From positions 1 through 64,000 of the IMG/VR virus record IMGVR_UViG_3300025896_000030: a stretch of DNA of 64,000 nucleotides; one strand, written 5' to 3'. Under the pieces are notes generated by a model. The model was not told the DNA's origin. It saw nothing but the letters and a program-made list of their open reading frames with translations, and did no database searches. Positions 1 through 64,000 of the stretch are shown here, in pieces (positions within the stretch are counted from its first letter, which is position 1; each line of letters opens with the position of its first letter). The stretch is from a virus. The position numbers and the translations under genes are program-made.

Positions 1-1
1 C

Positions 2-682
2 AGTCCACAAATCGGTGATCCGTCCAATGTGTTCGACACAGCCATCAAGGCTATTTGTGCCTCCAAAGGAATCCCTTATCGAATTTTTATTGGAACTGAG
101 GAAGCTCAGCTTGCCGGCGCTCAAGACAAGAAAGCGTGGAACGAACGAATCGCCAAGCGCCGTGACAAGTATCTGGGACCTCGTCTCATTCGCCCTTTCA
201 TCGATCGCTTGATCGGATTGGGCGTTCTCCCGTCCACACAAAAGTATTCAATCGTTTGGGAGGATCTGTCTACGCCCACACAGCTGGAGAAGGCAACGAT
301 CGCCAAAGCCTTTACGGAAGCCCTCGCCAAGTATCTTGCAGGTGGAGTCGATTCACTAATCCAGCCGCTCGAATTCCTCACCGAGATTGTGGGCATGCCG
401 ACAGAGAAGGCACAAGCAATCCTCGAGAATTCCCTCCTTGCTATCGACGGCACAGTTGCGGAGGCTGAGCGAATCGTCTCCGAACGTGATGCCAAAGCAC
501 AAGCTGCTGAGGATCGTCTCAGGGAGGCGCAGCAAGCACAGCAACAGCCCGGGCAGAATCGTCCTCTTCGCAATTCGTTCTGGGAGGATCTCGACACGAC
601 CGAGGAAGAGGAGGAAGTCATTGTAAACCTTCTCAATACATTCTCCCATAGACGAAAGAAGAAGACACGCAAAGCCGCCTGA
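2..682 (+). CDS. Phage portal protein, C-terminal part (5' partial)
   Basis: The frame is open from the left edge and 226 residues are visible, so the start lies outside the window. The visible part carries the pattern of siphophage portals of the DUF1073-like group: an ISxRIFIGTE-type strand, a QDxKAWNERIAKRRDKY helix, a segment ending in FIDRLIGLGVLPS, and a long helix (KATIAKAFTEALAKY) near the middle. The last 80 residues are a charged Gln/Ala-rich coil with an EEEEE run, as expected for a crown/C-terminal helix. The portal forms the dodecameric ring at the capsid vertex for DNA entry. Its position just ahead of head morphogenesis and protease genes supports the call; the large terminase is probably upstream of the window. 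Confidence 0.8.
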   Translation, partial: SPQIGDPSNVFDTAIKAICASKGIPYRIFIGTEEAQLAGAQDKKAWNERIAKRRDKYLGPRLIRPFIDRLIGLGVLPSTQKYSIVWEDLSTPTQLEKATIAKAFTEALAKYLAGGVDSLIQPLEFLTEIVGMPTEKAQAILENSLLAIDGTVAEAERIVSERDAKAQAAEDRLREAQQAQQQPGQNRPLRNSFWEDLDTTEEEEEVIVNLLNTFSHRRKKKTRKAA

Positions 683-698
683 CGATTACATTCTCACT

Positions 699-1262
699 AT
701 GTCCCGCACATTGACACGCCTCAACCCGAATCATCCTCACACGCAGCTCAAGCGTTTTGAGGATGTAACGTACCGTTACTTTCAGTCTCTTTCCACAGCC
801 AAGCTGGTTGAGATATGCTCTCATTCTGCCATCGTCGTCAGCCCTGTGTGGAACAGGAAAGACATTTTAGCTGCTTTGATGGATCACTTTGTTTCCCAGT
901 GGAAGGCAGAGTGGAAAGTGAATACAGGCTGGGACTTCGACGATTCCCAAGATCCCGCCAAGCTCGCTCTGCACATTGAGGAGGCTAGGAAGAAGCGGGA
1001 GGAATTCGCTAAGGAAGGTATCTCGCTCAAGATCATTTACAAGGGAGCCGAGATCACACGTGAGGAATATGCGTCCCTGCCTCCCGAGGAACAGAAACTC
1101 GTCAGATCGAATCTCGAAGAGCGTCTGCGTGCGATCAAGGACGCCGGTTTCCTGGGACTCGATGCAAAGGAAGGTCTAGTCGATCGTCGTTTGTTTCCTC
1201 ACGCTACGCCTTGCGAGAAAAACGAACTGCTCGAAACTCCCGAACCCGCTTTCATCCCATGA
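699..1262 (+). CDS. Hypothetical protein in head module
   Basis: This 187-residue protein starts 16 bases after the portal stop and its TGA overlaps the ATG of the next gene (ATGA). The middle is helical and charged (EEARKKREEFAKEG, LPPEEQKLVRSNLEERLRAIKDAG). I do not recognise a family. Its tight placement between portal and minor head genes suggests a structural or assembly role, but no motif shows this. Confidence 0.7.
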   Translation: MSRTLTRLNPNHPHTQLKRFEDVTYRYFQSLSTAKLVEICSHSAIVVSPVWNRKDILAALMDHFVSQWKAEWKVNTGWDFDDSQDPAKLALHIEEARKKREEFAKEGISLKIIYKGAEITREEYASLPPEEQKLVRSNLEERLRAIKDAGFLGLDAKEGLVDRRLFPHATPCEKNELLETPEPAFIP

Positions 1263-1522
1263 ACCTAGACAAGCAAGCTGACAATCTCATCCAAGCTGCG
1301 ACTGCGTATGCGCGTGAGGCAGAATTGAGGGGTGCCGCATCGCCCAAGGAATTGGAGATCAAGCTTGTCGCCGCCTTCATCACGGGCTTTGCTCGATCCG
1401 TCCATGCGATGCAGAAATACGACGGTAACATAACGGCAGGAGAGCTGGAACAAGTTGCCTCCAAAGTAGCAAGCAAGCTCGATCTGTTTTCCGAATCTTC
1501 CTCTAAGCAGGAAACCCCATGA
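1259..1522 (+). CDS. Small hypothetical head-module protein
   Basis: An 87-residue, mainly alpha-helical protein. The ATG at 1259 is chosen because it overlaps the preceding stop (ATGA), and its own TGA overlaps the start of the next gene in the same way. It contains a hydrophobic helix around LEIKLVAAFITGFARSVHAM and a possible second helix (ELEQVASKVASKLDLF). No family recognised; translational coupling with its neighbours suggests co-expression with head proteins. Confidence 0.7.
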   Translation: MNLDKQADNLIQAATAYAREAELRGAASPKELEIKLVAAFITGFARSVHAMQKYDGNITAGELEQVASKVASKLDLFSESSSKQETP

Positions 1523-2691
1523 GGTTTCGCATCTCAAAGGCGTGGAGCATGGACAGAGCGAAGTCCGAAGCAACGCACGGACTTGTCTGCTCCTGCGGAG
1601 ACTGTAATCTCCTGCCTTTGATCAATGCGGAAAGGAAGAAGGCTAGAAAAACATCTCCTCTGCGTGCAGACCCCACGCGCACGGGCAGAGTAAGACGAGA
1701 ATTTATTAGCGATGTAAACCGGCGCTTTAAATCGCTTTTGCGCGACATCACCGATCTGATCATTGTCGATGACGCGTTTGGTCTTAAAACTAAGGCACCA
1801 TTAAAGCTAAACCTCAATGCTGAGCGGTGGCAGTTTGTCACTTCCGACGAGAAGGTGAAGCAATTCCGCGGATGGCTGGATCGTCGAATAGACGCAGGAT
1901 TGCTTTCTGTCGATACGACAGGCACAGCATGGACGGCTAAATACATCGATTCAGCCTACAAGCAGGGTGTGCGGCGTGGATACGACGATGCGACACGCGC
2001 AGGCTATGAGGACACCGAAACGCTGCCTGGGTTCAGTCAAGGACAGAGATCAGCTTTCCTAAGCTCTAGTTTTGCAGCACCTGAAAGAGCCAGCAAGCTC
2101 CGCCTCCTGCAAACGCGAACGTTCGAGGATTTGCGTGGCGTGACGGCACAAATGTCCTCGCGGATGGCTCGCGCACTTGCGGATGGGCTAGCAGAAGGTC
2201 GGGGAATTCTCGACATCGCCGACAGCGTTAGAAGTGCAGCGGGAATTCCATTGACTCGTGCGCGTACGATCGCGAGGTCGGAAATCATTTACGCGCATTC
2301 GGAAGGTCAACTCGACAGCTTCGAGGATTTGGGTGTAGACGAGATCGGCGTGATGGCAGAGTGGAGCACAGCGGGCGACGATCGCGTGTGCGAACTCTGC
2401 GCCTCCCTCGAAGGTGTCGTCATGACAGTGAAGGAGGCTCGTGGGCTGATCCCTCGCCATCCTAACTGTCGATGCACTTGGCTGCCTGCGAATGTGGGGG
2501 AGACAGGGAAGGGACAGAAGCGCACCAAGACAGACATCGCAGCTGCCATTCGTCGATCCCTCCGCACAGAAAGTCCTTCCTCTAAATCTGCTAAGGAAGC
2601 TCGCGAGCGATCGAGATGGAGTGGAGCAGATCGTGAGTTTAGCGGGAAACGCCCGCAGCCTGCTTTGTTGTTTGATCCTTCGGAAGATTAA
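1519..2691 (+). CDS. Minor head / head morphogenesis protein (SPP1 gp7 / Mu gpF-like)
   Basis: 390 residues. The central part has the helical signature of the gp7/gpF family (GLAEGRGILDIADSVRSAAGIPLTRA-type stretch followed by ARTIARSEIIYAHSEGQ), and the C-terminal core has the family's paired cysteines: CELC near residue 291 and HPNCRC near residue 314, probably a metal-binding site. An additional CSCGDC cluster sits near residue 23. These proteins are minor capsid components near the portal involved in head assembly and DNA ejection. Start overlaps the previous stop (ATGA). The Ser/Arg-rich last 60 residues look disordered. Confidence 0.85.
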   Translation: MRFRISKAWSMDRAKSEATHGLVCSCGDCNLLPLINAERKKARKTSPLRADPTRTGRVRREFISDVNRRFKSLLRDITDLIIVDDAFGLKTKAPLKLNLNAERWQFVTSDEKVKQFRGWLDRRIDAGLLSVDTTGTAWTAKYIDSAYKQGVRRGYDDATRAGYEDTETLPGFSQGQRSAFLSSSFAAPERASKLRLLQTRTFEDLRGVTAQMSSRMARALADGLAEGRGILDIADSVRSAAGIPLTRARTIARSEIIYAHSEGQLDSFEDLGVDEIGVMAEWSTAGDDRVCELCASLEGVVMTVKEARGLIPRHPNCRCTWLPANVGETGKGQKRTKTDIAAAIRRSLRTESPSSKSAKEARERSRWSGADREFSGKRPQPALLFDPSED

Positions 2692-2693
2692 CT

Positions 2694-3380
2694 ATGCAAA
2701 TTTATGTTCCTTACTTTGGCGGTGATCACAGCAGTCTTTTTTCCCTATGGGTCCAGCAGCTTGTCGCCTCTGGTTGCTCATGCAGCGTCCACTTTATATT
2801 TCCTGATAGCCTGCCTCCTCCAGAGAGTCGAGGAAACAGACTGAAGAATGCAGAGTTTATTTCCGTCCCGATGCACAAGCTGAAAAAGCGTGTGCGTCTG
2901 AATACAGCAGGGACAGAGAAGATGGACATAAAAGAGATGCTGGCTCTCTATTCTCTGCGTCTGTTAGCAGCGCCTGCATTCGTTATGGATCTCGATGCGC
3001 TGATTCAGCATGATCCTTTCAAGAGTTTTGAGGGGAAGGGAGACTTTGGGATGGTGCGCGATCCCATGATTCGCTGGGCAAAGAATGCGCCTGAACACAA
3101 TGCGGGGGTCATGTATTTCAGCGGCAACAGAAAGGAAGAAATCGCTACGCATTTCGAGAAGGCGTGGGATGAACTTCAAATAACAGTTCCAACCAATTCT
3201 GTTCTCCTTGGACAGAAGGCATGGTCGCTCGCGCATCACCGCGTGAAGGGATTCATGATGGAGGACACGATGAACTGGTCACGTTGCTGGGGACCGAATT
3301 CCGATGCAAAAATCTACCACTATCACGGGCGCTCGGGCAAGTTCATGCTCTCCGAAAAGTACGGACTCCAATGTCCGTGA
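2694..3380 (+). CDS. Putative glycosyltransferase (GT-A/GT8-like)
   Basis: 228 residues, starting two bases after the preceding stop. It opens with an MQIYVPYF beta strand typical of nucleotide-sugar transferase folds. A DxD-like metal/nucleotide-sugar motif (MDLDAL, around residues 98-102) follows a hydrophobic strand, and a second conserved-looking loop includes HNAGVMYFSG. This arrangement is what GT-A transferases use to bind a UDP-sugar and Mn2+. It opens a five-gene cassette inside the head module, with no obvious morphogenetic role. The acceptor is unknown: virion protein, DNA or host surface glycan are all possible. Confidence 0.55.
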   Translation: MQIYVPYFGGDHSSLFSLWVQQLVASGCSCSVHFIFPDSLPPPESRGNRLKNAEFISVPMHKLKKRVRLNTAGTEKMDIKEMLALYSLRLLAAPAFVMDLDALIQHDPFKSFEGKGDFGMVRDPMIRWAKNAPEHNAGVMYFSGNRKEEIATHFEKAWDELQITVPTNSVLLGQKAWSLAHHRVKGFMMEDTMNWSRCWGPNSDAKIYHYHGRSGKFMLSEKYGLQCP

Positions 3381-4224
3381 GATCATCGTTTACAGGGAAC
3401 AGGCAAGAGGAGACGTTCTCCTTTGCACGCCCGTAATCAGAGGACTGAAAAAGAAGTATCCCGAAAGCCCGATCGTCTTTGTCACGAGATACACGGAAAT
3501 ACTGAGAGGAAATCCTCACGTCCATTCAGTAGTTCACAGTTCGCGCCCTCCTCAGTGCACGGGAAACGAATTCCAAAGATTGAGTCTTGAGGTGGCGTAT
3601 GAAAAGATGCCTGGGACCAATTTGATCGACGCATTCGCGCAAGCAGCGGGATTGGCTAAAGGCGAATACGATAAACGCCTCGACATGTATCCGCGCAGCC
3701 ATGATGCCTACTTCGCGGATCGAACAGTGAAGACGAACAAGTCGATCGTCGTGGCACCCGGTCCGGGGTTGTGGCCAGGACGCAACTGGGAACAAGCTAG
3801 ATGGAATAAGGTGTGCAAGACTCTGTTAGCTCGAGGTTGGGAAGTGATCATCGTAGGCACAGGTCGAGAGTATCCTTTGCCCTCGACCACTGATCTGAGA
3901 TGCAAGACGTCGATGCATCAGGCCGCTGCTGTCATTCGGCGCGCATCGGCATTTGTAGGCATCGATTCGTTCCCCGCTCATATCGCCGGAGCGATGGGGA
4001 CTTCTCGCGTTGTGTTGTTTGGTATTACGCTTGCGCGCCACATTTTATGCGACTCGCCGGGTACAATCGCCGTCGAGTCAGATCCTTTTCACCCCTTCAG
4101 TGGTGCGCGGCATTGTCACGAGCGCATCTCCTCTGTCATGCTCGGGAATCCACCCGATAACCCCATGAACACGATCTCGGTTGATTGTGTGTTGTCGGCA
4201 ATCGAATCTCTCCCTTTAAAATGA
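3304..4224 (+). CDS. Glycosyltransferase family 9 (heptosyltransferase-like)
   Basis: 306 residues from the only in-frame ATG, which lies 77 bases inside the upstream gene; the family-like sequence starts only at about residue 24 (REIIVYREQARGDVLLCTPVIRGL). That N-terminal GDxLLxTPxIRxLK pattern, the WPGRNWEQARWNKV segment and the GIDSFPAHIAGAMG loop are characteristic of GT9/ADP-heptose:LPS transferases, two Rossmann domains with nucleotide-sugar binding in the second. No ATG, GTG or TTG lies closer to the domain start, so either the long overlap is real or an unusual start is used. Next gene overlaps by ATGA. Confidence 0.75.
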   Translation: MQKSTTITGARASSCSPKSTDSNVREIIVYREQARGDVLLCTPVIRGLKKKYPESPIVFVTRYTEILRGNPHVHSVVHSSRPPQCTGNEFQRLSLEVAYEKMPGTNLIDAFAQAAGLAKGEYDKRLDMYPRSHDAYFADRTVKTNKSIVVAPGPGLWPGRNWEQARWNKVCKTLLARGWEVIIVGTGREYPLPSTTDLRCKTSMHQAAAVIRRASAFVGIDSFPAHIAGAMGTSRVVLFGITLARHILCDSPGTIAVESDPFHPFSGARHCHERISSVMLGNPPDNPMNTISVDCVLSAIESLPLK

Positions 4225-4961
4225 GCTACGTAATTGGAACAGGTTTCTGTGAATCTTCACGCTACGACGCAGTGGCGTTTTTCAGCTACTGGCTGACGCA
4301 TATCAAAGCCTACACGAATCCCGATCACATCTTTGTCCTCGATCAAGTGGATCGCACTCTAGCGGGAGTATCTGTGGCAGATACTATTGTCGGGTACAAA
4401 CGTTCCAAGATTCATTATGGAGCAATGAACATGTCGATCGTTCCTTCGGGAAACTTAGGGCATGTGCACCAATTAATCAAAGCCGAGCAGCCTTTCAAAA
4501 ACCATCAGCTGTGTGGATGGAGTGCTTCAGTGCTGGCGCTCGCGATGCTGGCATACAACGCGGAACGGGATTTTGTCTATGTAGAGCAGGATTGTTTGCT
4601 CGTGGGAAGAATCGTTGATGCGATCATCAGGGAGGCGGATGAGAAAAAGAAGGACATGCTGTTCGGCTCGTGCAAGATCATGAACGCTGCGCAGAGTTTG
4701 TTTTTCATCCGTCACAAATTCATCCCTCGATTTGTCATGGAGTATCTGATGGGTCCTGCTGACACTGATCCCCATTGTCGCCCTGAGAAGAAATTTTGCT
4801 ACCTCGAAAGATCGTGCGCAGCGAATGTGGGAAGATTTTCTTTTGGCATCGATCGCGATCGCCCCATCCCTTGGGGAACGGAACTTTTCTATGTGCAGCA
4901 CCTGACGACAGAGGAATTGGAACAGGGAATCAAAAACGGAACCTTCTTCAGGGCTTACTAA
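4221..4961 (+). CDS. Hypothetical protein, glycosyltransferase-like
   Basis: 246 residues; start ATG 4221 overlaps the preceding stop. It shows alternating strands and helices resembling a nucleotide-sugar fold: MSYVIGTGF at the N-terminus, FVYVEQDCLLVGR near residue 120 (an ExD in place of DxD), then a Cys-containing C-terminal half with SFGIDRDRPIPWG. Family not recognised. Its place between GT9 and a methyltransferase suggests a role in sugar transfer or processing, but this rests mainly on context. Confidence 0.6.
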   Translation: MSYVIGTGFCESSRYDAVAFFSYWLTHIKAYTNPDHIFVLDQVDRTLAGVSVADTIVGYKRSKIHYGAMNMSIVPSGNLGHVHQLIKAEQPFKNHQLCGWSASVLALAMLAYNAERDFVYVEQDCLLVGRIVDAIIREADEKKKDMLFGSCKIMNAAQSLFFIRHKFIPRFVMEYLMGPADTDPHCRPEKKFCYLERSCAANVGRFSFGIDRDRPIPWGTELFYVQHLTTEELEQGIKNGTFFRAY

Positions 4962-4962
4962 A

Positions 4963-5418
4963 ATGAGCGAACCTGTCATGCTAAATTTGGGATGCGGCAC
5001 GAACAAACTCCCGCATCCCTGGAAGAATCATGATCGCGATTTAGACATCACGAAACCGCTGCCTTACAAAAGTGATTCAGTGGATGTTATCTTCATCGAG
5101 CATTGCTTGGAGCATGTCACGGGACCTCAAGGGTTTCGATTCATGCAGGAGGCTTTTCGTGTTCTGAGGAAAGGAGGCACGCTCAGAATTTGTGTTCCTG
5201 AACTGGCGCGTGTAGATCAAGCGAAGCGCGTCGACCTCATCGTCAATCACGGACACCTGATGGTGTATTGCTGGGAAAATCTTAACCTCATGTTGCGGGC
5301 GGCAGGGTTCGCCCCTGACATCAGAATAACAGATCGCAAGGGCATCGATGGACATTGGAAAGTGATAGGCAGGGAGCTCGACGATGCCGAGACGTTGAGA
5401 GTGGAGGCGTACAAGTGA
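4963..5418 (+). CDS. SAM-dependent methyltransferase (class I, type 11-like)
   Basis: 151 residues, short for the family. Motif I is LNLGCGTNKL (residues 6-15), the SAM-binding glycine loop. An acidic motif II-like segment (DRDLDITKPLPY), the SVDVIFIEHCLEHV strand of motif III/IV and EAFRVLRKGGTLRICVPE of motif V/VI follow in the normal order, as in methyltransferases acting on sugars or small molecules. The C-terminal substrate lid is reduced. It sits in the glycan cassette with one base after the previous stop and GTGA overlap to the radical SAM gene, so it probably methylates the same product. Confidence 0.8.
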   Translation: MSEPVMLNLGCGTNKLPHPWKNHDRDLDITKPLPYKSDSVDVIFIEHCLEHVTGPQGFRFMQEAFRVLRKGGTLRICVPELARVDQAKRVDLIVNHGHLMVYCWENLNLMLRAAGFAPDIRITDRKGIDGHWKVIGRELDDAETLRVEAYK

Positions 5419-6209
5419 GTCCCAGCCTCGAGATCACTACGTTCATTGCCAATAACTCAGGACCTCCCTGCCCGAACAACTGTTCGTTCTGTCCTCAAAG
5501 CACCTTGCGCGATGCGCTGACTAGGGACGCGTCTAGTCTCAAGGTGGAAGATTTTCTGAGGCTGCTGAGTGGCAGAGTCATTCCCAAAGATGTGGAGATT
5601 CATTTCTCTGGGTTCACTGAACCTTTTTTCAATCGCCTGACTCCGCATATGATTTTAGCGGCGAAGGGATTGGATTACAAAGTGCATCTCTACACGACCT
5701 TGATGGGACTTACTCAGGAAGGCGCAAAGATGCTGCCCAAGACGATCGACTTTGTGATGATCCACTTTCCTGACGTGCGCGCCTTCGTCGTCAACGATGC
5801 TCTGTTCATTAGACAGCATCAGCTTTGGCTATCTACAGGTATTCCTTCGCGAGCGATGGCGATGGGAACGCTGACTGCGGGGATGGCTGAATACGTGCGA
5901 GGTCTAGGATGGTCTAACGGAGTTGAGTTGCCTGCGATGAACACACGCGCAGGCAACGTCAGTCCGATGGATGAGCTGAAAACGCCGCGTGTCTTCTGCT
6001 CTGAGGACAGGTGGCATAACAATGTCATGCTTCCCAATGGGGACGTTTATCTTTGTTGTATGGATTACGGTCTCGAATACAAGCTGGGAAATCTGTTCAA
6101 TCAGCCGTATCAGGAAATTTGGGACGCAGCGGAGAAGCTTAAGGAGAGTCTGATTTCCCCTTCACTCTGCCTGCGTTGCGACAAAGCCATGCCTGCTCCT
6201 AGCGATTAA
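5415..6209 (+). CDS. Radical SAM protein with SPASM-like C-terminal cysteines
   Basis: 264 residues from GTG 5415, chosen because GTGA overlaps the upstream stop. C19-x3-C23-x2-C26 (CPNNCSFC) is the canonical radical SAM 4Fe-4S motif. A C-terminal CSEDRWHNNVMLPNGDVYLCC stretch split over a strand, plus CLRC near residue 251, resembles the auxiliary cluster site of SPASM/twitch proteins, and the LGNLFNQPYQEIWD segment is typical of that group. Such enzymes make radical modifications of peptides, sugars or lipids. The upstream 60 bases of the same frame overlap the methyltransferase and are not expected to be translated. Confidence 0.8.
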   Translation: MSPSLEITTFIANNSGPPCPNNCSFCPQSTLRDALTRDASSLKVEDFLRLLSGRVIPKDVEIHFSGFTEPFFNRLTPHMILAAKGLDYKVHLYTTLMGLTQEGAKMLPKTIDFVMIHFPDVRAFVVNDALFIRQHQLWLSTGIPSRAMAMGTLTAGMAEYVRGLGWSNGVELPAMNTRAGNVSPMDELKTPRVFCSEDRWHNNVMLPNGDVYLCCMDYGLEYKLGNLFNQPYQEIWDAAEKLKESLISPSLCLRCDKAMPAPSD

Positions 6210-6217
6210 ATATCTGC

Positions 6218-6790
6218 ATGAATTCAAACGAAAAAGAAACCACGGAAGCATCAGCGTCAGCTGAAAAAGTTGAAATCTTTGTTCCCGGCAAAGAAACGTA
6301 TTATTGGACCGATCATCCTACAGCAATGATGATGAGGCATGAGGTGCCTGAACTCAATGTCATTACAGGCGTGCAGGCTCTCCAGAAAGACATTCACGCC
6401 ACAGCTGTCAGCAAGGGATGGTGGGATGTGTTCAATAAATTTCCCAGGCTGAAGGAATGGGCAGACAGAATTGCATCGGACGAGAAAGCAGGATTCCATG
6501 CTGAATCGGAATTACTCAGGGAGATCCTTAATGCTGTCTCCCCGAACTTTGGAGAGAAAATCGCCTTGATTCACTCCGAGGCGAGCGAGGCGTTAGAGAA
6601 TGCACGCGCCGGGTTCACACCTGATGACAAGATTCCTGAGGTCCCCGGTGCGCTCGCCGAACTCGCTGATGTCGTCATCAGAATTATGGACCTGTGCGAA
6701 TACAAGCAGTGGAACTTGATCGAGGCGATTCTCATCAAGCATCGCTTCAACAAAGGCCGTCCGTATATGCACGGAGGAAAAGCATTCTGA
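6218..6790 (+). CDS. MazG-like nucleotide pyrophosphohydrolase
   Basis: 190 residues. The C-terminal 100 residues hold the all-alpha NTP pyrophosphatase pattern: IHSEASEALENARAG (ExxE-type metal site on one helix) and ELADVVIRIMDLCEYK (ExxD on the next), followed by the KHRFNKGRPYMHGGK tail common in phage MazG proteins. The family hydrolyses (d)NTPs to monophosphates, and phage versions are thought to alter nucleotide or alarmone pools. The N-terminal 80 residues are an unrecognised extension containing a WWDVFNKFPRLKEW segment. It starts 8 bases after the radical SAM gene. Confidence 0.75.
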   Translation: MNSNEKETTEASASAEKVEIFVPGKETYYWTDHPTAMMMRHEVPELNVITGVQALQKDIHATAVSKGWWDVFNKFPRLKEWADRIASDEKAGFHAESELLREILNAVSPNFGEKIALIHSEASEALENARAGFTPDDKIPEVPGALAELADVVIRIMDLCEYKQWNLIEAILIKHRFNKGRPYMHGGKAF

Positions 6791-6792
6791 CC

Positions 6793-7251
6793 ATGTCAAC
6801 GAAGTGGACAGCTAATATGGACGAATGGGCGCAGCGATGCTTTCGGAATAAGATTTCCACGAAAGCTATTGGCGAGCGTCTAGGCGTGACTGAGCAGGAG
6901 GTCAAGGATCGCCTGAAGGAATTGAATGAGCAGGAAGTCAAAGAAGCAGAGAAGGAACTCGAAAAGACTCCTGACGGAAAGCCTGCCCCTGCGATGCCTG
7001 CTGATCTCGTGCATCTCTCCCTTGCTGAGGCAATCGATCAATACAACCAGCTGGGCGACAAGTTCATGTTGTTCGCCCAGCTAATGGAGAACGCCCGTGG
7101 CGAGGCTGAGCTTAGGGAAATCCTTCGAGACATGATCGCGGTGGCTGATCGCAAATCGGGGGAGATGCTATATGACAAGCTCGCCCGCCTTCTCCATGAA
7201 AACTATCTCGTCATCCCAAAACCAACTGCCATTGAGCGAGTCGAAAAATAA
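6793..7251 (+). CDS. Hypothetical protein with helix-turn-helix-like N-terminus
   Basis: 152 residues from ATG 6793, two bases after the MazG stop; a longer in-frame start exists upstream but lies inside MazG. Residues 12-45 (KISTKAIGERLGVTEQEVKDRLKE split across two helices) resemble a helix-turn-helix. The remainder is helical and acidic. Family not recognised; it could be a small regulator or an adaptor. Confidence 0.6.
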   Translation: MSTKWTANMDEWAQRCFRNKISTKAIGERLGVTEQEVKDRLKELNEQEVKEAEKELEKTPDGKPAPAMPADLVHLSLAEAIDQYNQLGDKFMLFAQLMENARGEAELREILRDMIAVADRKSGEMLYDKLARLLHENYLVIPKPTAIERVEK

Positions 7252-7435
7252 CTGTCCTGTGTGTTTCGGTACAGGGGGCGTCAGCGTTCCTGTGAGCAAG
7301 CGCCGTCTCATTCGTGCAGGAATTAAGGAATTCAAATACGACTGTATTTTCTGTCGAGGAGCGGGAACAGTAGGAGTCGCAGAAATCAACCTTTACACCA
7401 GCCATGACAAATCCACAAAAATCACCAGAAGTTAG
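7172..7435 (+). CDS. Small DnaJ-type zinc-finger protein
   Basis: 87 residues with two CxxCxGxG motifs: CPVCFGTGG (about residue 28) and CIFCRGAGT (about residue 58). This is the repeat of DnaJ cysteine-rich domains, where four cysteines bind zinc. The ATG at 7172 or 7196 would both work; either way the gene overlaps the upstream frame by 56-80 bases, which is unusual in this window. No J-domain is present, so it is not a co-chaperone by itself; zinc-mediated RNA or protein binding is a guess. Confidence 0.6.
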   Translation: MTSSPAFSMKTISSSQNQLPLSESKNNCPVCFGTGGVSVPVSKRRLIRAGIKEFKYDCIFCRGAGTVGVAEINLYTSHDKSTKITRS

Positions 7436-7625
7436 AGCAATGGAACGAATCGAAGCGGAAAGCATGAATCCCGCGCATCTACGCGATCAGGCGTGGATGT
7501 CTGATGTGATCACGTCAGCCCAGAGGCGACAGTATTGGGGAGACATCATCCTGCGCTTCGAGAATGGAATCCTGATGAGTGCGGACAAGCGCGAAACGCT
7601 CAAGGTGCCGAGGCTGCAAAAATAG
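7404..7625 (+). CDS. Small hypothetical protein
   Basis: 73 residues, overlapping the end of the zinc-finger gene by 32 bases. It is polar with a possible helix (SAQRRQYWGDIILRFENG). Its TAG stop lies 50 bases before the hairpin terminator that ends this transcription unit. No family recognised. Confidence 0.5.
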   Translation: MTNPQKSPEVRAMERIEAESMNPAHLRDQAWMSDVITSAQRRQYWGDIILRFENGILMSADKRETLKVPRLQK

Positions 7626-7673
7626 CTTGCAATCCGATTAGGATCTAAGCAAAAGCCTGCCCGCTACCACTTA

Positions 7674-7710
7674 GGGAGTGCCTCTTTTCCGGGGGCACTC
7701 CCTTCTTTTT
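7674..7710 (+). terminator. Rho-independent terminator before capsid operon
   Basis: A perfect 9-bp stem GGGAGTGCC (7674-7682) / GGCACTCCC (7694-7702) is followed by TTCTTTTT. It separates the portal/cassette unit from the protease-capsid unit, whose first ATG is 22 bases further. Confidence 0.85.
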
Positions 7711-7731
7711 GGCTAAATACTTCCCTATATA

Positions 7732-9354
7732 ATGAAATCAACGAAGCGGAAATCCAAAGGACCGCAGCTCGTCACTAACGACGCCGCTGCTCCTACCACC
7801 GCAGTTGTCACCAACCAGTTCCAGTCGTTTAGTTGGAACGCGGCAACGGCTCTTGTCAGAAATGATACGATGGAGGGGAAAGATTACGTAGTCGTCCCGA
7901 TGGTGATGATCACGGAAGGCGTGTTGAACGGGTCCAAGGGTCCTTTGTATTATCCGAAGGACGAACTCGCCAAAATTCCCGAAGTCTGGAACCACAAGCC
8001 TGTCGTCGTTTATCATCCGTCCCGCAACGGTCAGGGCGTCAGCGCGTGTTCTCCCGAAGTTCTCACCTCCTGTAAGATCGGGGTGATCATGAACACGCGT
8101 TTTACGAAGCTTGGACAGCTCAAGGCAGAAGCGTGGATCGAAGAGGATCGGTGCAAGCTCGTCGATGAGCGGGTGTGGGAAGCGATCGAGAACAAGCAAA
8201 TGTTGGAGCTCTCGACGGGCGTGTTCACCGATAACGAGATGACCCCGGGCAAGTTCGGGAACATCGAGTACGATGGTATTGCGCGTAACTATCGCCCCGA
8301 TCATCTTGCCATCCTTCCCGATCTCAAAGGAGCCTGTTCGATCGAGGCAGGCGCAGGATTCATTCGCAACATGCTGAATGCCTCCTTCCAAAAGCTCGAA
8401 TCCGAGGACATCGAGCTGATCCACAATCGAGTGATTCGCGTCCTCGAAGGAGAGAAGAAAAAGAATGGCGCGATTGCCAAACTGCTCACGAACGAACTGA
8501 GCTACGAGGCAGTGCGCGGGGATCTCGGCATCCTGCTCCGTAAGAAGTTCCCTGAAGATCAGGGCTTCGCGTTTCCGTGGATCGAATCGGTCTACGACGA
8601 CTTTTTCGTGTACTGCTTCGGCAGTGGTCTTTTCAAGCAATCGTATTCCCGCGAAGGGGCGAGCGTGAAACTGGTAGGCGAACCCAGGAAAGTTGTTCGC
8701 GTGACCGAGTATGTGGACGCACCGGTCTCAAACAACCTTGCGTCCAATTCCAACCAAAACGATAAAACAGAAATAGCAATGAACAAGAAAACCATTGTTG
8801 ATGAGCTTATCGGAAATCACGGTTACGCGGAGGCGGATCGTGCTAGCCTGATGGCTCTGTCTGACAACTCGCTCCAAAGCATTCTCACGAATGCCAAGAA
8901 GCCCGCTCCCGCAGCGTCCAAGTCGGATGCTGCTGCGCCTGCTGCCAACAGCGCCCCTGCTGCTGCTCCTGTCGAAACGCCCGCCGCCAAGCCGGTCGCG
9001 TCTGTTGATGACTACATCAACAACGCGCCTGCTGAACTGCGGGACGTTCTGCGTTCGGGCATCACTGCTCACAACCAGACCAAGACCAACTTGATCGACG
9101 CGATCGTGGCGAACAAGTCGAACCAGTTTACCAAGGAGTATCTTGGCACGCTGTCGCTCGACATGCTCAAGGGCATTGCGCAGATCGCCCAAGCCGGCGC
9201 GCCTGCTACGAACTCGCTGCCTCAGACTCAGCAGCCTGTGCCGATGTTTGTCGGCAACGGAGCCGCTAACGGAGCACCGCTCCCTGTGTCCAACGCGGAG
9301 TTCTGCAAGCCGGAAAACGCCATTCCCTCGCCGGACTGGTCTTTCACGAAGTAA
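7732..9354 (+). CDS. Prohead protease / scaffold fusion (DUF2213-like)
   Basis: 540 residues. The first 230 resemble DUF2213-type phage head proteases: YYPKDELAKIPEVWNHKPVVVYHP near residues 85-105, a LKAEAWIEEDR strand, MLELSTGVFTD, and GIARNYRPDHLAILP with the conserved HxAxLP-like segment. The region from about residue 350 (INxKTIVDELIGNHGYAEADRASL) to the end is helical and Ala/Pro/Lys-rich like an internal scaffold. Such proteins direct procapsid assembly and are processed by their own protease part. No Shine-Dalgarno is evident; a TATATAAT stretch lies right before the ATG. An internal start at about 8780 could release the scaffold separately. Confidence 0.7.
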   Translation: MKSTKRKSKGPQLVTNDAAAPTTAVVTNQFQSFSWNAATALVRNDTMEGKDYVVVPMVMITEGVLNGSKGPLYYPKDELAKIPEVWNHKPVVVYHPSRNGQGVSACSPEVLTSCKIGVIMNTRFTKLGQLKAEAWIEEDRCKLVDERVWEAIENKQMLELSTGVFTDNEMTPGKFGNIEYDGIARNYRPDHLAILPDLKGACSIEAGAGFIRNMLNASFQKLESEDIELIHNRVIRVLEGEKKKNGAIAKLLTNELSYEAVRGDLGILLRKKFPEDQGFAFPWIESVYDDFFVYCFGSGLFKQSYSREGASVKLVGEPRKVVRVTEYVDAPVSNNLASNSNQNDKTEIAMNKKTIVDELIGNHGYAEADRASLMALSDNSLQSILTNAKKPAPAASKSDAAAPAANSAPAAAPVETPAAKPVASVDDYINNAPAELRDVLRSGITAHNQTKTNLIDAIVANKSNQFTKEYLGTLSLDMLKGIAQIAQAGAPATNSLPQTQQPVPMFVGNGAANGAPLPVSNAEFCKPENAIPSPDWSFTK

Positions 9355-9393
9355 TCCAGTCATCAACCACAACGTAGTTTTAAATTCACTACA

Positions 9394-9825
9394 ATGCGCA
9401 ATACAATCAAACTCAAGGGAGACGGTCGATACGAGGAGGCGAATGCTTCCGGCGTCATCACCCCCGGTCAATTCATCAAGGTCGACGCTGACAAGAAGGT
9501 CCTGCGTCATGCGACGGTAGGCGGAGGTGGAGAACGCCTCTTCGCGATCGAAGACCCCTTCCAGGGTCGCACGATTGATGACAACTATGCGGTCGACGAT
9601 CTCGTCCGCTACGAAGCCGCTGTCCCCGGACAAGAGATCCTCGCGATTCTCGATGCCGGTGAAAACGTCGTCGCGGGCGCTGCTCTGCAATCCGCAGGCA
9701 ATGGCAATCTCGAGGCTCGTACCTCGACCAACGAGATCGTCGCCTACGCGATGGAGCCTTTGAATCTTTCGGGTTCAGGCGCTGTCGCCACGCGTATCGC
9801 TGTGCGCGTCGCCAACACGCACTGA
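9394..9825 (+). CDS. Capsid decoration (cement) protein
   Basis: 143 residues, Gly/Ala/Val-rich and beta-strand dominated with no Cys. Its position between protease/scaffold and major capsid genes and the GQFIKVDADKKV ... AIEDPFQGRTIDD ... ILAILDAGENVVAGAAL pattern fit phage head decoration proteins (DUF2190-like or lambda gpD-like small barrel). Such proteins bind the outer capsid and stabilise it after expansion. Assignment rests on order, size and general pattern. Confidence 0.65.
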   Translation: MRNTIKLKGDGRYEEANASGVITPGQFIKVDADKKVLRHATVGGGGERLFAIEDPFQGRTIDDNYAVDDLVRYEAAVPGQEILAILDAGENVVAGAALQSAGNGNLEARTSTNEIVAYAMEPLNLSGSGAVATRIAVRVANTH

Positions 9826-9873
9826 TCGGGATTTCACTGAGGCAACAAACAACCATTCCAAAACTAACCCACA

Positions 9874-10983
9874 ATGAATCCCGCTGCTATTGATTTCATT
9901 CTGAACGGGCAGGCTCATGGTAACGTCGCTGAGGTTCTCCGGAACGTCGGTGGCGACCACAACCTGCTGCGTCCGTTCTGCGATGACGCTGGTAAGAATA
10001 CCTACGTCAACGTCCATAACGGACAATACGATGCCAAGGGAGGTCGAATCTACGTCCCGAAGCTGATCAGCAACGCGCCTTCCACGATGCGCAAGGACGA
10101 CTGGATCCTTCTCGATCGCGTCCTCCTCGAAGCTGCCAAGCCGCGCCTCCAGCTCGTCGCTGCGTTGCGCTCGCGTGGTCTCACTTACAACCTGCCGAAC
10201 GGGATGGCTCACACTGTCCTGCAATATCAGGATGTCGGTGAAATCTCCCCGGCGACTCTGTCGATGGATCCTGTTCGCGAAAGTGAACGCGACCGTCCCG
10301 AATACGACATCAAGAATCTTCCGCTGCCCATCATCCACAAGGACTTCTCTTTCGGTCTGCGTGAAATCATGGTGTCGCGCAACGGGGGTTCTCCGCTCGA
10401 CACGACGATGGTGTCGATGTCGGGTCGCGTCGTCGCGGAGCTGGCTGAGAAGCTGGCGCTGGGCACTTACGGGACCTACAAGTTCGGCGGCGGCACGATT
10501 TACGGCCTCGTCAACTATCCGCAACGGCTGACGCAGGAATTGACGAATCCTGAATCGACTCCCTGGACGGGCAAGACCTTCATCGGAGAGGTTCTCCAGA
10601 TGAAGCAGAAGTCCATGGACAATTTCTACTATGGTCCGTGGATTTTGTTCACCTCGCCTGCTTGGGACGCCTATCTGGATGCTGACTACTCGGACGCGAA
10701 GGGTGACAACACCGTCCGCGAACGCGTGCAACGCATCAGCGGCATTCAGGCTGTGCAGACGCTCGATTTCCTCTCCGGGTATCAGGCGATCCTGCTCCAG
10801 CTGTCTCCCGAAGTCATTCGCGAGATCATTGGTATGGACATCACGACTGTGCAATGGGAGACGCACGGGGGCTTCAAGCTCAACTTCAAGGTCCTCGCAA
10901 TGATGCTGCCGCAGCTGCGCAGCGATCAGAACGGGCACACCGGTATCGTGCACGGAAGTGCTGATTCTGGGGATCTCGACTGA
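9874..10983 (+). CDS. Major capsid protein (HK97 fold)
   Basis: 369 residues; the only candidate of appropriate size at this point in the head module. It has a helical N-terminal arm, then KGGRIYVPKLISNAP, a PLPIIHKDFSFGLREIMVSRN segment (the IHKDF motif is common in phage coat proteins that use the HK97 fold), a long spine helix containing TMVSMSGRVVAELAEKLALG, and a C-terminal domain ending in strands that include TTVQWETHGGFKLNFKV. It forms the icosahedral shell. The leader is A/C-rich with no clear ribosome binding site, and a strong terminator follows 40 bases after the stop. Confidence 0.85.
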   Translation: MNPAAIDFILNGQAHGNVAEVLRNVGGDHNLLRPFCDDAGKNTYVNVHNGQYDAKGGRIYVPKLISNAPSTMRKDDWILLDRVLLEAAKPRLQLVAALRSRGLTYNLPNGMAHTVLQYQDVGEISPATLSMDPVRESERDRPEYDIKNLPLPIIHKDFSFGLREIMVSRNGGSPLDTTMVSMSGRVVAELAEKLALGTYGTYKFGGGTIYGLVNYPQRLTQELTNPESTPWTGKTFIGEVLQMKQKSMDNFYYGPWILFTSPAWDAYLDADYSDAKGDNTVRERVQRISGIQAVQTLDFLSGYQAILLQLSPEVIREIIGMDITTVQWETHGGFKLNFKVLAMMLPQLRSDQNGHTGIVHGSADSGDLD

Positions 10984-11022
10984 TCTCTAGTTTCCGCATA
11001 AATACCATTAAGCAGAATTGAC

Positions 11023-11062
11023 AAAGGTGTCTTGTTTCACACCGAGCAAGACACCTTTTGAC
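11023..11062 (+). terminator. Rho-independent terminator after capsid gene
   Basis: A perfect 12-bp stem with arms AAAGGTGTCTTG (11023-11034) and CAAGACACCTTT (11047-11058) is followed by a short T-rich stretch. It ends the protease-decoration-capsid unit, consistent with high expression of these genes. Confidence 0.85.
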
Positions 11063-11114
11063 CTTTTAAAAGAAAGCAACCACCACTAACAGTTAGATAA
11101 GCTAGTCTCTCCAC

Positions 11115-11606
11115 ATGAAAAAGTTTGAAGTCATCGCCGGATCCCACACGACAGGGACAGGCAAGGATCAGAAAACCTACAAAGCCGGTCAGATTGTCGA
11201 GTCCCACAAAAATCTGGAACAGATTTTCGTCAACAAATTCAAACGCCGCCACGATCTCGAAAAGGGAAGCGCGTCCACTCCCACGATCAAGCAATCCGCT
11301 AAGGTCGTCCCGCAGGATCTGAAACGCGATCCTGACGACGACAAGGAGGACGATGTTGATTCGTCTCCCGCTCCTGCGAACCCTGCTCCTGCTCGCAATG
11401 ACAGCGAAGCGGAGGCCGACACGCAAGGAGACGACGTCTCGAAAGACTTCGCCAAGGAGATCGGAGAGGAAAACGTCATCGTCATTCGCAATGACGATGG
11501 CGAATACTTGATCCTTGACGGGGACAGCAGAAAGCTCCTGAGCAAGGGCGAGGAATTGACGACGAAGGCAGCTGTTCGCTCCTTCATCAAGAAATACCTC
11601 AAGTAA
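11115..11606 (+). CDS. Hypothetical head-tail region protein
   Basis: 163 residues. The first 55 residues look folded (MKKFEVIAGSH, GQIVESHKNLEQIFVNKF), the middle is an acidic Asp/Ala/Pro linker, and the end (NVIVIRNDDGEYLILDGDS, then a Lys-rich helix) forms a second small domain. A similar two-part layout is seen in small proteins placed after coat genes, but I cannot name a family. Confidence 0.6.
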   Translation: MKKFEVIAGSHTTGTGKDQKTYKAGQIVESHKNLEQIFVNKFKRRHDLEKGSASTPTIKQSAKVVPQDLKRDPDDDKEDDVDSSPAPANPAPARNDSEAEADTQGDDVSKDFAKEIGEENVIVIRNDDGEYLILDGDSRKLLSKGEELTTKAAVRSFIKKYLK

Positions 11607-11610
11607 CGCC

Positions 11611-12246
11611 ATGCCGCTGTGGAGACCGTGCAGAGTTTTTCCTGACTCCGATATATTCATTATCGGAGGCGGCACTTCTTTGCGCGGTTTCGACTTCTCT
11701 CTGCTGGCGGATCAGATCACGATCGGATGCAACAGCGCCTTCAAGTTGGGACCTGATGTCTGCAAGATCGTTTTCTTTTCCGACATCGAGTGGTTCAACG
11801 AAAATAAGGATTTACTCAAGGAGTTCGAGGGCGACGTTTTTACGCACTGCCATGCCCTCGTCAATTTCTCCTACAAGAATACTTGGCTGAAAACGATGCG
11901 CCGTGAGAAGCGCGGACTGCACACGCATGCCTTGGGCATGAACGGGAATTCGGGATGTGGCGCCGTCAATCTCGCTCTGATCATGGGCGCCAAGCGCGTG
12001 TTCCTTCTTGGCTGCGATTGCAAGGTAACGGGAAACAAGGAGACACACTGGCATGACTACTACACGCGCCCTGCCAATCTCGACGTGTTCCCCAAGTTTC
12101 TGGCGGGATGGAATGAAGTGCATAACGCGCTACCTAAAGTGTTCCCTGGAACTGAGATCATCAATCTCGGTCCCGACAGCGACATTCCTTTCTTCAGGAA
12201 GGCAGATTATAAGGAGTATCTGAGCCATGCCGAGAACCACGCCTGA
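11611..12246 (+). CDS. DUF115-like / MptE-like Rossmann protein
   Basis: 211 residues. It begins with a glycine-rich nucleotide-binding-like turn (IIGGGTSLRGFDFSLL, residues 16-31), then IGCNSAFKLGPDVCKIVFFSD, and a central GNSGCGAVNLALIMGAKRVFLLGCD block followed by HWHDYY. This order of motifs is that of DUF115-like proteins, a group related to GT42-like and MptE-like folds that is common in phage structural regions. Substrate unknown; it may cooperate with the sugar cassette at 2.7-6.2 kb. The next gene overlaps its end by 20 bases. Confidence 0.65.
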   Translation: MPLWRPCRVFPDSDIFIIGGGTSLRGFDFSLLADQITIGCNSAFKLGPDVCKIVFFSDIEWFNENKDLLKEFEGDVFTHCHALVNFSYKNTWLKTMRREKRGLHTHALGMNGNSGCGAVNLALIMGAKRVFLLGCDCKVTGNKETHWHDYYTRPANLDVFPKFLAGWNEVHNALPKVFPGTEIINLGPDSDIPFFRKADYKEYLSHAENHA

Positions 12247-12619
12247 ACTCGTCGCGCAGGTTACTGAAGTCGACCCCGACATCGACCTGACCATATTTAT
12301 CACGACGGCAAACGCTATCGTGAATCAGGTCTGTCTGGAATCGGGGTACACGGAAGACTATTTGACCTTGATCGAGACGTGGCTCGCTGCTCACTTCTAT
12401 CGTCTACGCGATCAGGCAGTGGCGAGCGAGAAGGCGGGAAGTGTTGGCGTGTCGTATCAATACGAGGTCGGATTGATATTTGCGCAGACGAAGGAGGGAC
12501 AGACGGCAATGGCTCTCGATACGGACGGGAATCTAGCGCGTCTGTCCAAGGACACGGAGCTCGGAAAAACACGCAGACAGTCTGTTGTCTGGCTGGGAAC
12601 AGGATGTGAGGAGGAATAA
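12227..12619 (+). CDS. Head-tail connector / adaptor protein
   Basis: 130 residues, mostly helical. The pattern of a short N-terminal segment, an IFITTANAIVNQV helix, LTLIETWLAAHFYRLRD, then a loop and a SVGVSYQYE strand matches phage head-tail connector proteins of the gp6/gp15 type that dock beneath the portal. Order in the operon (after coat, before closure and tail completion genes) fits. Confidence 0.65.
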   Translation: MPRTTPELVAQVTEVDPDIDLTIFITTANAIVNQVCLESGYTEDYLTLIETWLAAHFYRLRDQAVASEKAGSVGVSYQYEVGLIFAQTKEGQTAMALDTDGNLARLSKDTELGKTRRQSVVWLGTGCEEE

Positions 12620-13002
12620 TGGCCGGTATCATCACACGCATGATGAAGGCTCGCTGTGTGTATTGGCAGCGTCTACCCGGCACGGACAATTTTGGACAGT
12701 ACATGTACGCCTTCCCTGTCGAGATTCGCTGCCGCTGGGAAGATGCGATCAAGGAGTTCGTGGGACCTCACAGGACGACTGAACTGTCTCAAGCCATCGT
12801 ATATGTCGATCGTGACATGCAGCCCGGGGACAAGCTCTTTAATGGTCTTCTGTCAGACCTCGAAAGTTCGTCGGACTCCAATGACACCAACGACACGAGC
12901 GATTCCATGCCTGAATTCGTGAAAGGTGCCCTTGAGATTCGAGCTTTTCACAAGCTCCCTGACCTGAAATATAAACAATACCTGCGCACCTGCTACCTGT
13001 GA
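12619..13002 (+). CDS. Putative head closure / neck protein
   Basis: 127 residues, beta-rich, preceded by GGAGGAAT as a good ribosome binding site and starting at the last base of the preceding stop. It contains VYWQRLPGTDNFGQYMYAFPVEIRCRWED, here given as two strands around residues 13-40, followed by an acidic Ser/Asp loop. Position and size fit a head closure (stopper) protein, but sequence alone does not prove it. Confidence 0.5.
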   Translation: MAGIITRMMKARCVYWQRLPGTDNFGQYMYAFPVEIRCRWEDAIKEFVGPHRTTELSQAIVYVDRDMQPGDKLFNGLLSDLESSSDSNDTNDTSDSMPEFVKGALEIRAFHKLPDLKYKQYLRTCYL

Positions 13003-13484
13003 ATATCAACATTACAACGGTGGTTGGCATCAAGCAAGTGATCGCCAACATGAAGCGGAAGACGGCTCGCTTTCATCGCGGAATCGAGCTGGGGCTTGCT
13101 CGTGGTGCGCTGTTCGGACTTAGAGAATCTAAGCTCCAAGTTCCCGTTGAGTTTGGTCCTCTCAAAGCATCGGGTGAAGTGCGACAGACGGGCAAAGGGT
13201 TTTCTGCTGTCAGCTCGATTCTCTATACAGCTGCCTATGCGGGCTATGTGCACGAGAAGGTCGAGATGAAATGGAAGGGTCTGCCTCGCGGCAATCCTTT
13301 CGGCAAGCCAAACAAGAAAGGAAAAGTGGAACAATACGGGCATAAAGGTCTGTATTGGGATCCACAAGGACGCGCTAAAGCTAAGTTTCTCGAGGATCCG
13401 GTATACGACAACAAGGACAAGATTGGAGCGATCGTGAAGGACACGGTGTTCCGCTACGTCTTTTTAGACGGACCTTTTCTATGA
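12999..13484 (+). CDS. Neck / tail completion protein (HK97 gp10-like)
   Basis: 161 residues from GTG 12999 (GTGA overlap). The pattern of an N-terminal helix, LARGALFGLRESKLQVPVEFGPLKASGEV and YTAAYAGYVHEKVEMKW is that of HK97 gp10-like proteins: a basic helix, a P-x-x-x-G-x-L-x-x-S segment, and an A-x-Y-vHE strand. These join the head to the tail. Confidence 0.75.
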   Translation: MNINITTVVGIKQVIANMKRKTARFHRGIELGLARGALFGLRESKLQVPVEFGPLKASGEVRQTGKGFSAVSSILYTAAYAGYVHEKVEMKWKGLPRGNPFGKPNKKGKVEQYGHKGLYWDPQGRAKAKFLEDPVYDNKDKIGAIVKDTVFRYVFLDGPFL

Positions 13485-13960
13485 ATCTTGGATCTGAAAT
13501 AATTCAAAAGTGGCTCCAAGATCAAGGACTGGTCAATGGTACGACTTGGCCATCTAAAATTGAGAGCTTCCCCGAGGATCCTGACAATCTCGTCGCGATC
13601 ATCACGACTAGCGCGGTCAAACAAGGTCGCTTGATGGAAGGGGAAGTGATCGAGAAACCTACTTTTGAAATCCAAGTTCGTTGCAGAACGTTCAAGGATG
13701 GCTATCTAAAAATGCTGGCGATCCAGCAGGCGATTGACGCTGTGCACAAAAATGAGGTGTCGATTGGAGATGACACTTACGTCCTGCACGCCATCAAGCG
13801 CAACAGCGGGTTCGCTCCCTTAGGCGCGGAGACGACGAGTCTAAAGCGTCGTGAGTGGTTCGTATTGCCCATTCAAGTGACACTGTTCCAGTCCTATGCT
13901 CCAGTGATCATAGGTGAGGATTTCAATCAGGAAGATTTTAATACGGAGGACTTCGCATGA
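13481..13960 (+). CDS. Putative tail terminator / minor capsid protein
   Basis: 159 residues, ATGA overlap upstream. It begins with a helix (LGSEIIQKWLQDQGLV) and continues with strands ending in REWFVLPIQVTLFQSY, the pattern of tail terminator (gpU/gp11-like) proteins: small alpha/beta domains that cap the tail tube. A short acidic repeat, EDFNQEDFNTEDF, closes the protein and is unusual. Confidence 0.55.
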   Translation: MNLGSEIIQKWLQDQGLVNGTTWPSKIESFPEDPDNLVAIITTSAVKQGRLMEGEVIEKPTFEIQVRCRTFKDGYLKMLAIQQAIDAVHKNEVSIGDDTYVLHAIKRNSGFAPLGAETTSLKRREWFVLPIQVTLFQSYAPVIIGEDFNQEDFNTEDFA

Positions 13961-14793
13961 CACGGGAAGAATTAATTTCCAATATCGCCAGTCTGATCAC
14001 GACGGGCGGAAATCAAACGTCGGCGGCGAAGATCAGAACGGCGCTTGGTAACCTCGTAGAATCGACCTACAATCCCGATTCTGACGGAGCGCCTCTAAAC
14101 GTGAATTATTTTGATCTCGTCTCGATGTTGTTTCGAGACGAAGTCCCCGCTTCTCCCAATGCAGCCAATGACGAGTTTTTGGGAGACTCCCTTTCGGATT
14201 CGTGGACTCTGTTTCAGAACTCCTCTCAGGTACTGACTGTGGAAAAGTCATTCCTGAACATGACGAACACGGGACAATCGACGAATCTTGTTCGTGGCAT
14301 TTTCAAGACTCTGCCCGCAGGAAATCTCACGATCATTTGCAAGGTGCATATTCCCATGCACGGGGGTGGAGATGGGAAAGTCGGTCTGTGTCTGTTTGAG
14401 GACGCGGCTTCCAATCAGAACACGACGCCGTTAGGTTATCTTGGGATCTATCTCGGGAGCAGCCCAAAGCTCATCGTGGAGACGGCGACGAACTATTCAG
14501 GCACGTTCACGGAGCGCGTCAGCTATGCGCCAGCAACGACTCCGTCACCTTTGTACCTAAAGATCACACGCACGGGAAGTGCTTATACTTGGTTCTTCTC
14601 GACGGACGGAGTCGTGTGGCAGCAAATGCCTGCCTACGCTACGCTTCCTTTTACTGCGGGACAATTTGGACTGATCGTGAACAACGCAGGTTCCGCATCA
14701 AAGCGCGGACTGTTCGACTGGGTACGAATCTACGCGACAGATCCCGGGATCTTGGGTGAGGTTCACGAGTTCCTCACGATGCCCGCAGAATGA
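13957..14793 (+). CDS. Lectin-like beta-sandwich protein (DUF1349/LamG-like C-terminal domain)
   Basis: 278 residues. The first 60 form a small helical domain (MTREELISNIASLITTGGNQTSAAKIRTALGN split over two helices) like virion-attachment domains. Residues 80-270 look like a concanavalin-type sandwich: LSDSWTLFQNSSQ, GNLTIICKVHIP, KVGLCLFEDAAS, PLYLKITRTGSAYTWFFSTDG, and FGLIVNNAGSASKRGLFDWVRI. This layout is found in carbohydrate-binding proteins. It lies between neck and tail tube genes, so a virion decoration or glycan-binding role is inferred. Confidence 0.65.
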   Translation: MTREELISNIASLITTGGNQTSAAKIRTALGNLVESTYNPDSDGAPLNVNYFDLVSMLFRDEVPASPNAANDEFLGDSLSDSWTLFQNSSQVLTVEKSFLNMTNTGQSTNLVRGIFKTLPAGNLTIICKVHIPMHGGGDGKVGLCLFEDAASNQNTTPLGYLGIYLGSSPKLIVETATNYSGTFTERVSYAPATTPSPLYLKITRTGSAYTWFFSTDGVVWQQMPAYATLPFTAGQFGLIVNNAGSASKRGLFDWVRIYATDPGILGEVHEFLTMPAE

Positions 14794-14837
14794 TTTTCCG
14801 TTAGTTCCACATAACCTACTGAAGGAGTAATAACACA

Positions 14838-15287
14838 ATGAGAATAGATGACGGATTCCAAACGCTGATTGAATTCAGCTTGGACCCAACTGTTAAACTC
14901 TGGGAGAAGGAAGTTACTCCTCCCGGTATTAGCAATGGAGGTCCTACTGACACGACCACCATGCGCAACAATCGTTGGCGCACGATGGCTCCGAAGAAAC
15001 TGAAGACCTTGACGCCCTGTTCGTTTACGGCTGCGTACGATCCTGTGATCTACCTCCAGCTGAACGCGCAAATGGGCATCAACCAGATCATCTCGATCAA
15101 GTTCGCTGACAACTCCCGTTTGCGTTTCTGGGGATGGCTCGATGAAGTCACTCCGGGCGCTGCTGTCGAAGGCGAGCAGTCCACTGCCGACTGCACGATT
15201 CAGCCGTCCAACACTGATGACAATCAGGATGAAGTCGATCCTGAATACATCGATCCGGACGGCAACACGAATCAGACGAACGATTGA
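14838..15287 (+). CDS. Major tail tube protein
   Basis: 149 residues, preceded by GAAGGAG at normal distance. It is a beta-rich protein with WEKEVTPPGISNGG, the NNRWRTMAPKKLKTLTPCSFTAAYDP stretch and SRLRFWGWLDEVTPG, a pattern shared with siphophage tube proteins (TMRN.. and phrases of the type LxF.G.ldeV.PG). Its placement just ahead of the chaperone and tape measure supports it. The protein polymerises as the tail tube; the acidic C-terminal 25 residues are probably disordered. Confidence 0.75.
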   Translation: MRIDDGFQTLIEFSLDPTVKLWEKEVTPPGISNGGPTDTTTMRNNRWRTMAPKKLKTLTPCSFTAAYDPVIYLQLNAQMGINQIISIKFADNSRLRFWGWLDEVTPGAAVEGEQSTADCTIQPSNTDDNQDEVDPEYIDPDGNTNQTND

Positions 15288-15299
15288 CGCTTCCTCATC

Positions 15300-15340
15300 G
15301 TCTGCCTGCTTCTCACTCCCACCAAACGGAGCAGGCAGAC
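15300..15340 (+). terminator. Stem-loop between tail tube and chaperone genes
   Basis: Perfect 11-bp stem GTCTGCCTGCT (15300-15310) / AGCAGGCAGAC (15330-15340) with a 19-base loop. It is followed by AAAACC rather than T residues, so it may attenuate transcription or protect the abundant tube mRNA 3' end rather than terminate fully. Confidence 0.5.
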
Positions 15341-15372
15341 AAAACCACAACACTAGATAAAAGAAATCCAAA

Positions 15373-15738
15373 ATGAGTCCCACACGCAAATCCTTCTCCC
15401 TCAAGCTCAAGGAAGAAGAAATCGACATCGACGGAGTTCCCTACAGGCTCCGCGAACTCACCGGCGCGCAACGCGATGCCTACATCAAGACTCAGTCTGA
15501 TCGTGCCGAACGCAACGTCGAAGGCAAGGTCATCGGCGTCAAAAACTTTGATGGTATTCATACAAAGCTACTTTCCATGTCGCTAGTAGACGCTAGCGGG
15601 AAGCTCGTGAAAGAAGAGGTTCTGCGCAGCTGGCCGTCCAGCGTGTGCGAAGCTCTTTACACAGCCGCCCAAGAGCTTTCGGGTCTCGACAAGGCTGAGG
15701 AAAAAGGCGCAGCTGAGGAAGCTGCAAAAAACGATTAG
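15373..15738 (+). CDS. Tail assembly chaperone (G-type, zero frame)
   Basis: 121 residues. The position between tail tube and tape measure, the acidic/Ala-rich end, and the slippery A AAA AAC at 15726-15732 two codons ahead of its TAG identify it as the short product of a lambda G/GT-like pair. The N-terminal KSFSLKLKEEEIDIDGVPYRLRELTG part resembles typical chaperones of this type. It helps the tape measure and tube assemble and is not in the mature virion. Confidence 0.85.
   Translation: MSPTRKSFSLKLKEEEIDIDGVPYRLRELTGAQRDAYIKTQSDRAERNVEGKVIGVKNFDGIHTKLLSMSLVDASGKLVKEEVLRSWPSSVCEALYTAAQELSGLDKAEEKGAAEEAAKND
15726..15732 (+). promoter_or_regulatory. Programmed -1 ribosomal frameshift site (A AAA AAC)
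   Basis: The zero-frame codons GCA AAA AAC place the heptamer A AAA AAC in the exact X XXY YYZ register. After a -1 slip the reading frame continues at 15732 through 127 codons to the TAA at 16110-16112, immediately before the tape measure ATG. The heptamer is one of the most efficient known slippery sequences. Confidence 0.9.
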
Positions 15739-16112
15739 AGAGCGATTCGGAAAGATATTCGTGGTTTGAGTTAGCGCATGAACTCGGAATTCCGATTCAA
15801 GAGCTCCAACAAAAAACCACCTCAACTGAATTTCTCGAATGGGTCGCTTTCTTAAAGCTCCGGACGAATGATAGGAAAGTTGAACATTGGTATCTGGCAC
15901 AGATCGCTCTCGAACTCCGGCGCTCCTACACCAAAAAGTCTAGCAAGCGCCTCGAAGATTTCTTCATAAAATTCAAACCGAAGTCGCAGCCCAAGGTAAA
16001 GAAACCGAAGACAGAGAAGGAAAGAAAAGAGCATATCAAACGTTCCAAGGCAGCGTGGTTCATGGCACTTGATCTGGACGACAACGGAAGGAAGAAAAAG
16101 AGGAAAGACTAA
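15732..16112 (+). CDS. Tail assembly chaperone GT extension (-1 frame)
   Basis: This is the -1 frame reached by slippage at 15726-15732; it has no own start codon. It adds 126 residues to the 120 before it, giving a fused product of 246 residues. The extension begins RLESDSERYSWFELAHELG, continues with STEFLEWVAFLKLRT and LAQIALELRRSYTK, and ends in a Lys-rich tail (FKPKSQPKVKKPKTEKERK). The helices and the basic end are typical for the T-part of phage GT proteins. The stop directly abuts the tape measure ATG. Confidence 0.85.
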   Translation, partial: RLESDSERYSWFELAHELGIPIQELQQKTTSTEFLEWVAFLKLRTNDRKVEHWYLAQIALELRRSYTKKSSKRLEDFFIKFKPKSQPKVKKPKTEKERKEHIKRSKAAWFMALDLDDNGRKKKRKD

Positions 16113-18983
16113 ATGAACAAGACAACCTCCCTGGGAACGCTGATTGTCTATCTCGCGGCGAACGCCACGCAGTACGAGCGGGCGCTCAAGTCGATCGACA
16201 CCTCCACGGCAAATGTCATGGAGCGTGTTGTCAACGCGGCCAAGTATGCGGCTGTCGGCGTGGTAGGCGCGTTGACTGCGATCGGCATTGCGGGAGTCAG
16301 AGAGTTTGCGCAGTTCGACAAAGCCATGACGCGATCGCTAGCGATCATGGACAATGTGACTGCTGAGATGCGTTCAGACATGGCGCAGGTTGCTCGTGAC
16401 ATCGCCAAAACCACGACGACGAGCGCAACGGAGGCAGCACAGGCGTACAAGTATTTGGGATCTGCGGGCCTCTCCGCTGCTCAGGCGATGAAGGCGCTGC
16501 CTGAGGTCGTGAAGTTCGCGGAAGCATCGCAAGTGAGTGCCGAGCAGGCAACGGCGCTTCTGACTCGCTCCGTCGCGAGTCTCGGTCTCGCTTCGGAGGA
16601 TACTGTACAGTACCAGAAAAATCTGGTACGCGTTATGGATGTTCTATCGACAGCCGCGAATGTGGCCGATGGCGATGCGACAGACTACGCAGTCTCGCTG
16701 CGCACGAAGGTGGGCGGATCTCTGCGTCTGCTCAACAAAGACATGGAGGAAGGCGTAGCTGTCCTGATGGCTTACGGAAAGCAAGGCATCCTTGCTGAGA
16801 ATGCAGGCGAGCAACTAGCTCAGGTGCTGCGTGACCTGCAACGCGCTTCAATCGACAATTCACAAGCTTGGGATTTCTTTGGAGGGAAGGTTTTCGATGC
16901 CTCAGGTAAGATGCTGCCTCTTGTGGACATCGTCGAACAGATGGAGAAAATTCTCGGTCCGATGTCGGACGAGATGAAACGCGTTACTCTGACGACGATG
17001 GGTTTCCAAGACCGCTCAGTCAACGCGATGATGGCGTTACTGGGAACGTCTAAATCCATTAGGGAGTACGAGAAGGCGCTCAGGTCCGCCTCAGGTGCGA
17101 CAGCTAAGGTTGCTAATGATCAACTCAAGACGTTTTCGTCGGAAATGACCATCCTGAAACACAATGTGGAGGATGCGTTGCTGACGCTAGGAGACAAGCT
17201 TGTTCCCGTGCTTCAGGTGTTGAACAATGCAATCACAGGCACGTCTAAGGAAATGGGGGGATTAAATACCACTGTCGAAGACATGACGGATTTGATGAAG
17301 AATGGGCTGGTTAACGTGGTGGGAGGAGCGATTGACGTTTTCCGTGGATTTGCAATCATAGGACTGACTGCGCAGCGGGCGCTTAATGGTATCATAGGTG
17401 CGGGTGTCTATCTGGGCAAAGTGATCACTGTTGCTTGGCAAGCTTTTGAGGCGTTTGGTGAGGCGTTGGGTAGAGGGATTTTTTATATTCTCCAAAAAAC
17501 GATCATTTCCGTAAGCACTAAAATTCAGGAAATGAGGAAGTTTATTATTGAGGCAAGTATCGCCTCCACAGAATTTCTGGCTAAGTGGCTCCCGGGAAAA
17601 GCTGGTGAAAAGGCGCAGGAGACAGCCAACAAGTTAGCCTCTGATTTGGAGGATGTTAAAAACAACATCAAGGCTCTGGCAACCGAAAGTGAGATCCTTG
17701 AAAAAGTGATGACTGAAGGGGCTGTGGAGTATGACAAATTTGTGGAGGCAAAAGAAGACCTGAAAAAATTCCACGATGAAGTTGCTGCGGGCACGGACAT
17801 ATATTCACAGGCTAACAAGGAATTGGGTGATCTTAGGGACTGGATAATGGATGAAGGTCCCAGCGGAGCGGGGTTTAAAAAATCAGTCGATGAGCTAACC
17901 GACTCGGTCAAGAAAACCAGGGAGGAAGCCGAAAAAGATTTCGATATGAAAAACATTGAAATGAAGCCCCGCCAACTCATCAAATCTGCGGAGGAGGTCT
18001 CGGCTGCATATCGAGCGTTGGAATGGGGCATGCGCGAGGCGATGAAAGATCCTCTGGGCGATTCTCTGAAGGAGATGAGCAAATACAACGTGCTGCTGGA
18101 AAAAGGCATTATTACAATGGAGGAATTTGACAAGGTGAAACGCTCGATCACCGCCTCTCAAAATCCTTTTATTTCCCCACTCAAGGGCATGGGGACGATG
18201 TCGGGAATTTCCGAGCAGGATCAGGTCACGCAGATAAACAATGAACTTCTGTTGCTCGAGGACAGCTACAAGAAAAAGAAGGAAATGGAGGAACAGTATT
18301 GGAGGGATATGGCAGCCTCTAACACCGTCAATGGACAGCTGACGATCGAACAGGAAAAGCTGCGTCTGGAAACCATGGCTGAGATGCAAGCCACGTATGA
18401 CGCAATGAGGAAGGAGGCAGAGTATGCGCGTGCGCATGTCATCCTCCAAGCGGGGCAGGCGGGATTCGACGCACTCACAGGAGTGATGAAAGACGCGTTC
18501 GGTGAGCAGAAGGGAATCTACAAGGCGATGTTTATCGCCTCGAAAGCGTTCGCCATTGCTGATGCGACTCTGTCGATTCAGCAGGGCATTGCGCAGGCTG
18601 CGAAAGCAGAGCCATGGTGGATGAAAATACCTGCTATGGCAAGTGTTGCTGCTGCAACGGCGGGACTCATAGGGAATATCACTTCAGTGGCTCTGTCATT
18701 CGAGGGAGGCGGCTCTACAGGGAACGCCCCGCGCATCGGAGGGCTTGATGGCAAAGGCGGATTCATGGCAATGTTGCATCCTCAGGAAAGGGTCGTCGAT
18801 GATTACATGGATGAGGAAATCGCATCCCGTGCGCCTAATGTGAATGTGTATCAAACATTCACAGGAGGCGTGACTGAATCTGATCTGATCCGCCAGACGT
18901 CGATCATGAAGCAGGAGACCAAGAGGGAACTTGCCGACGAGATTTCACGAGGCGGAGCTACACGCGAAGCATTCCAACGCTAA
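16113..18983 (+). CDS. Tape measure protein
   Basis: 956 residues, the second longest gene seen. The N-terminal 350 residues match the phage tail tape measure domain (TIGR01760-like): LGTLIVYLAANATQYERALK, repeated Ala-rich helices with an AVGVVGALTAIGIAGVREF membrane-like segment, then KTTTTSATEAAQAYKYLGSAG and LLTRSVASLGL. The centre carries long coiled-coil stretches and a hydrophobic segment, and the C-terminus includes two more hydrophobic helices (FIASKAFAIADATLSIQQGI, WWMKIPAMASVAAATAGLIGN). It sets tail length and may reach the host membrane at ejection. The length implies a tail of roughly 130-150 nm by the usual rule. Confidence 0.9.
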   Translation: MNKTTSLGTLIVYLAANATQYERALKSIDTSTANVMERVVNAAKYAAVGVVGALTAIGIAGVREFAQFDKAMTRSLAIMDNVTAEMRSDMAQVARDIAKTTTTSATEAAQAYKYLGSAGLSAAQAMKALPEVVKFAEASQVSAEQATALLTRSVASLGLASEDTVQYQKNLVRVMDVLSTAANVADGDATDYAVSLRTKVGGSLRLLNKDMEEGVAVLMAYGKQGILAENAGEQLAQVLRDLQRASIDNSQAWDFFGGKVFDASGKMLPLVDIVEQMEKILGPMSDEMKRVTLTTMGFQDRSVNAMMALLGTSKSIREYEKALRSASGATAKVANDQLKTFSSEMTILKHNVEDALLTLGDKLVPVLQVLNNAITGTSKEMGGLNTTVEDMTDLMKNGLVNVVGGAIDVFRGFAIIGLTAQRALNGIIGAGVYLGKVITVAWQAFEAFGEALGRGIFYILQKTIISVSTKIQEMRKFIIEASIASTEFLAKWLPGKAGEKAQETANKLASDLEDVKNNIKALATESEILEKVMTEGAVEYDKFVEAKEDLKKFHDEVAAGTDIYSQANKELGDLRDWIMDEGPSGAGFKKSVDELTDSVKKTREEAEKDFDMKNIEMKPRQLIKSAEEVSAAYRALEWGMREAMKDPLGDSLKEMSKYNVLLEKGIITMEEFDKVKRSITASQNPFISPLKGMGTMSGISEQDQVTQINNELLLLEDSYKKKKEMEEQYWRDMAASNTVNGQLTIEQEKLRLETMAEMQATYDAMRKEAEYARAHVILQAGQAGFDALTGVMKDAFGEQKGIYKAMFIASKAFAIADATLSIQQGIAQAAKAEPWWMKIPAMASVAAATAGLIGNITSVALSFEGGGSTGNAPRIGGLDGKGGFMAMLHPQERVVDDYMDEEIASRAPNVNVYQTFTGGVTESDLIRQTSIMKQETKRELADEISRGGATREAFQR

Positions 18984-18989
18984 TTTACC

Positions 18990-19616
18990 ATGGCCATTGC
19001 ATATCCACTCACAGCTCCCGAGCGCCCGGGATTTAGAAACTTCTCCTGGGAAGGTGAATCTGCGGTCGTAGTACAAAAACGCGAATTCACCTTCCAGCAG
19101 AAAGCCTATGGGTGGGATGGTCAGATCAGACGAGCGAACTGCGAACTAGGTCCGCTCATCAATCGCGACATCATCGCGGAATGGGACGCGTTCATCATGT
19201 CGCTGAATGGGCAGCAAGGAACGTTCTATCTTCAGGATCCTTATCAATTTCGTTCCCGTGGGAACATTAAAAACTACCCAGGCGCAAGCGGCTCTGTGCA
19301 AGGAGCAGATCAGATCGGAGAATCGATTGTCACTGATGGTTGGCCGACAGGCGTGGCTAATCTGTTCAAAAAATCTGACTGGATATCGATTGGAGGTAGA
19401 CTGTACCAATTGAGAGGAGACGTGAATAGTGACGGAGGCGGAGTCGCTACACTGCCCATCTGGCCATTCGCTCGCAAGGATCTTGCTAACGACGCTACTA
19501 TTTTGACGGGGGAGAATGCTAAAGGCATCTTTCGCATGCTGCATTTTCCTCGCCTCGAATGGAACGTCGAGGAGCAGCGAGACGGCATCAGCTTTTCCTG
19601 TGAGGAGGCATTCTAA
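18990..19616 (+). CDS. Putative distal tail / minor tail protein
   Basis: 208 residues after the tape measure, the normal place for a distal tail protein. It starts with MAIAYPLTAPERPGFRNF, followed by a beta-rich body (WEGESAVVVQKREFTFQ) and GQQGTFYLQDPYQF, a stretch common in tail proteins of this region in proteobacterial and other siphophages. Family name not certain. Confidence 0.6.
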   Translation: MAIAYPLTAPERPGFRNFSWEGESAVVVQKREFTFQQKAYGWDGQIRRANCELGPLINRDIIAEWDAFIMSLNGQQGTFYLQDPYQFRSRGNIKNYPGASGSVQGADQIGESIVTDGWPTGVANLFKKSDWISIGGRLYQLRGDVNSDGGGVATLPIWPFARKDLANDATILTGENAKGIFRMLHFPRLEWNVEEQRDGISFSCEEAF

Positions 19617-20197
19617 TGGCAGCTAGAGAGCTAACTCCTGAGATCATTGCTCTGATCAAAGGCAAAACGATCTTGCCTGCGTTGTTCATTCTCGCAGACT
19701 TCCCCACCACTCCCCGCTATGTTTGGACAGGGAAAGGACAGCAAGTGTTGAACGGTCACACTTACATTGGCATCGGTGGGCTGATCTCGATGGATCAAGC
19801 TGTTCAGGAAACTGTCGATACGGGAACGCAGGGCATCAGGTTTCAGCTAAGCGGGCTGGAGGACTCTGTTATTCAGGAGATCACGACCGACAATTATCAA
19901 GGACACGAGGTCAGGATTGATCTCGGATTCTACGATCCCGCTAATTGGGATTTGTGGATGATGCCGGATGCGTTCTGGAGAGGAACGCTAGACACTGACG
20001 AGGAGAACATCTCATCTAAGGAAAGGACGCTGACAATCTATGCGGAGCATCGCATGGTGGACATCTTGAGGAAACGGGAATTCAGATACACGCAAAAGCA
20101 TCAGGAACAACTGTATCCCATGTCCGGGGACACAGGTTTGATGCACATCGAAAGAATCATTGATATTTCCATTCCATGGGGGAGGACGCAGAAATGA
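19616..20197 (+). CDS. Putative tail protein (DUF2163-like region)
   Basis: 193 residues; start overlaps the preceding stop (TAATG). It has alternating strands with IGIGGLISMDQAVQETVDTG, GIRFQLSGLEDSVIQ and WRGTLDTDEENISSKERTL, the pattern of small tail tip components upstream of NlpC/DUF6950-like proteins and the J protein. It probably sits in the tail tip. Confidence 0.6.
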   Translation: MAARELTPEIIALIKGKTILPALFILADFPTTPRYVWTGKGQQVLNGHTYIGIGGLISMDQAVQETVDTGTQGIRFQLSGLEDSVIQEITTDNYQGHEVRIDLGFYDPANWDLWMMPDAFWRGTLDTDEENISSKERTLTIYAEHRMVDILRKREFRYTQKHQEQLYPMSGDTGLMHIERIIDISIPWGRTQK

Positions 20198-20637
20198 GGC
20201 TGACTAAAATCGCTGGATGGGACACGCGGATGGCTCAGTACATCCACGAGAACTTTGGTCGCACGTTCGATCGCGGAGAATTCGATTGTCGCAAGATGGT
20301 TTGTGAAATTCTGTTCGACATCACGGGCTTCGACTTCGGCAAGGACTGGGAAGGAAAGTATTCCAACGATAACGAGGCGAAGGAGATGCTTGAATCCTTG
20401 GGTCCTGATTCTTTCTTCCGTCTTTGCGACGATACTTTCTCAGCTGTGGGCTGGGAGAAAGTGAACTGGAAGCTAGCGCATCGAGGCGATCCTGTTTTCT
20501 TTGAATCCAAGAAAGACCCGTGGGCAGGATGTCTCGCAATCTGTGGAGGGCAGCATGCGTGGACGCCTACGGAAAAAGGACTGACTCGTCTGCCCATGAA
20601 ACTAGCACGCATGGCGTGGAAAATTCCCTATGTTTGA
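20194..20637 (+). CDS. DUF6950-like tail-associated protein
   Basis: 147 residues from ATG 20194 (ATGA overlap). The pattern FDCRKMVCEILFDITGFDFG near residues 29-48, HRGDPVFFES, AICGGQHAWTPTEKGLTRLPM and RMAWKI is that of the DUF6950 family, found in the place normally taken by an NlpC/P60-like peptidase in tail modules (DCxxxV and H positions are similar). Whether it is an active peptidase cannot be judged from the sequence. Confidence 0.65.
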   Translation: MRLTKIAGWDTRMAQYIHENFGRTFDRGEFDCRKMVCEILFDITGFDFGKDWEGKYSNDNEAKEMLESLGPDSFFRLCDDTFSAVGWEKVNWKLAHRGDPVFFESKKDPWAGCLAICGGQHAWTPTEKGLTRLPMKLARMAWKIPYV

Positions 20638-23506
20638 CTTTTACCCAACCATCATAGCTGGCATTGACCCATTCTCGTGGGTCATGATCGCACTGTTTGC
20701 GGTCAGTGGCGCGGTATCGTATGTTTCCTACCAGAAGGCAAAGAAAGCTGCGCAGCAGCAAACGCGCCAGAAGTCAGGACTGCTGTACCAGACTAGGGGT
20801 TCTGCATTGCCTCGTCGCATTCCCTACGGGATGGTTCGACTGGGAGGCATCGAGGACAATGTCGCTGCTAGCGGACCCGAAAACGAATATATGCATTACA
20901 TCCTGATTTGGGGGGAAGGACCCATCAGGAAGATCATCGAATTACAGTTTGACGGCGTCAAAGTAGAGCTGGAGGATTCGGGAGGGGGACTGCTAGTTCC
21001 TGTCGAAGGGTCTCCCTATGCGGGGCACGTTCAGATTCAGCACAATCTGGGCACGCTCGATCAAGAGGCTTTGGGTGTCGGGGAAATTCCCGAATGGACG
21101 GTAAACGACAAGTTGATAGGCATCGCTCATTCGTGGCTCAGGCTGAAATACAACGCGGACAAGTTTCCTAATGGAATTCCTTCTGCGTCTGTCGTGCTTG
21201 AAGGTCGGGTGGACATTTATGATCCGAGGGATGAGTCAACGGGGTATTCGACGAATCCCTCCTTGATTCAGAATCATTTCATGTGTCTCCAGAAGATGGG
21301 ACCTGGGCTGGACTATGATGACGACATTGGAGAAGATGAGTTAGTTGCAGCTGCGAACGCGTGCGATGAGGAACCTACGATCAATGGAGGGTCGACAGGA
21401 TCGGGGTCAGGCGGAGGTGGGGAAGTCAAAGGACCTCGCTACACATTCAACGGTGTTATCGACCTCAGCAGATCAGCGGAGGAAAACATTCGCATATTCC
21501 GTACCTCGATGGCGGGGATTTCTGCTTATGTGGGAGGACGATGGAGAGTGTATGCGGGTGTCTATCGCGAGCCTTCCTTCGTCATCGACAAAACCAACCT
21601 AGTGGGACCCATTGTCACGCGCACACGTAGCAGCAAGCGAGACCGGTTCAATATCATTAATGGTGTCTATGTATCGCCGGCGACAGCGTATCAACCGACT
21701 GACTTCCGGTCTTACAGGCGGGATGACCTTATAGCTGAGGACGGGGAAGAATTGCCCGATGACATCGAGCTCCTGAACACCGAAAGCCAGTCGATGTGCC
21801 GTCGTCTCGCGAAGATATTCCTTCTGAGGTCGAGGTATTCCCGCTCGTGTACCGTGCAGGTCGACATCGAGGCATTGGAAGTATCGCCCGGGGAGACGTG
21901 TTATCTCAATTTCCCCGAACTGGGATACGACATGACACCCATGGACATTCAGACATTGTCCATGTCTATCACGGAAGGAAAGATTTCCTTCTCGATGAAC
22001 CTCAAGGAAACGAATCCTCTGATTTACGAACCTGATCCTGATGAGGAGGGGGATTCAGGCGCCACGTATCTCGGCACTCGTTTCGCTCCGCCTCATCAAA
22101 GACCTGGAGCGGTCCCAGAAGGAGGAAACAACAACGAATCGTACTACCCCGACCTGTTCGACATTTATCAAAGGTTCCCTGGAATTCAGGAGGTGTATTG
22201 CAAGGCTCGTGGAGGTACTGCAACAGTGGCGGGGTTCGCAGAATTCACGGATGCCTCGACGCCTAAGCGTTACTACTTGGAGCAGAAGCAGAGCGGAAGT
22301 CAGGTGGAGTGTTTCTACAATACACCCGGCGGAGGCGGCGGGTGTGCAGAGGACGCTTGCAACGATCCTACCGGAATATACGCATGGCTTCAATTCCAAG
22401 CTACGTGTAACATGGATGGAATGGGATATAAAATACACGTGGAGCGTGTTGATTTTTTGGTGGAGTCTGTCGTTTTGGAAAGCACAGGACAGGTCTCGCT
22501 CAATTGGAAAGTTGTAATAGCTAAGGAAAACGGGGGAGGCGGCAGCAAGGTAAAACTAGCGGGTGAGTGGCTTGTTTATAACTTCTCCGCTGGGACGCAC
22601 ACAGGTACGATTACAAGAAACAATGGAACCATTGGAGCATTGGAGGTTATAGCAGACTACAATTCAGCTGGTTGTGGGGGACCTCCAGGGTATATTGTTA
22701 GTGGAGGAGGAGACTGGGAAACGCCTCCTTCTAATTGGGGAGCAACTGCGGGAGGATTTGTCACCAACATCAATTTTTGTATTCCCGACACATCATCCAC
22801 TAGGTGGGTCGCAAAGGGTTCTGCGATCATTGATCCTGCTGTGGATGTAGATGAAGCAACCACAGACAATCGCGAGAAGGAAACGATTTACGCTGATGGG
22901 TGTCAACCACCCATGTCGGGGGGAAGTTCTACTTCCTCAACGGATCCTTTCATATCAGGAACAGGAGGCGGCAAAGTGTCGGCTGTGATCGTTGCACGCA
23001 CGACCAAGACGCAGCCGTCAACAAATGCCTGTGTGAGTGATCTACGGATTACTCATTCAGACATGAAGGTGGAGTTGCTGAATGAAGACGACGATGATGC
23101 TGCCATCGCTCGCTTGATGTCAGATCAGCCTGATTGGAGTGAATTGGAATGGGGCGATGCGATGCTTATGCCTCCAGCAGGGCAGCTGTTCACTGAGGAC
23201 GGATGTCCGTCTGAATGGTCTGGTCGCGGATATGGTGCTTATAACGGCAGAAATACGACATACCTGCAAAAGAGAGTCCTGCTTAAACTGTATGGTTTCA
23301 ATGCTGCCGGCGCGTATAAGGTGCGCGTGTTCCTGACAGGCAGACACATGCCTACTGGCGACGTAGTCGCGAATAAAAAGGTCCTCACATTCGAGACCTA
23401 CGCTGATGGATTGGGCAATACGGAATTTGAGTTCGACATGCCGCTCCAAGAATTCTGGCGTTTCTGGATGTCGGACATTCGTTACTATAAAATGGGGATG
23501 ACCTGA
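20630..23506 (+). CDS. Tail tip / host specificity protein (lambda gpJ-like)
   Basis: 958 residues. The N-terminus has a hydrophobic helix (WVMIALFAVSGAVSYVSY) and then RRIPYGMVRLGG and EYMHYILIWGEGPIRKIIEL, typical of the first domain of phage J-like tip proteins, where the GEG..i.. segment is common. A Gly/Ser-rich linker at about 260 and a second domain with TYRSSKRDRFNIINGVYVSP-like text and YDMTPMDIQTLSMSITEGKI are also in keeping with J. The C-terminal 450 residues, with several CxxC clusters, appear specific to this phage and probably bind the receptor or fibre. Confidence 0.75.
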   Translation: MFDFYPTIIAGIDPFSWVMIALFAVSGAVSYVSYQKAKKAAQQQTRQKSGLLYQTRGSALPRRIPYGMVRLGGIEDNVAASGPENEYMHYILIWGEGPIRKIIELQFDGVKVELEDSGGGLLVPVEGSPYAGHVQIQHNLGTLDQEALGVGEIPEWTVNDKLIGIAHSWLRLKYNADKFPNGIPSASVVLEGRVDIYDPRDESTGYSTNPSLIQNHFMCLQKMGPGLDYDDDIGEDELVAAANACDEEPTINGGSTGSGSGGGGEVKGPRYTFNGVIDLSRSAEENIRIFRTSMAGISAYVGGRWRVYAGVYREPSFVIDKTNLVGPIVTRTRSSKRDRFNIINGVYVSPATAYQPTDFRSYRRDDLIAEDGEELPDDIELLNTESQSMCRRLAKIFLLRSRYSRSCTVQVDIEALEVSPGETCYLNFPELGYDMTPMDIQTLSMSITEGKISFSMNLKETNPLIYEPDPDEEGDSGATYLGTRFAPPHQRPGAVPEGGNNNESYYPDLFDIYQRFPGIQEVYCKARGGTATVAGFAEFTDASTPKRYYLEQKQSGSQVECFYNTPGGGGGCAEDACNDPTGIYAWLQFQATCNMDGMGYKIHVERVDFLVESVVLESTGQVSLNWKVVIAKENGGGGSKVKLAGEWLVYNFSAGTHTGTITRNNGTIGALEVIADYNSAGCGGPPGYIVSGGGDWETPPSNWGATAGGFVTNINFCIPDTSSTRWVAKGSAIIDPAVDVDEATTDNREKETIYADGCQPPMSGGSSTSSTDPFISGTGGGKVSAVIVARTTKTQPSTNACVSDLRITHSDMKVELLNEDDDDAAIARLMSDQPDWSELEWGDAMLMPPAGQLFTEDGCPSEWSGRGYGAYNGRNTTYLQKRVLLKLYGFNAAGAYKVRVFLTGRHMPTGDVVANKKVLTFETYADGLGNTEFEFDMPLQEFWRFWMSDIRYYKMGMT

Positions 23507-23826
23507 TGCCTCTGCTGACTCCAATCCATGTCTTCGATAAGAAGACCAAGCATGACAGACGGATGCCTAGTCTCGCTCGTCGCGTCATCAACGTGACCGC
23601 GTCGGCACCTGCGATTGTAGCATCTGGATTTGCTAAAACTCCTGATAAGGAGATAGAACACAGGAAGGACGTATGCGAAAACAAGTGCCCTCTGAAGCTG
23701 TGGGATCCGACAGCGTACAACGGTGCGGGTACGTGTCTCCATAAAAAATGTGGATGCAACATGAAGTTGAAAAACAGATTTGAAGTTTCACGCTGTCCTG
23801 AAAACTTCTGGGAAACAATAAAATGA
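23506..23826 (+). CDS. Small cysteine-rich protein
   Basis: 106 residues, TGATG overlap with the tip gene and ATGA overlap with the fibre gene. The last 50 residues contain six cysteines (CENKCP, CLHKKCGC, RCPENFW), a likely zinc-binding or disulfide module seen in phage tail regions as a CP..YW-type domain. Its role is unknown; it could be a chaperone or fibre attachment protein. Confidence 0.6.
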   Translation: MPLLTPIHVFDKKTKHDRRMPSLARRVINVTASAPAIVASGFAKTPDKEIEHRKDVCENKCPLKLWDPTAYNGAGTCLHKKCGCNMKLKNRFEVSRCPENFWETIK

Positions 23827-26066
23827 GAGTCATTCCATTAACCGGGACTGATGAAGATAGGATTTTGACGCAGGAACTCGGTCTGATTCGCCCTTACGAG
23901 CTTCACTCGACGGATCAGGTCAGATTGTTTCTTGGCGGAGTCCCGATTGGACCTGCGTTCTACAACACCGTAAATACCAATTCACTCGTCCTTCTAAACG
24001 AGGACGAAGCGCGAGGAGTTTTCCCCGGGGACTTTGCGTATAACGAGGAAACCAACAGTGTCTGGCTGTGTCGTGCCAACAGAGGCGAGGATGCAGGAAC
24101 TAACGATGACGATTGGATAAATCTCAATTCGGCTGTCGGAGACATTTCAGGAACTGAATTAACCACAGCTGATTTCACGCTGCTTGGAAGATCGACTGAA
24201 AGCTCAACAGGTGAAGGCGCGATCGAGCAGATCAAAATTGCAGGAGGACTTGTACTGGAAGACGGATTTTTGAGCACCAGTGGTCCTTTGATAAACACTA
24301 CCTACACAGCGAAGGAAGGCACACTTATAGGCAGGTGGGAGGACTCGTCAGATTCGACGGAAGGGGGATTGCAGGAAATCTCACTCGGTAAGTATCTCTC
24401 CTTCGCGGATGCTGTATTGGAGGTAACAGGACTTGTGGAGCTGGAAGGGTACGATGAAGGAGACATTTTAGTTGCCGACGATTACGGAAATCTGGCACCT
24501 CTCACTATAGGGAAGGAAGGACAAGTGCTGACAGTGACCGGGGGGGTTCCCACGTGGGAAGATGCAACTGGAGGTGGTGATATCACTACAGACAAAGCGT
24601 GGGCAGCAAAAGGTGACCTGATCGTTGCGACTGGAAACGATGCTGCGGCTATCGTATCGATTGGTTCCTCAAATCAAGTTCTGACTGTGGTAGGAGGAAC
24701 TGCTGCGTGGGCTAATCTTCCCACTGTCACGACAATCGCTAACGATGCCATTTGGGCTGCCAAAGGAGACATCGTTTATGCAACGGGAAATGACGCTGCG
24801 GCTGTATTGTCTATTGGATCCACTAATCAAGTGTTGACGGTGGTCAGCGGACAGCCTGCTTGGGCAAATGCTCCGACAGGAGACGTGTCCAAGGATACGA
24901 TTTGGGATGCGGCAGGCGATCTTGCTGTTGGCACGGGATCTGACGCAGCTGCAAGGTTGGCTCGTGGGTCTAACGGACAGGTGTTGACGTCAGGTGCTTC
25001 TACCATTTCCTGGGTAACTCCCAAAACTGTCGCGACGGATGTAATCTTTGACGCTAAAGGGGATTTGGCTGTGGGCACAGGCGCTGACACAGCCTCACGT
25101 TTGGCTGTGGGCACAAACGGTCAAATACTTTCGGCTAATTCGGCACAAGCAACAGGGCTTCAGTGGATCGCTAATAACGCATGGGCTAATCCCATGACTA
25201 CTAAAGGGGACATGGTCATCAGAGACGCCTCCAATGCTAATGCTCGATTGGCCATCGGAAAAACGGGACAGTTGCTGAATGTAGCAGGAACTGGAGTTCC
25301 CGCATGGACCGATAGACCAACACAAAAAGGCAGTTGGGTTGAAGGCAATGTTGACTCTCCGGATGTCCCATTGAATTGGGTGTCTAATGGAGATTCTAAT
25401 GGCGTGTTTTATTACATTGGAACCGATTTTGGCATAAACAGCTGGAGCAATCCTCAAGCGACAGGTCAAATTTTGGCTGCGGCCTACCCTAACACTACAT
25501 CTGGAACGGTGAGTAAATGGACTAATAGAAATCCAGAATATGAGTACGTAGGAGGTGGAGGTGGGACAAATTGGATTGCATTTGATTTAGGTAATGACAA
25601 CAGACAACTACTGTTGAAAGAATACACGTTCCAAAACTATTCGAGTGCTGATAGATATGCCCGAAACTGGAAAATACAGGGAACCAATAGCGTCGCGTCA
25701 TGGAATTCTGCTGGCATTATTGGAGCTTCTTGGACGGACTTAGATACCAGAGTAAACGACACCACGATGGGAGGAGGTGCTTATGCATGGGCACATTACA
25801 CAATCGCATCCCCCGGAAGTAATCGCTATCGGTTTTTTAGAATTCTTCAAACAGGAGGAGACAGTCTTGGGGGAAATTACATATGCACAAATGAAATTGA
25901 GCTATATGGTGATTTCCAGCATGAATTAGGAACCCCAGACTATCTGCTCAATCTGCTTCCTCAACTAGCTACTCCTGATCCTCCGGCTGAGGGATTTCTA
26001 CTCTTCGTTGAGAGCGGAAACCTCAAGTGTATAGATGATCTTGGTAACGTCACAACACTTGCTTAA
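23823..26066 (+). CDS. Tail fibre protein with repeat modules and discoidin-like end
   Basis: 747 residues. The N-terminal 200 residues are a fibre base. From about residue 258 to 500 there are five repeats of about 45 residues with the core xAKGDLxVxTGxDAAARLxxGxNGQVLTV....W, well known in phage and bacterial fibres. Residues 520-700 (WKIQGTNS, SWTDLDTRV, YRFFRILQTGG, CTNEIELYG) resemble an F5/8-type C (discoidin) carbohydrate-binding domain, and a short LDDLGNVTTLA-like end closes the protein. It is probably the receptor-binding fibre. Start overlaps the upstream stop by ATGA. Confidence 0.8.
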   Translation: MRVIPLTGTDEDRILTQELGLIRPYELHSTDQVRLFLGGVPIGPAFYNTVNTNSLVLLNEDEARGVFPGDFAYNEETNSVWLCRANRGEDAGTNDDDWINLNSAVGDISGTELTTADFTLLGRSTESSTGEGAIEQIKIAGGLVLEDGFLSTSGPLINTTYTAKEGTLIGRWEDSSDSTEGGLQEISLGKYLSFADAVLEVTGLVELEGYDEGDILVADDYGNLAPLTIGKEGQVLTVTGGVPTWEDATGGGDITTDKAWAAKGDLIVATGNDAAAIVSIGSSNQVLTVVGGTAAWANLPTVTTIANDAIWAAKGDIVYATGNDAAAVLSIGSTNQVLTVVSGQPAWANAPTGDVSKDTIWDAAGDLAVGTGSDAAARLARGSNGQVLTSGASTISWVTPKTVATDVIFDAKGDLAVGTGADTASRLAVGTNGQILSANSAQATGLQWIANNAWANPMTTKGDMVIRDASNANARLAIGKTGQLLNVAGTGVPAWTDRPTQKGSWVEGNVDSPDVPLNWVSNGDSNGVFYYIGTDFGINSWSNPQATGQILAAAYPNTTSGTVSKWTNRNPEYEYVGGGGGTNWIAFDLGNDNRQLLLKEYTFQNYSSADRYARNWKIQGTNSVASWNSAGIIGASWTDLDTRVNDTTMGGGAYAWAHYTIASPGSNRYRFFRILQTGGDSLGGNYICTNEIELYGDFQHELGTPDYLLNLLPQLATPDPPAEGFLLFVESGNLKCIDDLGNVTTLA
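24590..25320 (+). repeat. Five degenerate coding repeats in the fibre gene
   Basis: Five consecutive modules of 110-140 bases encode the KGDLxVxTG...NGQVLTV...W motif. They are related at protein level but clearly diverged in DNA, so they are old duplications. Coordinates are approximate. Confidence 0.75.
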
Positions 26067-26085
26067 ATCGGCACCAAAAGGAACT

Positions 26086-27207
26086 ATGAAACGATCATCC
26101 GATATAGATTTCATCTTAGCCTTCACTTTTCTTTTTGTCCTTTCCATTTTGTGGGGATGCCAATCAGATCAGCCTCCTGTCGCCAAACCGACGAAGGACA
26201 GCAGTCAATTTGGAAAACTCTCTGATGCGCAGGACAAGACGGAGAAAGCTCTAATGGAAGCCGAGTCGAAGCGCCTAGCACTCGAAGAAGCCACAGTCAC
26301 ATTTAATTCCAAACTAGCTGCCAACATCGATCTCGCCCGCGCAGGTAATCAGGGGAATCCTGAGGGCTTTCCCAAGATCATCGTGGAAGGTGAACTCAAC
26401 ATTGCGAGATCACAGCTTGATGGTGTCGCGTCTGATCCTGAGGAAATGGCAAGAGGCGAGCGTCGCCGTGCGGATCTCGAAACAGGACGAGCGGAGGAGG
26501 CAAGACGAGCGTATTCTGTCGCTGCCGAGGACGCCAAAAAGATGCAAAGCGAGATCGTTCGACTGAAAGTGGAAAGAGATGTCGCACAGGCAGAGGCGAA
26601 CGCAGCTAGGGCATTGGAAAAGGAAGCCCAGAAAGTGTTCGAGGCACAGTTAGAAAAGAATCGCCAAGAGAATCAGAAGGCGATCGACAAACTCGTGGCT
26701 GATCACAGGAAGGAGCTAGACAAGGAAAAGCGCGCATTCCAAAGACAGCTAGGATGGGTTCTCATGGGTCTTGGAACTGTATTCATCATAGGCGGAGCGT
26801 TTCTAGCCTACACAGGCGTGCAATCAGGTGATCCGCTTAAAGCAATAGTAAGGGCTGCTGTCGTCGCAGGAGCAGGAGCGTTCTGCTTTTCTGTTGCATG
26901 GTCTATAAATCAATGGTGGTTCAAGTGGGTGTTCATCGGAGGTTGTGCAACAGGAGTTGCTGCGTGTCTCGTGTACGCGTGGGCTGCGTGGAAAGAGTCA
27001 CAGGAAAAGAAAGCATTGCTCCAGCGATCTAAGGAAGCAGACGAAGCCGAGAAAGCTCTCAAAGCAATTGGAAAAGTAATCGACCCTCTGCCTGAAAAGA
27101 GTGAGATCAAGCAAGCCTTGTCCTCTAAAATGTCCAAAGTGGACAAGGCATTGATTCACGAACTCAAAGCAGAGGATCAGCGTGCCGAAGCAAACCTCGC
27201 CCAATAA
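26086..27207 (+). CDS. Membrane protein with lipoprotein-like N-terminus and coiled coil
   Basis: 373 residues from ATG 26086; an upstream ATG at 26035 overlaps the fibre gene and lacks the signal sequence at its end. Residues 9-25 form a hydrophobic segment ending LWGC, a loose lipobox. A long coiled coil rich in Glu/Ala/Arg (about 45-225) is followed by three membrane segments (WVLMGLGTVFIIGGAFLAY, IVRAAVVAGAGAFCFSVAW, WVFIGGCATGVAACLVYAW) and a charged tail. The layout recalls spanin-like or envelope-spanning proteins but no family is certain. It lies between the fibre and the small membrane gene, a usual place for lysis or injection genes. Confidence 0.65.
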   Translation: MKRSSDIDFILAFTFLFVLSILWGCQSDQPPVAKPTKDSSQFGKLSDAQDKTEKALMEAESKRLALEEATVTFNSKLAANIDLARAGNQGNPEGFPKIIVEGELNIARSQLDGVASDPEEMARGERRRADLETGRAEEARRAYSVAAEDAKKMQSEIVRLKVERDVAQAEANAARALEKEAQKVFEAQLEKNRQENQKAIDKLVADHRKELDKEKRAFQRQLGWVLMGLGTVFIIGGAFLAYTGVQSGDPLKAIVRAAVVAGAGAFCFSVAWSINQWWFKWVFIGGCATGVAACLVYAWAAWKESQEKKALLQRSKEADEAEKALKAIGKVIDPLPEKSEIKQALSSKMSKVDKALIHELKAEDQRAEANLAQ

Positions 27208-27213
27208 AACATC

Positions 27214-27483
27214 ATGCGCCTGCCTTTCATTCGTATTCCCGATTTCAAAAAGCAAGTCGAGGAGGAAGACAAGCCGGAGATTTTCTATAAGGATTTCTCC
27301 GATGCTGAAAAGCGGGACTATATCAGGAACCGCATAACGCAGAGTATGGTAATGTGGTCATGCAAGACGAGCCTAGCAGCCTACAACCTATGCTGGATCG
27401 TGATCATTTTCCTTATTCTTACGATGGGTAATCAAATCCTCCAGCTTATTCAGCAAGTGGTTAAAAGCAAGGTAGGGTTATAA
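27214..27483 (+). CDS. Small membrane protein (possible holin-like)
   Basis: 89 residues with one strong membrane segment near the C-terminus (LCWIVIIFLILTMGNQILQLI) after a charged N-terminal half. The end overlaps the start of the receiver gene. It may be a lysis helper, but with a single membrane segment and no endolysin nearby this is only a guess. Confidence 0.55.
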   Translation: MRLPFIRIPDFKKQVEEEDKPEIFYKDFSDAEKRDYIRNRITQSMVMWSCKTSLAAYNLCWIVIIFLILTMGNQILQLIQQVVKSKVGL

Positions 27484-27986
27484 TGAAAGCAACTATTCAA
27501 AAAGCCATTTCCCCTTTCATTCCCGGGGAAAGACAGACCTCAGGTCCGATCAACGTGGAAGCAGCTCTGCCCAGCTGCTACCTGATGACCAAGCGAGTTC
27601 TCCTCCTCGACGACGACGAGAATTTATTGGATCTTGTCAACATCGTCAAGGATGTGTTCAAACTCAATATGAGGATCACGACAGTCTCGACCATCGCAGG
27701 TGCGCGATCTGCGATTCTGCATTCGGATCGTCAACCTCCTTACGACATCATGATTTTCGATGTCGTATTGGCGAACGGAAACGGGATCGAACTATATAAG
27801 GAGCTGATTGCCAAATGGCCACGTTGCAATGTGGTCTTTCTTACAGGGTACTATTCTCCTGAGGTCGTAAAGAAAATCGAGGCGATCGGTCCCGCGCAAA
27901 TAAGATCCAAAGAAAGCATCGTGAAACCTGAATTCCTGGCTGCCATGCTTGAGCAGTTAGGAGTCAAACGAAACTTTCCATGCTGA
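27483..27986 (+). CDS. Response-regulator receiver (CheY-like) domain protein
   Basis: 167 residues. Residues 37-160 show the receiver fold: VLLLDDDENL with the acidic pocket D44/D45, phosphoacceptor D93 in YDIMIFDVVL followed by the GNG turn, T121 in VVFLTGYYS and K148-P149 (VKPEFLAAML). All key positions are present, so phosphorylation by a host histidine kinase is possible. The first 35 residues are a non-homologous extension and there is no output domain. It is the last gene of the rightward structural unit and stops about 55 bases ahead of the terminator. Confidence 0.8.
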   Translation: MKATIQKAISPFIPGERQTSGPINVEAALPSCYLMTKRVLLLDDDENLLDLVNIVKDVFKLNMRITTVSTIAGARSAILHSDRQPPYDIMIFDVVLANGNGIELYKELIAKWPRCNVVFLTGYYSPEVVKKIEAIGPAQIRSKESIVKPEFLAAMLEQLGVKRNFPC

Positions 27987-28042
27987 ATTCATCTTGCTGT
28001 GCAGGGTTTTGGCTTTCCCTTGCATAGCAGTGTTAGGTGGTT

Positions 28043-28096
28043 GGGCTAGGGGGCGGGTTTGGTGGAGAGAACTGCGTACCGCCCCCTAGCCCTTTT
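28043..28096 (+). terminator. Strong terminator between convergent units
   Basis: A perfect 14-bp GC-rich stem (28043-28056 with 28079-28092), 22-base loop, followed by TTTT. It lies between the end of the rightward late unit (27986) and the end of the leftward nuclease operon (28107). The T-run is on the plus strand; on the minus strand the hairpin is not followed by a good T-run, so it stops rightward transcription best. Confidence 0.85.
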
Positions 28097-28106
28097 GTCT
28101 GTCATG

Positions 28107-28706
28107 TCACGGGGTGTCTGTGTGTTCCATTACGTTCACACAGTGACCGACAGAAAATTCAGGAATGTGTGTCACCATGACGAACTGAAACCCCAGTTCG
28201 TCGGCTAACTGTTCGAGAACCACCCTCATTGTTGTCCGGTATTCAACAGAAAGGAAGCGGAACGGCTCATCGAGAAAAAGCACCGGTCTAAGTTTGGGGC
28301 GGTTTAACATGATCACCGCGCATCGTAATGCGAAGGAGGCCACATCGATGATTCCTCCACCTGAAGCAAACATGGGATCGACTTCCTCTCCATTCACGAC
28401 GAAAACAAGACGAGCTTCCGTCTTTCCTCGCTTCTCCTCGAACAAGATATTGAAATCAGGAGCTTCTTTTCCAAACACAGCTTTCAAGCAGCGGGAAACG
28501 ATTCCTGCGATGTGGGAATGAATCGTCTGCTGGACTGTGGCAGCGAGCGTCTGGACGATCTTGCGAGCTTCCGTTGCATGCGTCAGCTGCTCCTCTGCTG
28601 CTGCTGCCTGTGCGCGTGCATCGCGCCGTGCCGATATAGCGTGTTGCCGTTTGGAGATCAATACGTTCAGCTCCTGCCGGAGATCGACGGAATTAAATGT
28701 TTCCAT
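28107..28706 (-). CDS. SbcC/Rad50-like ATPase, C-terminal half
   Basis: 199 residues. Residues 1-80 form the returning arm of a coiled coil; the rest is the second lobe of an SMC/Rad50 ATPase head: the ABC signature-like segment ASGGGIIDVASFALR (about 115-129), Walker B PVLFLDEPF (about 141-150) and an H-loop VMVTHIPEF. There is no Walker A in this protein; that is in the gene at 29853-30752. Together the two would make a complete head in trans. It is the last gene of the minus-strand operon. Confidence 0.85.
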   Translation of the reverse strand: METFNSVDLRQELNVLISKRQHAISARRDARAQAAAAEEQLTHATEARKIVQTLAATVQQTIHSHIAGIVSRCLKAVFGKEAPDFNILFEEKRGKTEARLVFVVNGEEVDPMFASGGGIIDVASFALRCAVIMLNRPKLRPVLFLDEPFRFLSVEYRTTMRVVLEQLADELGFQFVMVTHIPEFSVGHCVNVMEHTDTP

Positions 28707-28921
28707 TTTTTGACGAACTGCTTTTGGAGCGTTTCGATTTTCCCTTCCAGATCCTTGCTCTGACTTTCGTACTTTTCCAGAAGCTCTTTAGCCTCCTTCA
28801 AATTCCCTACGTCGAACTGGAGCCGCAAAGTTCCTATCGTCGCATCATACGCACCTCGTGCACGCTCGCGAGCGTCGCGAGCCTCTTCGACGGCTTCCCG
28901 TAACTGTTCGTATTCTTTCAT
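28667..28921 (-). CDS. Coiled-coil linker protein of the split Rad50
   Basis: 84 residues that are almost entirely heptad-like coil (EYEQLREAVEEARDARERA, LKEAKELLEKYESQSKDLE). It overlaps the ATPase C-terminal gene by 40 bases and its stop-start with the nuclease is also tight (28921). In a normal Rad50 this piece would be the arm just after the zinc hook, so it may be the middle third of the split protein. It has no catalytic motif. Confidence 0.65.
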   Translation of the reverse strand: MKEYEQLREAVEEARDARERARGAYDATIGTLRLQFDVGNLKEAKELLEKYESQSKDLEGKIETLQKQFVKKWKHLIPSISGRS

Positions 28922-29886
28922 CAGCGGTCGAGACTATCTTCTAGGATGCGGGAGACGGGAACAGGGACGTCGTGTTTTTTGGTGTACACATTTATGAGGT
29001 CTCTGAAATCCAACCTCTTAGTTTCCACTTCCTTTAGTATTTTAATGAAATCGCTTTGGAGAACGATGTTTTCCTCGGCTGCTTTGAGTATTGTACCATT
29101 GCTGATCCACAAGTCCTTTGAGGTGTCTAATTTATGGATATCTACAGTTCCATCAAAACGAAGTAGTCCCACATTCACTCCGTAATCACGCTCATCGGAT
29201 TTACGAGGAATGACACAACCGTTATTCCACACCCAGCAATTTCCGGTTTTCCAAAGAAAGGACTTATGGTTGTCACCAAACAAAGCAACCTCGTATCCTG
29301 ACAACACCTCTGCCATTCCGCGCACGCGCTCGCTTTCAGAGGCACCAGGATAGGAATTTCTGTCAGTTGCCCAAACGTAACGGTGGCATAGTAGCACATT
29401 AAGAGTGTCTTCCCGCCGCCCCCTGTACTTTTCGGGAACAGGAGGAATAGTCATTTCCCAATGACACGCTGTCACACGCAGACGAGGGGTGTGGGCATCG
29501 GAAAATAAGAATATACTATCCCCGTTTTTTATGTGGTTGAACTTCTGCGCCATCACGCATGTCCAATACGCTGTGTCCTTCAGCCTTCCAGGAGCATGGT
29601 AGGGCGTATCATGTTGTCCTGGAATCGTGTACCATTTTTGTCGTATGGAATCCAAAACAAAATTGATAAGTTCGGCAGGAGAATTCCACTTATCGAACAA
29701 GTCACCTGCGCATAGGATGGGAACGTTATCGTGCATTCTCGATATGCTTTCGATTTCCTCAATGTACCTGAGCTGTGCTGCGTACCAATCTGGCTCATTC
29801 GCCCGAGCAATTGGTAAGGTGTGGGTGAAATGAATATCCGAGCAGAGGATGGCTAAGACAGGATTTTCTGTTTGCATAGGGGACAT
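28921..29886 (-). CDS. sbcD: SbcD/Mre11-like metallophosphoesterase nuclease
   Basis: 321 residues. The metal-binding motifs occur in order: CSDIHFTH (DxH), CAGDLFDKW (GDxxD), IPGQHDTPYH (GNHD position with Gln for Asn, as in some phage homologues), a histidine in LLCHRYVW and GDNH near residue 220. It should cleave DNA ends with the Rad50-like partner and act in recombination-dependent replication. The start overlaps the upstream gene by 34 bases; a second in-frame ATG lies nine bases later. Confidence 0.85.
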   Translation of the reverse strand: MSPMQTENPVLAILCSDIHFTHTLPIARANEPDWYAAQLRYIEEIESISRMHDNVPILCAGDLFDKWNSPAELINFVLDSIRQKWYTIPGQHDTPYHAPGRLKDTAYWTCVMAQKFNHIKNGDSIFLFSDAHTPRLRVTACHWEMTIPPVPEKYRGRREDTLNVLLCHRYVWATDRNSYPGASESERVRGMAEVLSGYEVALFGDNHKSFLWKTGNCWVWNNGCVIPRKSDERDYGVNVGLLRFDGTVDIHKLDTSKDLWISNGTILKAAEENIVLQSDFIKILKEVETKRLDFRDLINVYTKKHDVPVPVSRILEDSLDR

Positions 29887-30752
29887 ATATTTTTGCCAAA
29901 TTTGGCGTGAAATTTTTTTTCTAGGGAGTCTAGTGTTTCAGAACTATTCTCGATTTTTTGCTTGGCTCGTTCCAATTGAGTGATGTGGTCTCGCAAAATT
30001 CGGATGTCTTGATTCTTGGAGGCTTTAAGACTTTGGAGATTGTCGATCGCGGTGAAATGGGGCAAATCCATTTCCGCGGTCTGTTTGTGATCCCTCAGTT
30101 TTGCCGCTAGCCTGTCGAGGTCCATGAAGTTGTTCAACACCTTCGACTGTCTTTTCTCCAGTTTTTCGATTTCCGCCAATTCAGCGTCAGCCTCTATGGT
30201 CCAGTTCAACTCCTTTATTTTGACTGTCTGCCTGTCGATTTCCTCCTTGTGTATCTCGACTGCCTGCCGGGACCTTCTGACCAAATTGGAGCAGTAATTC
30301 AGGGAGCGATCTATGGTGGACAGATCGACAATTTCATTAAGTCGTTTGCTGACCTCGGTAGCAGGCAAAGAAAACCAGAAAGGCGCATCGTGTTGAAACT
30401 GGAAATTGAGATCCGACAGGCGTAATGATCTCTGCACGGACTCAGGAATGCTCGATCCGATCGCCTTGAGCTTTTCCCCGTCCTGTACATATGCGTTTGT
30501 TTTCTTGTCGCGTACACGACGAATGGAGAGATCATCGGTGCGCAGGCGGACATCGCAGCTGTCCTCTCCGTGCCGAATGAAGCTCGTGCCCGTCGGACGA
30601 TTGAACACCAGCCAAGCAATCGCCCGAATGACAGACGACTTGCCTGTGTTAGTGGGTCCGACAATCGCGGTTATCTGGTCGTCAAAGGAAATTCTCAGTC
30701 GCGTGTGCTTCTGGAAATTTCTGACTAGAACGTCTTTGAATTTGGACAACAT
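29853..30752 (-). CDS. sbcC: SbcC/Rad50-like ATPase, N-terminal half with zinc hook
   Basis: 299 residues. The Walker A GPTNTGKSS (about residues 32-40) and a Q-loop-like FQFQHDAPFWFS lie in the first ATPase lobe. A coiled coil from about 165 to 285 leads to CPLC near the C-terminus, the zinc hook that joins two Rad50 arms. The protein ends just after the hook, whereas normal SbcC/Rad50 continues back through a second coil to Walker B. The missing part is encoded by the genes at 28667-28921 and 28107-28706, with the nuclease gene between them. Confidence 0.85.
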   Translation of the reverse strand: MLSKFKDVLVRNFQKHTRLRISFDDQITAIVGPTNTGKSSVIRAIAWLVFNRPTGTSFIRHGEDSCDVRLRTDDLSIRRVRDKKTNAYVQDGEKLKAIGSSIPESVQRSLRLSDLNFQFQHDAPFWFSLPATEVSKRLNEIVDLSTIDRSLNYCSNLVRRSRQAVEIHKEEIDRQTVKIKELNWTIEADAELAEIEKLEKRQSKVLNNFMDLDRLAAKLRDHKQTAEMDLPHFTAIDNLQSLKASKNQDIRILRDHITQLERAKQKIENSSETLDSLEKKFHAKFGKNICPLCKQKILS

Positions 30753-30970
30753 TAGGGAAGAAAGTCTTCCTCGACGACACCCTTTTCTTTCGCCTCCTTC
30801 TCGAACTTTTTCCTTCGAGCAACACCTTCCTTGAACATCCTGAAGGCAGCTTGGCGAGAGGCGAGAGGAACACGTGCCAGTTCACCCGGAGCGTTCTCAG
30901 CTGTTCCTCCTTTCTGGAAGTGAGCGGAGAGGAGGAACTTCAGTTTCCTGTTGAGTGTGATTTGTTTCAT
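30752..30970 (-). CDS. Small basic hypothetical protein
   Basis: 72 residues, basic and helical (RQAAFRMFKEGVARRKKFEKEAKEK). It ends exactly at the start of the Rad50 N-terminal gene and begins with an ATGA-type overlap to the gene before it, so it is part of the leftward operon. No family recognised. Confidence 0.6.
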   Translation of the reverse strand: MKQITLNRKLKFLLSAHFQKGGTAENAPGELARVPLASRQAAFRMFKEGVARRKKFEKEAKEKGVVEEDFLP

Positions 30971-31170
30971 TTTGGATCGCTGATTGCGAAGGAAGCAAAA
31001 ATGGGATTGGAATTGAAATAAATTAAGGCGGCACTTTCCGCGTCATTCCTCGACACCTGTGCAACTATCAGCCGCCCTGCAACGCGCCCGTCGTCATTGT
31101 AACAAATGACCTCGTAATCTCCTAGTTTGCTGGGATCGTTTGATGGTGGAGAGTCGTCGTTTTTCTTCAT
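30967..31170 (-). CDS. Small hypothetical protein, first gene of leftward operon
   Basis: 67 residues, preceded by the 116-base divergent region. It looks like a compact alpha/beta domain (GDYEVICYNDDGRVAGRLIVAQV, then NDAESAALIYF). No family recognised. Confidence 0.55.
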   Translation of the reverse strand: MKKNDDSPPSNDPSKLGDYEVICYNDDGRVAGRLIVAQVSRNDAESAALIYFNSNPIFASFAISDPK

Positions 31171-31267
31171 GGTGTCATAATCGAGTGGATGCTAAAAATT
31201 ACGCAAGTCCTTGATGCTACGATCTGGAGAACAACATGGAAAAAATAAAATTGAAGTAGTTCCATGG

Positions 31268-31284
31268 ATGTAACGTTATGTAAC
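31268..31284. promoter_or_regulatory. Candidate operator, paired ATGTAAC elements
   Basis: Two direct ATGTAAC heptamers (31268-31274, 31278-31284) lie just before the helicase ATG at 31287, and TAACGTTA between them is self-complementary. The same element occurs as near palindromes at 33781-33799 and 58338-58355, each before a gene or operon start. This is pattern-based only. Confidence 0.4.
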
Positions 31285-31286
31285 AC

Positions 31287-32921
31287 ATGAAGTTCAAACC
31301 CTCACCCAATCAGGAAGCAATTTTCCGCTTCATCGAGGAGGAAAAAGGATCGGCAGTGATCGAGGCGGTGGCAGGCTCGGGCAAGACTACCACGATAGTC
31401 AAGGCTCTTGAGTTGATCGATCCATCCAAGAAAATCCTGTTCCTTGCTTTCAATAAGAAAATCGCCACTGAACTCCAGTCACGCATTCCTGCACATGCGA
31501 AGGCTGCAACGTTTCACTCCGTGGGCTACGGAGCGTGGAGATTCGCAACCGACAACTGCCAGATCGACGACGCCAAGCTGAGCAATCTGCTCAAGACACA
31601 TTTTTCCGAGCTACACAGGAGCAGCTACGGCGCCGCCATGCGCAAGCTCGTGGGACTGGCGAAGTCAGCAGGTGTGGGTAAGCTCATCGCAAACGATATG
31701 GTCAATTGGTACGCTCTAGCCGACCACCACTCCGTCGAGCTCCCCGATTCGCCCAAGTTTGCGGATCAGGCAATCCAGCTCTCGATGCAGTTGCTGGAGC
31801 TCTCGGTGGAGGCTGCACGTGCGGGCACGATCGATTTTGACGACATGCTGTACATGCCGCTCCTCGATAATGTTCCGTTTTCCAAATACGATTATGTATT
31901 CGTGGACGAGGCGCAGGACACGAATCAGGTCCAGTTGTCCCTACTGCGCCGCATGCTCAAGCCGGGTGGACGTCTGATCGCAGTAGGTGACAGACACCAG
32001 GCGATCTACGGGTTCCGAGGAGCTGACGCTGGCGCGATGGACGCGATCGTAGAGGCATTCGGATGCAAGATTCTGCCTCTCAGCAAGTCCTATCGCTGCG
32101 CCAAAAATGTGATCAAGCTGGCGCAGACGATCGTCCCACATATCGAGGCAGCCGACAATGCACCTGATGGAGAGATCATCGACGACGTTCCTTTTTCTGA
32201 CACCAATTTTGCCAATGAGGACGTCATTATCTGCCGTAACACTGCGCCGCTGATCGAGACAGCCTTCCGATTCATCTCCCAGGGACGGGGATGCAAAGTG
32301 CTGGGTCGGGACATCGGATCCGGCTTGATTAGCTTGGTCGAAAAGATGAAGGGCGACGACATCGCCGAATTCGAGCGCCGCCTCGAAGCGTTCACCCAGC
32401 GGGAAGTGGAGAAGCACATGGGCAAGGGCGAGGAAGACCGTGCAGAAGCCGTGCGTGACCGGTCTAATTGCCTCACAGCGATCATCTCACACCTGCCTGA
32501 AAATAACCGCACGATTCCTGCTCTCAAGGTCACGATCGCCGAGATGTTCTCCGACGATGCGTCCAAGTCCATGCTGACGCTGTGCACGGCGCACAAATCC
32601 AAAGGTCTCGAATGGGATCGCGTATTCATCCTTCGCTCCGACCTCATGCCGAGCAAGTGGGCGCGTCAGCGTTGGCAGCAGGAACAGGAAAAGAATCTGA
32701 TGTATGTCGCCTACACGCGAGCCAAGAAGACCCTAGTGTTTCTCCGCGTCGAGATCGATGGAAACAAGACCTCGAATCATGCTCCTTCTCCCGCTACGAA
32801 AGCAGATTCTCATTTCCCTTTTGCCTCGGCGAGCGAAACCAACCGAGAACGTGCGATCCGTCGCTGGATGTCGATCGGTGCTCCGGAAGGAAAACTCAAC
32901 CCTCTTTGGATCGAAGTCTAA
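31287..32921 (+). CDS. Superfamily 1 DNA helicase (UvrD/Rep-like)
   Basis: 544 residues. SF1A motifs in order: EAVAGSGKTTT (motif I, about 28-38), VFVDEAQDTN (II), VGDRHQAIYGFRGADAG (III), SKSYRC (IV), CTAHKSKGLEWDRVFI (V) and MYVAYTRAKKTL (VI). It unwinds DNA 3' to 5' with ATP and probably serves replication or repair. The size is shorter than UvrD (about 720), as the 2B domain is reduced. It opens the rightward replication unit. Confidence 0.9.
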   Translation: MKFKPSPNQEAIFRFIEEEKGSAVIEAVAGSGKTTTIVKALELIDPSKKILFLAFNKKIATELQSRIPAHAKAATFHSVGYGAWRFATDNCQIDDAKLSNLLKTHFSELHRSSYGAAMRKLVGLAKSAGVGKLIANDMVNWYALADHHSVELPDSPKFADQAIQLSMQLLELSVEAARAGTIDFDDMLYMPLLDNVPFSKYDYVFVDEAQDTNQVQLSLLRRMLKPGGRLIAVGDRHQAIYGFRGADAGAMDAIVEAFGCKILPLSKSYRCAKNVIKLAQTIVPHIEAADNAPDGEIIDDVPFSDTNFANEDVIICRNTAPLIETAFRFISQGRGCKVLGRDIGSGLISLVEKMKGDDIAEFERRLEAFTQREVEKHMGKGEEDRAEAVRDRSNCLTAIISHLPENNRTIPALKVTIAEMFSDDASKSMLTLCTAHKSKGLEWDRVFILRSDLMPSKWARQRWQQEQEKNLMYVAYTRAKKTLVFLRVEIDGNKTSNHAPSPATKADSHFPFASASETNRERAIRRWMSIGAPEGKLNPLWIEV

Positions 32922-32942
32922 AAACCAAAACAACAAAATACC

Positions 32943-33155
32943 ATGACCGCATATATCCTCGAAACCAAGACACGCGGACACTACGTCCGCCGCAGCAATA
33001 TCAATCCCGCCGTCCATGATTGGACGCATGATAAAAATGAGGCGACACAGTTCGACTCGATGACCGAAGCCGTCCTGTTCTCCGTCTACGCAGGAATCGG
33101 TCTATATTGCGAAGTCGTCTCCGTGCACGCGCACAGAAAGGAGGTAATGCTCTAA
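32943..33155 (+). CDS. Small hypothetical protein
   Basis: 70 residues, beginning MTAYILETKTRGHYVRR, with an EAVLFSVYAGIGLYCEVV helix. The leader (ACAAAATACC) is A/C-rich without Shine-Dalgarno, as in several leaders of this window. No family recognised. Confidence 0.6.
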   Translation: MTAYILETKTRGHYVRRSNINPAVHDWTHDKNEATQFDSMTEAVLFSVYAGIGLYCEVVSVHAHRKEVML

Positions 33156-33772
33156 TGGCCACGAAACGCTTGCGCATCGACCGCATCAAAAAACGCAGTT
33201 GGGTCAAGGCGAACAACGAGGACGATGTCTCCTCTGTCCATCAGCAAGGTCTGCGTGCGATGGAGGAACGCATCAAAAACTCACGTCGTGTTCCACCAGA
33301 AATCAATTCATCTTTCCTCGATCTGTATAATGTCCACCTTATAGAATTTGTGAGAAAGATGGACGATGGCAGTTTCAAGGCGTGTCATTTTCCCAAGAAA
33401 GCGACTCATCGACTTGAGGCGACGAGTTGGAACAAGGAACCCACAGTAAATTTCAAGTCCAAGGCGTGGGCGTGCAGCGTGTGCGCGATCCCTATAAATG
33501 CCTACCTTCGTCCCACGAATATCAAGGTGAAGAAACCTTTTCCTTCCAACATCACAGCATATAATTCCAAAGGCGCCATCGTGGGGAAACGTAATGTCCT
33601 TCTCTACGTGATCAAAGCGATGGAAGCAAAAGTGAACAAAGTGGCTGTCTCCAAAATGCTGCATGAAGAATGCGACCAGCTATACAGGAACTTGATTCGT
33701 GCCAGTCGCATTCTCGCACAGAGAAAAGGCTACAGGCGCATCAAGCTCTCGACACCCTTTTCGTTGACATGA
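33155..33772 (+). CDS. Hypothetical basic protein with CxxC
   Basis: 205 residues from ATG 33155, overlapping the preceding stop (TAATG) and preceded by a strong AAAGGAGG. It is Lys/Arg-rich, contains CSVC near residue 109 and ends in a basic helix (IRASRILAQRKGYRRIKL). It may bind nucleic acid, but I do not recognise a family. Confidence 0.6.
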   Translation: MATKRLRIDRIKKRSWVKANNEDDVSSVHQQGLRAMEERIKNSRRVPPEINSSFLDLYNVHLIEFVRKMDDGSFKACHFPKKATHRLEATSWNKEPTVNFKSKAWACSVCAIPINAYLRPTNIKVKKPFPSNITAYNSKGAIVGKRNVLLYVIKAMEAKVNKVAVSKMLHEECDQLYRNLIRASRILAQRKGYRRIKLSTPFSLT

Positions 33773-33799
33773 TTACTCGCATGTAACATCCTGTCACAT
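33764..33799 (+). promoter_or_regulatory. Candidate promoter/operator before sigma-like gene
   Basis: TTGACA at 33764-33769 is a consensus -35 element, and the near palindrome ATGTAAC-ATCCT-GTCACAT (33781-33799) covers the region where a -10 would be. No good -10 hexamer is visible. The palindrome could be an operator controlling the sigma-like gene that starts at 33817. Confidence 0.35.
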
Positions 33800-33816
33800 T
33801 TCAGCTCCTCTCGTCT

Positions 33817-34533
33817 ATGTCCTCCTCTGTGCTTTCTAGGTTCCAAAATTATGTGCTTTCGGAAACATATGTGGAACTGCAACCTATCATTTTCCGAATA
33901 ATACATAAGTTCCACAGTAGGTATGGAATTCCTCTGGAAGACCTCGTCCCTGTAGCTCACAAGTCTTTCGTGCGATCGTGCATGAGATACGATCGCACGA
34001 AAGGAACCGCGCTGTCGTCTTGGGTCTACCAAAAACTATGGGGCGACCTAATGGACTTTACGCGCACCGAGACACGATGGCGCAGACATCACGCGTCTCT
34101 CGAGGAACTCGTTTCCGACATCGAGGAGCGGGCGAGCAGAGTGGAGACGCTGCTGCCTAAGACGCATCCTGACACCTTTATGACAGAGTTAAAGGATCGA
34201 CTGAGCGCCAATGCTCAGGTCGTCGTCAAAATCGTTCTCGAATCTCCCAAAGCGTTTTCCAAAAAGTGCGCAAAGAAAAATGTAAGGACAAGCTCTGCCT
34301 TGAAGCGAGCCTTGCAGGCGTACCTGAGGGAAATGGGATGGCAGTCCTCAAAAATAAAACAGACGTTCGAGGAGTTGATCGAGACCTTGCAGCCTGAAAA
34401 ACCCGAACCTGAGAACGAGGACAGAGTAAGACGGCGAATGCACAGGTTGAAAATGAAGCGACAACATCCCATCCTTCGCGATATGGGAATGTCGAAGGAC
34501 AAAGTACGATTTTTAATCCATGACGGAGCCTAA
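33817..34533 (+). CDS. RNA polymerase sigma factor-like protein
   Basis: 238 residues. Residues 40-82 match sigma-70 region 2: LEDLVPVAHKSFVRSCMRYD followed by RTKGTALSSWVYQKLWGDL, the D.v..a...l..a...yD..kG..fssw.y....i.d pattern of region 2.1-2.4. The remaining part is basic and helical and may hold a diverged region 4 (SSKIKQTFEELIETL, RDMGMSKDKVRFLI). Such a factor could direct host RNA polymerase to phage promoters. It overlaps the next gene by 14 bases. Confidence 0.7.
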   Translation: MSSSVLSRFQNYVLSETYVELQPIIFRIIHKFHSRYGIPLEDLVPVAHKSFVRSCMRYDRTKGTALSSWVYQKLWGDLMDFTRTETRWRRHHASLEELVSDIEERASRVETLLPKTHPDTFMTELKDRLSANAQVVVKIVLESPKAFSKKCAKKNVRTSSALKRALQAYLREMGWQSSKIKQTFEELIETLQPEKPEPENEDRVRRRMHRLKMKRQHPILRDMGMSKDKVRFLIHDGA

Positions 34534-35899
34534 GAAGTACCAACTACAGGGAGCACAACTGATTCACAAATTTGGAGGACGTGCGCTGCTAGCTGACGAG
34601 ATGGGACTGGGTAAATCTTTCCAGTCTCTCTACTACGCGAGCAAGGTTCCTTCTCGTCGTCCCATCGTCGTCGTCTGCCCCGCTCAGCTCAAGTGGCAGT
34701 GGCGCGATGAGGCATGGAATCATCTCCGGATGAAAAGCGATATTCTCTCAGGGAGAATTCCAAAAAAAGACAGAGTGGAAAAGAAAGCTCACGAGGAACT
34801 CGTGATCGTGAATTACGACATTTTGGAACACTGGAATAATTGGATTATCTCACTCAAGCCCCAGATCATCATATTTGACGAGGCGCAGGCTGTGTCGAAT
34901 CGCACCTCGCTCAAATACAAACACCTCCATCGACTGATTCAGGAGGCGCAGATACCTACCCGCATCGCACTGACAGGCACGCCGCTGTCTAATCGACCTG
35001 CTGAGCTGTGGTCGATTCTCCATTTATTGCGTCCTGATGCATTCGCCTCCTTCACTAATTTTGGAATGCATTACTGCAATCCAAAAATGGAACGAGGCAA
35101 GATCGAATTTACGGGCGCCCACAATCTCGCCGGACTGCACAAGAAACTTAAAGAGTTCGTCATGATTCGCAGAGTGAAGGAGGACGTGGCGTCAGAGCTT
35201 CCTCCTAAGTCTCGCGCAACCATCTCCTTCGAGATGACCAAGGCGCAGAGGAAAGAGTACGATCTATGCGACAGGAATTTCCTGAAATGGATCATGATCA
35301 ATTATCCTGATCGCGTGCACAAGATCAGGGCAGCACAAGACAGGGAAGAAAACGAGGCGAAGAAAGGAGGAATTCATTTAGGCTACAAGCTCCGTCTGTG
35401 CGGGGAACTCAAGCGCGATCTGACTAAAGCGTGGATCGACAATTTCCTAGCGGGGTCGGAGAAAAAACTCATCGTGTTTTCGCAGTCCCTTTCCACGCTC
35501 GCTTGGTTCCATTCTAAGTACCCCGAAATCTCCGTCGTGATAGACGGAGGCGTGACAGGGCAGAAAAGACACGAGGCCGTGCAAGCGTTCCAGAGAAACA
35601 AGAAAATCAGACTGTCCTTCTCCCAGCACAAAGCAGGCGGCGTTGGAGTCACGATGCACGCAGCGTCCAACGTCGTGTATCATGACTATCCTTGGGACGC
35701 AGCCACGCTGCTACAAGGAGAAGATCGCGTGCATCGAATCGGCCAAACAGAGAAATGCTTCATCTGGTATCTCACGTTCGCCGACACAGTGGAAAAACAC
35801 GTTCTCTCCGTCCTCAACAGAAAACAGGACATTCTCACTCAAGTGCTAGATGGAAGAAAAAGGCAAAAGCATGAAAAAGCTAAAATCATCACGGCGTAA
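34520..35899 (+). CDS. SNF2-family helicase/translocase
   Basis: 459 residues. Motifs: LADEMGLGKSFQSLYYA (motif I), IVVVCPAQLKWQW (Ia), IIIFDEAQ (II, DEAQ rather than DEAH), RIALTGTPLSNRPAELWSIL (III), LIVFSQSL (IV), SFSQHKAGGVGVTMHAAS (V) and EDRVHRIGQTEKCFIWYLT (VI). This is the standard SNF2 set, including the VHRIGQ box. Phage members are thought to act as DNA translocases in replication or branch processing. It is short, near the minimal two-lobe motor. Confidence 0.9.
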   Translation: MTEPKKYQLQGAQLIHKFGGRALLADEMGLGKSFQSLYYASKVPSRRPIVVVCPAQLKWQWRDEAWNHLRMKSDILSGRIPKKDRVEKKAHEELVIVNYDILEHWNNWIISLKPQIIIFDEAQAVSNRTSLKYKHLHRLIQEAQIPTRIALTGTPLSNRPAELWSILHLLRPDAFASFTNFGMHYCNPKMERGKIEFTGAHNLAGLHKKLKEFVMIRRVKEDVASELPPKSRATISFEMTKAQRKEYDLCDRNFLKWIMINYPDRVHKIRAAQDREENEAKKGGIHLGYKLRLCGELKRDLTKAWIDNFLAGSEKKLIVFSQSLSTLAWFHSKYPEISVVIDGGVTGQKRHEAVQAFQRNKKIRLSFSQHKAGGVGVTMHAASNVVYHDYPWDAATLLQGEDRVHRIGQTEKCFIWYLTFADTVEKHVLSVLNRKQDILTQVLDGRKRQKHEKAKIITA

Positions 35900-36098
35900 G
35901 GGCTCGTACTATCTCCGCGACGTCGATCCCGACCTCCTCGACATGTTCAAGGCGGTCTGTTTCAGACGCGGACGCACGATCAAAGGAATGCTCGTCGCCC
36001 TCATCAAGGAGACGACGTTGCCCACACCTGTGCCCCGGGGACGTCATGAGATCATCGACGTCCCTCGATTGTCGCACACCCACAGATTTCCAAGATAG
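35871..36098 (+). CDS. Small ribbon-helix-helix-like protein
   Basis: 75 residues from ATG 35871, overlapping the helicase end. Residues 13-45 (SYYLRDVDPDLLDMFKAVCFRR, GRTIKGMLVALIKE) show a strand-helix-helix pattern as in RHH regulators, where the R-G-R-T turn lies between the helices. It could be a DNA-binding repressor of the replication operon. The longer start at 35850 is possible but less likely. Confidence 0.55.
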   Translation: MKKLKSSRRKGSYYLRDVDPDLLDMFKAVCFRRGRTIKGMLVALIKETTLPTPVPRGRHEIIDVPRLSHTHRFPR

Positions 36099-36123
36099 TC
36101 ACCACTCGATCACAAACGAGTAT

Positions 36124-37023
36124 ATGACCTTTCAGGAAATCCTCGACAGATATGGCGTAGAGCATTCAGTCAACCCTTCTCGACCCGGTTGGGTACAGTT
36201 CGACTGCCCTTGGTGTGGACGACGCGAGACCCCATATATGGGTTGGCGATCGGGAACAGGCGTTTGCTACTGTTGGAAATGCAGAGCGCATTCTGTCTTC
36301 GAGGTCGTGCGCGAGATCAGCAACCTTCCTACCCGGGAAGTCAAAAGGCTGATCGAGGGAATAGGAGACGACATCGCACCTGTCGATGAGCAGGATGTCC
36401 GAGGACGTCTTGTGCTGCCTTCTCCCTTCGACGATCCTTTCCCCGCTCGTCATCGCCGTTATCTCGAGGAGGAACGAGGTCTCAGCTTCGATTTCTGCAT
36501 TAATACCATTCAAATAAAGGCTCTTTCTGCCTTCGCGAGGGTGAAGACACCGGATGGGCGAAAAATTCGCTTAGATTGGCGTATTTTCATTCCGTACATA
36601 CTTGGAGGGAAGATTGTGAGCTGGACAACGCGTGCGCTCAAGGCAAGCGATCCGATGCGATATTTTGGAGCTCCAGCGAATTGCGAGGCGATCAACAGGA
36701 AGGACCTCTTGTTCATGGAGGACCTAGCAAATTATTCTGTGTGTGTCGTGGAAGGAGAATTCGACGCGATCAAAGTGGGAGCGGGCTGCGTAGCGACAGG
36801 AGGGATCGCGTACAAGCCCGCGCAGGTCAGGCGGATCGCTCGATTTCCCATTCGAGGGGTGTGGTTCGACAACGAGGCAGGTGCGCAGGAAAGAGCAGCT
36901 GAGCTTGTGGCGGAGCTGAAATTGTTCCCCGGCGAAACGTATCTGATTCAGGGCGACTCTAAAGACCCGGGTTGCGCGTCCCAGCGAGAAATTAAGCATG
37001 TCAGAAATTTTCTAAAACTATGA
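36124..37023 (+). CDS. DNA primase (DnaG-like)
   Basis: 299 residues from ATG 36124. Zinc ribbon CPWC (28-31) and CYCWKC (48-53) in the N-terminal domain, a middle part with RIFIPYILGGKIVSWTTRAL (RNA polymerase core), and the TOPRIM motif VCVVEGEFDAIKVG with the catalytic Glu near residue 208 and a downstream GVWFDNEAGAQERA acidic motif. It makes RNA primers for lagging-strand synthesis. It lacks the DnaB-binding C-terminal domain of bacterial DnaG, so it is a compact phage form. ATGA-type overlap with the next gene. Confidence 0.85.
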   Translation: MTFQEILDRYGVEHSVNPSRPGWVQFDCPWCGRRETPYMGWRSGTGVCYCWKCRAHSVFEVVREISNLPTREVKRLIEGIGDDIAPVDEQDVRGRLVLPSPFDDPFPARHRRYLEEERGLSFDFCINTIQIKALSAFARVKTPDGRKIRLDWRIFIPYILGGKIVSWTTRALKASDPMRYFGAPANCEAINRKDLLFMEDLANYSVCVVEGEFDAIKVGAGCVATGGIAYKPAQVRRIARFPIRGVWFDNEAGAQERAAELVAELKLFPGETYLIQGDSKDPGCASQREIKHVRNFLKL

Positions 37024-38279
37024 GCAACGATTCGGATGATAATGAAATCAAGACAAGCCGCGCTGCTGTCGCCGCGTTTTATCAGGACAGCATGTGGTTC
37101 AGGTTCCATAAAAGTTTGCTTCGTGTGATGAGTGGAGACGAAGCCATTCTATTGTCAGCTATTTTGAACGTGTATGGAATGGAAGGAGGCAACTGGAAAA
37201 GGATGTCCGTAGATAAATTGGAAAAGGAAACATACATGGACAAAAGAAAACAAGGCAGAGTAATCAGGATGTTGGAAGAGAAAGGTTTTCTTCAGAGCAG
37301 ATTTGAAGGGGATGGAAAAGAAGCAGGTGCCAAAAGATACATAGCACTAAATTGGGACAAATTGTCCAAAACACTCAAGGACTACGTTGTCCAAATTTCT
37401 GATAGTACAAAAAGTTGTACTATCATGTTGCATGGTGTTGTACATGATAGTACAAAAAGTTGTACTATCGCAACCCCGCTTGCACCCTCGCGTGTGCGCG
37501 CGTACGCGAAAGAAATCTCTGAAAAGAAACACACACACGCTGCGCCCAAGCACGCAGCTGTTGGAGTTTTTGACTCAGAACCTCCTTTTGAGCTCAGAGT
37601 AACGAAACACCTGTCTGAGATCATCTCTAAAAATCTCCAAATAAACGTACCTGCTAATTCAGGTCAGGCGAAATATATCCATGATTTGATAGCATTCAAA
37701 GGAATATCGAAGGACAGAATTTCCCGCGTACTAGAGTGGTACGAAAACAACTGTGGAGATAAATACGTCCCTGTAATTGGAAGCATACGGGATTTCAAAC
37801 TCAAGTTCGTAAATTTGGAACAAGCGATGTTACGAGCAGAAGGACCTGCAAACAATGTGATTCCTCCTGCTGTCGTGAAAATTTACGACGCGCTTGTGGA
37901 GTCCGAAGACATGCCCGCCAGCCTGATCCCCAAACTAAATTCCGTCCTTGTTCCCACTTACAATCTCGTCAAACCTTGGTATGACAAGTTGAGTGTCCTT
38001 GTTGAAAGATGTGCAAAATTGGGATCTTTTGGGAAAATAATCGACGACATAGAAAAGACCCTGTTCCCCACAGGGTTGAGGGGTTTTCTCATCGGGTACA
38101 TGGAGGAAAATATAATTCGCCTCAGTCAATGGGACGACTGGAATGGAGAAATAAAGCACCTTACCCTAGACACTAATTCCAAATGGGAAAAACATGCTCG
38201 TCGAACATTGTCTGAGGAGGGTTATTCAGAATCCACGATTGATGAATTGTTCCAAGCGATTAAGACCTTGAACAAATGA
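37020..38279 (+). CDS. Replication initiator-like winged-helix protein
   Basis: 419 residues. The N-terminal 100 residues resemble the winged helix of phage replication proteins: FRFHKSLLRVMSGDEAILLSAILNVY, MSVDKLEKETYMDKRKQGRVIRMLEEKGFLQ, and a Lys-rich wing. The middle (about 128-165) is low-complexity and is encoded by two 24-bp palindromes that repeat DSTKSCTI. The C-terminus is helical with no clear motif. It sits between primase and DnaB-like helicase, so a helicase loader or origin-binding role is the best inference. Confidence 0.65.
   Translation: MSNDSDDNEIKTSRAAVAAFYQDSMWFRFHKSLLRVMSGDEAILLSAILNVYGMEGGNWKRMSVDKLEKETYMDKRKQGRVIRMLEEKGFLQSRFEGDGKEAGAKRYIALNWDKLSKTLKDYVVQISDSTKSCTIMLHGVVHDSTKSCTIATPLAPSRVRAYAKEISEKKHTHAAPKHAAVGVFDSEPPFELRVTKHLSEIISKNLQINVPANSGQAKYIHDLIAFKGISKDRISRVLEWYENNCGDKYVPVIGSIRDFKLKFVNLEQAMLRAEGPANNVIPPAVVKIYDALVESEDMPASLIPKLNSVLVPTYNLVKPWYDKLSVLVERCAKLGSFGKIIDDIEKTLFPTGLRGFLIGYMEENIIRLSQWDDWNGEIKHLTLDTNSKWEKHARRTLSEEGYSESTIDELFQAIKTLNK
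37401..37424. repeat. 24-bp palindrome, copy 1 (candidate origin/operator)
   Basis: Arms GATAGTACAA and TTGTACTATC around AAAG. It is perfect in both arms and identical to the copy at 37446-37469, with 45 bases between starts. It is inside the initiator-like gene. Confidence 0.8.
37446..37469. repeat. 24-bp palindrome, copy 2 (candidate origin/operator)
   Basis: Identical to the copy at 37401-37424. The 45-base spacing is near four helical turns. GTTGTAC/CATGG sequence separates the copies. Confidence 0.8.
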
Positions 38280-39667
38280 AGATTGAGCAGGCTTCGGGCA
38301 AGGAGGAAAGAAGTATTCTTATCGGCATGATCGTGGACAAGCATGTCCTAGGTCGTGTTGCTTCACGGTGGGATTCGCACTTGTTCGAGACTCGATGGGC
38401 GAACACGATTTCCGAATTGTGCGTAAAGTATTTCCAACGCTACAAAGATGCGCCTGCCAAACAGATTCAGAGTCTGTTCGAGGCATGGTCTTCGGAGACT
38501 CGCGACAAGGAAGCGACAGGCTTGATCGGGAAGTTTTTAGCGTCCTTGTCGGACGAATACGAGCAGCTTGAAAAAGAGTCCAATTCACCCTACCTGATCG
38601 ACTTGGCGGGTCGACATTTCAATCAAGTAAAGCTCAAGCGACTAGCGCGAAGAATTGAAGGACACATCGACCAAGGAAAGATAGAAAACGCTCTGCGTGC
38701 TGTGTCTGATTTTGGCACAGGCGTTCACATTGGAGCACAAGCGACAGTGGATGTTTTCAACGATTTGGAAGCACTGTCGCGAGCCTTTTCCGAGCGTGCA
38801 GAACCCTTGATCACGCTGCGGGGGGATCTGGGTAAATTCTTTGGAAGATCGTTGCAGCGTGAAGGATTCATTTGCTTGATGGGTCCTGAAAAGAGAGGTA
38901 AGACTGCGTGGCTCGTTTATCTTTCTACCGAGGCTGCGAAGCAGCGAAAGAAGGTGGCATTTTTCGCAGTGGGAGACGAAAGCGAAGAGGAAATGATGCT
39001 GCGTTTTTCCGTGCTTGTTTCCAAGCATTCTCTGTTCCCCGACACGTTCAATTATCCCACCTCCCTGAAATATGAAGGGAAGAAAATAGAGGTTGAGCAT
39101 GAGGAATGGGAGTTCGAGAAACCTCTGTCAGAACGCCAAGCCAAGCGTGCTTTCAGCCGTTTGAAATCGGAGAGAATCAAGAGCCAGAAAGAATATCTGC
39201 GTCTTTCTGTCCATCCCAATTCATCCCTCTCGATCGAGATGATCGACGATCTCCTGACCCAATGGGAAACTGAAGGGTTCGTGCCTGATGTGGTCGTCGT
39301 CGATTATATGGACATTCTGCTGGAAACGGGAGGCTCGTCTGACGCTCGCGATAGGATCAACGCGACGTGGAAAGCATTTCGGGGACTCATGCAGAAAAGG
39401 AAGACATTAGGTCTGACAGCGACCCAAGCGAATGCAGCCTCGTATAAGGAAGGTCTGCTTTCTCGCGCCAATTTTTCGGAGGACAAGCGCAAGCTCGCTC
39501 ACGTTACGGGGATGGTCGGACTCAATCAGACCAAGGAGGAGTACGGGAAGGAAATAATGCGCCTAAACTGGATTGTTCGTCGTGGCTTCCGCGCTAATCC
39601 CAAGCATGTCTGCCACTGTGCGATGTGCCTCGAGATCGCCAATCCTGCTGTGCTTTCCCTGTACTGA
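38276..39667 (+). CDS. DnaB-like replicative helicase
   Basis: 463 residues. The C-terminal RecA-like core has Walker A MGPEKRGKTAWLVYLS (about 201-216), an acidic loop GDESEEEMMLR, Walker B DVVVVDYMDILL (about 341) and LGLTATQAN, followed by a VRRGFRANP-type end. The N-terminal 170 residues are helical like DnaB N-domains. ATGA overlap with the upstream gene. It should form the hexamer that unwinds the fork, partnered with the primase at 36124. Confidence 0.85.
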   Translation: MKIEQASGKEERSILIGMIVDKHVLGRVASRWDSHLFETRWANTISELCVKYFQRYKDAPAKQIQSLFEAWSSETRDKEATGLIGKFLASLSDEYEQLEKESNSPYLIDLAGRHFNQVKLKRLARRIEGHIDQGKIENALRAVSDFGTGVHIGAQATVDVFNDLEALSRAFSERAEPLITLRGDLGKFFGRSLQREGFICLMGPEKRGKTAWLVYLSTEAAKQRKKVAFFAVGDESEEEMMLRFSVLVSKHSLFPDTFNYPTSLKYEGKKIEVEHEEWEFEKPLSERQAKRAFSRLKSERIKSQKEYLRLSVHPNSSLSIEMIDDLLTQWETEGFVPDVVVVDYMDILLETGGSSDARDRINATWKAFRGLMQKRKTLGLTATQANAASYKEGLLSRANFSEDKRKLAHVTGMVGLNQTKEEYGKEIMRLNWIVRRGFRANPKHVCHCAMCLEIANPAVLSLY

Positions 39668-39736
39668 CAGGTGGAATAATTTTCGTAAGTGGTTGGACAG
39701 TGGAAGTAACTGTAATGGTGGCAAAGATTGGGAAAT

Positions 39737-39752
39737 TTCCACTTTACTTTCC
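39737..39752 (+). repeat. TTCCACTTTACTTTCC leader element, copy 1
   Basis: A 16-mer identical to the one at 60395-60410. In both places the ATG lies 26 bases after the last base, and the region between has similar CGAT-TTTTCC text. It may be part of a promoter or leader; function unknown. Confidence 0.5.
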
Positions 39753-39777
39753 AACCATCCATGTCGATGTTTTCGCC

Positions 39778-39978
39778 ATGAACAGAAGCCAACTCCTCGA
39801 ACACGTTCGAGATCACTTCCAAGCCGACGAGGCTTGTTTTCGGGATGGCGTTCTCTGGCTCAAGGGATACGCGTGTCTGATTACGGAAATAAGACACGAT
39901 GCGTGGACAGAGACAACGTGGACGGAATCGCTCTGCCGCGCATTGATCTGCCCACCTGTTCCCGCCTCCACCCGATAA
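39778..39978 (+). CDS. Small hypothetical protein
   Basis: 66 residues from ATG 39778, chosen because the repeated leader element (39737-39752) precedes it by the same distance as at 60436. A longer frame begins at 39625 but overlaps the helicase end. Compact alpha/beta look (LLEHVRDHF, FRDGVLWLKGYACLITEI). No family recognised. Confidence 0.5.
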   Translation: MNRSQLLEHVRDHFQADEACFRDGVLWLKGYACLITEIRHDAWTETTWTESLCRALICPPVPASTR

Positions 39979-40020
39979 GTTATTTCCGTCCAACAAAAAC
40001 CACCAACAGAAAGATAAAAC

Positions 40021-40608
40021 ATGAAAGTCCAACTGAAAGCCGCCCAGGCGTTGTTTCTCGCGCTTGGTCTCAACAATGCTCCGAAATACACTGTGGAGCA
40101 GTGCAATAAAAAGATGAGCGAACTCCTCAAGGTCATCCATGACCCCGAGGAAGTCGATCCCAACGCATTGTCCGCCGCCGAGGATAAGGCTCTCCTCAAA
40201 AAGCTCCGTAAGGCTGCCGCAGCCGACGAGCCTGTCGAAGTCGTGGCGAATGACGCAGCCGACGAGCCTGTCGAAGCGCCTGCCGCCAAGCCGACCAAAG
40301 CCTCGAAAGAAAAGCCCACCGCTAAAAAGGAAGCTGAGAAGCCGACCAAGAAGGTCGCCGAAAAAGCACCTGCGAAGAAGGAGCCCAAGCTCCCTGCTCA
40401 TCGCGACAAGTTCGGCTCCCGCGAGGGGTCGGGCGGATCGAAGATCAACGCCGTGTTGACGCGCATGCCTCAGACCACTGACGAGATCACTGAAGCCTCG
40501 GGCGTTCTCAAGGCGACGGTGCAGGAGCACTTGTGGAAGCTTCGCAAGGTGCTGAAAGTTGCCGACCGCAACGAAAAGGGATGGTATCTTCTGCCGACGA
40601 AGAAGTAA
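40021..40608 (+). CDS. Histone H1-like protein with C-terminal winged helix
   Basis: 195 residues. Residues 60-125 are a Lys/Ala/Pro/Glu-rich low-complexity arm like eukaryotic H1 tails and bacterial Hc1-type proteins, with a repeated AADEPVE block. The final 60 residues (INAVLTRMPQTTDEITEASGVLKATVQEHLWKLRKV) look like a winged helix. A compact helical N-terminus opens it. It probably binds DNA and could organise the genome or regulate transcription. A terminator follows 26 bases after the stop. Confidence 0.65.
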   Translation: MKVQLKAAQALFLALGLNNAPKYTVEQCNKKMSELLKVIHDPEEVDPNALSAAEDKALLKKLRKAAAADEPVEVVANDAADEPVEAPAAKPTKASKEKPTAKKEAEKPTKKVAEKAPAKKEPKLPAHRDKFGSREGSGGSKINAVLTRMPQTTDEITEASGVLKATVQEHLWKLRKVLKVADRNEKGWYLLPTKK

Positions 40609-40634
40609 CTTGCCTTTTCTGCTTCCAAGCGATT

Positions 40635-40665
40635 AAAGAGAGGTCTAAACAACCTCTCTTTTTTT
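40635..40665 (+). terminator. Rho-independent terminator before deazaguanine operon
   Basis: 10-bp stem AAAGAGAGGT (40635-40644) / ACCTCTCTTT (40652-40661) and a T-run to 40665. The ATG of QueD begins at 40666, directly on the T-run, so QueD may have an embedded promoter or be read by leak through the terminator. Confidence 0.8.
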
Positions 40666-41154
40666 ATGGCGATAAACATTCCTCTAGCCTTAGCCAACGC
40701 CAACAGTCATCGTCTTTCGTGCACGAAGCTCTACGTTGACTTTCCTTTTGCCCACCGCCAACACATGCACGATGGACATTGTAGCAAGATCCACGGGCAC
40801 AATTGGAGCTTTGAATTTACCTTCACCGCTGATCATGTCGATTCGTGCGGCTTCGTCATCGACTTCGGGAAAATGCAGTGGCTCAAAGGATGGCTTACTA
40901 AATGGTTCGATCACACCTTGGTTTTGAATTCTACTGATCCCCATTTGGACTATATAAGGAAATCGCTCGATGACGTGCCTTTGGCAGACATCATGGTCGT
41001 CCCAGACGCCTCCTGTGAAGGACTCGCGAAGTGGATTTTTGAGCAGGTGGATCTTTTGATCCTCGAGCATGTGGGAGTCAGTCGAGGTGTGCGACTGATC
41101 AGGGTCACCGTCAAGGAGGACAGCAAAAATTCAGCGACCTGGGAGGTTCTGTGA
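40666..41154 (+). CDS. queD: QueD, 6-carboxy-5,6,7,8-tetrahydropterin synthase
   Basis: 162 residues. Zinc histidines H30 (FPFAHRQ), H43 and H45 (IHGHNW) and the catalytic cysteine C39 (GHCSKIHGH) are present, and GFVIDFGKMQWLKGWL and FDHTLVLN follow as in the QueD/PTPS family. It converts dihydroneopterin triphosphate to 6-carboxy-tetrahydropterin, the second step after FolE in preQ0 synthesis. Its start is on the preceding terminator's T-run and its end overlaps the next GTG. Confidence 0.9.
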   Translation: MAINIPLALANANSHRLSCTKLYVDFPFAHRQHMHDGHCSKIHGHNWSFEFTFTADHVDSCGFVIDFGKMQWLKGWLTKWFDHTLVLNSTDPHLDYIRKSLDDVPLADIMVVPDASCEGLAKWIFEQVDLLILEHVGVSRGVRLIRVTVKEDSKNSATWEVL

Positions 41155-41390
41155 GTTCCAACAAAAACATATTGGTCGATTTTTCCAATATAGCTAACGA
41201 GACCATCGACAAGGCTAAATCGGGAACGCGCATCGATCGCACAGACATCACCGATCGAGCCCGCAAGAAACTGGGCAAGGATGCGTTCACCGACATGAAC
41301 GCGCATGACATGCTTACCGTCTTGTGTCGTGCCCGCTCCGATGTGGTCGTTATCAAAAAGGGCAAGGAAGGGGGAACATTCAAGCGATGA
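41151..41390 (+). CDS. Small hypothetical protein between QueD and QueE
   Basis: 79 residues from GTG 41151 (GTGA overlap with QueD) and an ATGA overlap with QueE. It is Lys/Arg-rich with DFSNIANETIDKAKSGT and a DAFTDMNAHDMLTVLCRAR helix. The coupling suggests a role in the pathway or in timing, but no family recognised. Confidence 0.6.
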   Translation: MSSNKNILVDFSNIANETIDKAKSGTRIDRTDITDRARKKLGKDAFTDMNAHDMLTVLCRARSDVVVIKKGKEGGTFKR

Positions 41391-42100
41391 AACACCTTCC
41401 TGTGCATGAGCGTTTTCTGTCCTTCCAAGGCGAAGGTGTGCATATGGGACGGGCGGCTTTCTTCATCCGCCTGTTCGGCTGTCCTCTGCATTGTCCCTGG
41501 TGCGATTCAGCGGGCACGTGGCATAAGGACTATGTGCCCGACAAGGTCGATAAATTTACTCCTGCCCAATTGGTGCAAGAGGTGCTGGAGACAGAAGCTA
41601 AATTTGTCGTCATCACCGGGGGCGAACCCGCCATCCATGATTTGATGGATCTCACTGTCTTGTTCCTCAGTTTTGATATTCGCGTCCATATCGAGACATC
41701 GGGAGCGTTCCCGCTAAAGGGAATGTTCGATTGGGTGACCGTCAGTCCAAAGCGCGCCAAGGCTCCTTTGCCTGAGGTGCTGCATTTGGCAAACGAGTTC
41801 AAGCTCATCATCGAGGGCAAGGATGACATCGCGTACTGGATGAATAATTTTCTTGATGGCGCGCTGCTTGTTCGAGCGGCAGCGAACAAGGACATAAACG
41901 AACCTGCTGTCTGGCTTCATCCCGAATGGTCTAAGCGAAACGATCCTGAGGTCCTTTCGATAATTTCCTCAACCGTTCGTGATCGAGGCGATCCTTTTCG
42001 AGCGGGTTACCAACTCCATAAACTATATCGCGCCGACTCCTTGGACAAGAGAACTTCTCCTCTCGCCCCATTGGGAGGCAACCCAAAATTAGGATATTGA
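41387..42100 (+). CDS. queE: QueE, 7-carboxy-7-deazaguanine synthase
   Basis: 237 residues from ATG 41387 (ATGA overlap). The QueE signature SFQGEGVHMGRAAFFIRLFGC leads into the radical SAM motif C32-x3-C36-x2-C39 (CPLHCPWC), and VVITGGEPAIHD and HIETSGAF occur in the core. It uses SAM and Mg2+ to contract 6-carboxy-tetrahydropterin to 7-carboxy-7-deazaguanine. It is of normal length and looks complete. Confidence 0.9.
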   Translation: MKHLPVHERFLSFQGEGVHMGRAAFFIRLFGCPLHCPWCDSAGTWHKDYVPDKVDKFTPAQLVQEVLETEAKFVVITGGEPAIHDLMDLTVLFLSFDIRVHIETSGAFPLKGMFDWVTVSPKRAKAPLPEVLHLANEFKLIIEGKDDIAYWMNNFLDGALLVRAAANKDINEPAVWLHPEWSKRNDPEVLSIISSTVRDRGDPFRAGYQLHKLYRADSLDKRTSPLAPLGGNPKLGY

Positions 42101-42991
42101 ATGAACCTTCCCGATATACAAAAAACGATCGACACGCGTGGCGTCCCGATTGATCGCGTGGGCGTGACTGGAATCAGGCTGCCCATTCGTCTTCTCCGCA
42201 AGCCTACGATGGACGAAACGTTGAAGGAAGACTGGCAGGACTCGGTAGGAGTTTTTGAGCTTTCTTGCAACCTTCCCCGCGATGTGAAGGGCACACACAT
42301 GAGTCGATTTACGGAAGTGTTGATGGAACACATCGATAAGGAAAGTGGTGTATTTTCTCACACTTCACTCGCCAAGGTCGCTGATGTGTTGATGGAAAGA
42401 ATGCAGGCGTCATGTGTGGAGGTCAGTGTCAAGGCAGTGTATTTCATGCCTCAAGTCTCCCCTGTGACAGGCAGGAAAGGGATCGCGCCGATCGACGTGG
42501 GACTGTCAGTGTCACGCTACAATTTCGAGGGCACGATTGGGCTTGTGGAGGAGTGGATGACATCGGTTCAGATCGAGGGGATGACCTGCTGTCCCTGCTC
42601 GAAGGAGATAAGTGATTACCACCATTCAACGCAAACGGGGAAAGGCGCACATAGCCAGCGGTCTATGGTGTCACTACAAATTCATCACGCTGCGTTGAAT
42701 ACCATTTGGTTTGAAGACCTTGCAGGCGCGATACAAGCAGCCTATTCGTCTCCTGTTTATCCGGTCCTCAAGAGACCGGATGAAAGAGCGGTGACGATTG
42801 CTGCCTACGAAAATCCCAAGTTCGTGGAGGATGTGATTAGGGATGTCGTCGTGAATCTGGGAGCACTTCACCTGAAGCAACTGGGAGGTACAGAGTCGTG
42901 GCAATGCAACGTTCGCGTGTGCAATGCTGAGAGCATCCACTACCACGACGCGTTCGCTTCCCTCGCCGTCCGCTTTCCTGCCCTGCTGTGA
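42101..42991 (+). CDS. folE2: GTP cyclohydrolase FolE2 (type IB)
   Basis: 296 residues, starting directly at the end of QueE. GVTGIRLPIRLL, HMSRFTEVL, MTCCPCSKEISDY and GAHSQRSMVSLQIH are the FolE2 family blocks; the CCPCS cysteine and following His bind the metal. It opens the pathway by converting GTP to dihydroneopterin triphosphate. Its presence next to QueD and QueE gives the phage its own first step, independent of host FolE. Confidence 0.9.
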   Translation: MNLPDIQKTIDTRGVPIDRVGVTGIRLPIRLLRKPTMDETLKEDWQDSVGVFELSCNLPRDVKGTHMSRFTEVLMEHIDKESGVFSHTSLAKVADVLMERMQASCVEVSVKAVYFMPQVSPVTGRKGIAPIDVGLSVSRYNFEGTIGLVEEWMTSVQIEGMTCCPCSKEISDYHHSTQTGKGAHSQRSMVSLQIHHAALNTIWFEDLAGAIQAAYSSPVYPVLKRPDERAVTIAAYENPKFVEDVIRDVVVNLGALHLKQLGGTESWQCNVRVCNAESIHYHDAFASLAVRFPALL

Positions 42992-44175
42992 ATCACGTTT
43001 TTCGGAAGTCAAAAAACGGATCGAATCACAGACTGGAGGGCGTTGTCACGTCATCTAGGTCTCTGTTCATCGATTCGGGCGCGCATTCTCTGTATAACAG
43101 GGAGGTGGATACATACGAGAATGAACTTGTGACTTCCTACAGTCAGCGTTACGATTACTTCGATCTCAAGGACAAAAATTCTGACTTCCGAAAATACGTT
43201 CGCAGGTATGTGAAGTTCATCAAGGAGGAAACGTCTGACAAGATCGATTACTATGTTACTCTGGATGCGATTTACCATCCTGATAAGTCTTTGGAGATAT
43301 ACGACTTTCTAGTGAATGAATACGGGCTTTCCCCGGTGCCTGTTGTCCACTGCGAAACCCCTTTCAATTTCGTGGATGAATATATCGAACGGGGTTGCAC
43401 GTTTTTGGGTATTGGAGGTCTTGGGCAAGGAGTAAGTAAGAGCAGATTTTTTGAATGGGGAGACCAGCTGTTTAACTACATTTCTGCGGGAAAGGATCGC
43501 ACGCCTGTTATTAGGACTCATGGATTTGCTATGACCAGTTGGGAATTGCTGCTTAGATACCCCTGGTGGTCGGTTGACTCTGCCTCGTGGCTGAAAGCTG
43601 CTGCATTTGGACAGGTGTACGTTCCTAATTTCAGAGATGGTAAATTCGTGTTTGAGGAACGTAATAGGCCGTATACAATTACGGCCAGCGCACGAAGTCC
43701 AAATGCTAAGGAAAAGTGGCACATTTCCAATTTGGAAGGAGAAGTTAGAAAAATCGTGAGGGACTGGTTTGACTTCATCCGCATTGATATTGAGGGGAAT
43801 CATGGAATACTAAACAGCCTAGAGGCTCGCTCCCGAGCTAACCTGCTATTTTTTACTAGGATGGCGAGGGAGCTTGTGTTCCCTCGCTCCTGTTCCACAT
43901 TTAATATCAAAGGCGTGTTTAATGGTCCATGCGCTGATGGTCAGAAAATAAAAGCTCCCAAGAGTTACGACAATCCTTTCGTGGAGCCGCATAAATTGCA
44001 GATTTACTTTTCGGGTCTTTCAGGCGGTGGAATATACCCGGAGCACATGATCGCCGAGAAGTCGCCCGCCATTATGTTGTCCTTCGATAACTTACGGGAC
44101 CAGATGAAACGACCCTACGATAAAAGAGCATCGACCGCTTGGATCAGATTCAAAGCCCACAGAAACCAAAAATGA
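42988..44175 (+). CDS. dpdA: DpdA-like DNA guanine transglycosylase (TGT-related)
   Basis: 395 residues from GTG 42988 (GTGA overlap with FolE2). LFIDSGAHSLY (about 27-36) is like the TGT DSGGFQ site with D29 as likely catalytic Asp, then DYYVTLDAI, GLSPVPVVHCETPF, FLGIGGLGQGV, all in order for phage DpdA2-like enzymes with a TIM-barrel core. These swap guanine in DNA for a 7-deazaguanine base. It follows QueD-QueE-FolE2 in one operon, which supports the function strongly; subfamily is not settled. The end overlaps the clamp gene. Confidence 0.75.
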   Translation: MNHVFRKSKNGSNHRLEGVVTSSRSLFIDSGAHSLYNREVDTYENELVTSYSQRYDYFDLKDKNSDFRKYVRRYVKFIKEETSDKIDYYVTLDAIYHPDKSLEIYDFLVNEYGLSPVPVVHCETPFNFVDEYIERGCTFLGIGGLGQGVSKSRFFEWGDQLFNYISAGKDRTPVIRTHGFAMTSWELLLRYPWWSVDSASWLKAAAFGQVYVPNFRDGKFVFEERNRPYTITASARSPNAKEKWHISNLEGEVRKIVRDWFDFIRIDIEGNHGILNSLEARSRANLLFFTRMARELVFPRSCSTFNIKGVFNGPCADGQKIKAPKSYDNPFVEPHKLQIYFSGLSGGGIYPEHMIAEKSPAIMLSFDNLRDQMKRPYDKRASTAWIRFKAHRNQK

Positions 44176-45221
44176 GAACCATAAATCGCGCCGAACTTTT
44201 GTTGAAATTGGAGATGGTAGCAGCAGGACTTTCTTCTAAGGAAATCCTCGAACAGAGCGCCTGCTTTGTTTTCACGAAGGGTCGCGTATTGACCTTCAAC
44301 GGCCAAATCTCCTGCTCCGTCGCCTGTGATATTGGCTATGAAGGGGCGGTGCACTCGCAAGCTCTGCTTGGAATTCTGCGCAAGATTTCCGACGACACGC
44401 TTGAGGTGGAACACAGACAACAGAAAGGAGACCTGAAGTTCGTGGGAGAGTTCAAGTCCATGGGCATCACGGTGCAGAACACAATCAAGCTCCCACTCGA
44501 TGGCCTTACTCTGCCCAAGGAGAGTGATTGGAAAAAACTAGAGGACGGATTTACTGAGGCAGTCGAGATGTCGGTGATGTCTGCAAGCAAGGACGAGAGT
44601 CAATTCAACATCACGTGTGTCCACATTTCCCCTAAGTTCGTGGAGGGCTGTGACAACAAGCAATTCACTCGGTATTTTGTCGATACTCCCGTTGAGTCTA
44701 AAAAGGGTGTCCTTGTACGTTCCACGTCAATGCGACATGTACCTTTGCTTGAGATGGTCGAGATAGCGGAGACGCGATCTTGGATTCATTTCAGGAACGG
44801 CGCAGGTCTCGTGTTCTCCTGTATAAAATACGACGATTCCTACCCGAACTATGACGACCTATATAAATTCAAGGGAACAAAAGTAGAGCTGCCTCGATCC
44901 ATTGAAAGTGCCGCCGACAAGGCCAGCGTGTTCGCTGAGGCGAATACAGACAAGGAAAAATCTTCCGAGGCTGAATTGATCATCACCCTGACGGAAGGAA
45001 AAATGCGTGTGAGAGGAGAGGGAATGTCAGGGTGGTACCGACAAACGCTCGCCGTCGATTACACAGGTCCGGATATTCAGTTTCGCATTCCTCCCAAGTT
45101 GTTAATCGACATTTCCAAGCGGTTCATGCGGGGTGAACTGACGGAAGGCAAACTCAAGATCGAGGGAAAGAATTGGGTGTACGTGACGGCGTTGTCGGCG
45201 GGTAACTCTAGCGATGTCTAG
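44172..45221 (+). CDS. DNA sliding clamp (DnaN beta-like)
   Basis: 349 residues from ATG 44172 (ATGA overlap). The N-terminal block INRAELLLKLEMVAAGL and the three similar beta-rich domains with IPPKLLIDISKRF and GGxM-like ends fit the phage DnaN-like clamps, slightly shorter than bacterial (about 370). It encircles DNA and tethers the polymerase. With the clamp loader at 47945 it suggests an independent processivity system. Confidence 0.7.
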   Translation: MRTINRAELLLKLEMVAAGLSSKEILEQSACFVFTKGRVLTFNGQISCSVACDIGYEGAVHSQALLGILRKISDDTLEVEHRQQKGDLKFVGEFKSMGITVQNTIKLPLDGLTLPKESDWKKLEDGFTEAVEMSVMSASKDESQFNITCVHISPKFVEGCDNKQFTRYFVDTPVESKKGVLVRSTSMRHVPLLEMVEIAETRSWIHFRNGAGLVFSCIKYDDSYPNYDDLYKFKGTKVELPRSIESAADKASVFAEANTDKEKSSEAELIITLTEGKMRVRGEGMSGWYRQTLAVDYTGPDIQFRIPPKLLIDISKRFMRGELTEGKLKIEGKNWVYVTALSAGNSSDV

Positions 45222-46434
45222 GGGATTCTTCGCAGAATCGACGACAGCGAGCCGAGCGCCTACAAGCGTCATCCCGCAATGCGGCGTCTGTGGGCTCTCA
45301 GAGCTTTGCCTGTCTCCCAAGATGAGAGTGGGTGGCGAAGGGAGAAAGAAAATCTTGATCGTAGGGGAAGCCCCGGGCAGACAGGAGGACGAGAAAGGAA
45401 CTCAATTCGTTGGGGTGTCGGGGCAGAGACTCAAGGAAGCACTTGAGGAATGTGGCATCAGCATGCGCAGGGATTGCTGGACAACTAATGCCCTGATCTG
45501 TCGCCCACCGGGTAACAAGATCAAGGACAAAAACGCGATCGCCTACTGTCGTCCGAATCTGCTGCGTTCTATTCGGGAACTCAATCCTGTTATCACGATC
45601 CTTTTGGGAGGATTAGCTGTTCGGTCTCTCATCGTTGAAAGTTGGGGAAAGGAAGAAATCGGGGAGGTGAATCGATGGGTGGGTTGGAGGATCCCGTGCC
45701 AGAAATTCAACACGTGGATTTGTCCGACGTGGCATCCTAGTTACGTCATTCGCACAGAGGAGGAGACAAGGAAGCCCTTTAGTTTTTTCGACAAGCACAT
45801 CAAACGAGCTTTGGAATTCGATTCGCATCCCTGGCCAGACGGAGCACCTGATTGGAGTGGCAAGGTCAGGACGATTTTCGACACTCGCGAAGCTGCGCAG
45901 ATCGTAGATCAGTGGTGCGATCTGGGAGGAACTTTTGCCTTCGATTATGAAAACACCTGCCTCAAGCCTGAGTATGTAGGCGGTGAAATTGTCTGTGCTG
46001 CCTTGTGTCGTGAGGGGAAGGAGACGATCGCTTTCCCTTGGCATGGAGACGTTGTCGATGCGTGCCGAAGGATTCTCCGATCGAAAAAATGTGCGTTCAT
46101 TGCCTCCAACATGAAACACGAGGACAGGTGGACGAGATGGGCTTTTGGAAAGCCTGTGAGAAATTGGGCGTGGGATACGATGATTGCCGCGCATGCCCTC
46201 GATAATAGGGAAAAAATTACAGGGTTGAAGTTTCAGGCGTTCGTGAATTTTGGAATGCCTTCCTACAATGAACACATCGAGGAATTCCTGAAGACTACGG
46301 GAGACACGAAAATAAACCGTGTGAAGCAAATAGAGCTGTCCCAGCTGCTTAAATACTGCGGACTTGATGCCCTGCTGGAATATAAGCTCGCTGTCGTGCA
46401 GTGCCGCCAACTCGCTAGGATGAATTTGTCATGA
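45214..46434 (+). CDS. Family 4 uracil-DNA glycosylase fused to 3'-5' exonuclease
   Basis: 406 residues. Residues 1-210: UDG family 4 with C23-x2-C26, C96 and C112 as [4Fe-4S] ligands (96 to 112 is the normal 16), GEAPGRQEDEKGTQFVG (motif A, 51-67) and CPTWHPSYV (motif B). Residues 235-400: a DnaQ/PolA-type exonuclease, FAFDYENTCLKPEYVG (DxE) and, later, TMIAAHALDN and LKYCGLDAL. It overlaps the polymerase by ATGA. SPO1-type polymerases have UDG, exo and pol in one chain; here the chain is cut between exo and pol. Confidence 0.8.
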   Translation: MSRGFFAESTTASRAPTSVIPQCGVCGLSELCLSPKMRVGGEGRKKILIVGEAPGRQEDEKGTQFVGVSGQRLKEALEECGISMRRDCWTTNALICRPPGNKIKDKNAIAYCRPNLLRSIRELNPVITILLGGLAVRSLIVESWGKEEIGEVNRWVGWRIPCQKFNTWICPTWHPSYVIRTEEETRKPFSFFDKHIKRALEFDSHPWPDGAPDWSGKVRTIFDTREAAQIVDQWCDLGGTFAFDYENTCLKPEYVGGEIVCAALCREGKETIAFPWHGDVVDACRRILRSKKCAFIASNMKHEDRWTRWAFGKPVRNWAWDTMIAAHALDNREKITGLKFQAFVNFGMPSYNEHIEEFLKTTGDTKINRVKQIELSQLLKYCGLDALLEYKLAVVQCRQLARMNLS

Positions 46435-47942
46435 GCATTCGTCCTGACGTTCATTTCGGCTATAATCTCATTCATCAGGGCATCGCGACCTTGTCCCGAA
46501 TTGAGTCGAACGGTATTCGCGTGGATCGCAGGTACCTGATGAAAGCGATCTCCTCGACCGAAAAGGAGATCGCTGTGATCAAGTCGCGGATGAGAGACAC
46601 TCCTGTATGGGATCTATGGACGAAGCGTTACGGAGTGAAAGCCAACATCGACTCTGACGATCAGCTGGGGCATATTCTTTTCGACTCCAAGGAAAAGATG
46701 GGGTTGGGATACAAGTCTACAGAGAGGACTGCTTCGGGAAGATATAAGGCAGACGTTGCAGCCTTGGAAGGAATCGATCTCCCTTTCATCAAGGATTTGA
46801 TCAGGGTGGGAAAACTAGACAAAGCACTTTCCACGAATTTCAAGGGAATCCTGCGCGAACTAGACGGAGACAATTTCGTCCATCCTGTATTCAACCTTCA
46901 TATCGCCCGCACGTTCAGATCCTCGAGTGACAATCCTAATTTCCAGAACATTCCCGTCCGAGATGAAGACATCGCCAAGTTAGTGCGATCCTGCTACATC
47001 GCCCGAGACGGACACGTTTTGGTGGAGAATGATTTCAAGGGAATCGAGGTAGGTGTATCTGCTTGCTACAATCGAGATCCTGCGCTGATCGCCTATGTAA
47101 AGGACGCATCACTCGATATGCATCGGGACATTGCGATGGAGCTTTTCTTCCTGAGCAAGAAACAGATGTCCAAAGCGATTCGACATGTCGCCAAGAACAA
47201 ATTTGTATTTCCGCAGTTCTATGGATCGTGGTATATTGCTTGCGCGAAACAGATATGGGAAGAAATCGAAAAACGTGATTTGAAGCTCACTGACGGCACT
47301 CCGCTCAAAAAACACCTTTATTTGAATGGTATTAAGGGTCTAGGCGCCTGTGATGCGTCGATCAAACCCGAGCCGGGGACGTTTGAGAGACACGTGCAGG
47401 AAGTGGAGCGATCTTTTTGGGACGTTCGCTTCAAGGTCTATAAGCAGTGGAAGAATAAGTGGTGGGAGGAATATCAACGGCGAGGATTTTTCGACACCTA
47501 CACAGGATTCAGGATTTCAGGTCCGATGGACCGAAATCAAGTCATCAACTACCCTGTCCAAGGAAGCGCGTTCCACTGTCTGCTCTGGTCTCTTGTTCAA
47601 ATCCAGAAGGAACTTGATGATCGAGGAATGAGAACTGTTCTCGTAGGACAGATTCACGATTCGATCATTGCGGATGTCGCAATCGATGAAATTGACGATT
47701 ACCTGGCGATAGTAAAAGACGTGACCGAGGTCAGACTAAGGAAGCACTATAAATGGATCAACGTTCCTCTTTCCGTCGAATGTGAAATCTGCCCGATAGG
47801 AGGGACGTGGTTCAACAAACGGGAGGTTGTGATCAAGGATGATTCGTTTAATTGGAAATCCAAAGACGATAAACATAATTGGTCTGGCAGCGCCCGGGGT
47901 CTCATAAACTTTTGGCAAAAACTTGAAAAGGAAGCAGCGTAG
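46431..47942 (+). CDS. DNA polymerase, family A polymerase domain
   Basis: 503 residues. PolA motif A is VENDFKGIEVGV with the catalytic Asp; motif B is RHVAKNKFVFPQFYG; motif C is GQIHDSIIADV, where the usual HDE reads HDS. A TASGRYKADVAALEG-type O-helix-proximal block and RSSSDNPNFQNIP are also normal for PolA. It has no own exonuclease; the fused UDG-Exo protein upstream is likely to supply it. Ends with TAG three bases before the clamp loader start. Confidence 0.85.
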   Translation: MSIRPDVHFGYNLIHQGIATLSRIESNGIRVDRRYLMKAISSTEKEIAVIKSRMRDTPVWDLWTKRYGVKANIDSDDQLGHILFDSKEKMGLGYKSTERTASGRYKADVAALEGIDLPFIKDLIRVGKLDKALSTNFKGILRELDGDNFVHPVFNLHIARTFRSSSDNPNFQNIPVRDEDIAKLVRSCYIARDGHVLVENDFKGIEVGVSACYNRDPALIAYVKDASLDMHRDIAMELFFLSKKQMSKAIRHVAKNKFVFPQFYGSWYIACAKQIWEEIEKRDLKLTDGTPLKKHLYLNGIKGLGACDASIKPEPGTFERHVQEVERSFWDVRFKVYKQWKNKWWEEYQRRGFFDTYTGFRISGPMDRNQVINYPVQGSAFHCLLWSLVQIQKELDDRGMRTVLVGQIHDSIIADVAIDEIDDYLAIVKDVTEVRLRKHYKWINVPLSVECEICPIGGTWFNKREVVIKDDSFNWKSKDDKHNWSGSARGLINFWQKLEKEAA

Positions 47943-47944
47943 TC

Positions 47945-48883
47945 ATGAGTGAAGAAAACACAGTTCCAGAATTGTTCACCAAATATCGTCCCTATAAACT
48001 GAGTGAAGTTGTGGGACAAGAGGAAGCCGTCGCATCGCTCAAGGCGATGATCTCGAGGAATAAGGTCAAACATGCGCTGCTGTTTACGGGTCCTAGCGGG
48101 ACAGGCAAGACAACGTTGGCACGCATTCTAGCTCGGCGAATAGAATGCGGTGAACACGATCTGATGGAAGTCAATGCCGCTGACTTTCGAGGCATTGACA
48201 CAATTCGGGATATTCGCAGCAAGATGGGACTAGCTGCGATCTCAGGCAAGGTGCGCGTGTGCATCGTCGATGAGTGTCACCAGCTTTCCAAGGAGGCACA
48301 GAGTTCTCTCCTCAAGATGCTCGAGGAGCCGCCCAAGCATTTTTATTTCATGCTGGCGACGACTGACCCGCAAAAGCTGCTGCGCACGATCATCACAAGG
48401 TGCACGGAAATCAAGCTCAAGGCCGTGAGTCCTACCGCGATCAAGGCTCTCGTCGCCCGTGTAGCTGAGGCGGAAAAGATACCCTATTCACAGGAAGCTC
48501 TTGATAACATTCTGGAATTCTCTGACGGATCGGCTCGCAAAGCTCTCGTTTTTCTGTCGGCACTCGAAGGAATTCCAGAAGCAGATCAGGCGGATTATGT
48601 GCAGAAAACAGCGAGCCGCACAGCCTCTAATAAATTGGGCTCCTTGCTGCTGGCGCACAAGCCCGGGACGTGGAAACAGGTCGCTCAGATTCTAAGGGAG
48701 ATGGATGAGGAGCCTGAATCGATCAGGCAAATGCTTCTGGCGTATATGGGCGCCGTCATGCTCAACGCCGGACACAAAGGTCCAGGTCTTCGCGCCTTCG
48801 ATATTTCCGAAGCGTTCAAGGAACCTCTGCATTATGGAGGCAGAGGGCTGCTCATAGCCAACTGTTTTTTCCTCATGAAGTGA
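47945..48883 (+). CDS. Clamp loader ATPase (DnaX/RFC-like)
   Basis: 312 residues. FTKYRPYKLSEVVGQ, GPSGTGKT (49-56), CIVDECHQLSKEAQSSLLKMLEEPPKHFYFMLATTD and RCTEIKLK are the AAA+ loader motifs (Walker A/B, sensor 1, SRC-like arginine). It opens and loads the clamp at 44172. It is a minimal single-gene loader; no second subunit was seen in the window. Confidence 0.9.
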   Translation: MSEENTVPELFTKYRPYKLSEVVGQEEAVASLKAMISRNKVKHALLFTGPSGTGKTTLARILARRIECGEHDLMEVNAADFRGIDTIRDIRSKMGLAAISGKVRVCIVDECHQLSKEAQSSLLKMLEEPPKHFYFMLATTDPQKLLRTIITRCTEIKLKAVSPTAIKALVARVAEAEKIPYSQEALDNILEFSDGSARKALVFLSALEGIPEADQADYVQKTASRTASNKLGSLLLAHKPGTWKQVAQILREMDEEPESIRQMLLAYMGAVMLNAGHKGPGLRAFDISEAFKEPLHYGGRGLLIANCFFLMK

Positions 48884-48901
48884 CCAAACGATTAATTCAT
48901 C

Positions 48902-49414
48902 ATGTCCGCCAGAACTGATTTTCAGATTGACGATTTAAACCTCCGCGAGGAATGGCTCAGACAGGCTGACCTTTATTTCTCCTACGCTGAAAAAGCGGCG
49001 ACAGCAAGGAGCGCCTATGATGCAGCTGCGCAGGAGCTGAGTGTTGTGGAGGCGGATCTGTCGCTTGATATCCGCGCTAATCCTCGGCACTACGATCTGG
49101 ACGACAAGGTCACGGAAGCGGCTGTAAAGTCCACTCTCTTCCTGCAAAAAGGAGTGAGGCGCGCACAGAAAATTGTGCGCGAGGCAAAGCATGATCTCGA
49201 CATTGCACAGGCCGCGTGCACGGCGTTGGAACACAAGAAACGAGCCCTGACGATGCTTGTGGAGCTCAACACGGCGAAGTATTTTGCCGATCCCAAGATA
49301 ACTGCGTCCTCCGAAATGCGCGAAGCTGCGCAAGACGAGGAGAAGCGCAGGATTAGGAATAAGGGAAAGGTGTCGAGGTGGAGGGATGAGGACAGAGGTT
49401 CTGACGACGACTAA
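48902..49414 (+). CDS. Coiled-coil protein, possible recombination mediator
   Basis: 170 residues, nearly all helical (ADLYFSYAEKAATARSAYDAAAQEL, VRRAQKIVREAKHDLDIAQ). The pattern of Leu-rich helices beginning NLREEWLRQADLYF recalls UvsY-like/recombination-associated proteins that sit next to ssDNA-binding and RecA genes in phages. The end is acidic. Function not proven. Confidence 0.5.
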   Translation: MSARTDFQIDDLNLREEWLRQADLYFSYAEKAATARSAYDAAAQELSVVEADLSLDIRANPRHYDLDDKVTEAAVKSTLFLQKGVRRAQKIVREAKHDLDIAQAACTALEHKKRALTMLVELNTAKYFADPKITASSEMREAAQDEEKRRIRNKGKVSRWRDEDRGSDDD

Positions 49415-49467
49415 TTTATCCGGTGCGAAATTTCACCGGTAGAAAACACAAAACAACCCAAATAAAT

Positions 49468-50868
49468 ATGAGCCGCAGAGAATACCGTGAGGTTCGCTCC
49501 GCCCGTGAGCGTGCCGAGAAACACAAAGGTGGGTGGGAACCCACATACCTGAACCTTCCCAAGGGAGCGAAGCTCCTGAAGTTAGAGGGTCCTGTTATGT
49601 ACCTCGATGTGATCCCCTATCCTGCTGGAAAAGGAAATCCTTTCGCCGATGAGGGAAATCCTCATTACGAGCGCACCTTCTACATCCATAAGAAAGTAGG
49701 GGGTGGAGACGATTCGTACATTTGCCTCCGTCGCACTGCTCGCCAGCCCTGTCCTGTGTGTGAGTTCAACACTCGCCTTCAGAACAAAGGCGTCGTGGAC
49801 ATCGACGATCTGAAGGAACTTGCTCCCAAGGAGCGTCAGTTGTTCAACGTGATCAACACGAAGGACCGAGACGCGGGTATCCAGATTCTTGAAATCTCCT
49901 ACCATTTGTTTGGCAAACTTCTCGATGCTCGCACACGCACGTCCGACGCAGAGGATGCGGGATGGGACATGTTTCATAGCCTGACGGAGGGCTGCACGCT
50001 TCGCCTTGAGATTGCGGAGGAGAAGTATGGACAGGGTACATACAGCAATGTCACATCCATCGACTTCGTTCCTCGAAAGAAGCAATACGACACTTCCATC
50101 TACGAGGAAGCCTACTGCTTGGACGAGTGTCTGAAAATTCCTTCGTACAAGGAATTGGAAAAGATTGTGTTGGAGATTGACGAAGACGATCCGACGGGAA
50201 GCAAGGCTCGCGAATCTTCGCGCAGGAAAAAGGACGATGATGAGGATGATCGTCGATCCTCTAAGTCCAAGTCCAAATCGTCGGATGATGACGATGATGA
50301 TGGTATCAAGGCGAAGCCCAAGGCATCACGTTCCTCCAAGGACGACGATGACGACGACAAGCCGTCTAAAGAGGATGAGGATTGGGATCGTAAACCCAGC
50401 AAATCCTCCAAGGACGACGATGACGACGACACACCTCCAAAATCATCCAAGCGATCGAAGGACGATGACGATGATGAGGATGATCGTCGATCCTCTAAGT
50501 CCAAGTCCAAATCGTCGGACGATGACGACGATGAGGATGATCGTCGATCCTCTAAGTCCAAGTCCAAATCGTCGGATGATGACGACGATGAGGACGACAA
50601 GCCCAAGCGAAAGTCCTCCTTCCGCGACGATCCTGCGATGACGACGATTCCAAGTCTAGCAGAAAGGCGTCTAAGTCCAAATCGTCGGATGATGACGATG
50701 ATGAGGACGACAAGCCTGTGCGTCGTGCGAAACCATCCTCCAAGGACGACGATGACGACGACACACCTCCAAAATCATCCAAGCGATCGAAGGACGATGA
50801 CGATGATGAGGATGATCGTCCCAAGGGAAAACGCTCCCGGGACGACGATGACGATTGATGTGCAGTGA
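49468..50868 (+). CDS. ssDNA-binding protein with acidic repeat tail, frameshifted
   Basis: 466 residues as read from ATG 49468. The first 240 resemble the T4 gp32 group: zinc-ligand-like CLRRTARQPCPVC and an OB-like region with VIPYPAGKGNPF and LFGKLLDARTRT. After residue 250 the tail is Asp/Ser/Lys-rich (SSKSKSKSSDDDDD units). From about base 50634 the frame shifts: the native-like tail (DDDSKSS... to RSRDDDDD) continues in the -1 frame and ends at TGA 50856-50858. The frame read here instead gives a basic Arg/Thr/Met end. Acidic ends like DDDDD are normal for SSB protein docking. Confidence 0.75.
   Translation: MSRREYREVRSARERAEKHKGGWEPTYLNLPKGAKLLKLEGPVMYLDVIPYPAGKGNPFADEGNPHYERTFYIHKKVGGGDDSYICLRRTARQPCPVCEFNTRLQNKGVVDIDDLKELAPKERQLFNVINTKDRDAGIQILEISYHLFGKLLDARTRTSDAEDAGWDMFHSLTEGCTLRLEIAEEKYGQGTYSNVTSIDFVPRKKQYDTSIYEEAYCLDECLKIPSYKELEKIVLEIDEDDPTGSKARESSRRKKDDDEDDRRSSKSKSKSSDDDDDDGIKAKPKASRSSKDDDDDDKPSKEDEDWDRKPSKSSKDDDDDDTPPKSSKRSKDDDDDEDDRRSSKSKSKSSDDDDDEDDRRSSKSKSKSSDDDDDEDDKPKRKSSFRDDPAMTTIPSLAERRLSPNRRMMTMMRTTSLCVVRNHPPRTTMTTTHLQNHPSDRRTMTMMRMIVPRENAPGTTMTIDVQ
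50404..50488 (+). repeat. 85-bp direct repeat, copy 1, in SSB tail
   Basis: Identical to 50736-50820. Encodes SSKDDDDDDTPPKSSKRSKDDDDD in parts in the main frame. Shorter related units (SKSKSS plus D-run) are at 50242, 50476 and 50533. Confidence 0.9.
50736..50820 (+). repeat. 85-bp direct repeat, copy 2, in SSB tail
   Basis: Identical DNA to copy 1, but the same codons lie one frame earlier (-1) relative to the gene start. It is the direct proof of an indel between the copies. Confidence 0.9.
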
Positions 50869-50889
50869 CTGGGTTTAATTTGTGACCAA

Positions 50890-50928
50890 AGGAGGCCTAT
50901 GTGAAATCTCATAGACCTCCTACTTTTC
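50890..50928 (+). terminator. Rho-independent terminator before RecA gene
   Basis: 12-bp imperfect stem AGGAGGCCTATG / CATAGACCTCCT (one mismatch) with a short loop, then ACTTTTCT. It lies just ahead of the RecA start at 50935. Confidence 0.7.
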
Positions 50929-50934
50929 TCACTT

Positions 50935-52017
50935 ATGAGCAAGACCACCAAAGAGCTGAAGGAAGATTTGCTGACTCCCGTTGAGTCTGCCTCCCTCCCG
51001 ACAAAAGGGGCGCTGTCGTCAGGCTGTACGGTGCTTAATTTGGCGTGTACAGGGTCGCCTTTCAGCGCCTTTCGGCGAGGTGGTTATTACTTCATTGTGG
51101 GCGACAGCGCGGCAGGAAAGACAGTGTTAGGCGGCGCCGCTTTGGGAGAGGCTGCCATAAACAAGCGGTTCGATGACTACCGTCTTGTATTCGACAACAT
51201 CGAGGATGGTGCGTTCATGTTTGATAAATTTTACGGACCTAAGGTCACGGACAGAATAACAGCTCCTCGAGTCAAGGATGGTGTTGCGATCAACAGTGTT
51301 ACCGCCGAAGAATTTTACAGCCACGTCCATCGTAATTGCAGCGAGCAGCCCACCATTTACGTGGGAGACAGTGAGAACGCGCTGTCGAGCGAAGGCGAGA
51401 TGGATAAGCAAGAAAAGAAACGCGCTGCGATTGAGGAAGGAAAAGAAATATCGGGAATCATGACGGATCACAAAGCCAAGATCCACTCTCAGAATTTACG
51501 ACCAACTATCAAACTCCTGCGTGATACTATGTCCATTCTGGTGTTGCTGGGACAGACAAGAGACGTGATCGGAGCGATGCCCGGTCAGGACACCAAGACG
51601 TATTCGGGAGGTAAGGCGTTGCGATTCTACGCGCACCTTGAGATTTGGTTTTCGGTTGTGGAGCGAATCAGGAAGACTGTGAGAGGCAAGCCTCGTGAAG
51701 TGGGAATAATCACGGAGGCGTATGTGAAGAAAAACAGGTTCACGGGAAAGCGATCTCGTGTGCGCTTTCCCATTTACTACTCCTTCGGCATCGACGATCT
51801 AGGCGCCTGTGTGAATTATCTAGTGGATGAGAAACACTGGACGAAGTCGAACGGTGTGATCACCGCGAAGGAATTCGATTTCAAGGGTCCTGTGGAATCT
51901 CTCATCCAGCATATCGAGGAAAACAATTACGAGCGTGACCTCCGATCTCTTACAGGGGACGTCTGGAGGGAAATAGAAGAAGCCTGCGAAGTGAAGCGAA
52001 AGAATAAATACCAATGA
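50935..52017 (+). CDS. RecA/UvsX-like recombinase
   Basis: 360 residues. Walker A GDSAAGKT (56-63) within FIVGDSAAGKTVLGGAALGEA, a Walker B-like ILVLLGQTRDVIG, and a KALRFYAHLEIWF strand of the RecA core; the end is acidic/basic. It forms filaments on ssDNA for strand exchange. The gene comes right after the ssDNA-binding protein, an order common in large phages. Confidence 0.8.
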   Translation: MSKTTKELKEDLLTPVESASLPTKGALSSGCTVLNLACTGSPFSAFRRGGYYFIVGDSAAGKTVLGGAALGEAAINKRFDDYRLVFDNIEDGAFMFDKFYGPKVTDRITAPRVKDGVAINSVTAEEFYSHVHRNCSEQPTIYVGDSENALSSEGEMDKQEKKRAAIEEGKEISGIMTDHKAKIHSQNLRPTIKLLRDTMSILVLLGQTRDVIGAMPGQDTKTYSGGKALRFYAHLEIWFSVVERIRKTVRGKPREVGIITEAYVKKNRFTGKRSRVRFPIYYSFGIDDLGACVNYLVDEKHWTKSNGVITAKEFDFKGPVESLIQHIEENNYERDLRSLTGDVWREIEEACEVKRKNKYQ

Positions 52018-52499
52018 AAAGGAAACGCAGAACAAAGAAGGAGTTGGCAGAAGTGTGGGACCTGTATATCGTGGCAAATACTCATGGGGACCTTATGGAG
52101 ATCGCAGAACTATACGATTTTCCGTCTGAAGAGGCTGTATTTACTGCAATGTGGAAGATGCCAGTTGGGTATCCTCCAGATTACATGCGTTTTGATACGA
52201 TCACCGAGCGTCAAGGCATCAACGATCACGTGAAGGTTGGAAAATATGCAGCCACAACACTCCTTCACGCCTATCATTTTTTTGCCCTGCTCAATAATAA
52301 GCATGTAGGATTTGATAAACTTCCAGAATACATTGCTAAACTGCGCACCAAGGACATGCGTCGTCCTACCAAGGAGGTGTGGTGTGAAGCAGTAGGGTGG
52401 TCTGTACGCCGATTGCTAGAGTGGGAGAGAAGCTTCAAGGCGTGTTCGGGGCGGATCAATTATATCAATCCTGTCTCCTTCCAATCATTGTTTTTGTGA
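52014..52499 (+). CDS. Hypothetical protein
   Basis: 161 residues, ATGA overlap with RecA and GTGA overlap with the flap nuclease. Basic N-terminus (KRKRRTKKELAEVWDLY), two helices in the middle (YAATTLLHAYHFFALL) and a C-terminal W/R-rich part. No family recognised; its coupling to recombination genes suggests a DNA-related role. Confidence 0.6.
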   Translation: MKRKRRTKKELAEVWDLYIVANTHGDLMEIAELYDFPSEEAVFTAMWKMPVGYPPDYMRFDTITERQGINDHVKVGKYAATTLLHAYHFFALLNNKHVGFDKLPEYIAKLRTKDMRRPTKEVWCEAVGWSVRRLLEWERSFKACSGRINYINPVSFQSLFL

Positions 52500-53380
52500 G
52501 ACCGATTCTCCTACTTGATTGCAGCTACCTTTGCTGGAGAGCCTTCCACACTCTGGGAGACCTGACGCATGGTGGCGTTTCAACAGGAGTATTGTTTGGA
52601 TTTTTCATGGCGTTGGCTGATCTCAAGGAGACGTTCAACACGGACAGATTTGTCTATTGCTTCGATAAAGGCGAACCCTACAGGGCGCAGATTCTTCCAA
52701 CATATAAAGGAAGCCGTGCGAAAAAGTATGATGCGGATCCAAAGATGTTAGAAGCTCGTCAGCAGGTGCGCGATGCTTTAGTGGATCTGCGAAGGAAGTG
52801 GCTGCCTCAGATCGGGGCGTTTAATGTGTTGCACCAGAAGGGCTACGAAGCGGATGACATGATCGCCAGTGTCTGCATCGCCTCGGAATATCGAGGGCAG
52901 GAAAAAATCATCGTCAGCGCCGACAGTGATTTATACCAGCTCCTTCGCCTCGATGTGAAAATCTACAATCCGCGAACCCGAAAGATCCTGACGGATTACA
53001 TGTTCGTCAGAAAATATGGAATTCGCCCCAGTCAGTGGGACAGAGTAAAAGCCATCGCAGGATGTTCGACAGACAGCATTCCTGGGATTCGAGGAGTAGG
53101 TGAAGCGACAGCGATCAAATGGCTCAAAGGTGAACTGAAGCGAGACAGTGTGAAGTACCGTGCCATAAATTCTGACGAGCAGCAGCTAGACCCCGCGGAT
53201 CGTGTCGTCAGAAGGAATTTACTGCTTACCTCCCTCCCTTATCAAGGCGCGAATCATTTCGATCTTGAGGAGGATGCGTATAGCATCAAGGGATGGAAAG
53301 ACATGTGTGCCGAACTGGGATTCCGCTCCCTCGTAAATAATCCTCCTTTCTTTCATCGTGAGCGCCGAAAAGTTCTATGA
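52496..53380 (+). CDS. 5'-3' exonuclease / flap endonuclease
   Basis: 294 residues from GTG 52496 (GTGA overlap). LLLDCSYLCWRAFHTL (catalytic Asp at the start), FVYCFDKGEPYRAQILPTYKGSR, GYEADDMIASV, IIVSADSDLYQLL and the helix-3-turn-helix IPGIRGVGEATAIKWL are the FEN family motifs as in T5 D15 and PolA 5' domain. It removes primers and flaps; its gene is separate, as in many phages whose polymerase lacks this domain. Confidence 0.85.
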   Translation: MRPILLLDCSYLCWRAFHTLGDLTHGGVSTGVLFGFFMALADLKETFNTDRFVYCFDKGEPYRAQILPTYKGSRAKKYDADPKMLEARQQVRDALVDLRRKWLPQIGAFNVLHQKGYEADDMIASVCIASEYRGQEKIIVSADSDLYQLLRLDVKIYNPRTRKILTDYMFVRKYGIRPSQWDRVKAIAGCSTDSIPGIRGVGEATAIKWLKGELKRDSVKYRAINSDEQQLDPADRVVRRNLLLTSLPYQGANHFDLEEDAYSIKGWKDMCAELGFRSLVNNPPFFHRERRKVL

Positions 53381-53816
53381 TTTGGAAGGACGCGAAGTTT
53401 GGCTTTCCCAGATCAATGGAAGGTTTGCTTTCACGCGGTTGCGACGAAAGAAAGGGGAGATGCTGTCTGACGTCTACGTTTGCCCGACAGACGAATTGAC
53501 GGATGCGTGCAAGGCGGAAATTCGCGAACATAAAAGGAAGTGGACTTGGACACTGTATGCTTTTGGATGGAATAAAAAAGTGCTTGCTGAATGGTACGGA
53601 TGGGAAGAGGAAAAGCTGCTTCGTTTCCTCGATCGCGTATTTACAGGTGAAGTGACTCCTCGCATGAGTCATGATCCGTATTTGGATGGCAAGCCTTGGG
53701 GAAAGAGGCAACAATACATCCTTGACAATCTTGTTTACAACGATCGCAGATGGAATGATATTTGCTACCTCCTTTCACGATCCAGAAAAGAATTGAGCCA
53801 ATTTATCAAGCCATGA
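53358..53816 (+). CDS. Hypothetical protein
   Basis: 152 residues from GTG 53358, overlapping the nuclease end by 23 bases. W/R/K-rich, with RLRRKKGEML, a possible strand VYVCPTDEL and a YNDRRWNDICYLLSRSRKEL helix. No family recognised. ATGA overlap with the PD-(D/E)XK gene. Confidence 0.55.
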   Translation: MSAEKFYDLEGREVWLSQINGRFAFTRLRRKKGEMLSDVYVCPTDELTDACKAEIREHKRKWTWTLYAFGWNKKVLAEWYGWEEEKLLRFLDRVFTGEVTPRMSHDPYLDGKPWGKRQQYILDNLVYNDRRWNDICYLLSRSRKELSQFIKP

Positions 53817-54418
53817 GCAGCAAGGGTGGAGCATACGAACGCGAATTGTCGACCAAATTGTCTTTGTGGTGGAGCAATGGAAAAAGAGACGATCTCATTT
53901 GGCGGACATCGACGAGCGGAGGACGGGCGACGATACGCGGAAAGAAAGGGAAACGCACATTCGGGTCGTACGGTGACCTTCATGCCGTCGACCCATTAGC
54001 CTCGGATCTCTTTCTGGTGTTCACTATAGAGGCCAAACGGGGGTACACTGGCGCTAGCTTCGCCGACGCGATAGATCGTCCCGTGTTAGCCAAGCAAACG
54101 ACGTTTGAAGCCTTTTGCGAGCAAGCGCGAACCGCAGCTGTTGCGGCTGGATCTGCGTCTTGGATGCTGATTCAGAGGAGGGACAAGAAACGAGCTCTTT
54201 GTTTTATTCCTCGCAAGGCTTTTAGCACCATCCAAATGCTGGGTGGCTGTGATCTGCTGCCCTGTCCTTATATCGAGATGCGCCTTAATTTGAGGCAGGA
54301 AGGAGACTTCGCGAGGACCTGGGTTGTGGCTATGCAGTTAGACGATTTTTTGCGCACCTGTTCCCCCGATGTCATCCGACGATTCGCAGAAAAAGTCAGA
54401 CCTAGCGGACTTCGCTAG
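53813..54418 (+). CDS. PD-(D/E)XK nuclease (putative)
   Basis: 201 residues from ATG 53813 (ATGA). KGGAYERELSTKLSLWW (helix with conserved E), the RTSTSGGRATIR/KGKRTFGSYGD55 loop and FTIEAK (E73-x-K75) fit the catalytic core of phage PD-(D/E)XK nucleases that resemble Holliday junction resolvases. It may cut branched DNA or act in packaging. The start overlaps the preceding stop. Confidence 0.65.
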   Translation: MSSKGGAYERELSTKLSLWWSNGKRDDLIWRTSTSGGRATIRGKKGKRTFGSYGDLHAVDPLASDLFLVFTIEAKRGYTGASFADAIDRPVLAKQTTFEAFCEQARTAAVAAGSASWMLIQRRDKKRALCFIPRKAFSTIQMLGGCDLLPCPYIEMRLNLRQEGDFARTWVVAMQLDDFLRTCSPDVIRRFAEKVRPSGLR

Positions 54419-54788
54419 ACTGCTTCGTGCCTTGGAGGAGGTAAAGAGCGAGGCAGGCAAATATCTCATCCTCGACCGTGCATTGCAGGCAAATCGAGGC
54501 ATTGAACGGTTCCTTCGATGGACCCTTCGTGATGTGCAGATCATTGGATCGGAGGACGCGTTTCGCGTAGCAGGGAAGGTAGGATCAGATTTGCGATCAT
54601 ACCCGGTGCGCATGATGGGTGAGTGGTTTCATTTTTCCCCAGGCAAGCCCAAAGAAAAAGTGGCTGAGGAGTGGGCAGCAATAATCCTGCGTTTGCCTGT
54701 AGATCAGCGATTCGCCGCCAATCGAGTGCTTAATCGGGATTTACGGTGTGTTTCGCGGAGGCTTATTTTGGAAGTATTGCAGAACTAG
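54369..54788 (+). CDS. DNA ligase-like N-terminal fragment (possible remnant)
   Basis: 139 residues overlapping the nuclease end by 50 bases. The helical pattern LLRALEEVKSEAGKYLIL ... RRLILEVL and ANRVLNRDLRCVSRR resembles the N-terminal DNA-binding region of T4-like ATP-dependent ligases, in which NRDLRCGxS precedes the nucleotidyltransferase domain. Here the gene stops where that domain should begin, and no KxDG motif follows in the window. So it is either a remnant or a separate small protein; the ligase link is tentative. The last 21 bases are duplicated at 63221-63241. Confidence 0.4.
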   Translation: MSSDDSQKKSDLADFARLLRALEEVKSEAGKYLILDRALQANRGIERFLRWTLRDVQIIGSEDAFRVAGKVGSDLRSYPVRMMGEWFHFSPGKPKEKVAEEWAAIILRLPVDQRFAANRVLNRDLRCVSRRLILEVLQN

Positions 54789-54803
54789 ACCCATCCGCGA
54801 TTT
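54770..54803 (+). repeat. 34-bp repeat A, copy 1
   Basis: From GGAAGTATTGC to CGCGATTT; one mismatch to 63221-63254. It covers the last codons and the stop of the ligase-like fragment and joins repeat B. Confidence 0.85.
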
Positions 54804-54872
54804 ACGGAAATCGGGTTAATTTGGAAAATCTTTCGGTGGTAAAACGAAGAAAGATGGAAAATAGTGCTTGAT
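54792..54872 (+). repeat. 81-bp leader repeat B, copy 1
   Basis: Three mismatches to 59965-60045. It includes ATCTTTC ... GAAAGAT as a 7-bp inverted repeat. The adjacent GTGTCGATAGTT (54886-54897) is also shared downstream. It leads the small gene at 54930. Otherwise no gene is seen in 54804-54929. Confidence 0.85.
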
Positions 54873-54929
54873 CTCCATCCATGTCGTGTCGATAGTTTCC
54901 ATGTCAGGCAAAAACCAAAATCAAAACCA

Positions 54930-55109
54930 ATGAAAACATACTACGTCCTCCGCAACTCGATCACCGGGCTGTTTTTCAACGGGGTGAATTTCACCTCTGA
55001 ATTCGAGGGAGCTAAATTCTTCTCTCTCAAGCCCAACCACTCCGCCTTACGATTCATTTGGGGTGAGGAGGTGGAAATCGTTAAGATCACGCTGACCAAG
55101 ATGGAATAA
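54930..55109 (+). CDS. Small hypothetical protein behind leader repeat B
   Basis: 59 residues from ATG 54930. Compact alpha/beta pattern (MKTYYVLRNSITGLFFNG, KPNHSALRFIWGEEVEIVKI). The leader CAAAAACCAAAATCAAAACC is A/C-rich without Shine-Dalgarno. No family recognised. Confidence 0.55.
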   Translation: MKTYYVLRNSITGLFFNGVNFTSEFEGAKFFSLKPNHSALRFIWGEEVEIVKITLTKME

Positions 55110-55176
55110 TAAGCGACAAGGAGGAAGTCACTAACCCCTTTAATTTTCCTCAATCCTCAACTCTATATTACCTACC

Positions 55177-55893
55177 ATGGCTGGAAACTCTAAAATTCTC
55201 GAAAAGCTTCGGAAGCTAATGTCAATGGCTTCCTCGAAAAATGGCGCGACGCAAGCTGAAATGGAAGCCTTTCTCGCGAAGGCACGCGAGCTGGCGCGCC
55301 AAAACAACATCGATCTCGAGGAGGTAGGCGAAGGCGAAACGTCCGCCAAGCCTCTCACTGCCGTGCGCGTAACCGTGCAGACGAAGTCCAAATATGAGCG
55401 CACCTACCACGCACCGATCATGCGCGTCCTCCGCGAGTGCTTCGACATTCGCACGGTGTGGAGCAGCTATTGGACGCATCAGGCGCAACGTGTATATGTC
55501 GCCATTCATTTCATCGGAGAGGAAACGGATGTGGAGATCAGCAAGATTTTCTGGGACTATTTGTAGGATCTGTTTCCCCGTTGTTATAAGGAGTACCGTG
55601 CCAATACGGGAAGCAAAGCAAGCTGGACCTCCGAGCGTTCGTTTTATGAAGGTCTGGCAGCAGGAATCTGTCTGTCGAATCAGCGGGAACGCGAGTCGAT
55701 GCCTGCCGAGGAGAAGGGCAAATTTCAGATCGTCCTTGTCAACAAGGAGGCGGTCGTGAGTGCGAAGGTCCACGAATTGTTTCCCCGTCTCAGGACGGAG
55801 CACAGGCACATGAAATCTGTAGACCATGGAGCGAAGGCAGCAGGCTACGTTCGCGGGAAGGAGATCAAGCTTAATCGCCAGTTGACCTCCTAG
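55177..55893 (+). pseudogene. DUF2786-like protein interrupted by one in-frame TAG
   Basis: The frame from ATG 55177 is open to TAG 55891-55893 except for TAG at 55564-55566 (codon 130). The first part (129 residues) has KILEKLRKLMSMASSKNGATQAEMEAFLAKA, the DUF2786 start pattern, given in two pieces. The second part continues without any frame change (DLFPRCYKEYRANTG ... VRGKEIKLNRQ) and ends with the conserved basic end of this family (DUF7168-like). The total 238 residues fit a single full-length protein. Either amber mutation, read-through or two separate products; internal ATG 55699 could restart the second part. Confidence 0.65.
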
Positions 55894-55906
55894 CGATTAA
55901 TAGAGC

Positions 55907-56092
55907 ATGAAAGGAAAGTCAGCTTTCTGGGATGAGATCACTACTTATCCCAGAGAAAATCTCTCCCGCATATACCTATATAAGGGCTATCAAGTCCAAG
56001 TTTATTTTCCACGTACTAATCCACAACAAAACTCTAAAGAGGAGTGGGACACGACGACAACTCCGTGGACGCTCACTCGCCACAAAAAATGA
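55907..56092 (+). CDS. Small hypothetical protein
   Basis: 61 residues, Tyr/Thr-rich (RIYLYKGYQVQVYFP). ATGA overlap with the next gene. No family recognised. Confidence 0.5.
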   Translation: MKGKSAFWDEITTYPRENLSRIYLYKGYQVQVYFPRTNPQQNSKEEWDTTTTPWTLTRHKK

Positions 56093-56478
56093 AAAAGCGT
56101 AAATCCATCATGTCGGGCAACGGATCCCAGAACGGAAAGCGCGTTGCCGAAATTGCTAAGGACACCACGCCACCTCCAAAGAAGAAGGGATCTTTTTGGA
56201 ACGATGACGAATCTGCACCAAATCCACCTGAGATGAAAACGCCTCCCGCTGATCAGATCAACCATCTCGTTAAGCAAGTCACAGCGCCTCCTCACTTCTT
56301 CAATGTGCAGACCTTGAAGGGTCAGAGGATCACCATCATCGATAAGCTGGGAGACAATTGGAGGGAACTGCTTTGCTATAATTGGGACCTCCGCATAACA
56401 ATGCATCTCAAGGCAGAGGATTTGTTTCCTCGCGATGCTGTCAATGCTGCTACGCTATTCCTTCAGGAGATTTCATGA
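56089..56478 (+). CDS. Hypothetical protein
   Basis: 129 residues from ATG 56089 (ATGA). N-terminal half is Lys/Pro-rich and likely disordered (KDTTPPPKKKGSF), C-terminal half is folded (PHFFNVQTLKGQRITIIDKLG). Its end overlaps the next gene. No family recognised. Confidence 0.55.
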   Translation: MKKRKSIMSGNGSQNGKRVAEIAKDTTPPPKKKGSFWNDDESAPNPPEMKTPPADQINHLVKQVTAPPHFFNVQTLKGQRITIIDKLGDNWRELLCYNWDLRITMHLKAEDLFPRDAVNAATLFLQEIS

Positions 56479-56654
56479 AATCCAATTTTGGAACACTGCA
56501 CAGAGAGGACGATGGCACCCCACTTTCGTTGGAGGAACGTCTCAGATACAGAGTCAGTTTCGGCATGGGAGTGTTGGTAGGCTTCGCTGCCTGCTCTTTA
56601 CTCGTTGTCATTATTTTTCTAGTGTGTCTGTCATGCCACTTGTTTTTACCTTGA
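56475..56654 (+). CDS. Small single-pass membrane protein
   Basis: 59 residues from ATG 56475 (ATGA). A charged N-terminus with RLRYRVSFG precedes a C-terminal membrane segment (MGVLVGFAACSLLVVIIFLV). It begins a run of three small membrane genes at 56.5-57.1 kb. Function unknown. Confidence 0.55.
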   Translation: MKSNFGTLHREDDGTPLSLEERLRYRVSFGMGVLVGFAACSLLVVIIFLVCLSCHLFLP

Positions 56655-56872
56655 TCTTCTCCGTCGCAACGTGGATGTCATTCATGGTGTGTTTATATGC
56701 GATCTTTCGTTCCAACATCCGAAAATCTCAGAACAGGTTAAAATGGAGTTTTTCAGCAATGGAGATAAAACGACTCATGTGGTCGATGGTGCTGCAAATG
56801 CTGTTTGTGTCCTTCCTGTTTTTTCTGCTCATCCTCTTTTTCATCATCCCTCGATTTTCCAATTATGAATAA
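56633..56872 (+). CDS. Small two-pass membrane protein
   Basis: 79 residues from ATG 56633, overlapping its neighbours on both sides. Two membrane segments (VFTLIFSVATWMSFMVCLYA, MVLQMLFVSFLFFLLILFFI) flank a basic loop. Function unknown; might be lysis or exclusion related. Confidence 0.5.
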   Translation: MPLVFTLIFSVATWMSFMVCLYAIFRSNIRKSQNRLKWSFSAMEIKRLMWSMVLQMLFVSFLFFLLILFFIIPRFSNYE

Positions 56873-57095
56873 TGTGCTTACTTTCGGTATGTTATTAGGA
56901 CCCGTGGTCATTCTATTGTAGGCGGGAATTCTTCTGTTGGAATTCTTTCGCAAGGAGGATCTTTTGGGAAAAGTTGTGACTGCCATGATATACCTTTCCT
57001 TCATCGGTCTGCTTCTGTCCTTAGCCAGCTGTGGTCTCCAAGCGATTAAAAAAGAGCATGAAAAACAAAAAGCCCAGATTGAGATCACTAGGTAA
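56865..57095 (+). pseudogene. Small membrane protein interrupted by one in-frame TAG
   Basis: From ATG 56865 the frame runs to TAA 57093-57095, but TAG at 56919-56921 breaks it at codon 19. Read across it, residues 5-27 give one continuous membrane segment (LTFGMLLGPVVILL, X, AGILLLEFF) followed by a second (MIYLSFIGLLLSLASCGL) and a Lys/Glu tail. The part after the TAG has no good start of its own near its beginning. It overlaps QueF by 38 bases. Confidence 0.5.
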
Positions 57096-57555
57096 GAAGG
57101 TCACGAGTTTTGAGGGTTTCGACACCTTCCTCAGACCTGCTAATACCGTCTTCGTATCGTGCATTTCCGACGAGATCACCGCTAACTGTCCAGTCACGAA
57201 TCAGCCTGACTGGTATCTGGTGGAAATCAGGTATATGCCGGACGAGCTTTGCATTGAGAGCAAGTCCCTAAAGCTCTATCTTCACAGCTTTCGGAACGAA
57301 GGCATGTTCTGTGAGGAAATGGGATCACGAATCGCCACGCATATAATGGAGGCAGTCGAAGCCTATGCCGTCGCCGTCGCGATCAAGCAGAAGTCACGTG
57401 GAGGCGTGTCGATCGTTTCTCGTTCCTATGTGGAGAACACAACGAAAATTGAGAAATACGGTCAGGCAAATCACGTGTGGACTATATGGCATCACAACCT
57501 GAATTGCATTCGCTCCTGTTCCACTCCCATTCAGTCTCCCACCTACTCCTACTAA
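57058..57555 (+). CDS. queF: QueF-like NADPH-dependent preQ0 reductase
   Basis: 165 residues from ATG 57058, equal in length to the Bacillus enzyme. C44 in TANCPVTNQPD and D51 match the thioimide Cys and the acid Asp. ESKSLKLYLHSFRNEG (67-82) is the QueF NADPH motif. The following FxE position is FCEE: E86 is kept but C85 replaces the usual His. It should reduce preQ0 to preQ1, or, if the changes matter, make another 7-deazaguanine. Six bases before QueC. Confidence 0.8.
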   Translation: MKNKKPRLRSLGKKVTSFEGFDTFLRPANTVFVSCISDEITANCPVTNQPDWYLVEIRYMPDELCIESKSLKLYLHSFRNEGMFCEEMGSRIATHIMEAVEAYAVAVAIKQKSRGGVSIVSRSYVENTTKIEKYGQANHVWTIWHHNLNCIRSCSTPIQSPTYSY

Positions 57556-57561
57556 ATTACC

Positions 57562-58335
57562 ATGAGAAAACGCGCCGTTGTATTATGCTCCGGAGGACTC
57601 GATTCCACAGTCCTCCTTCACTACGCTGCCAAGCAACTAGACATGGACATTGTCAAGGTGCTTTGCTTCAATTATGGATCGAAACATAATAAGCGCGAGG
57701 CTGCTTATTCGGTCTGGCAAACAGGACAGGTAAAGAAAGCAGTGGTCGACGCAGGCAAGCCCTTCTCCCCGATCACGCAGGAAAGACATTCGCGCCTTGA
57801 TCTACCGTTCATCAACGAATTTTTCAAGTCGTCCCTGCTCAAGAGTGGCGGGACGATTCCCGAAGGTCACTACGCGGACGAGAACATGAAATCTACCGTC
57901 GTGCCCTTTCGCAACGGAATCATGCTGTCGATCGCTACGGGGTTCGCTGAATCCCTCGACTGTGACAGAGTCCTCATCGCCAATCATGCGGGAGACCACG
58001 CGATCTACCCCGATTGCCGGACAGATTTTATTTCCAAAATGTCAGCTGCGATGTGTCTTGGAACCTACAAGAATGTCATGATTCACGCTCCTTTCTCTGC
58101 CATGACGAAGGCGGAGATCGTGAGAATGGGCTCTCTGCTGAGCGTGGACATGGCGATGACATGGTCATGCTATAAGGGTGGAGAACTGCATTGCGGGAAA
58201 TGCGGCACGTGCATCGAGCGTCGTGAGGCGTTTCATCTCGCGGGCATTCCGGATCCCACTGAATACGAGGCGGGCGCGCCTACGCTCGAGGAACTCATAT
58301 CCTGCGATTTCAAATACGAAGCGACATCCCTCTGA
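57562..58335 (+). CDS. queC: QueC, 7-cyano-7-deazaguanine synthase
   Basis: 257 residues. PP-loop CSGGLDSTVLLHYA (9-22), FNYGSKHNKRE, STVVPFRNGIMLSIA and the zinc site CYKGGELHCGKCGTC near residue 205 are the QueC family motifs. It turns 7-carboxy-7-deazaguanine into preQ0 using ATP and ammonia. About 15 kb away from QueD/QueE/FolE2, but together they complete the route. A small insertion lies around the ITQERHSRLDLPFINEFF region. Confidence 0.9.
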   Translation: MRKRAVVLCSGGLDSTVLLHYAAKQLDMDIVKVLCFNYGSKHNKREAAYSVWQTGQVKKAVVDAGKPFSPITQERHSRLDLPFINEFFKSSLLKSGGTIPEGHYADENMKSTVVPFRNGIMLSIATGFAESLDCDRVLIANHAGDHAIYPDCRTDFISKMSAAMCLGTYKNVMIHAPFSAMTKAEIVRMGSLLSVDMAMTWSCYKGGELHCGKCGTCIERREAFHLAGIPDPTEYEAGAPTLEELISCDFKYEATSL

Positions 58336-58337
58336 TT

Positions 58338-58355
58338 AAGTAACGGAAGTTACAT
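58338..58355. promoter_or_regulatory. Candidate operator, AAGTAAC-GGAA-GTTACAT
   Basis: Near-perfect palindrome 22 bases ahead of the ATG at 58378. It shares half-sites with 31268-31284 and 33781-33799. Confidence 0.4.
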
Positions 58356-58377
58356 TCCTATCTCATTTTAGCCAGTC

Positions 58378-59220
58378 ATGAAGCATCAAGTTTTAGTAAG
58401 GAAACCATCGGGTTCCAAGTATCACGTCAACGTCCCCGTTGACGCTTACATATTGGCTAAAATGGGAATGGGGGATACCCAAATTTCTCAGATTTTTGGA
58501 GTGACTGATTTGACGTTTTCCAAGTGGAAAGATCAGCAACCGGCTTTGATTTATGCACTGGAAAAGGCGAGGGAAAAGGACGTTAACAAGAGACCGACTT
58601 TCCTCTCCTACGTGTACAAGCACCTCAGTCCTGAGGTCAGAGCTTTGTGGGAGCGAATAAACTATTGGGAGGACGCAGCGAATGGATATGAGAAAATAGA
58701 GGCGATGTTAGCCAACGAAGGCGAAGACGTGAGAATGTCTCTCTGGTTTCACGCGTTCGTGGATTCAAATTTCAACGCCTCCGAAGCCTGTCGAAAGGTG
58801 TGCGTATCTAAGACCACTCTAGCTGAGTGGAAGGAAAATAATCCTCAGTTCCCCAAGCTGATCGACGAGATGGAGTGGCACAAAAATAATCTGTTCGAGG
58901 ACAGTCTCATTTCCCTGGTTAAAGCAGGTAATCCTCTCGCGGTCTTGTTTGCGAACAAGACAAGGAATCGGGATCGGGGATACGACTCCAAAATCACCGT
59001 GCAGCATGAAGGCACGATCACCCACCTGCATAAGCACATCGTGCAGGTCGACAGGCTGGATCTATCGCTCGAGGAAAAGAGACGCCTCCTCGAAGCTGTC
59101 AGAGCCCAGAAAGCTCTCCCTGAAAATCAGGACGAGATCATCGACATCGAGGAAGGTGTCGAGGTAGCAGCCAAACCCCGTGAGCGATCAGCGTTCTACG
59201 ATGACGAGGAGACAGAATAA
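58378..59220 (+). CDS. Putative terminase small subunit
   Basis: 280 residues. Two helix-turn-helix units (DTQISQIFGVTDLTFSKWKDQ, split at the turn; FNASEACRKVCVSKTTLAEWKEN) lie at 33-53 and 130-155. FEDSLISLVKAGNPLAVLFANKTRNRDRGYDSK followed by VQHEGTITHLH is the pattern of TerS C-terminal parts (xxxLLxLIxxGNPxAxxFxxKTRxxxRGYxxxxxVEHxG). It should recognise the packaging site and load the large subunit. It is unusually far from the portal, as read in this window. Confidence 0.65.
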   Translation: MKHQVLVRKPSGSKYHVNVPVDAYILAKMGMGDTQISQIFGVTDLTFSKWKDQQPALIYALEKAREKDVNKRPTFLSYVYKHLSPEVRALWERINYWEDAANGYEKIEAMLANEGEDVRMSLWFHAFVDSNFNASEACRKVCVSKTTLAEWKENNPQFPKLIDEMEWHKNNLFEDSLISLVKAGNPLAVLFANKTRNRDRGYDSKITVQHEGTITHLHKHIVQVDRLDLSLEEKRRLLEAVRAQKALPENQDEIIDIEEGVEVAAKPRERSAFYDDEETE

Positions 59221-59248
59221 TGAAAACACTCATTTCGGAATTCTAGCA

Positions 59249-59602
59249 ATGTCTGCGCCTAGTTTGGAACAGCTTTTATACCGGGTGGCTCAAGCTTACA
59301 CTGCCCTTTTAATCGCTCAGGACGAACAGGCTGATTTAAGATGTCCACATCGTGTCAGCCGTCGCAGGAACGAATTTGGAGAGGCGTTCAATGCACTAGA
59401 GGTGGCGGTAAATCAGCAGAAAGAAGCGATTCAAGCTCTGATCAAAGCGGGAAACAATCTCGACGCCAGCGTTTATAATCAAGCGTTTCAGACAGAGAAC
59501 GAAACAGCCCAGGAACTCAAATTGGAGATGTGCAAACAATGGAAGCAAGCAGCTGCTAAGTTCGCAGTTACCGAAACACTTTCCAAATATGAAATACGCT
59601 GA
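59249..59602 (+). CDS. Small hypothetical helical protein
   Basis: 117 residues from ATG 59249 (a longer frame starts at 59180 inside TerS). Helical and coil-like (LEQLLYRVAQAYTALLIAQDEQ, ALEVAVNQQKEAIQALIKAG). No family recognised. Confidence 0.5.
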   Translation: MSAPSLEQLLYRVAQAYTALLIAQDEQADLRCPHRVSRRRNEFGEAFNALEVAVNQQKEAIQALIKAGNNLDASVYNQAFQTENETAQELKLEMCKQWKQAAAKFAVTETLSKYEIR

Positions 59603-59680
59603 ACCCCATCCTGTTGTCCTCACGACTTTTGCTTGTCAGGATTACAGTCATCCATGAATTCATCAAACCAAAGACCAAAA

Positions 59681-59992
59681 ATGAGTAATGCATTAAACAC
59701 CACCTCCGATGAGATCGATGCAATCTTAGCAAATAGTCTGGATTCTGTATTTCACCACCTAGTGCGCAGTCCCGGGACGGTGCATCTAGCGTTCATTGTG
59801 GACGCGGCAGCTAGGAGAATTCGCCCAGCGGGGATGCAGTCGGAGGAGATCAGCGCATTGCGCGCCCGAGTCGATTACCTGACCGAGTCTCTGCTCGCTA
59901 TCGAGGAAGCCTGCGGGGAAGCAGGAGATAAGACAGCGATGCAGATCAAGGATCGCATTAATCGCATCCGAGATTTACGGAAATCTGGTTAA
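59681..59992 (+). CDS. Small hypothetical protein
   Basis: 103 residues from ATG 59681, chosen for its A-rich leader; other starts at 59633 and 59654 are possible. Helical, ending RIRDLRKSG. Its last codons lie inside copy 2 of repeat B. No family recognised. Confidence 0.5.
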   Translation: MSNALNTTSDEIDAILANSLDSVFHHLVRSPGTVHLAFIVDAAARRIRPAGMQSEEISALRARVDYLTESLLAIEEACGEAGDKTAMQIKDRINRIRDLRKSG

Positions 59993-60045
59993 TTTGGAAA
60001 ATCTTTCGGTGGTAAAATGAAGAAAGATGGAAAATAGTGCTTGAT
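59965..60045 (+). repeat. 81-bp leader repeat B, copy 2
   Basis: Matches 54792-54872 with three mismatches. The element covers the end of the gene at 59681-59992 and the leader of the gene at 60121. GTGTCGATAGTT follows at 60059-60070. Confidence 0.85.
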
Positions 60046-60120
60046 GTTTTCCATCTCCGTGTCGATAGTTCCATCCACAGACAGCAACTCAACGAAAAAC
60101 CAATAACGAAAGATTCCAAA

Positions 60121-60384
60121 ATGTACTACTCCGACACAAATCCTCCTCGCCACGTTGTCAGAATCGTCCGCGAATATGCCGAAACCCTCTGCCGCAAGCA
60201 TGGGCACGTCAGCAGCACAGCCTCCTACGTCTACGGCACCGAAACCAAGATCATAGAGAACAGGAAGCACGAATCTCGTTTCCTGGGTCGGGGTCGTTGG
60301 CGTACGATCCACCGTGCCTCCTTCCGCGTCATGATTAATTGGAAGGCGCTTGCGCTCAAGGAACTTGGAGAGCTTTACGTCTGA
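60121..60384 (+). CDS. Small basic hypothetical protein
   Basis: 87 residues from ATG 60121 after repeat B and an A-rich leader. Arg/Lys/His-rich (RHVVRIVREYAETLCRKHG, HESRFLGRGRWRTIHRASF). It may bind nucleic acid. No family recognised. Confidence 0.5.
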   Translation: MYYSDTNPPRHVVRIVREYAETLCRKHGHVSSTASYVYGTETKIIENRKHESRFLGRGRWRTIHRASFRVMINWKALALKELGELYV

Positions 60385-60394
60385 TTTACAAAAG

Positions 60395-60410
60395 TTCCAC
60401 TTTACTTTCC
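60395..60410 (+). repeat. TTCCACTTTACTTTCC leader element, copy 2
   Basis: Same 16-mer as 39737-39752, 26 bases ahead of the ATG 60436. Confidence 0.5.
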
Positions 60411-60435
60411 CTCCACCTGCGACGATATTTCCATC

Positions 60436-60714
60436 ATGAACTCTACTACCACTTCCTGCTACGATCTCGCCCGCAACTACGCCGCCGCCCATGAAGCGTA
60501 TCACGCCGAGGACACGCCCGAGACGGAAAAGAATGTCACTCGCGCCGCCGATGCCCTGCTGATCGCATTGGGCTTTCGAGGCGCCTACAGGATCAACTTC
60601 GCCGACGTTCCTCCGGAAGGCATCGAGGCGATCGATCTCGAGGTCACTAATTCCTCCGACGTTTTGCTCGCCTCGATTGTCGTCTACCCTGACGGCTCCT
60701 TCTACGCTCGCTAA
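60436..60714 (+). CDS. Small hypothetical protein
   Basis: 92 residues after the leader element, Ala-rich first half (YDLARNYAAAHEAYHAED) and beta second half (INFADVPPEGIEAIDLEV, VLLASIVVYPDGSFYAR). No family recognised. Confidence 0.5.
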   Translation: MNSTTTSCYDLARNYAAAHEAYHAEDTPETEKNVTRAADALLIALGFRGAYRINFADVPPEGIEAIDLEVTNSSDVLLASIVVYPDGSFYAR

Positions 60715-60728
60715 TCATCCGCCTCCTC

Positions 60729-60926
60729 ATGAAAGCCTACGATCTGTTGTCCACGCAGGAAAGAAATGCTCTCCGGGTCGCCCTGAACCAGATGCGTCCT
60801 CTGAATCTCACCGTCGAGCTTGCCATCCTCCTCGCCAAGAATATGATCGGCGCAAAAGGTGACAGAGCCAACCTAATGCTAGAGGCTGCTTACGATCACA
60901 TCGCAGCGATCGGAGGAGCAAAGTGA
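60729..60926 (+). CDS. Small hypothetical protein
   Basis: 65 residues, helical (AYDLLSTQERNALRVALNQM). End overlaps the next GTG. No family recognised. Confidence 0.5.
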   Translation: MKAYDLLSTQERNALRVALNQMRPLNLTVELAILLAKNMIGAKGDRANLMLEAAYDHIAAIGGAK

Positions 60927-61138
60927 AAACAATTTTGAAATGGAGTCCAATCGAGGAAAGCAGTACTGAAAGCAACTGCGGAAAATATCGCATATTGCCT
61001 TGTTACCACGGCTCCCGCGTCAAACCGGTTGGATACATCCTCCAAATAAAATCCATGCTAATTGATGGGTGGGTCGCGTATGCATTCCGTCACAGTATGC
61101 GCTCCTGTAAGGAAGTAGCAGCCAATTTGGAAGCGTAA
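60923..61138 (+). CDS. Small hypothetical protein
   Basis: 71 residues from GTG 60923 (GTGA overlap). Mixed alpha/beta, with a WSPIEESSTESNCGKYRI N-terminus and a RHSMRSCKEVAANLEA end, similar in style to other small domain genes here. No family recognised. Confidence 0.45.
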   Translation: MKTILKWSPIEESSTESNCGKYRILPCYHGSRVKPVGYILQIKSMLIDGWVAYAFRHSMRSCKEVAANLEA

Positions 61139-61140
61139 CA

Positions 61141-61389
61141 ATGACAAAACGTGAAGCAACCTTGCGCGCCAGAATAGGCGAATTGGAAGCTATGTGTGTA
61201 GAGTTGCGATTGGATGTTAAACACCTCCTCGATACAGTGTCTAAGATGGACACTCTGCACACCCAATGTCTGGACAGGGGATGCACGTGTTACAGCGATC
61301 CAGAAGATGTCTGCGTTCACTGCAACAAATCCACTAGACTTTCCACCCTTGCAAAAGCCACGTTAGCTAAATTTGGAAGAGATGAATAA
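61141..61389 (+). CDS. Small cysteine-rich hypothetical protein
   Basis: 82 residues. The N-terminal half is a coil (LRARIGELEAMCVELRLDVKH); the C-terminal half has five cysteines (QCLDRGCTCYSDPEDVCVHC), which suggests a zinc site. No family recognised. Confidence 0.5.
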   Translation: MTKREATLRARIGELEAMCVELRLDVKHLLDTVSKMDTLHTQCLDRGCTCYSDPEDVCVHCNKSTRLSTLAKATLAKFGRDE

Positions 61390-61612
61390 CCAATATACCA
61401 AATCTGTAGGAAAAGAATGGTGGGGAGTATACGACCTCCATAATAACGAATTTGCCTATAGGCTCATCGAGGGTCTGAGCACTCCCGTAATTTGCGACAG
61501 TCGCACCACTACGGAGAACACTTGTTCATACCTAAATGAGATCCAAGATGGTAACAAAGCTGAATCCAAGCGATTCACAGTCAGACGTGTGTTCCTGTTT
61601 TCCGGATCCTGA
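61382..61612 (+). CDS. Small hypothetical protein
   Basis: 76 residues from ATG 61382, overlapping the previous end. WWGVYDLHNNEFAYRLIEG and RFTVRRVFLFSG strands. No family recognised. Confidence 0.4.
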   Translation: MNNQYTKSVGKEWWGVYDLHNNEFAYRLIEGLSTPVICDSRTTTENTCSYLNEIQDGNKAESKRFTVRRVFLFSGS

Positions 61613-61619
61613 AAACTCC

Positions 61620-61847
61620 ATGAGCATCGATCTGACAAAAGCCCCTTACTATCTGTTGCGAGACATGTCTACAGGTACGGCTCGTTTCATCGACTGTTTC
61701 GATTTCAATTCCAAGGAAGAAATAGAATGGACGAGAGATCCAAAGACAGCGTGGATTTTTAGTTGGCATGATGCGATGTCCAAGAGAACGCTTCTTTCCA
61801 AATATAGCATCCATGTGGACATAGTATTCCGAAAGGATGCAATGTGA
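61620..61847 (+). CDS. Small hypothetical protein
   Basis: 75 residues from ATG 61620 (a longer frame starts at 61536 in the previous gene). PYYLLRDMSTGTARFIDCF and DPKTAWIFSWHDAM; resembles the style of the gene at 61382 (strand-rich small domain). No family recognised. Confidence 0.45.
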   Translation: MSIDLTKAPYYLLRDMSTGTARFIDCFDFNSKEEIEWTRDPKTAWIFSWHDAMSKRTLLSKYSIHVDIVFRKDAM

Positions 61848-61913
61848 GGCTGAGAGTGCGCGTTATTCTCAAACTTTACGTCCTACCTCTTTTCTGCTTC
61901 GCTAGTAGCTACC

Positions 61914-62555
61914 ATGAAGAAACTATTATCTATCTTCCTCCTTGCTGTGCCTCTGTTCGCTGCAACTCTGACGTGGACAGACAACTCCAATAATGAATTG
62001 GGATTTCACATCGAACGTGCGCCTGTAACGGGGACGAGTACAGGCACGTTCACCCAGATCGGTATTGTGGGTGAGAACGTGACCACATTTGTGGATAACA
62101 ATACCGAGTCTGGCAAGCAATATAGCTACCGTGTCCGAGCGTATAATGCAGCAGGGAATTCCGCATACTCGAACACAGCTAATTGGACTGAGCCCACAGC
62201 TCTACAGGTCCCTGCTAACTTCGCATTTGGTGGGATTAAGCTCGCGGACGTGGGGCAGACGCAAATCTGGTCTGCAACATTTACTTGGACTGACAATAAT
62301 GCAGACGAGACGTCCTATCGGCTCGAATACAAGAAACAATCCGAAAGCGACACTGCGTGGAAGCAAGCAGCCACCGTACCTGCGAATGCACAGATCGCAC
62401 CTACTCCCAATTTGTCTGACATGACGACTGCCTATTCCTTCCGATTAAGAGCAGTTAGAGGGACTGAGCTTGGTCCTGTCACTGCAACGATCAACACATC
62501 TCCCGCCAACAGTTACCGAGCCTCTACTCCCACCAACCTGAAAACGTCAAAATAA
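61914..62555 (+). CDS. Secreted protein with two fibronectin type III domains
   Basis: 213 residues. Signal peptide KKLLSIFLLAVPLFA with likely cleavage before ATLTW. Two FN3 modules: residues 20-95 (TWTDNSNNELGFHIERAP ... YSYRVRAYNAAGNSAYS) and 115-200 (FTWTDNNADETSYRLEYKK ... AYSFRLRAVRGTELGP). FN3 domains bind proteins or glycans and act as spacers. A separately exported FN3 protein is odd for a phage; it may act in the envelope or outside the cell. Confidence 0.75.
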   Translation: MKKLLSIFLLAVPLFAATLTWTDNSNNELGFHIERAPVTGTSTGTFTQIGIVGENVTTFVDNNTESGKQYSYRVRAYNAAGNSAYSNTANWTEPTALQVPANFAFGGIKLADVGQTQIWSATFTWTDNNADETSYRLEYKKQSESDTAWKQAATVPANAQIAPTPNLSDMTTAYSFRLRAVRGTELGPVTATINTSPANSYRASTPTNLKTSK

Positions 62556-62562
62556 CATCCAC

Positions 62563-63120
62563 ATGAATAATGTCCTACGAAAGTCTCTAGTGCTGCTGCT
62601 TAGCAGTTTCCTTGTCTGTACAGCACACGCAGCCTTCATTTCTGGCAACATCACCTTTTCTGGAGGTGTCGCGCTTAATGGTGACAAGACAGCCGCCACA
62701 CAAGTCGATGTTTGGCTGAATACTAGCGTCGAGTCAGTCTCGGGCGATTTCTTGAACACCATTCAAGCTTCCGATCTCGTTTCCTTCTCTGCGCCTTGGG
62801 TGTTCGGCACAGGCATCAACAGTCTGTGGAGTGTCGGAGGATTCTCTTTCGATCTGCTCTCCTCGAATGTGGTGTTGCAATCGGAGGAATATCTGCTCGT
62901 GTCGGGAACAGGCACGATCGTCGATACAGGCGGCACGTATGCTGACACAGCAGGGACGTGGAGCTTTAGCATTCCCGGGGACAGTGCGTTAGGAATCTTT
63001 TCTTTCGCAGCTGCCTCCAAATCACTTCCGGGGTCTACATCGGTTCCGGAGTCAGGGATGACAGCATTGCTGCTATTACTGGCACTTAGCACGGTATACG
63101 GAGTCAGAAGGTTCGTATAG
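62563..63120 (+). CDS. Secreted protein with PEP-CTERM-type sorting signal
   Basis: 185 residues. Signal peptide of about 24 residues (SLVLLLSSFLVCTAHA), a Ser/Gly-rich beta-type body, then the C-terminal tripartite signal: VPESG, a membrane segment (MTALLLLLALSTVYGV) and basic RRF end. This matches the exosortase-dependent PEP-CTERM group in its VPE/VPD form used by Verrucomicrobiota and others. Processing by host EpsH/exosortase would be needed. It is followed by a terminator. Confidence 0.8.
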   Translation: MNNVLRKSLVLLLSSFLVCTAHAAFISGNITFSGGVALNGDKTAATQVDVWLNTSVESVSGDFLNTIQASDLVSFSAPWVFGTGINSLWSVGGFSFDLLSSNVVLQSEEYLLVSGTGTIVDTGGTYADTAGTWSFSIPGDSALGIFSFAAASKSLPGSTSVPESGMTALLLLLALSTVYGVRRFV

Positions 63121-63157
63121 CCGTTTGGTTAGACTGTTTTCATAGTTATAGGTTTGG

Positions 63158-63194
63158 AACTCCGTCCTCTTAATTGGGGACGGAGTTTTATTTT
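63158..63194 (+). terminator. Rho-independent terminator after PEP-CTERM gene
   Basis: 10-bp perfect stem AACTCCGTCC (63158-63167) / GGACGGAGTT (63178-63187), then TTATTTT. The rest of the 158-base gap up to 63278 holds repeat A copy 2 and no gene. Confidence 0.85.
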
Positions 63195-63220
63195 GGAATC
63201 GCGGATACATGGAATAACGT

Positions 63221-63254
63221 GGAAGTATTGCAGAACTAGACACATCCGCGATTT
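63221..63254 (+). repeat. 34-bp repeat A, copy 2
   Basis: Same as 54770-54803 with one mismatch, but here non-coding: it carries the last codons and TAG of the ligase-like fragment without the gene. Confidence 0.85.
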
Positions 63255-63278
63255 GTCCTCCACCCGATTAAACAGATC

Positions 63279-63521
63279 ATGAAATCACGCGTGCGCGCCC
63301 AATACTTTGTGCAGGGAACCAAAGTCACTCCTTACTACATCATCGACTTTTGGATGGCAGACAAAAAGAAATACCTGCCTCTAGGCGATAGTGAGGGCGT
63401 CATGAAATTCTCCACAGAATCGGAAGCTGAGAAATTCCGAAAGAAAGCTGTGGAGAAAATGAACAACTCCGCCTCCTATGCTAAAGAGCTGTTCCTCCAC
63501 ACTAATGAATCCAAAAGATAA
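63279..63521 (+). CDS. Small hypothetical protein
   Basis: 80 residues, Lys-rich second half (ESEAEKFRKKAVEKMNN) after a beta-like start (AQYFVQGTKVTPYYIIDFWM). Overlaps the next gene. No family recognised. Confidence 0.5.
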   Translation: MKSRVRAQYFVQGTKVTPYYIIDFWMADKKKYLPLGDSEGVMKFSTESEAEKFRKKAVEKMNNSASYAKELFLHTNESKR

Positions 63522-63744
63522 GAGGAAGCGCATCCAGATCGAGACGTGCAAAAGCATCCTGCATAATAGAATGACGGTAATTCTAAATGGAACCAGCATG
63601 ACGCATTCTGCTTTGGGTCAGATTCAAGGAGACATCATCCGAATGTCTGTGGCATTGTCTGAAGGACAGCCTGTCGTCATTCTTTCCAAGAGAAGAAAAG
63701 ACGGAGTGGTATTTGTTCAGTGTGCCGTCCCTCAGGGCTATTGA
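63505..63744 (+). CDS. Small hypothetical protein
   Basis: 79 residues from ATG 63505. Basic N-terminus (NPKDKRKRIQIETC) and a strand-rich end (GQPVVILSKRRKDGVVFVQ). No family recognised. Confidence 0.5.
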   Translation: MNPKDKRKRIQIETCKSILHNRMTVILNGTSMTHSALGQIQGDIIRMSVALSEGQPVVILSKRRKDGVVFVQCAVPQGY

Positions 63745-63797
63745 CTATCCATCATTGACTTTTCCTTTTCCTTAAAGAGCGTGCAGAAAGTTTCGCC

Positions 63798-64000
63798 ATG
63801 AAAAACTTCTTCACCTCACTCCTGAGCGATAACTCAGGTGGATTCTCTACCTACCGAGTCACGATGCTTTTCTGGTTCCTCTTGATCTCGTCGATGATGG
63901 TGATTGCGACGATCAAAGCACCGGGAACGATTCCAGAAGTTCCTGCCAACACGCTTGCTCTGACGCTCGCCATACTGGGTGGAAAAGTGATTCAGCGAAT
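63798..64000 (+). CDS. Holin-like membrane protein (3' partial)
   Basis: 67 residues visible from ATG 63798, running off the right edge. FSTYRVTMLFWFLLISSMMVIATIK is a first membrane segment (given here in part) and ANTLALTLAILGGKVIQR a second, the pattern of small phage holin-like proteins whose second segment ends GGKVxQ. Lysis genes probably follow outside the window. Confidence 0.55.
   Translation, partial: MKNFFTSLLSDNSGGFSTYRVTMLFWFLLISSMMVIATIKAPGTIPEVPANTLALTLAILGGKVIQR

Follow-up and report, generated by a model that had tools for sequence, protein, structure and literature searches.

The modification of phage DNA with 7-deazaguanines is as such already known (Hutinet et al. 2019, PMC6884629), and the locus analyzed here raises the question of whether an uncultured phage encodes its own system of this kind and how the transglycosylase at its center, DpdA, is built; the novelty lies in the architecture of this DpdA. 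The window, the whole stretch of DNA that was analyzed (64,000 nucleotides), corresponds to positions 1–64,000 of IMG/VR record IMGVR_UViG_3300025896_000030. The contig is that of a tailed phage, referred to below as the study phage. QueD, QueE, FolE2 and DpdA are encoded in one tightly overlapping operon on the + strand, with QueF and QueC 13 kb downstream (Table 1). The operon genes are considered tightly coupled because their starts and stops overlap or abut, at GTGA 41151, ATGA 41387, TGA/ATG 42100, GTGA 42988 and ATGA 44172. QueE was assigned to the internal ATG at 41387 and not to GTG 41324, with its CPLHCPWC motif retained, and the gene after DpdA likely starts at ATG 44172. Family searches with this latter gene gave no match. 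The 79-residue reading frame between QueD and QueE was found in the study phage only, among 95 DpdA loci.

Table 1. Features of the DpdA locus and of the distal Que genes in the study phage
Feature	Position	Strand	Evidence or remark
QueD (6-carboxytetrahydropterin synthase-like)	40666..41154	+	PTPS PF01242, E 1.2e-23; phrog_2389 (PHROG QueD), 1.2e-33; PDB QueD relatives
79-aa ORF, no family match	41151..41390	+	between QueD and QueE, overlapping both
QueE, radical-SAM 7-carboxy-7-deazaguanine synthase	41387..42100	+	phrog_2076, 6e-35; PDB 6nhl, 9e-22
FolE2-type GTP cyclohydrolase IB	42101..42991	+	PF02649, E 8.6e-68; PDB 8g6c, 1e-36; occupies phage FolE position
DpdA-like, 395 aa	42988..44175	+	PHROG 887, E 5e-28
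DpdA core, residues 1–296, barrel strands 3–8 with D29, D93, H178, D197	42988..43875	+	matches positions 48–305 of N-fused DpdA profile
DpdA linker, residues 297–336, predicted disordered	43876..43995	+	AF2 pLDDT <50 at residues 299–334
Relocated β1-β2 module, DpdA residues 337–395 (LQIYFSG...IMLSFDNL)	43996..44172	+	module HMM, hhalign, AF2 strands
Probable sliding clamp, by synteny only	44172..45221	+	ATGA overlap with DpdA; position of the clamp of 9g/R7M
Uracil-DNA glycosylase-family domain and polymerase-associated region	45214..46434	+	PF03167, 1.8e-23; phrog_17
Family A DNA polymerase	46431..47942	+	PF00476, 9e-47
QueF (type II/unimodular), Cys94 replacing FHE His	57031..57555	+	TIGR03139, E 3e-25, 88.2 bits vs cut-off 86.9
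QueC, 7-cyano-7-deazaguanine synthase	57562..58335	+	PF06508, 2.8e-56; TIGR00364 above cut-off

A preliminary description of this DNA had claimed that QueD, QueE, FolE2 and DpdA form one coupled operon, that QueF and QueC lie at 57.1–58.3 kb, and that a complete route from GTP to preQ0/preQ1 is encoded together with DpdA. All three claims held, the first on family matches and gene overlaps and the last on the presence of FolE2, QueD, QueE, QueC and QueF; these gene identities and their motifs are established by the sequence comparisons themselves. Its wider claim, that the phage modifies its DNA with a 7-deazaguanine, is supported by the full gene set, the DpdA motifs and synteny, and it remains an inference without biochemistry or virion DNA data. 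Two further points, dPreQ1 or a derivative as the product and the novelty that a host from an unusual phylum would bring, are not decided by the sequence, and no host evidence was found. The GTP cyclohydrolase meets the criteria for FolE2 (GCYH-IB), namely the PF02649 fold with the CPCSKxIS and GAHxQRS motifs, which read CPCSKEIS and GAHSQRS in the study phage and are separated with an 8-residue insert. FolE2 in place of FolE is a minor novelty. Three other FolE2 matches in phage records fell in unannotated S. aureus or gut records, whose non-phage origin is merely presumed.

The genes lie in a replication module syntenic with those of 9g, R7M and other Queuovirinae-like modules. The 9g/Queuovirinae DpdA cluster is associated with dG+ and dPreQ0, and 9g is among the phages with proven 7-deazaguanine DNA (Hutinet et al. 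2019, PMC6884629). Common to this cluster and the study phage are the order helicase, Que genes, GTP cyclohydrolase, DpdA, clamp and polymerase, and a DpdA with His196 and the aspartates, whereas the study phage has FolE2 instead of FolE, a separate QueC and distant QueF instead of Gat-QueC, and a DpdA that appears circularly permuted, with strands 1-2 at its C-terminus. The comparison is one of local synteny only, and the DpdA identity is 26–32%. Streptococcus phage Dp-1, which encodes QueF-QueC-QueD-QueE with DpdA and carries dPreQ1 as determined by MS (PMC6884629), resembles the study phage in its preQ1-type gene set and in QueF adjoining QueC, but its QueF retains FHE where the study phage has FCE. 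Cellulophaga phages such as phi38:2 and mycobacteriophage Funsized belong to the same class of gene content (QueF, DpdA and preQ0 genes); the DpdA of phi38:2 is compact with its module N-terminal, unlike that of the study phage.

Several features point to the 395-residue protein being a DNA-type enzyme. Residues D72, D114, H196 and D215 of 9g DpdA align with D29, D93, H178 and D197 of the study phage. The presence of H178 excludes DpdA2 (the Vibrio phage nt-1 type), which is defined as lacking the conserved His196 (PMC6884629). The gene is encoded with preQ0 synthesis genes inside the phage replication module, which is one criterion for the 9g type. The protein gave no Pfam or NCBIfam match, including to the tRNA-TGT family PF01702, and the CxCx2C zinc motif is absent, cysteines occurring only at positions 122, 137, 302 and 315. 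The DpdA profile found no relative among PDB sequences. Bacterial and archaeal tRNA-guanine transglycosylases (for example PDB 1j2b and Z. mobilis TGT) are alike in fold by Foldseek and differ in the zinc motif, the PF01702 score and the strand order; they are also single-gene enzymes. The preliminary description would have been refuted by a protein grouping with tRNA TGT and lacking DNA-type features; this was examined and did not hold, and a tRNA-TGT identity was rejected.

What the preliminary description missed is the permutation of DpdA. Positions 1–47 of the N-fused DpdA profile are missing from the N-terminus of the study-phage protein, whose core begins at position 48. An HMM built only from the N-terminal modules of canonical DpdAs matched the C-terminus instead (hmm 1–35, residues 337–372, iE 0.004 at Z 14,000). 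The protein does not follow the canonical order, with β1-β2 N-terminal, and is thus a permuted variant and not a canonical member. The C-terminal match came from the module-sized HMM alone; the full-length N-fused HMM reported no second domain there. The single match is modest, and the strength of the evidence rests on relatives: the same HMM found 76 stand-alone ORFs at iE<0.01, compared to 0 in reversed ORFs, and hhalign of the N-terminal against the C-terminal and stand-alone modules gave a probability of 95. In N-fused DpdAs, including that of 9g, the module sits exactly at the TGT β1-β2 position and continues directly into strand 3, and cores without an N-terminal module begin ~17 residues ahead of the DSG strand, compared to ~61 otherwise. 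The relocation of the module is plain from these comparisons; that it represents a circular permutation, in which the first quarter of the barrel has moved to the C-terminus, is likely and is inferred from sequence alone. An assembly error was rejected, since DpdA is 100% identical in another IMG/VR contig (L002, 24.7 kb), and the 395-residue frame is therefore not an isolated one.

The AF2 model of the study-phage DpdA (pTM 0.78) shows the module as two strands (338–341 and 361–365), with the remaining strands from the core, which alone provides about six barrel strands. The pLDDT for the module was only moderate, about 60–78. MAFFT could not place the small stand-alone proteins against the study-phage C-terminus, and the AF2 alignment therefore omits them. 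In Foldseek searches with this model TGTs dominated the matches (E 0.016–0.16), ranked behind homocitrate synthase, and the best match of an N-fused DpdA model was archaeosine TGT (prob 1.0, E 0.0014); there were no matches at E≤0.001. Completion of the three-dimensional barrel by the module is an inference, made without coordinates to confirm its seat in the barrel gap.

The relatives revealed how the module is encoded elsewhere. The 95 distinct DpdA loci comprise 60 split, 12 N-fused and 7 C-fused cases and 16 without a detectable module; these frequencies are not representative because the sampling favored DpdAs resembling that of the study phage. In the closest relatives of the study-phage DpdA the module, of ~55 residues, is a separate gene just downstream of the core, often with an ATGA overlap, the start of an adjacent module mostly overlapping the core stop by 4 nt. 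All 141 modules in the census share the strand of the core, and none was found in DpdA-free control loci. About 30 loci carry 2–7 different copies, with up to seven in one locus (L037). These split and multi-copy relatives are shown directly. Split DpdAs of uncultured phages (L011, L012, L041 and others), two genes as opposed to the single fused, permuted gene here, are the closest relatives and share the same module sequence family; in the core tree the nearest relative of the study phage is a split DpdA (SH-aLRT 98). The module of L011 and L129 has a dN/dS of 0.07, and tandem stops in their core frame precede it. A programmed frameshift or read-through behind the split genes is not favored, considering these stops and that many modules lie 140–1500 nt distant or occur in multiple copies. 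A tblastn search of stand-alone modules against cultured phages gave no convincing match, and Edwardsiella phage ZHS gave one weak match to the module HMM. No published description of a split DpdA was found in the literature searched (open-access text only), and a separate small β1-β2 protein, often in several versions, has apparently not been described before.

We consider it likely (probability about 0.75) that the locus is a self-sufficient 7-deazaguanine DNA modification system with a permuted DpdA derived by fusion of a split form, a reading inferred without biochemistry or virion DNA analysis. FolE2, QueD, QueE and QueC would convert GTP to preQ0, which QueF would probably reduce to preQ1, and DpdA would exchange guanines of the phage DNA for preQ1, both the DNA modification and the base being inferred. 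The exchanged base would protect the phage DNA from host restriction. DpdA itself would be a permuted TGT-type barrel, residues 1–296 supplying strands 3–8 and residues 337–395, after a flexible linker, strands 1–2. The permuted form would most likely have arisen from a split DpdA with the small β1-β2 gene translationally coupled downstream, the arrangement that its sister phages L011 and L129 have.

The alternative that survives best accepts the modification and places dPreQ0 or dG+ as the final base, with QueF inactive, acting on DNA-bound preQ0, or serving as an amidotransferase. The formation of preQ1 is uncertain because Cys94 replaces the conserved histidine of FHE in this QueF, which gives FCE; FCE also occurs in the QueF of L013 and SCE in Mufasa8 and Funsized, all of them phages with DpdA and QueF, and QueF and QueF-L are hard to tell apart from similarity alone (PMC6884629). 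Against this alternative, QueF retains the catalytic C53 and D60 and the NADPH motif ESKSLKLY (tested as E(S/L)K(S/A)hK(L/Y)(Y/F/W)), scores above the TIGR03139 cut-off, and is related to the QueF of Dp-1, which carries dPreQ1 (PMC6884629). We regard the alternative as less likely than not and dPreQ1 as the likely, if uncertain, final base by inference. It is unlikely that the last 59 residues and the stand-alone proteins are an accessory domain, for example for DNA or clamp binding, fused independently to either end of DpdA. The moderate pLDDT of the module, the disordered linker and the several small-protein copies per phage would be consistent with it, but the exact β1-β2 position of the module in N-fused DpdAs, the late start of module-less cores, the profile homology among N-terminal, C-terminal and stand-alone forms, and the roughly six strands of the lone core all speak against it. 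Very unlikely is a pathway that serves tRNA queuosine/preQ1 or host metabolism with DpdA as a tRNA transglycosylase, for although the TGT fold is shared and bacteria use QueF/preQ1 for their tRNA, the protein lacks the PF01702 match and zinc site, conserves the DpdA-type histidine, has DNA-modifying phage DpdAs as its nearest characterized homologues (PMC6884629), and is encoded in a replication module beside clamp and polymerase.

The preferred reading, a split DpdA fused into a permuted one, admits a bolder extension. How DpdA picks its DNA sites is an open question. Published TGT structures place the β1-β2 piece at the nucleotide pocket, next to the target guanine, and the small module copies may therefore be exchangeable specificity subunits, a possibility that is untested. 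DpdA would then be a natural split TIM barrel, one core pairing with several interchangeable, tandem-encoded quarter-barrels of ~55 residues, each conferring its own preference for DNA sequence context or base, and the study-phage enzyme would be one such pairing frozen by fusion; we hold this tentatively, the balance leaning slightly against it. The split-module reading accounts for a family of small phage ORFs without a Pfam match, and searches or annotations that expect a full-length DpdA will mis-call such enzymes as truncated. If true, DpdA would be a rare natural case of an enzyme that exists fused, split or permuted, with the split form as the bridge between the others, and a substrate-pocket quarter that is separate, duplicated and swappable would offer a direct handle on DpdA specificity.

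The DpdA of the window carries its beta1-beta2 module, a piece of about 55 residues of the barrel, at the C-terminus. The relocation is shown by computation; the seat of the module in three dimensions is inferred. Residues 18-296 aligned to positions 48-305 of a profile from 18 N-fused DpdAs (module at the N-terminus), and profile positions 1-47, strands beta1-beta2, were missing from this alignment. A module HMM built solely from the N-terminal modules of canonical (N-fused) DpdAs, searched against about 14,000 ORFs, matched residues 337-372 with iE 0.004. It also matched 76 stand-alone ORFs with iE <0.01, and no reversed ORFs. Comparison of N-terminal with C-terminal and stand-alone modules by hhalign gave a probability of 95. 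In the AF2 model (pTM 0.78, mean pLDDT 78) the core forms strands, residues 299-334 are a disordered linker, and the module contributes two strands, 338-341 and 361-365; the equivalent strands of an N-fused relative (L034) were modeled at 2-6 and 22-26.

The preliminary description would have been refuted by the protein starting at 42988 grouping with tRNA TGT and lacking the DNA-specific features. This alternative did not survive, and the protein is very likely a DpdA, as judged from motifs and family searches. A PF01702 search gave no match to it and was positive in 14 of 14 control genomes, and the CxCx2C motif sought is absent. Residues D29, D93, H178 and D197 align with D72, D114, H196 and D215 of the phage 9g DpdA, H196 being the residue that separates DpdA from DpdA2 (Hutinet et al. 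2019, PMC6884629). In Foldseek, tRNA-guanine transglycosylases were the majority of best matches to the window model, with homocitrate synthase in the top row and no match reaching E 0.001; the best match of an N-fused relative was archaeosine TGT (probability 1.0, E 0.0014).

The IMG/VR virus record is 67,762 bp, of which the window covers bases 1-64000. Head, tape-measure, tail-fibre, primase, DnaB-like helicase, family A polymerase, UvsX-like recombinase and clamp-loader genes identify a tailed phage. Minus-strand genes, one with exonuclease/SbcC-like PHROG matches, occupy 28107-30752 of the otherwise plus-strand genome. All six 7-deazaguanine genes of the preliminary description were confirmed by family tests, as was its coupled operon from QueD to DpdA: neighboring genes there abut or overlap by 1-4 nt, hence translational coupling. 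A 79-aa ORF (41151-41390) overlapping queD and queE had no family match and was not found in relatives.

The 7-deazaguanine genes of the window
Gene	Position	Strand	Support
QueD	40666-41154	+	family search passed
QueE	41387-42100	+	family search passed
FolE2	42101-42991	+	family search passed
DpdA	42988-44175	+	profile match
QueF	57031-57555	+	family search passed
QueC	57562-58335	+	family search passed

A second IMG/VR contig (L002) encodes an identical DpdA; the 216 phage records matched by tblastn were all below 60% identity. Phages 9g and R7M and a Stenotrophomonas phage share with the window the order helicase, Que genes, GTP cyclohydrolase, DpdA, clamp and polymerase, whereas in the window the cyclohydrolase is FolE2, and QueC and QueF lie 13 kb from the cluster. 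FolE2 gave just three matches in 50,697 phage records, all unannotated and, by appearance only, probably host sequence. Among 95 DpdA loci, within the stretch examined of each, FolE2 was near DpdA only in the window and in two further phages having it instead of FolE (L012:6376 and L025:7952).

That the phage modifies its DNA, and with which base, is inferred. In phage CAjan dPreQ0 requires DpdA, and the QueF-encoding Dp-1 and HVTV-1 contain dPreQ1 (PMC6884629); by analogy with the latter two, dPreQ1 would be expected here. The window QueF retains catalytic Cys53, Asp60 and ESKSLKLY; the His of FHE is Cys94, and the product is therefore uncertain. L013, Mufasa8 and Funsized likewise have an FCE/SCE form, and Cellulophaga phi38:2 has YQE. 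QueF of viral loci L112, L114, L013 and L110 has Cys or Gln for this His and keeps the NADPH motif. In L013 (8563-9999), queF is split by an intein (PF14890 above cut-off, with an HNH endonuclease domain) directly before the catalytic cysteine.

Most related phages encode the module as a separate gene. Across 95 distinct viral loci, 60 had the split form, 12 were N-fused and 7 C-fused, and in 16 no module was detected; sampling was skewed toward window-like proteins, and these proportions are not general. Every module domain (141/141) was on the strand of the core, and none occurred in reversed ORFs or in 19 DpdA-free control loci. The module started -8 to +60 nt from the core stop in 21 loci, most commonly with a 4-nt ATGA/GTGA overlap. 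The closest relative of the window, on two contigs (L011 and L129), keeps the split junction intact, with a module dN/dS of 0.07. In the core tree the window grouped with L011 (SH-aLRT 98), and at least 21 changes among the three states were counted, many branches being weak. The scatter of C-fused forms suggests that they arose by several independent fusions of an adjacent module. Similar split loci were on contigs, likely viral, binned with Firmicutes, Sulfuricurvum, Spirochaetes, Aenigmatarchaeota and Thermoplasmata MAGs.

Among the viral and MAG contigs taken together, 30 had more than one module, and in 24 of these every copy fell in a separate sequence cluster. One locus (L037, 1672-3986) has seven different stand-alone modules around a single core. 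Clusters recur: ATWLxxxxxGxxLTK in 13 contigs, GNFP in 11, ATTAPGNE in 7 and GVPGG in 6. A Pfam search of ten small proteins, nine of them modules, gave no family for any module; one module weakly matched positions 10-47, the N-terminus, of the DpdA PHROG. Two phages have two tandem cores (L028:8959-11256 and L026:9929-11849), and in L028 one or more modules lie behind each core, among them a 116-aa two-module protein; L061 (3823-5166) has two tandem modules fused at the DpdA N-terminus.

In published TGT structures the corresponding piece lies at the nucleotide pocket, next to the target guanine. The module motifs IYxSG and IMLSF are inferred to lie at strand ends corresponding to those of TGT, and the module would thus be a swappable unit placed where nucleic-acid context is read. 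The window DpdA would be a fused core-module pair, and in split phages one core may work with alternative modules; as a hypothesis, which presumes a functional difference between modules, these might direct modification to different sequence contexts. The libraries searched held no described family for the modules, and the open-access papers searched no description of a split or permuted DpdA (subscription literature was outside the scope). Near dpdA in Edwardsiella phage ZHS, the hypothetical 59-aa gene ZHS_62 (L003:9545-9724) resembles a stand-alone module (iE 2e-4); if it is one, tests could be made on a cultured phage.
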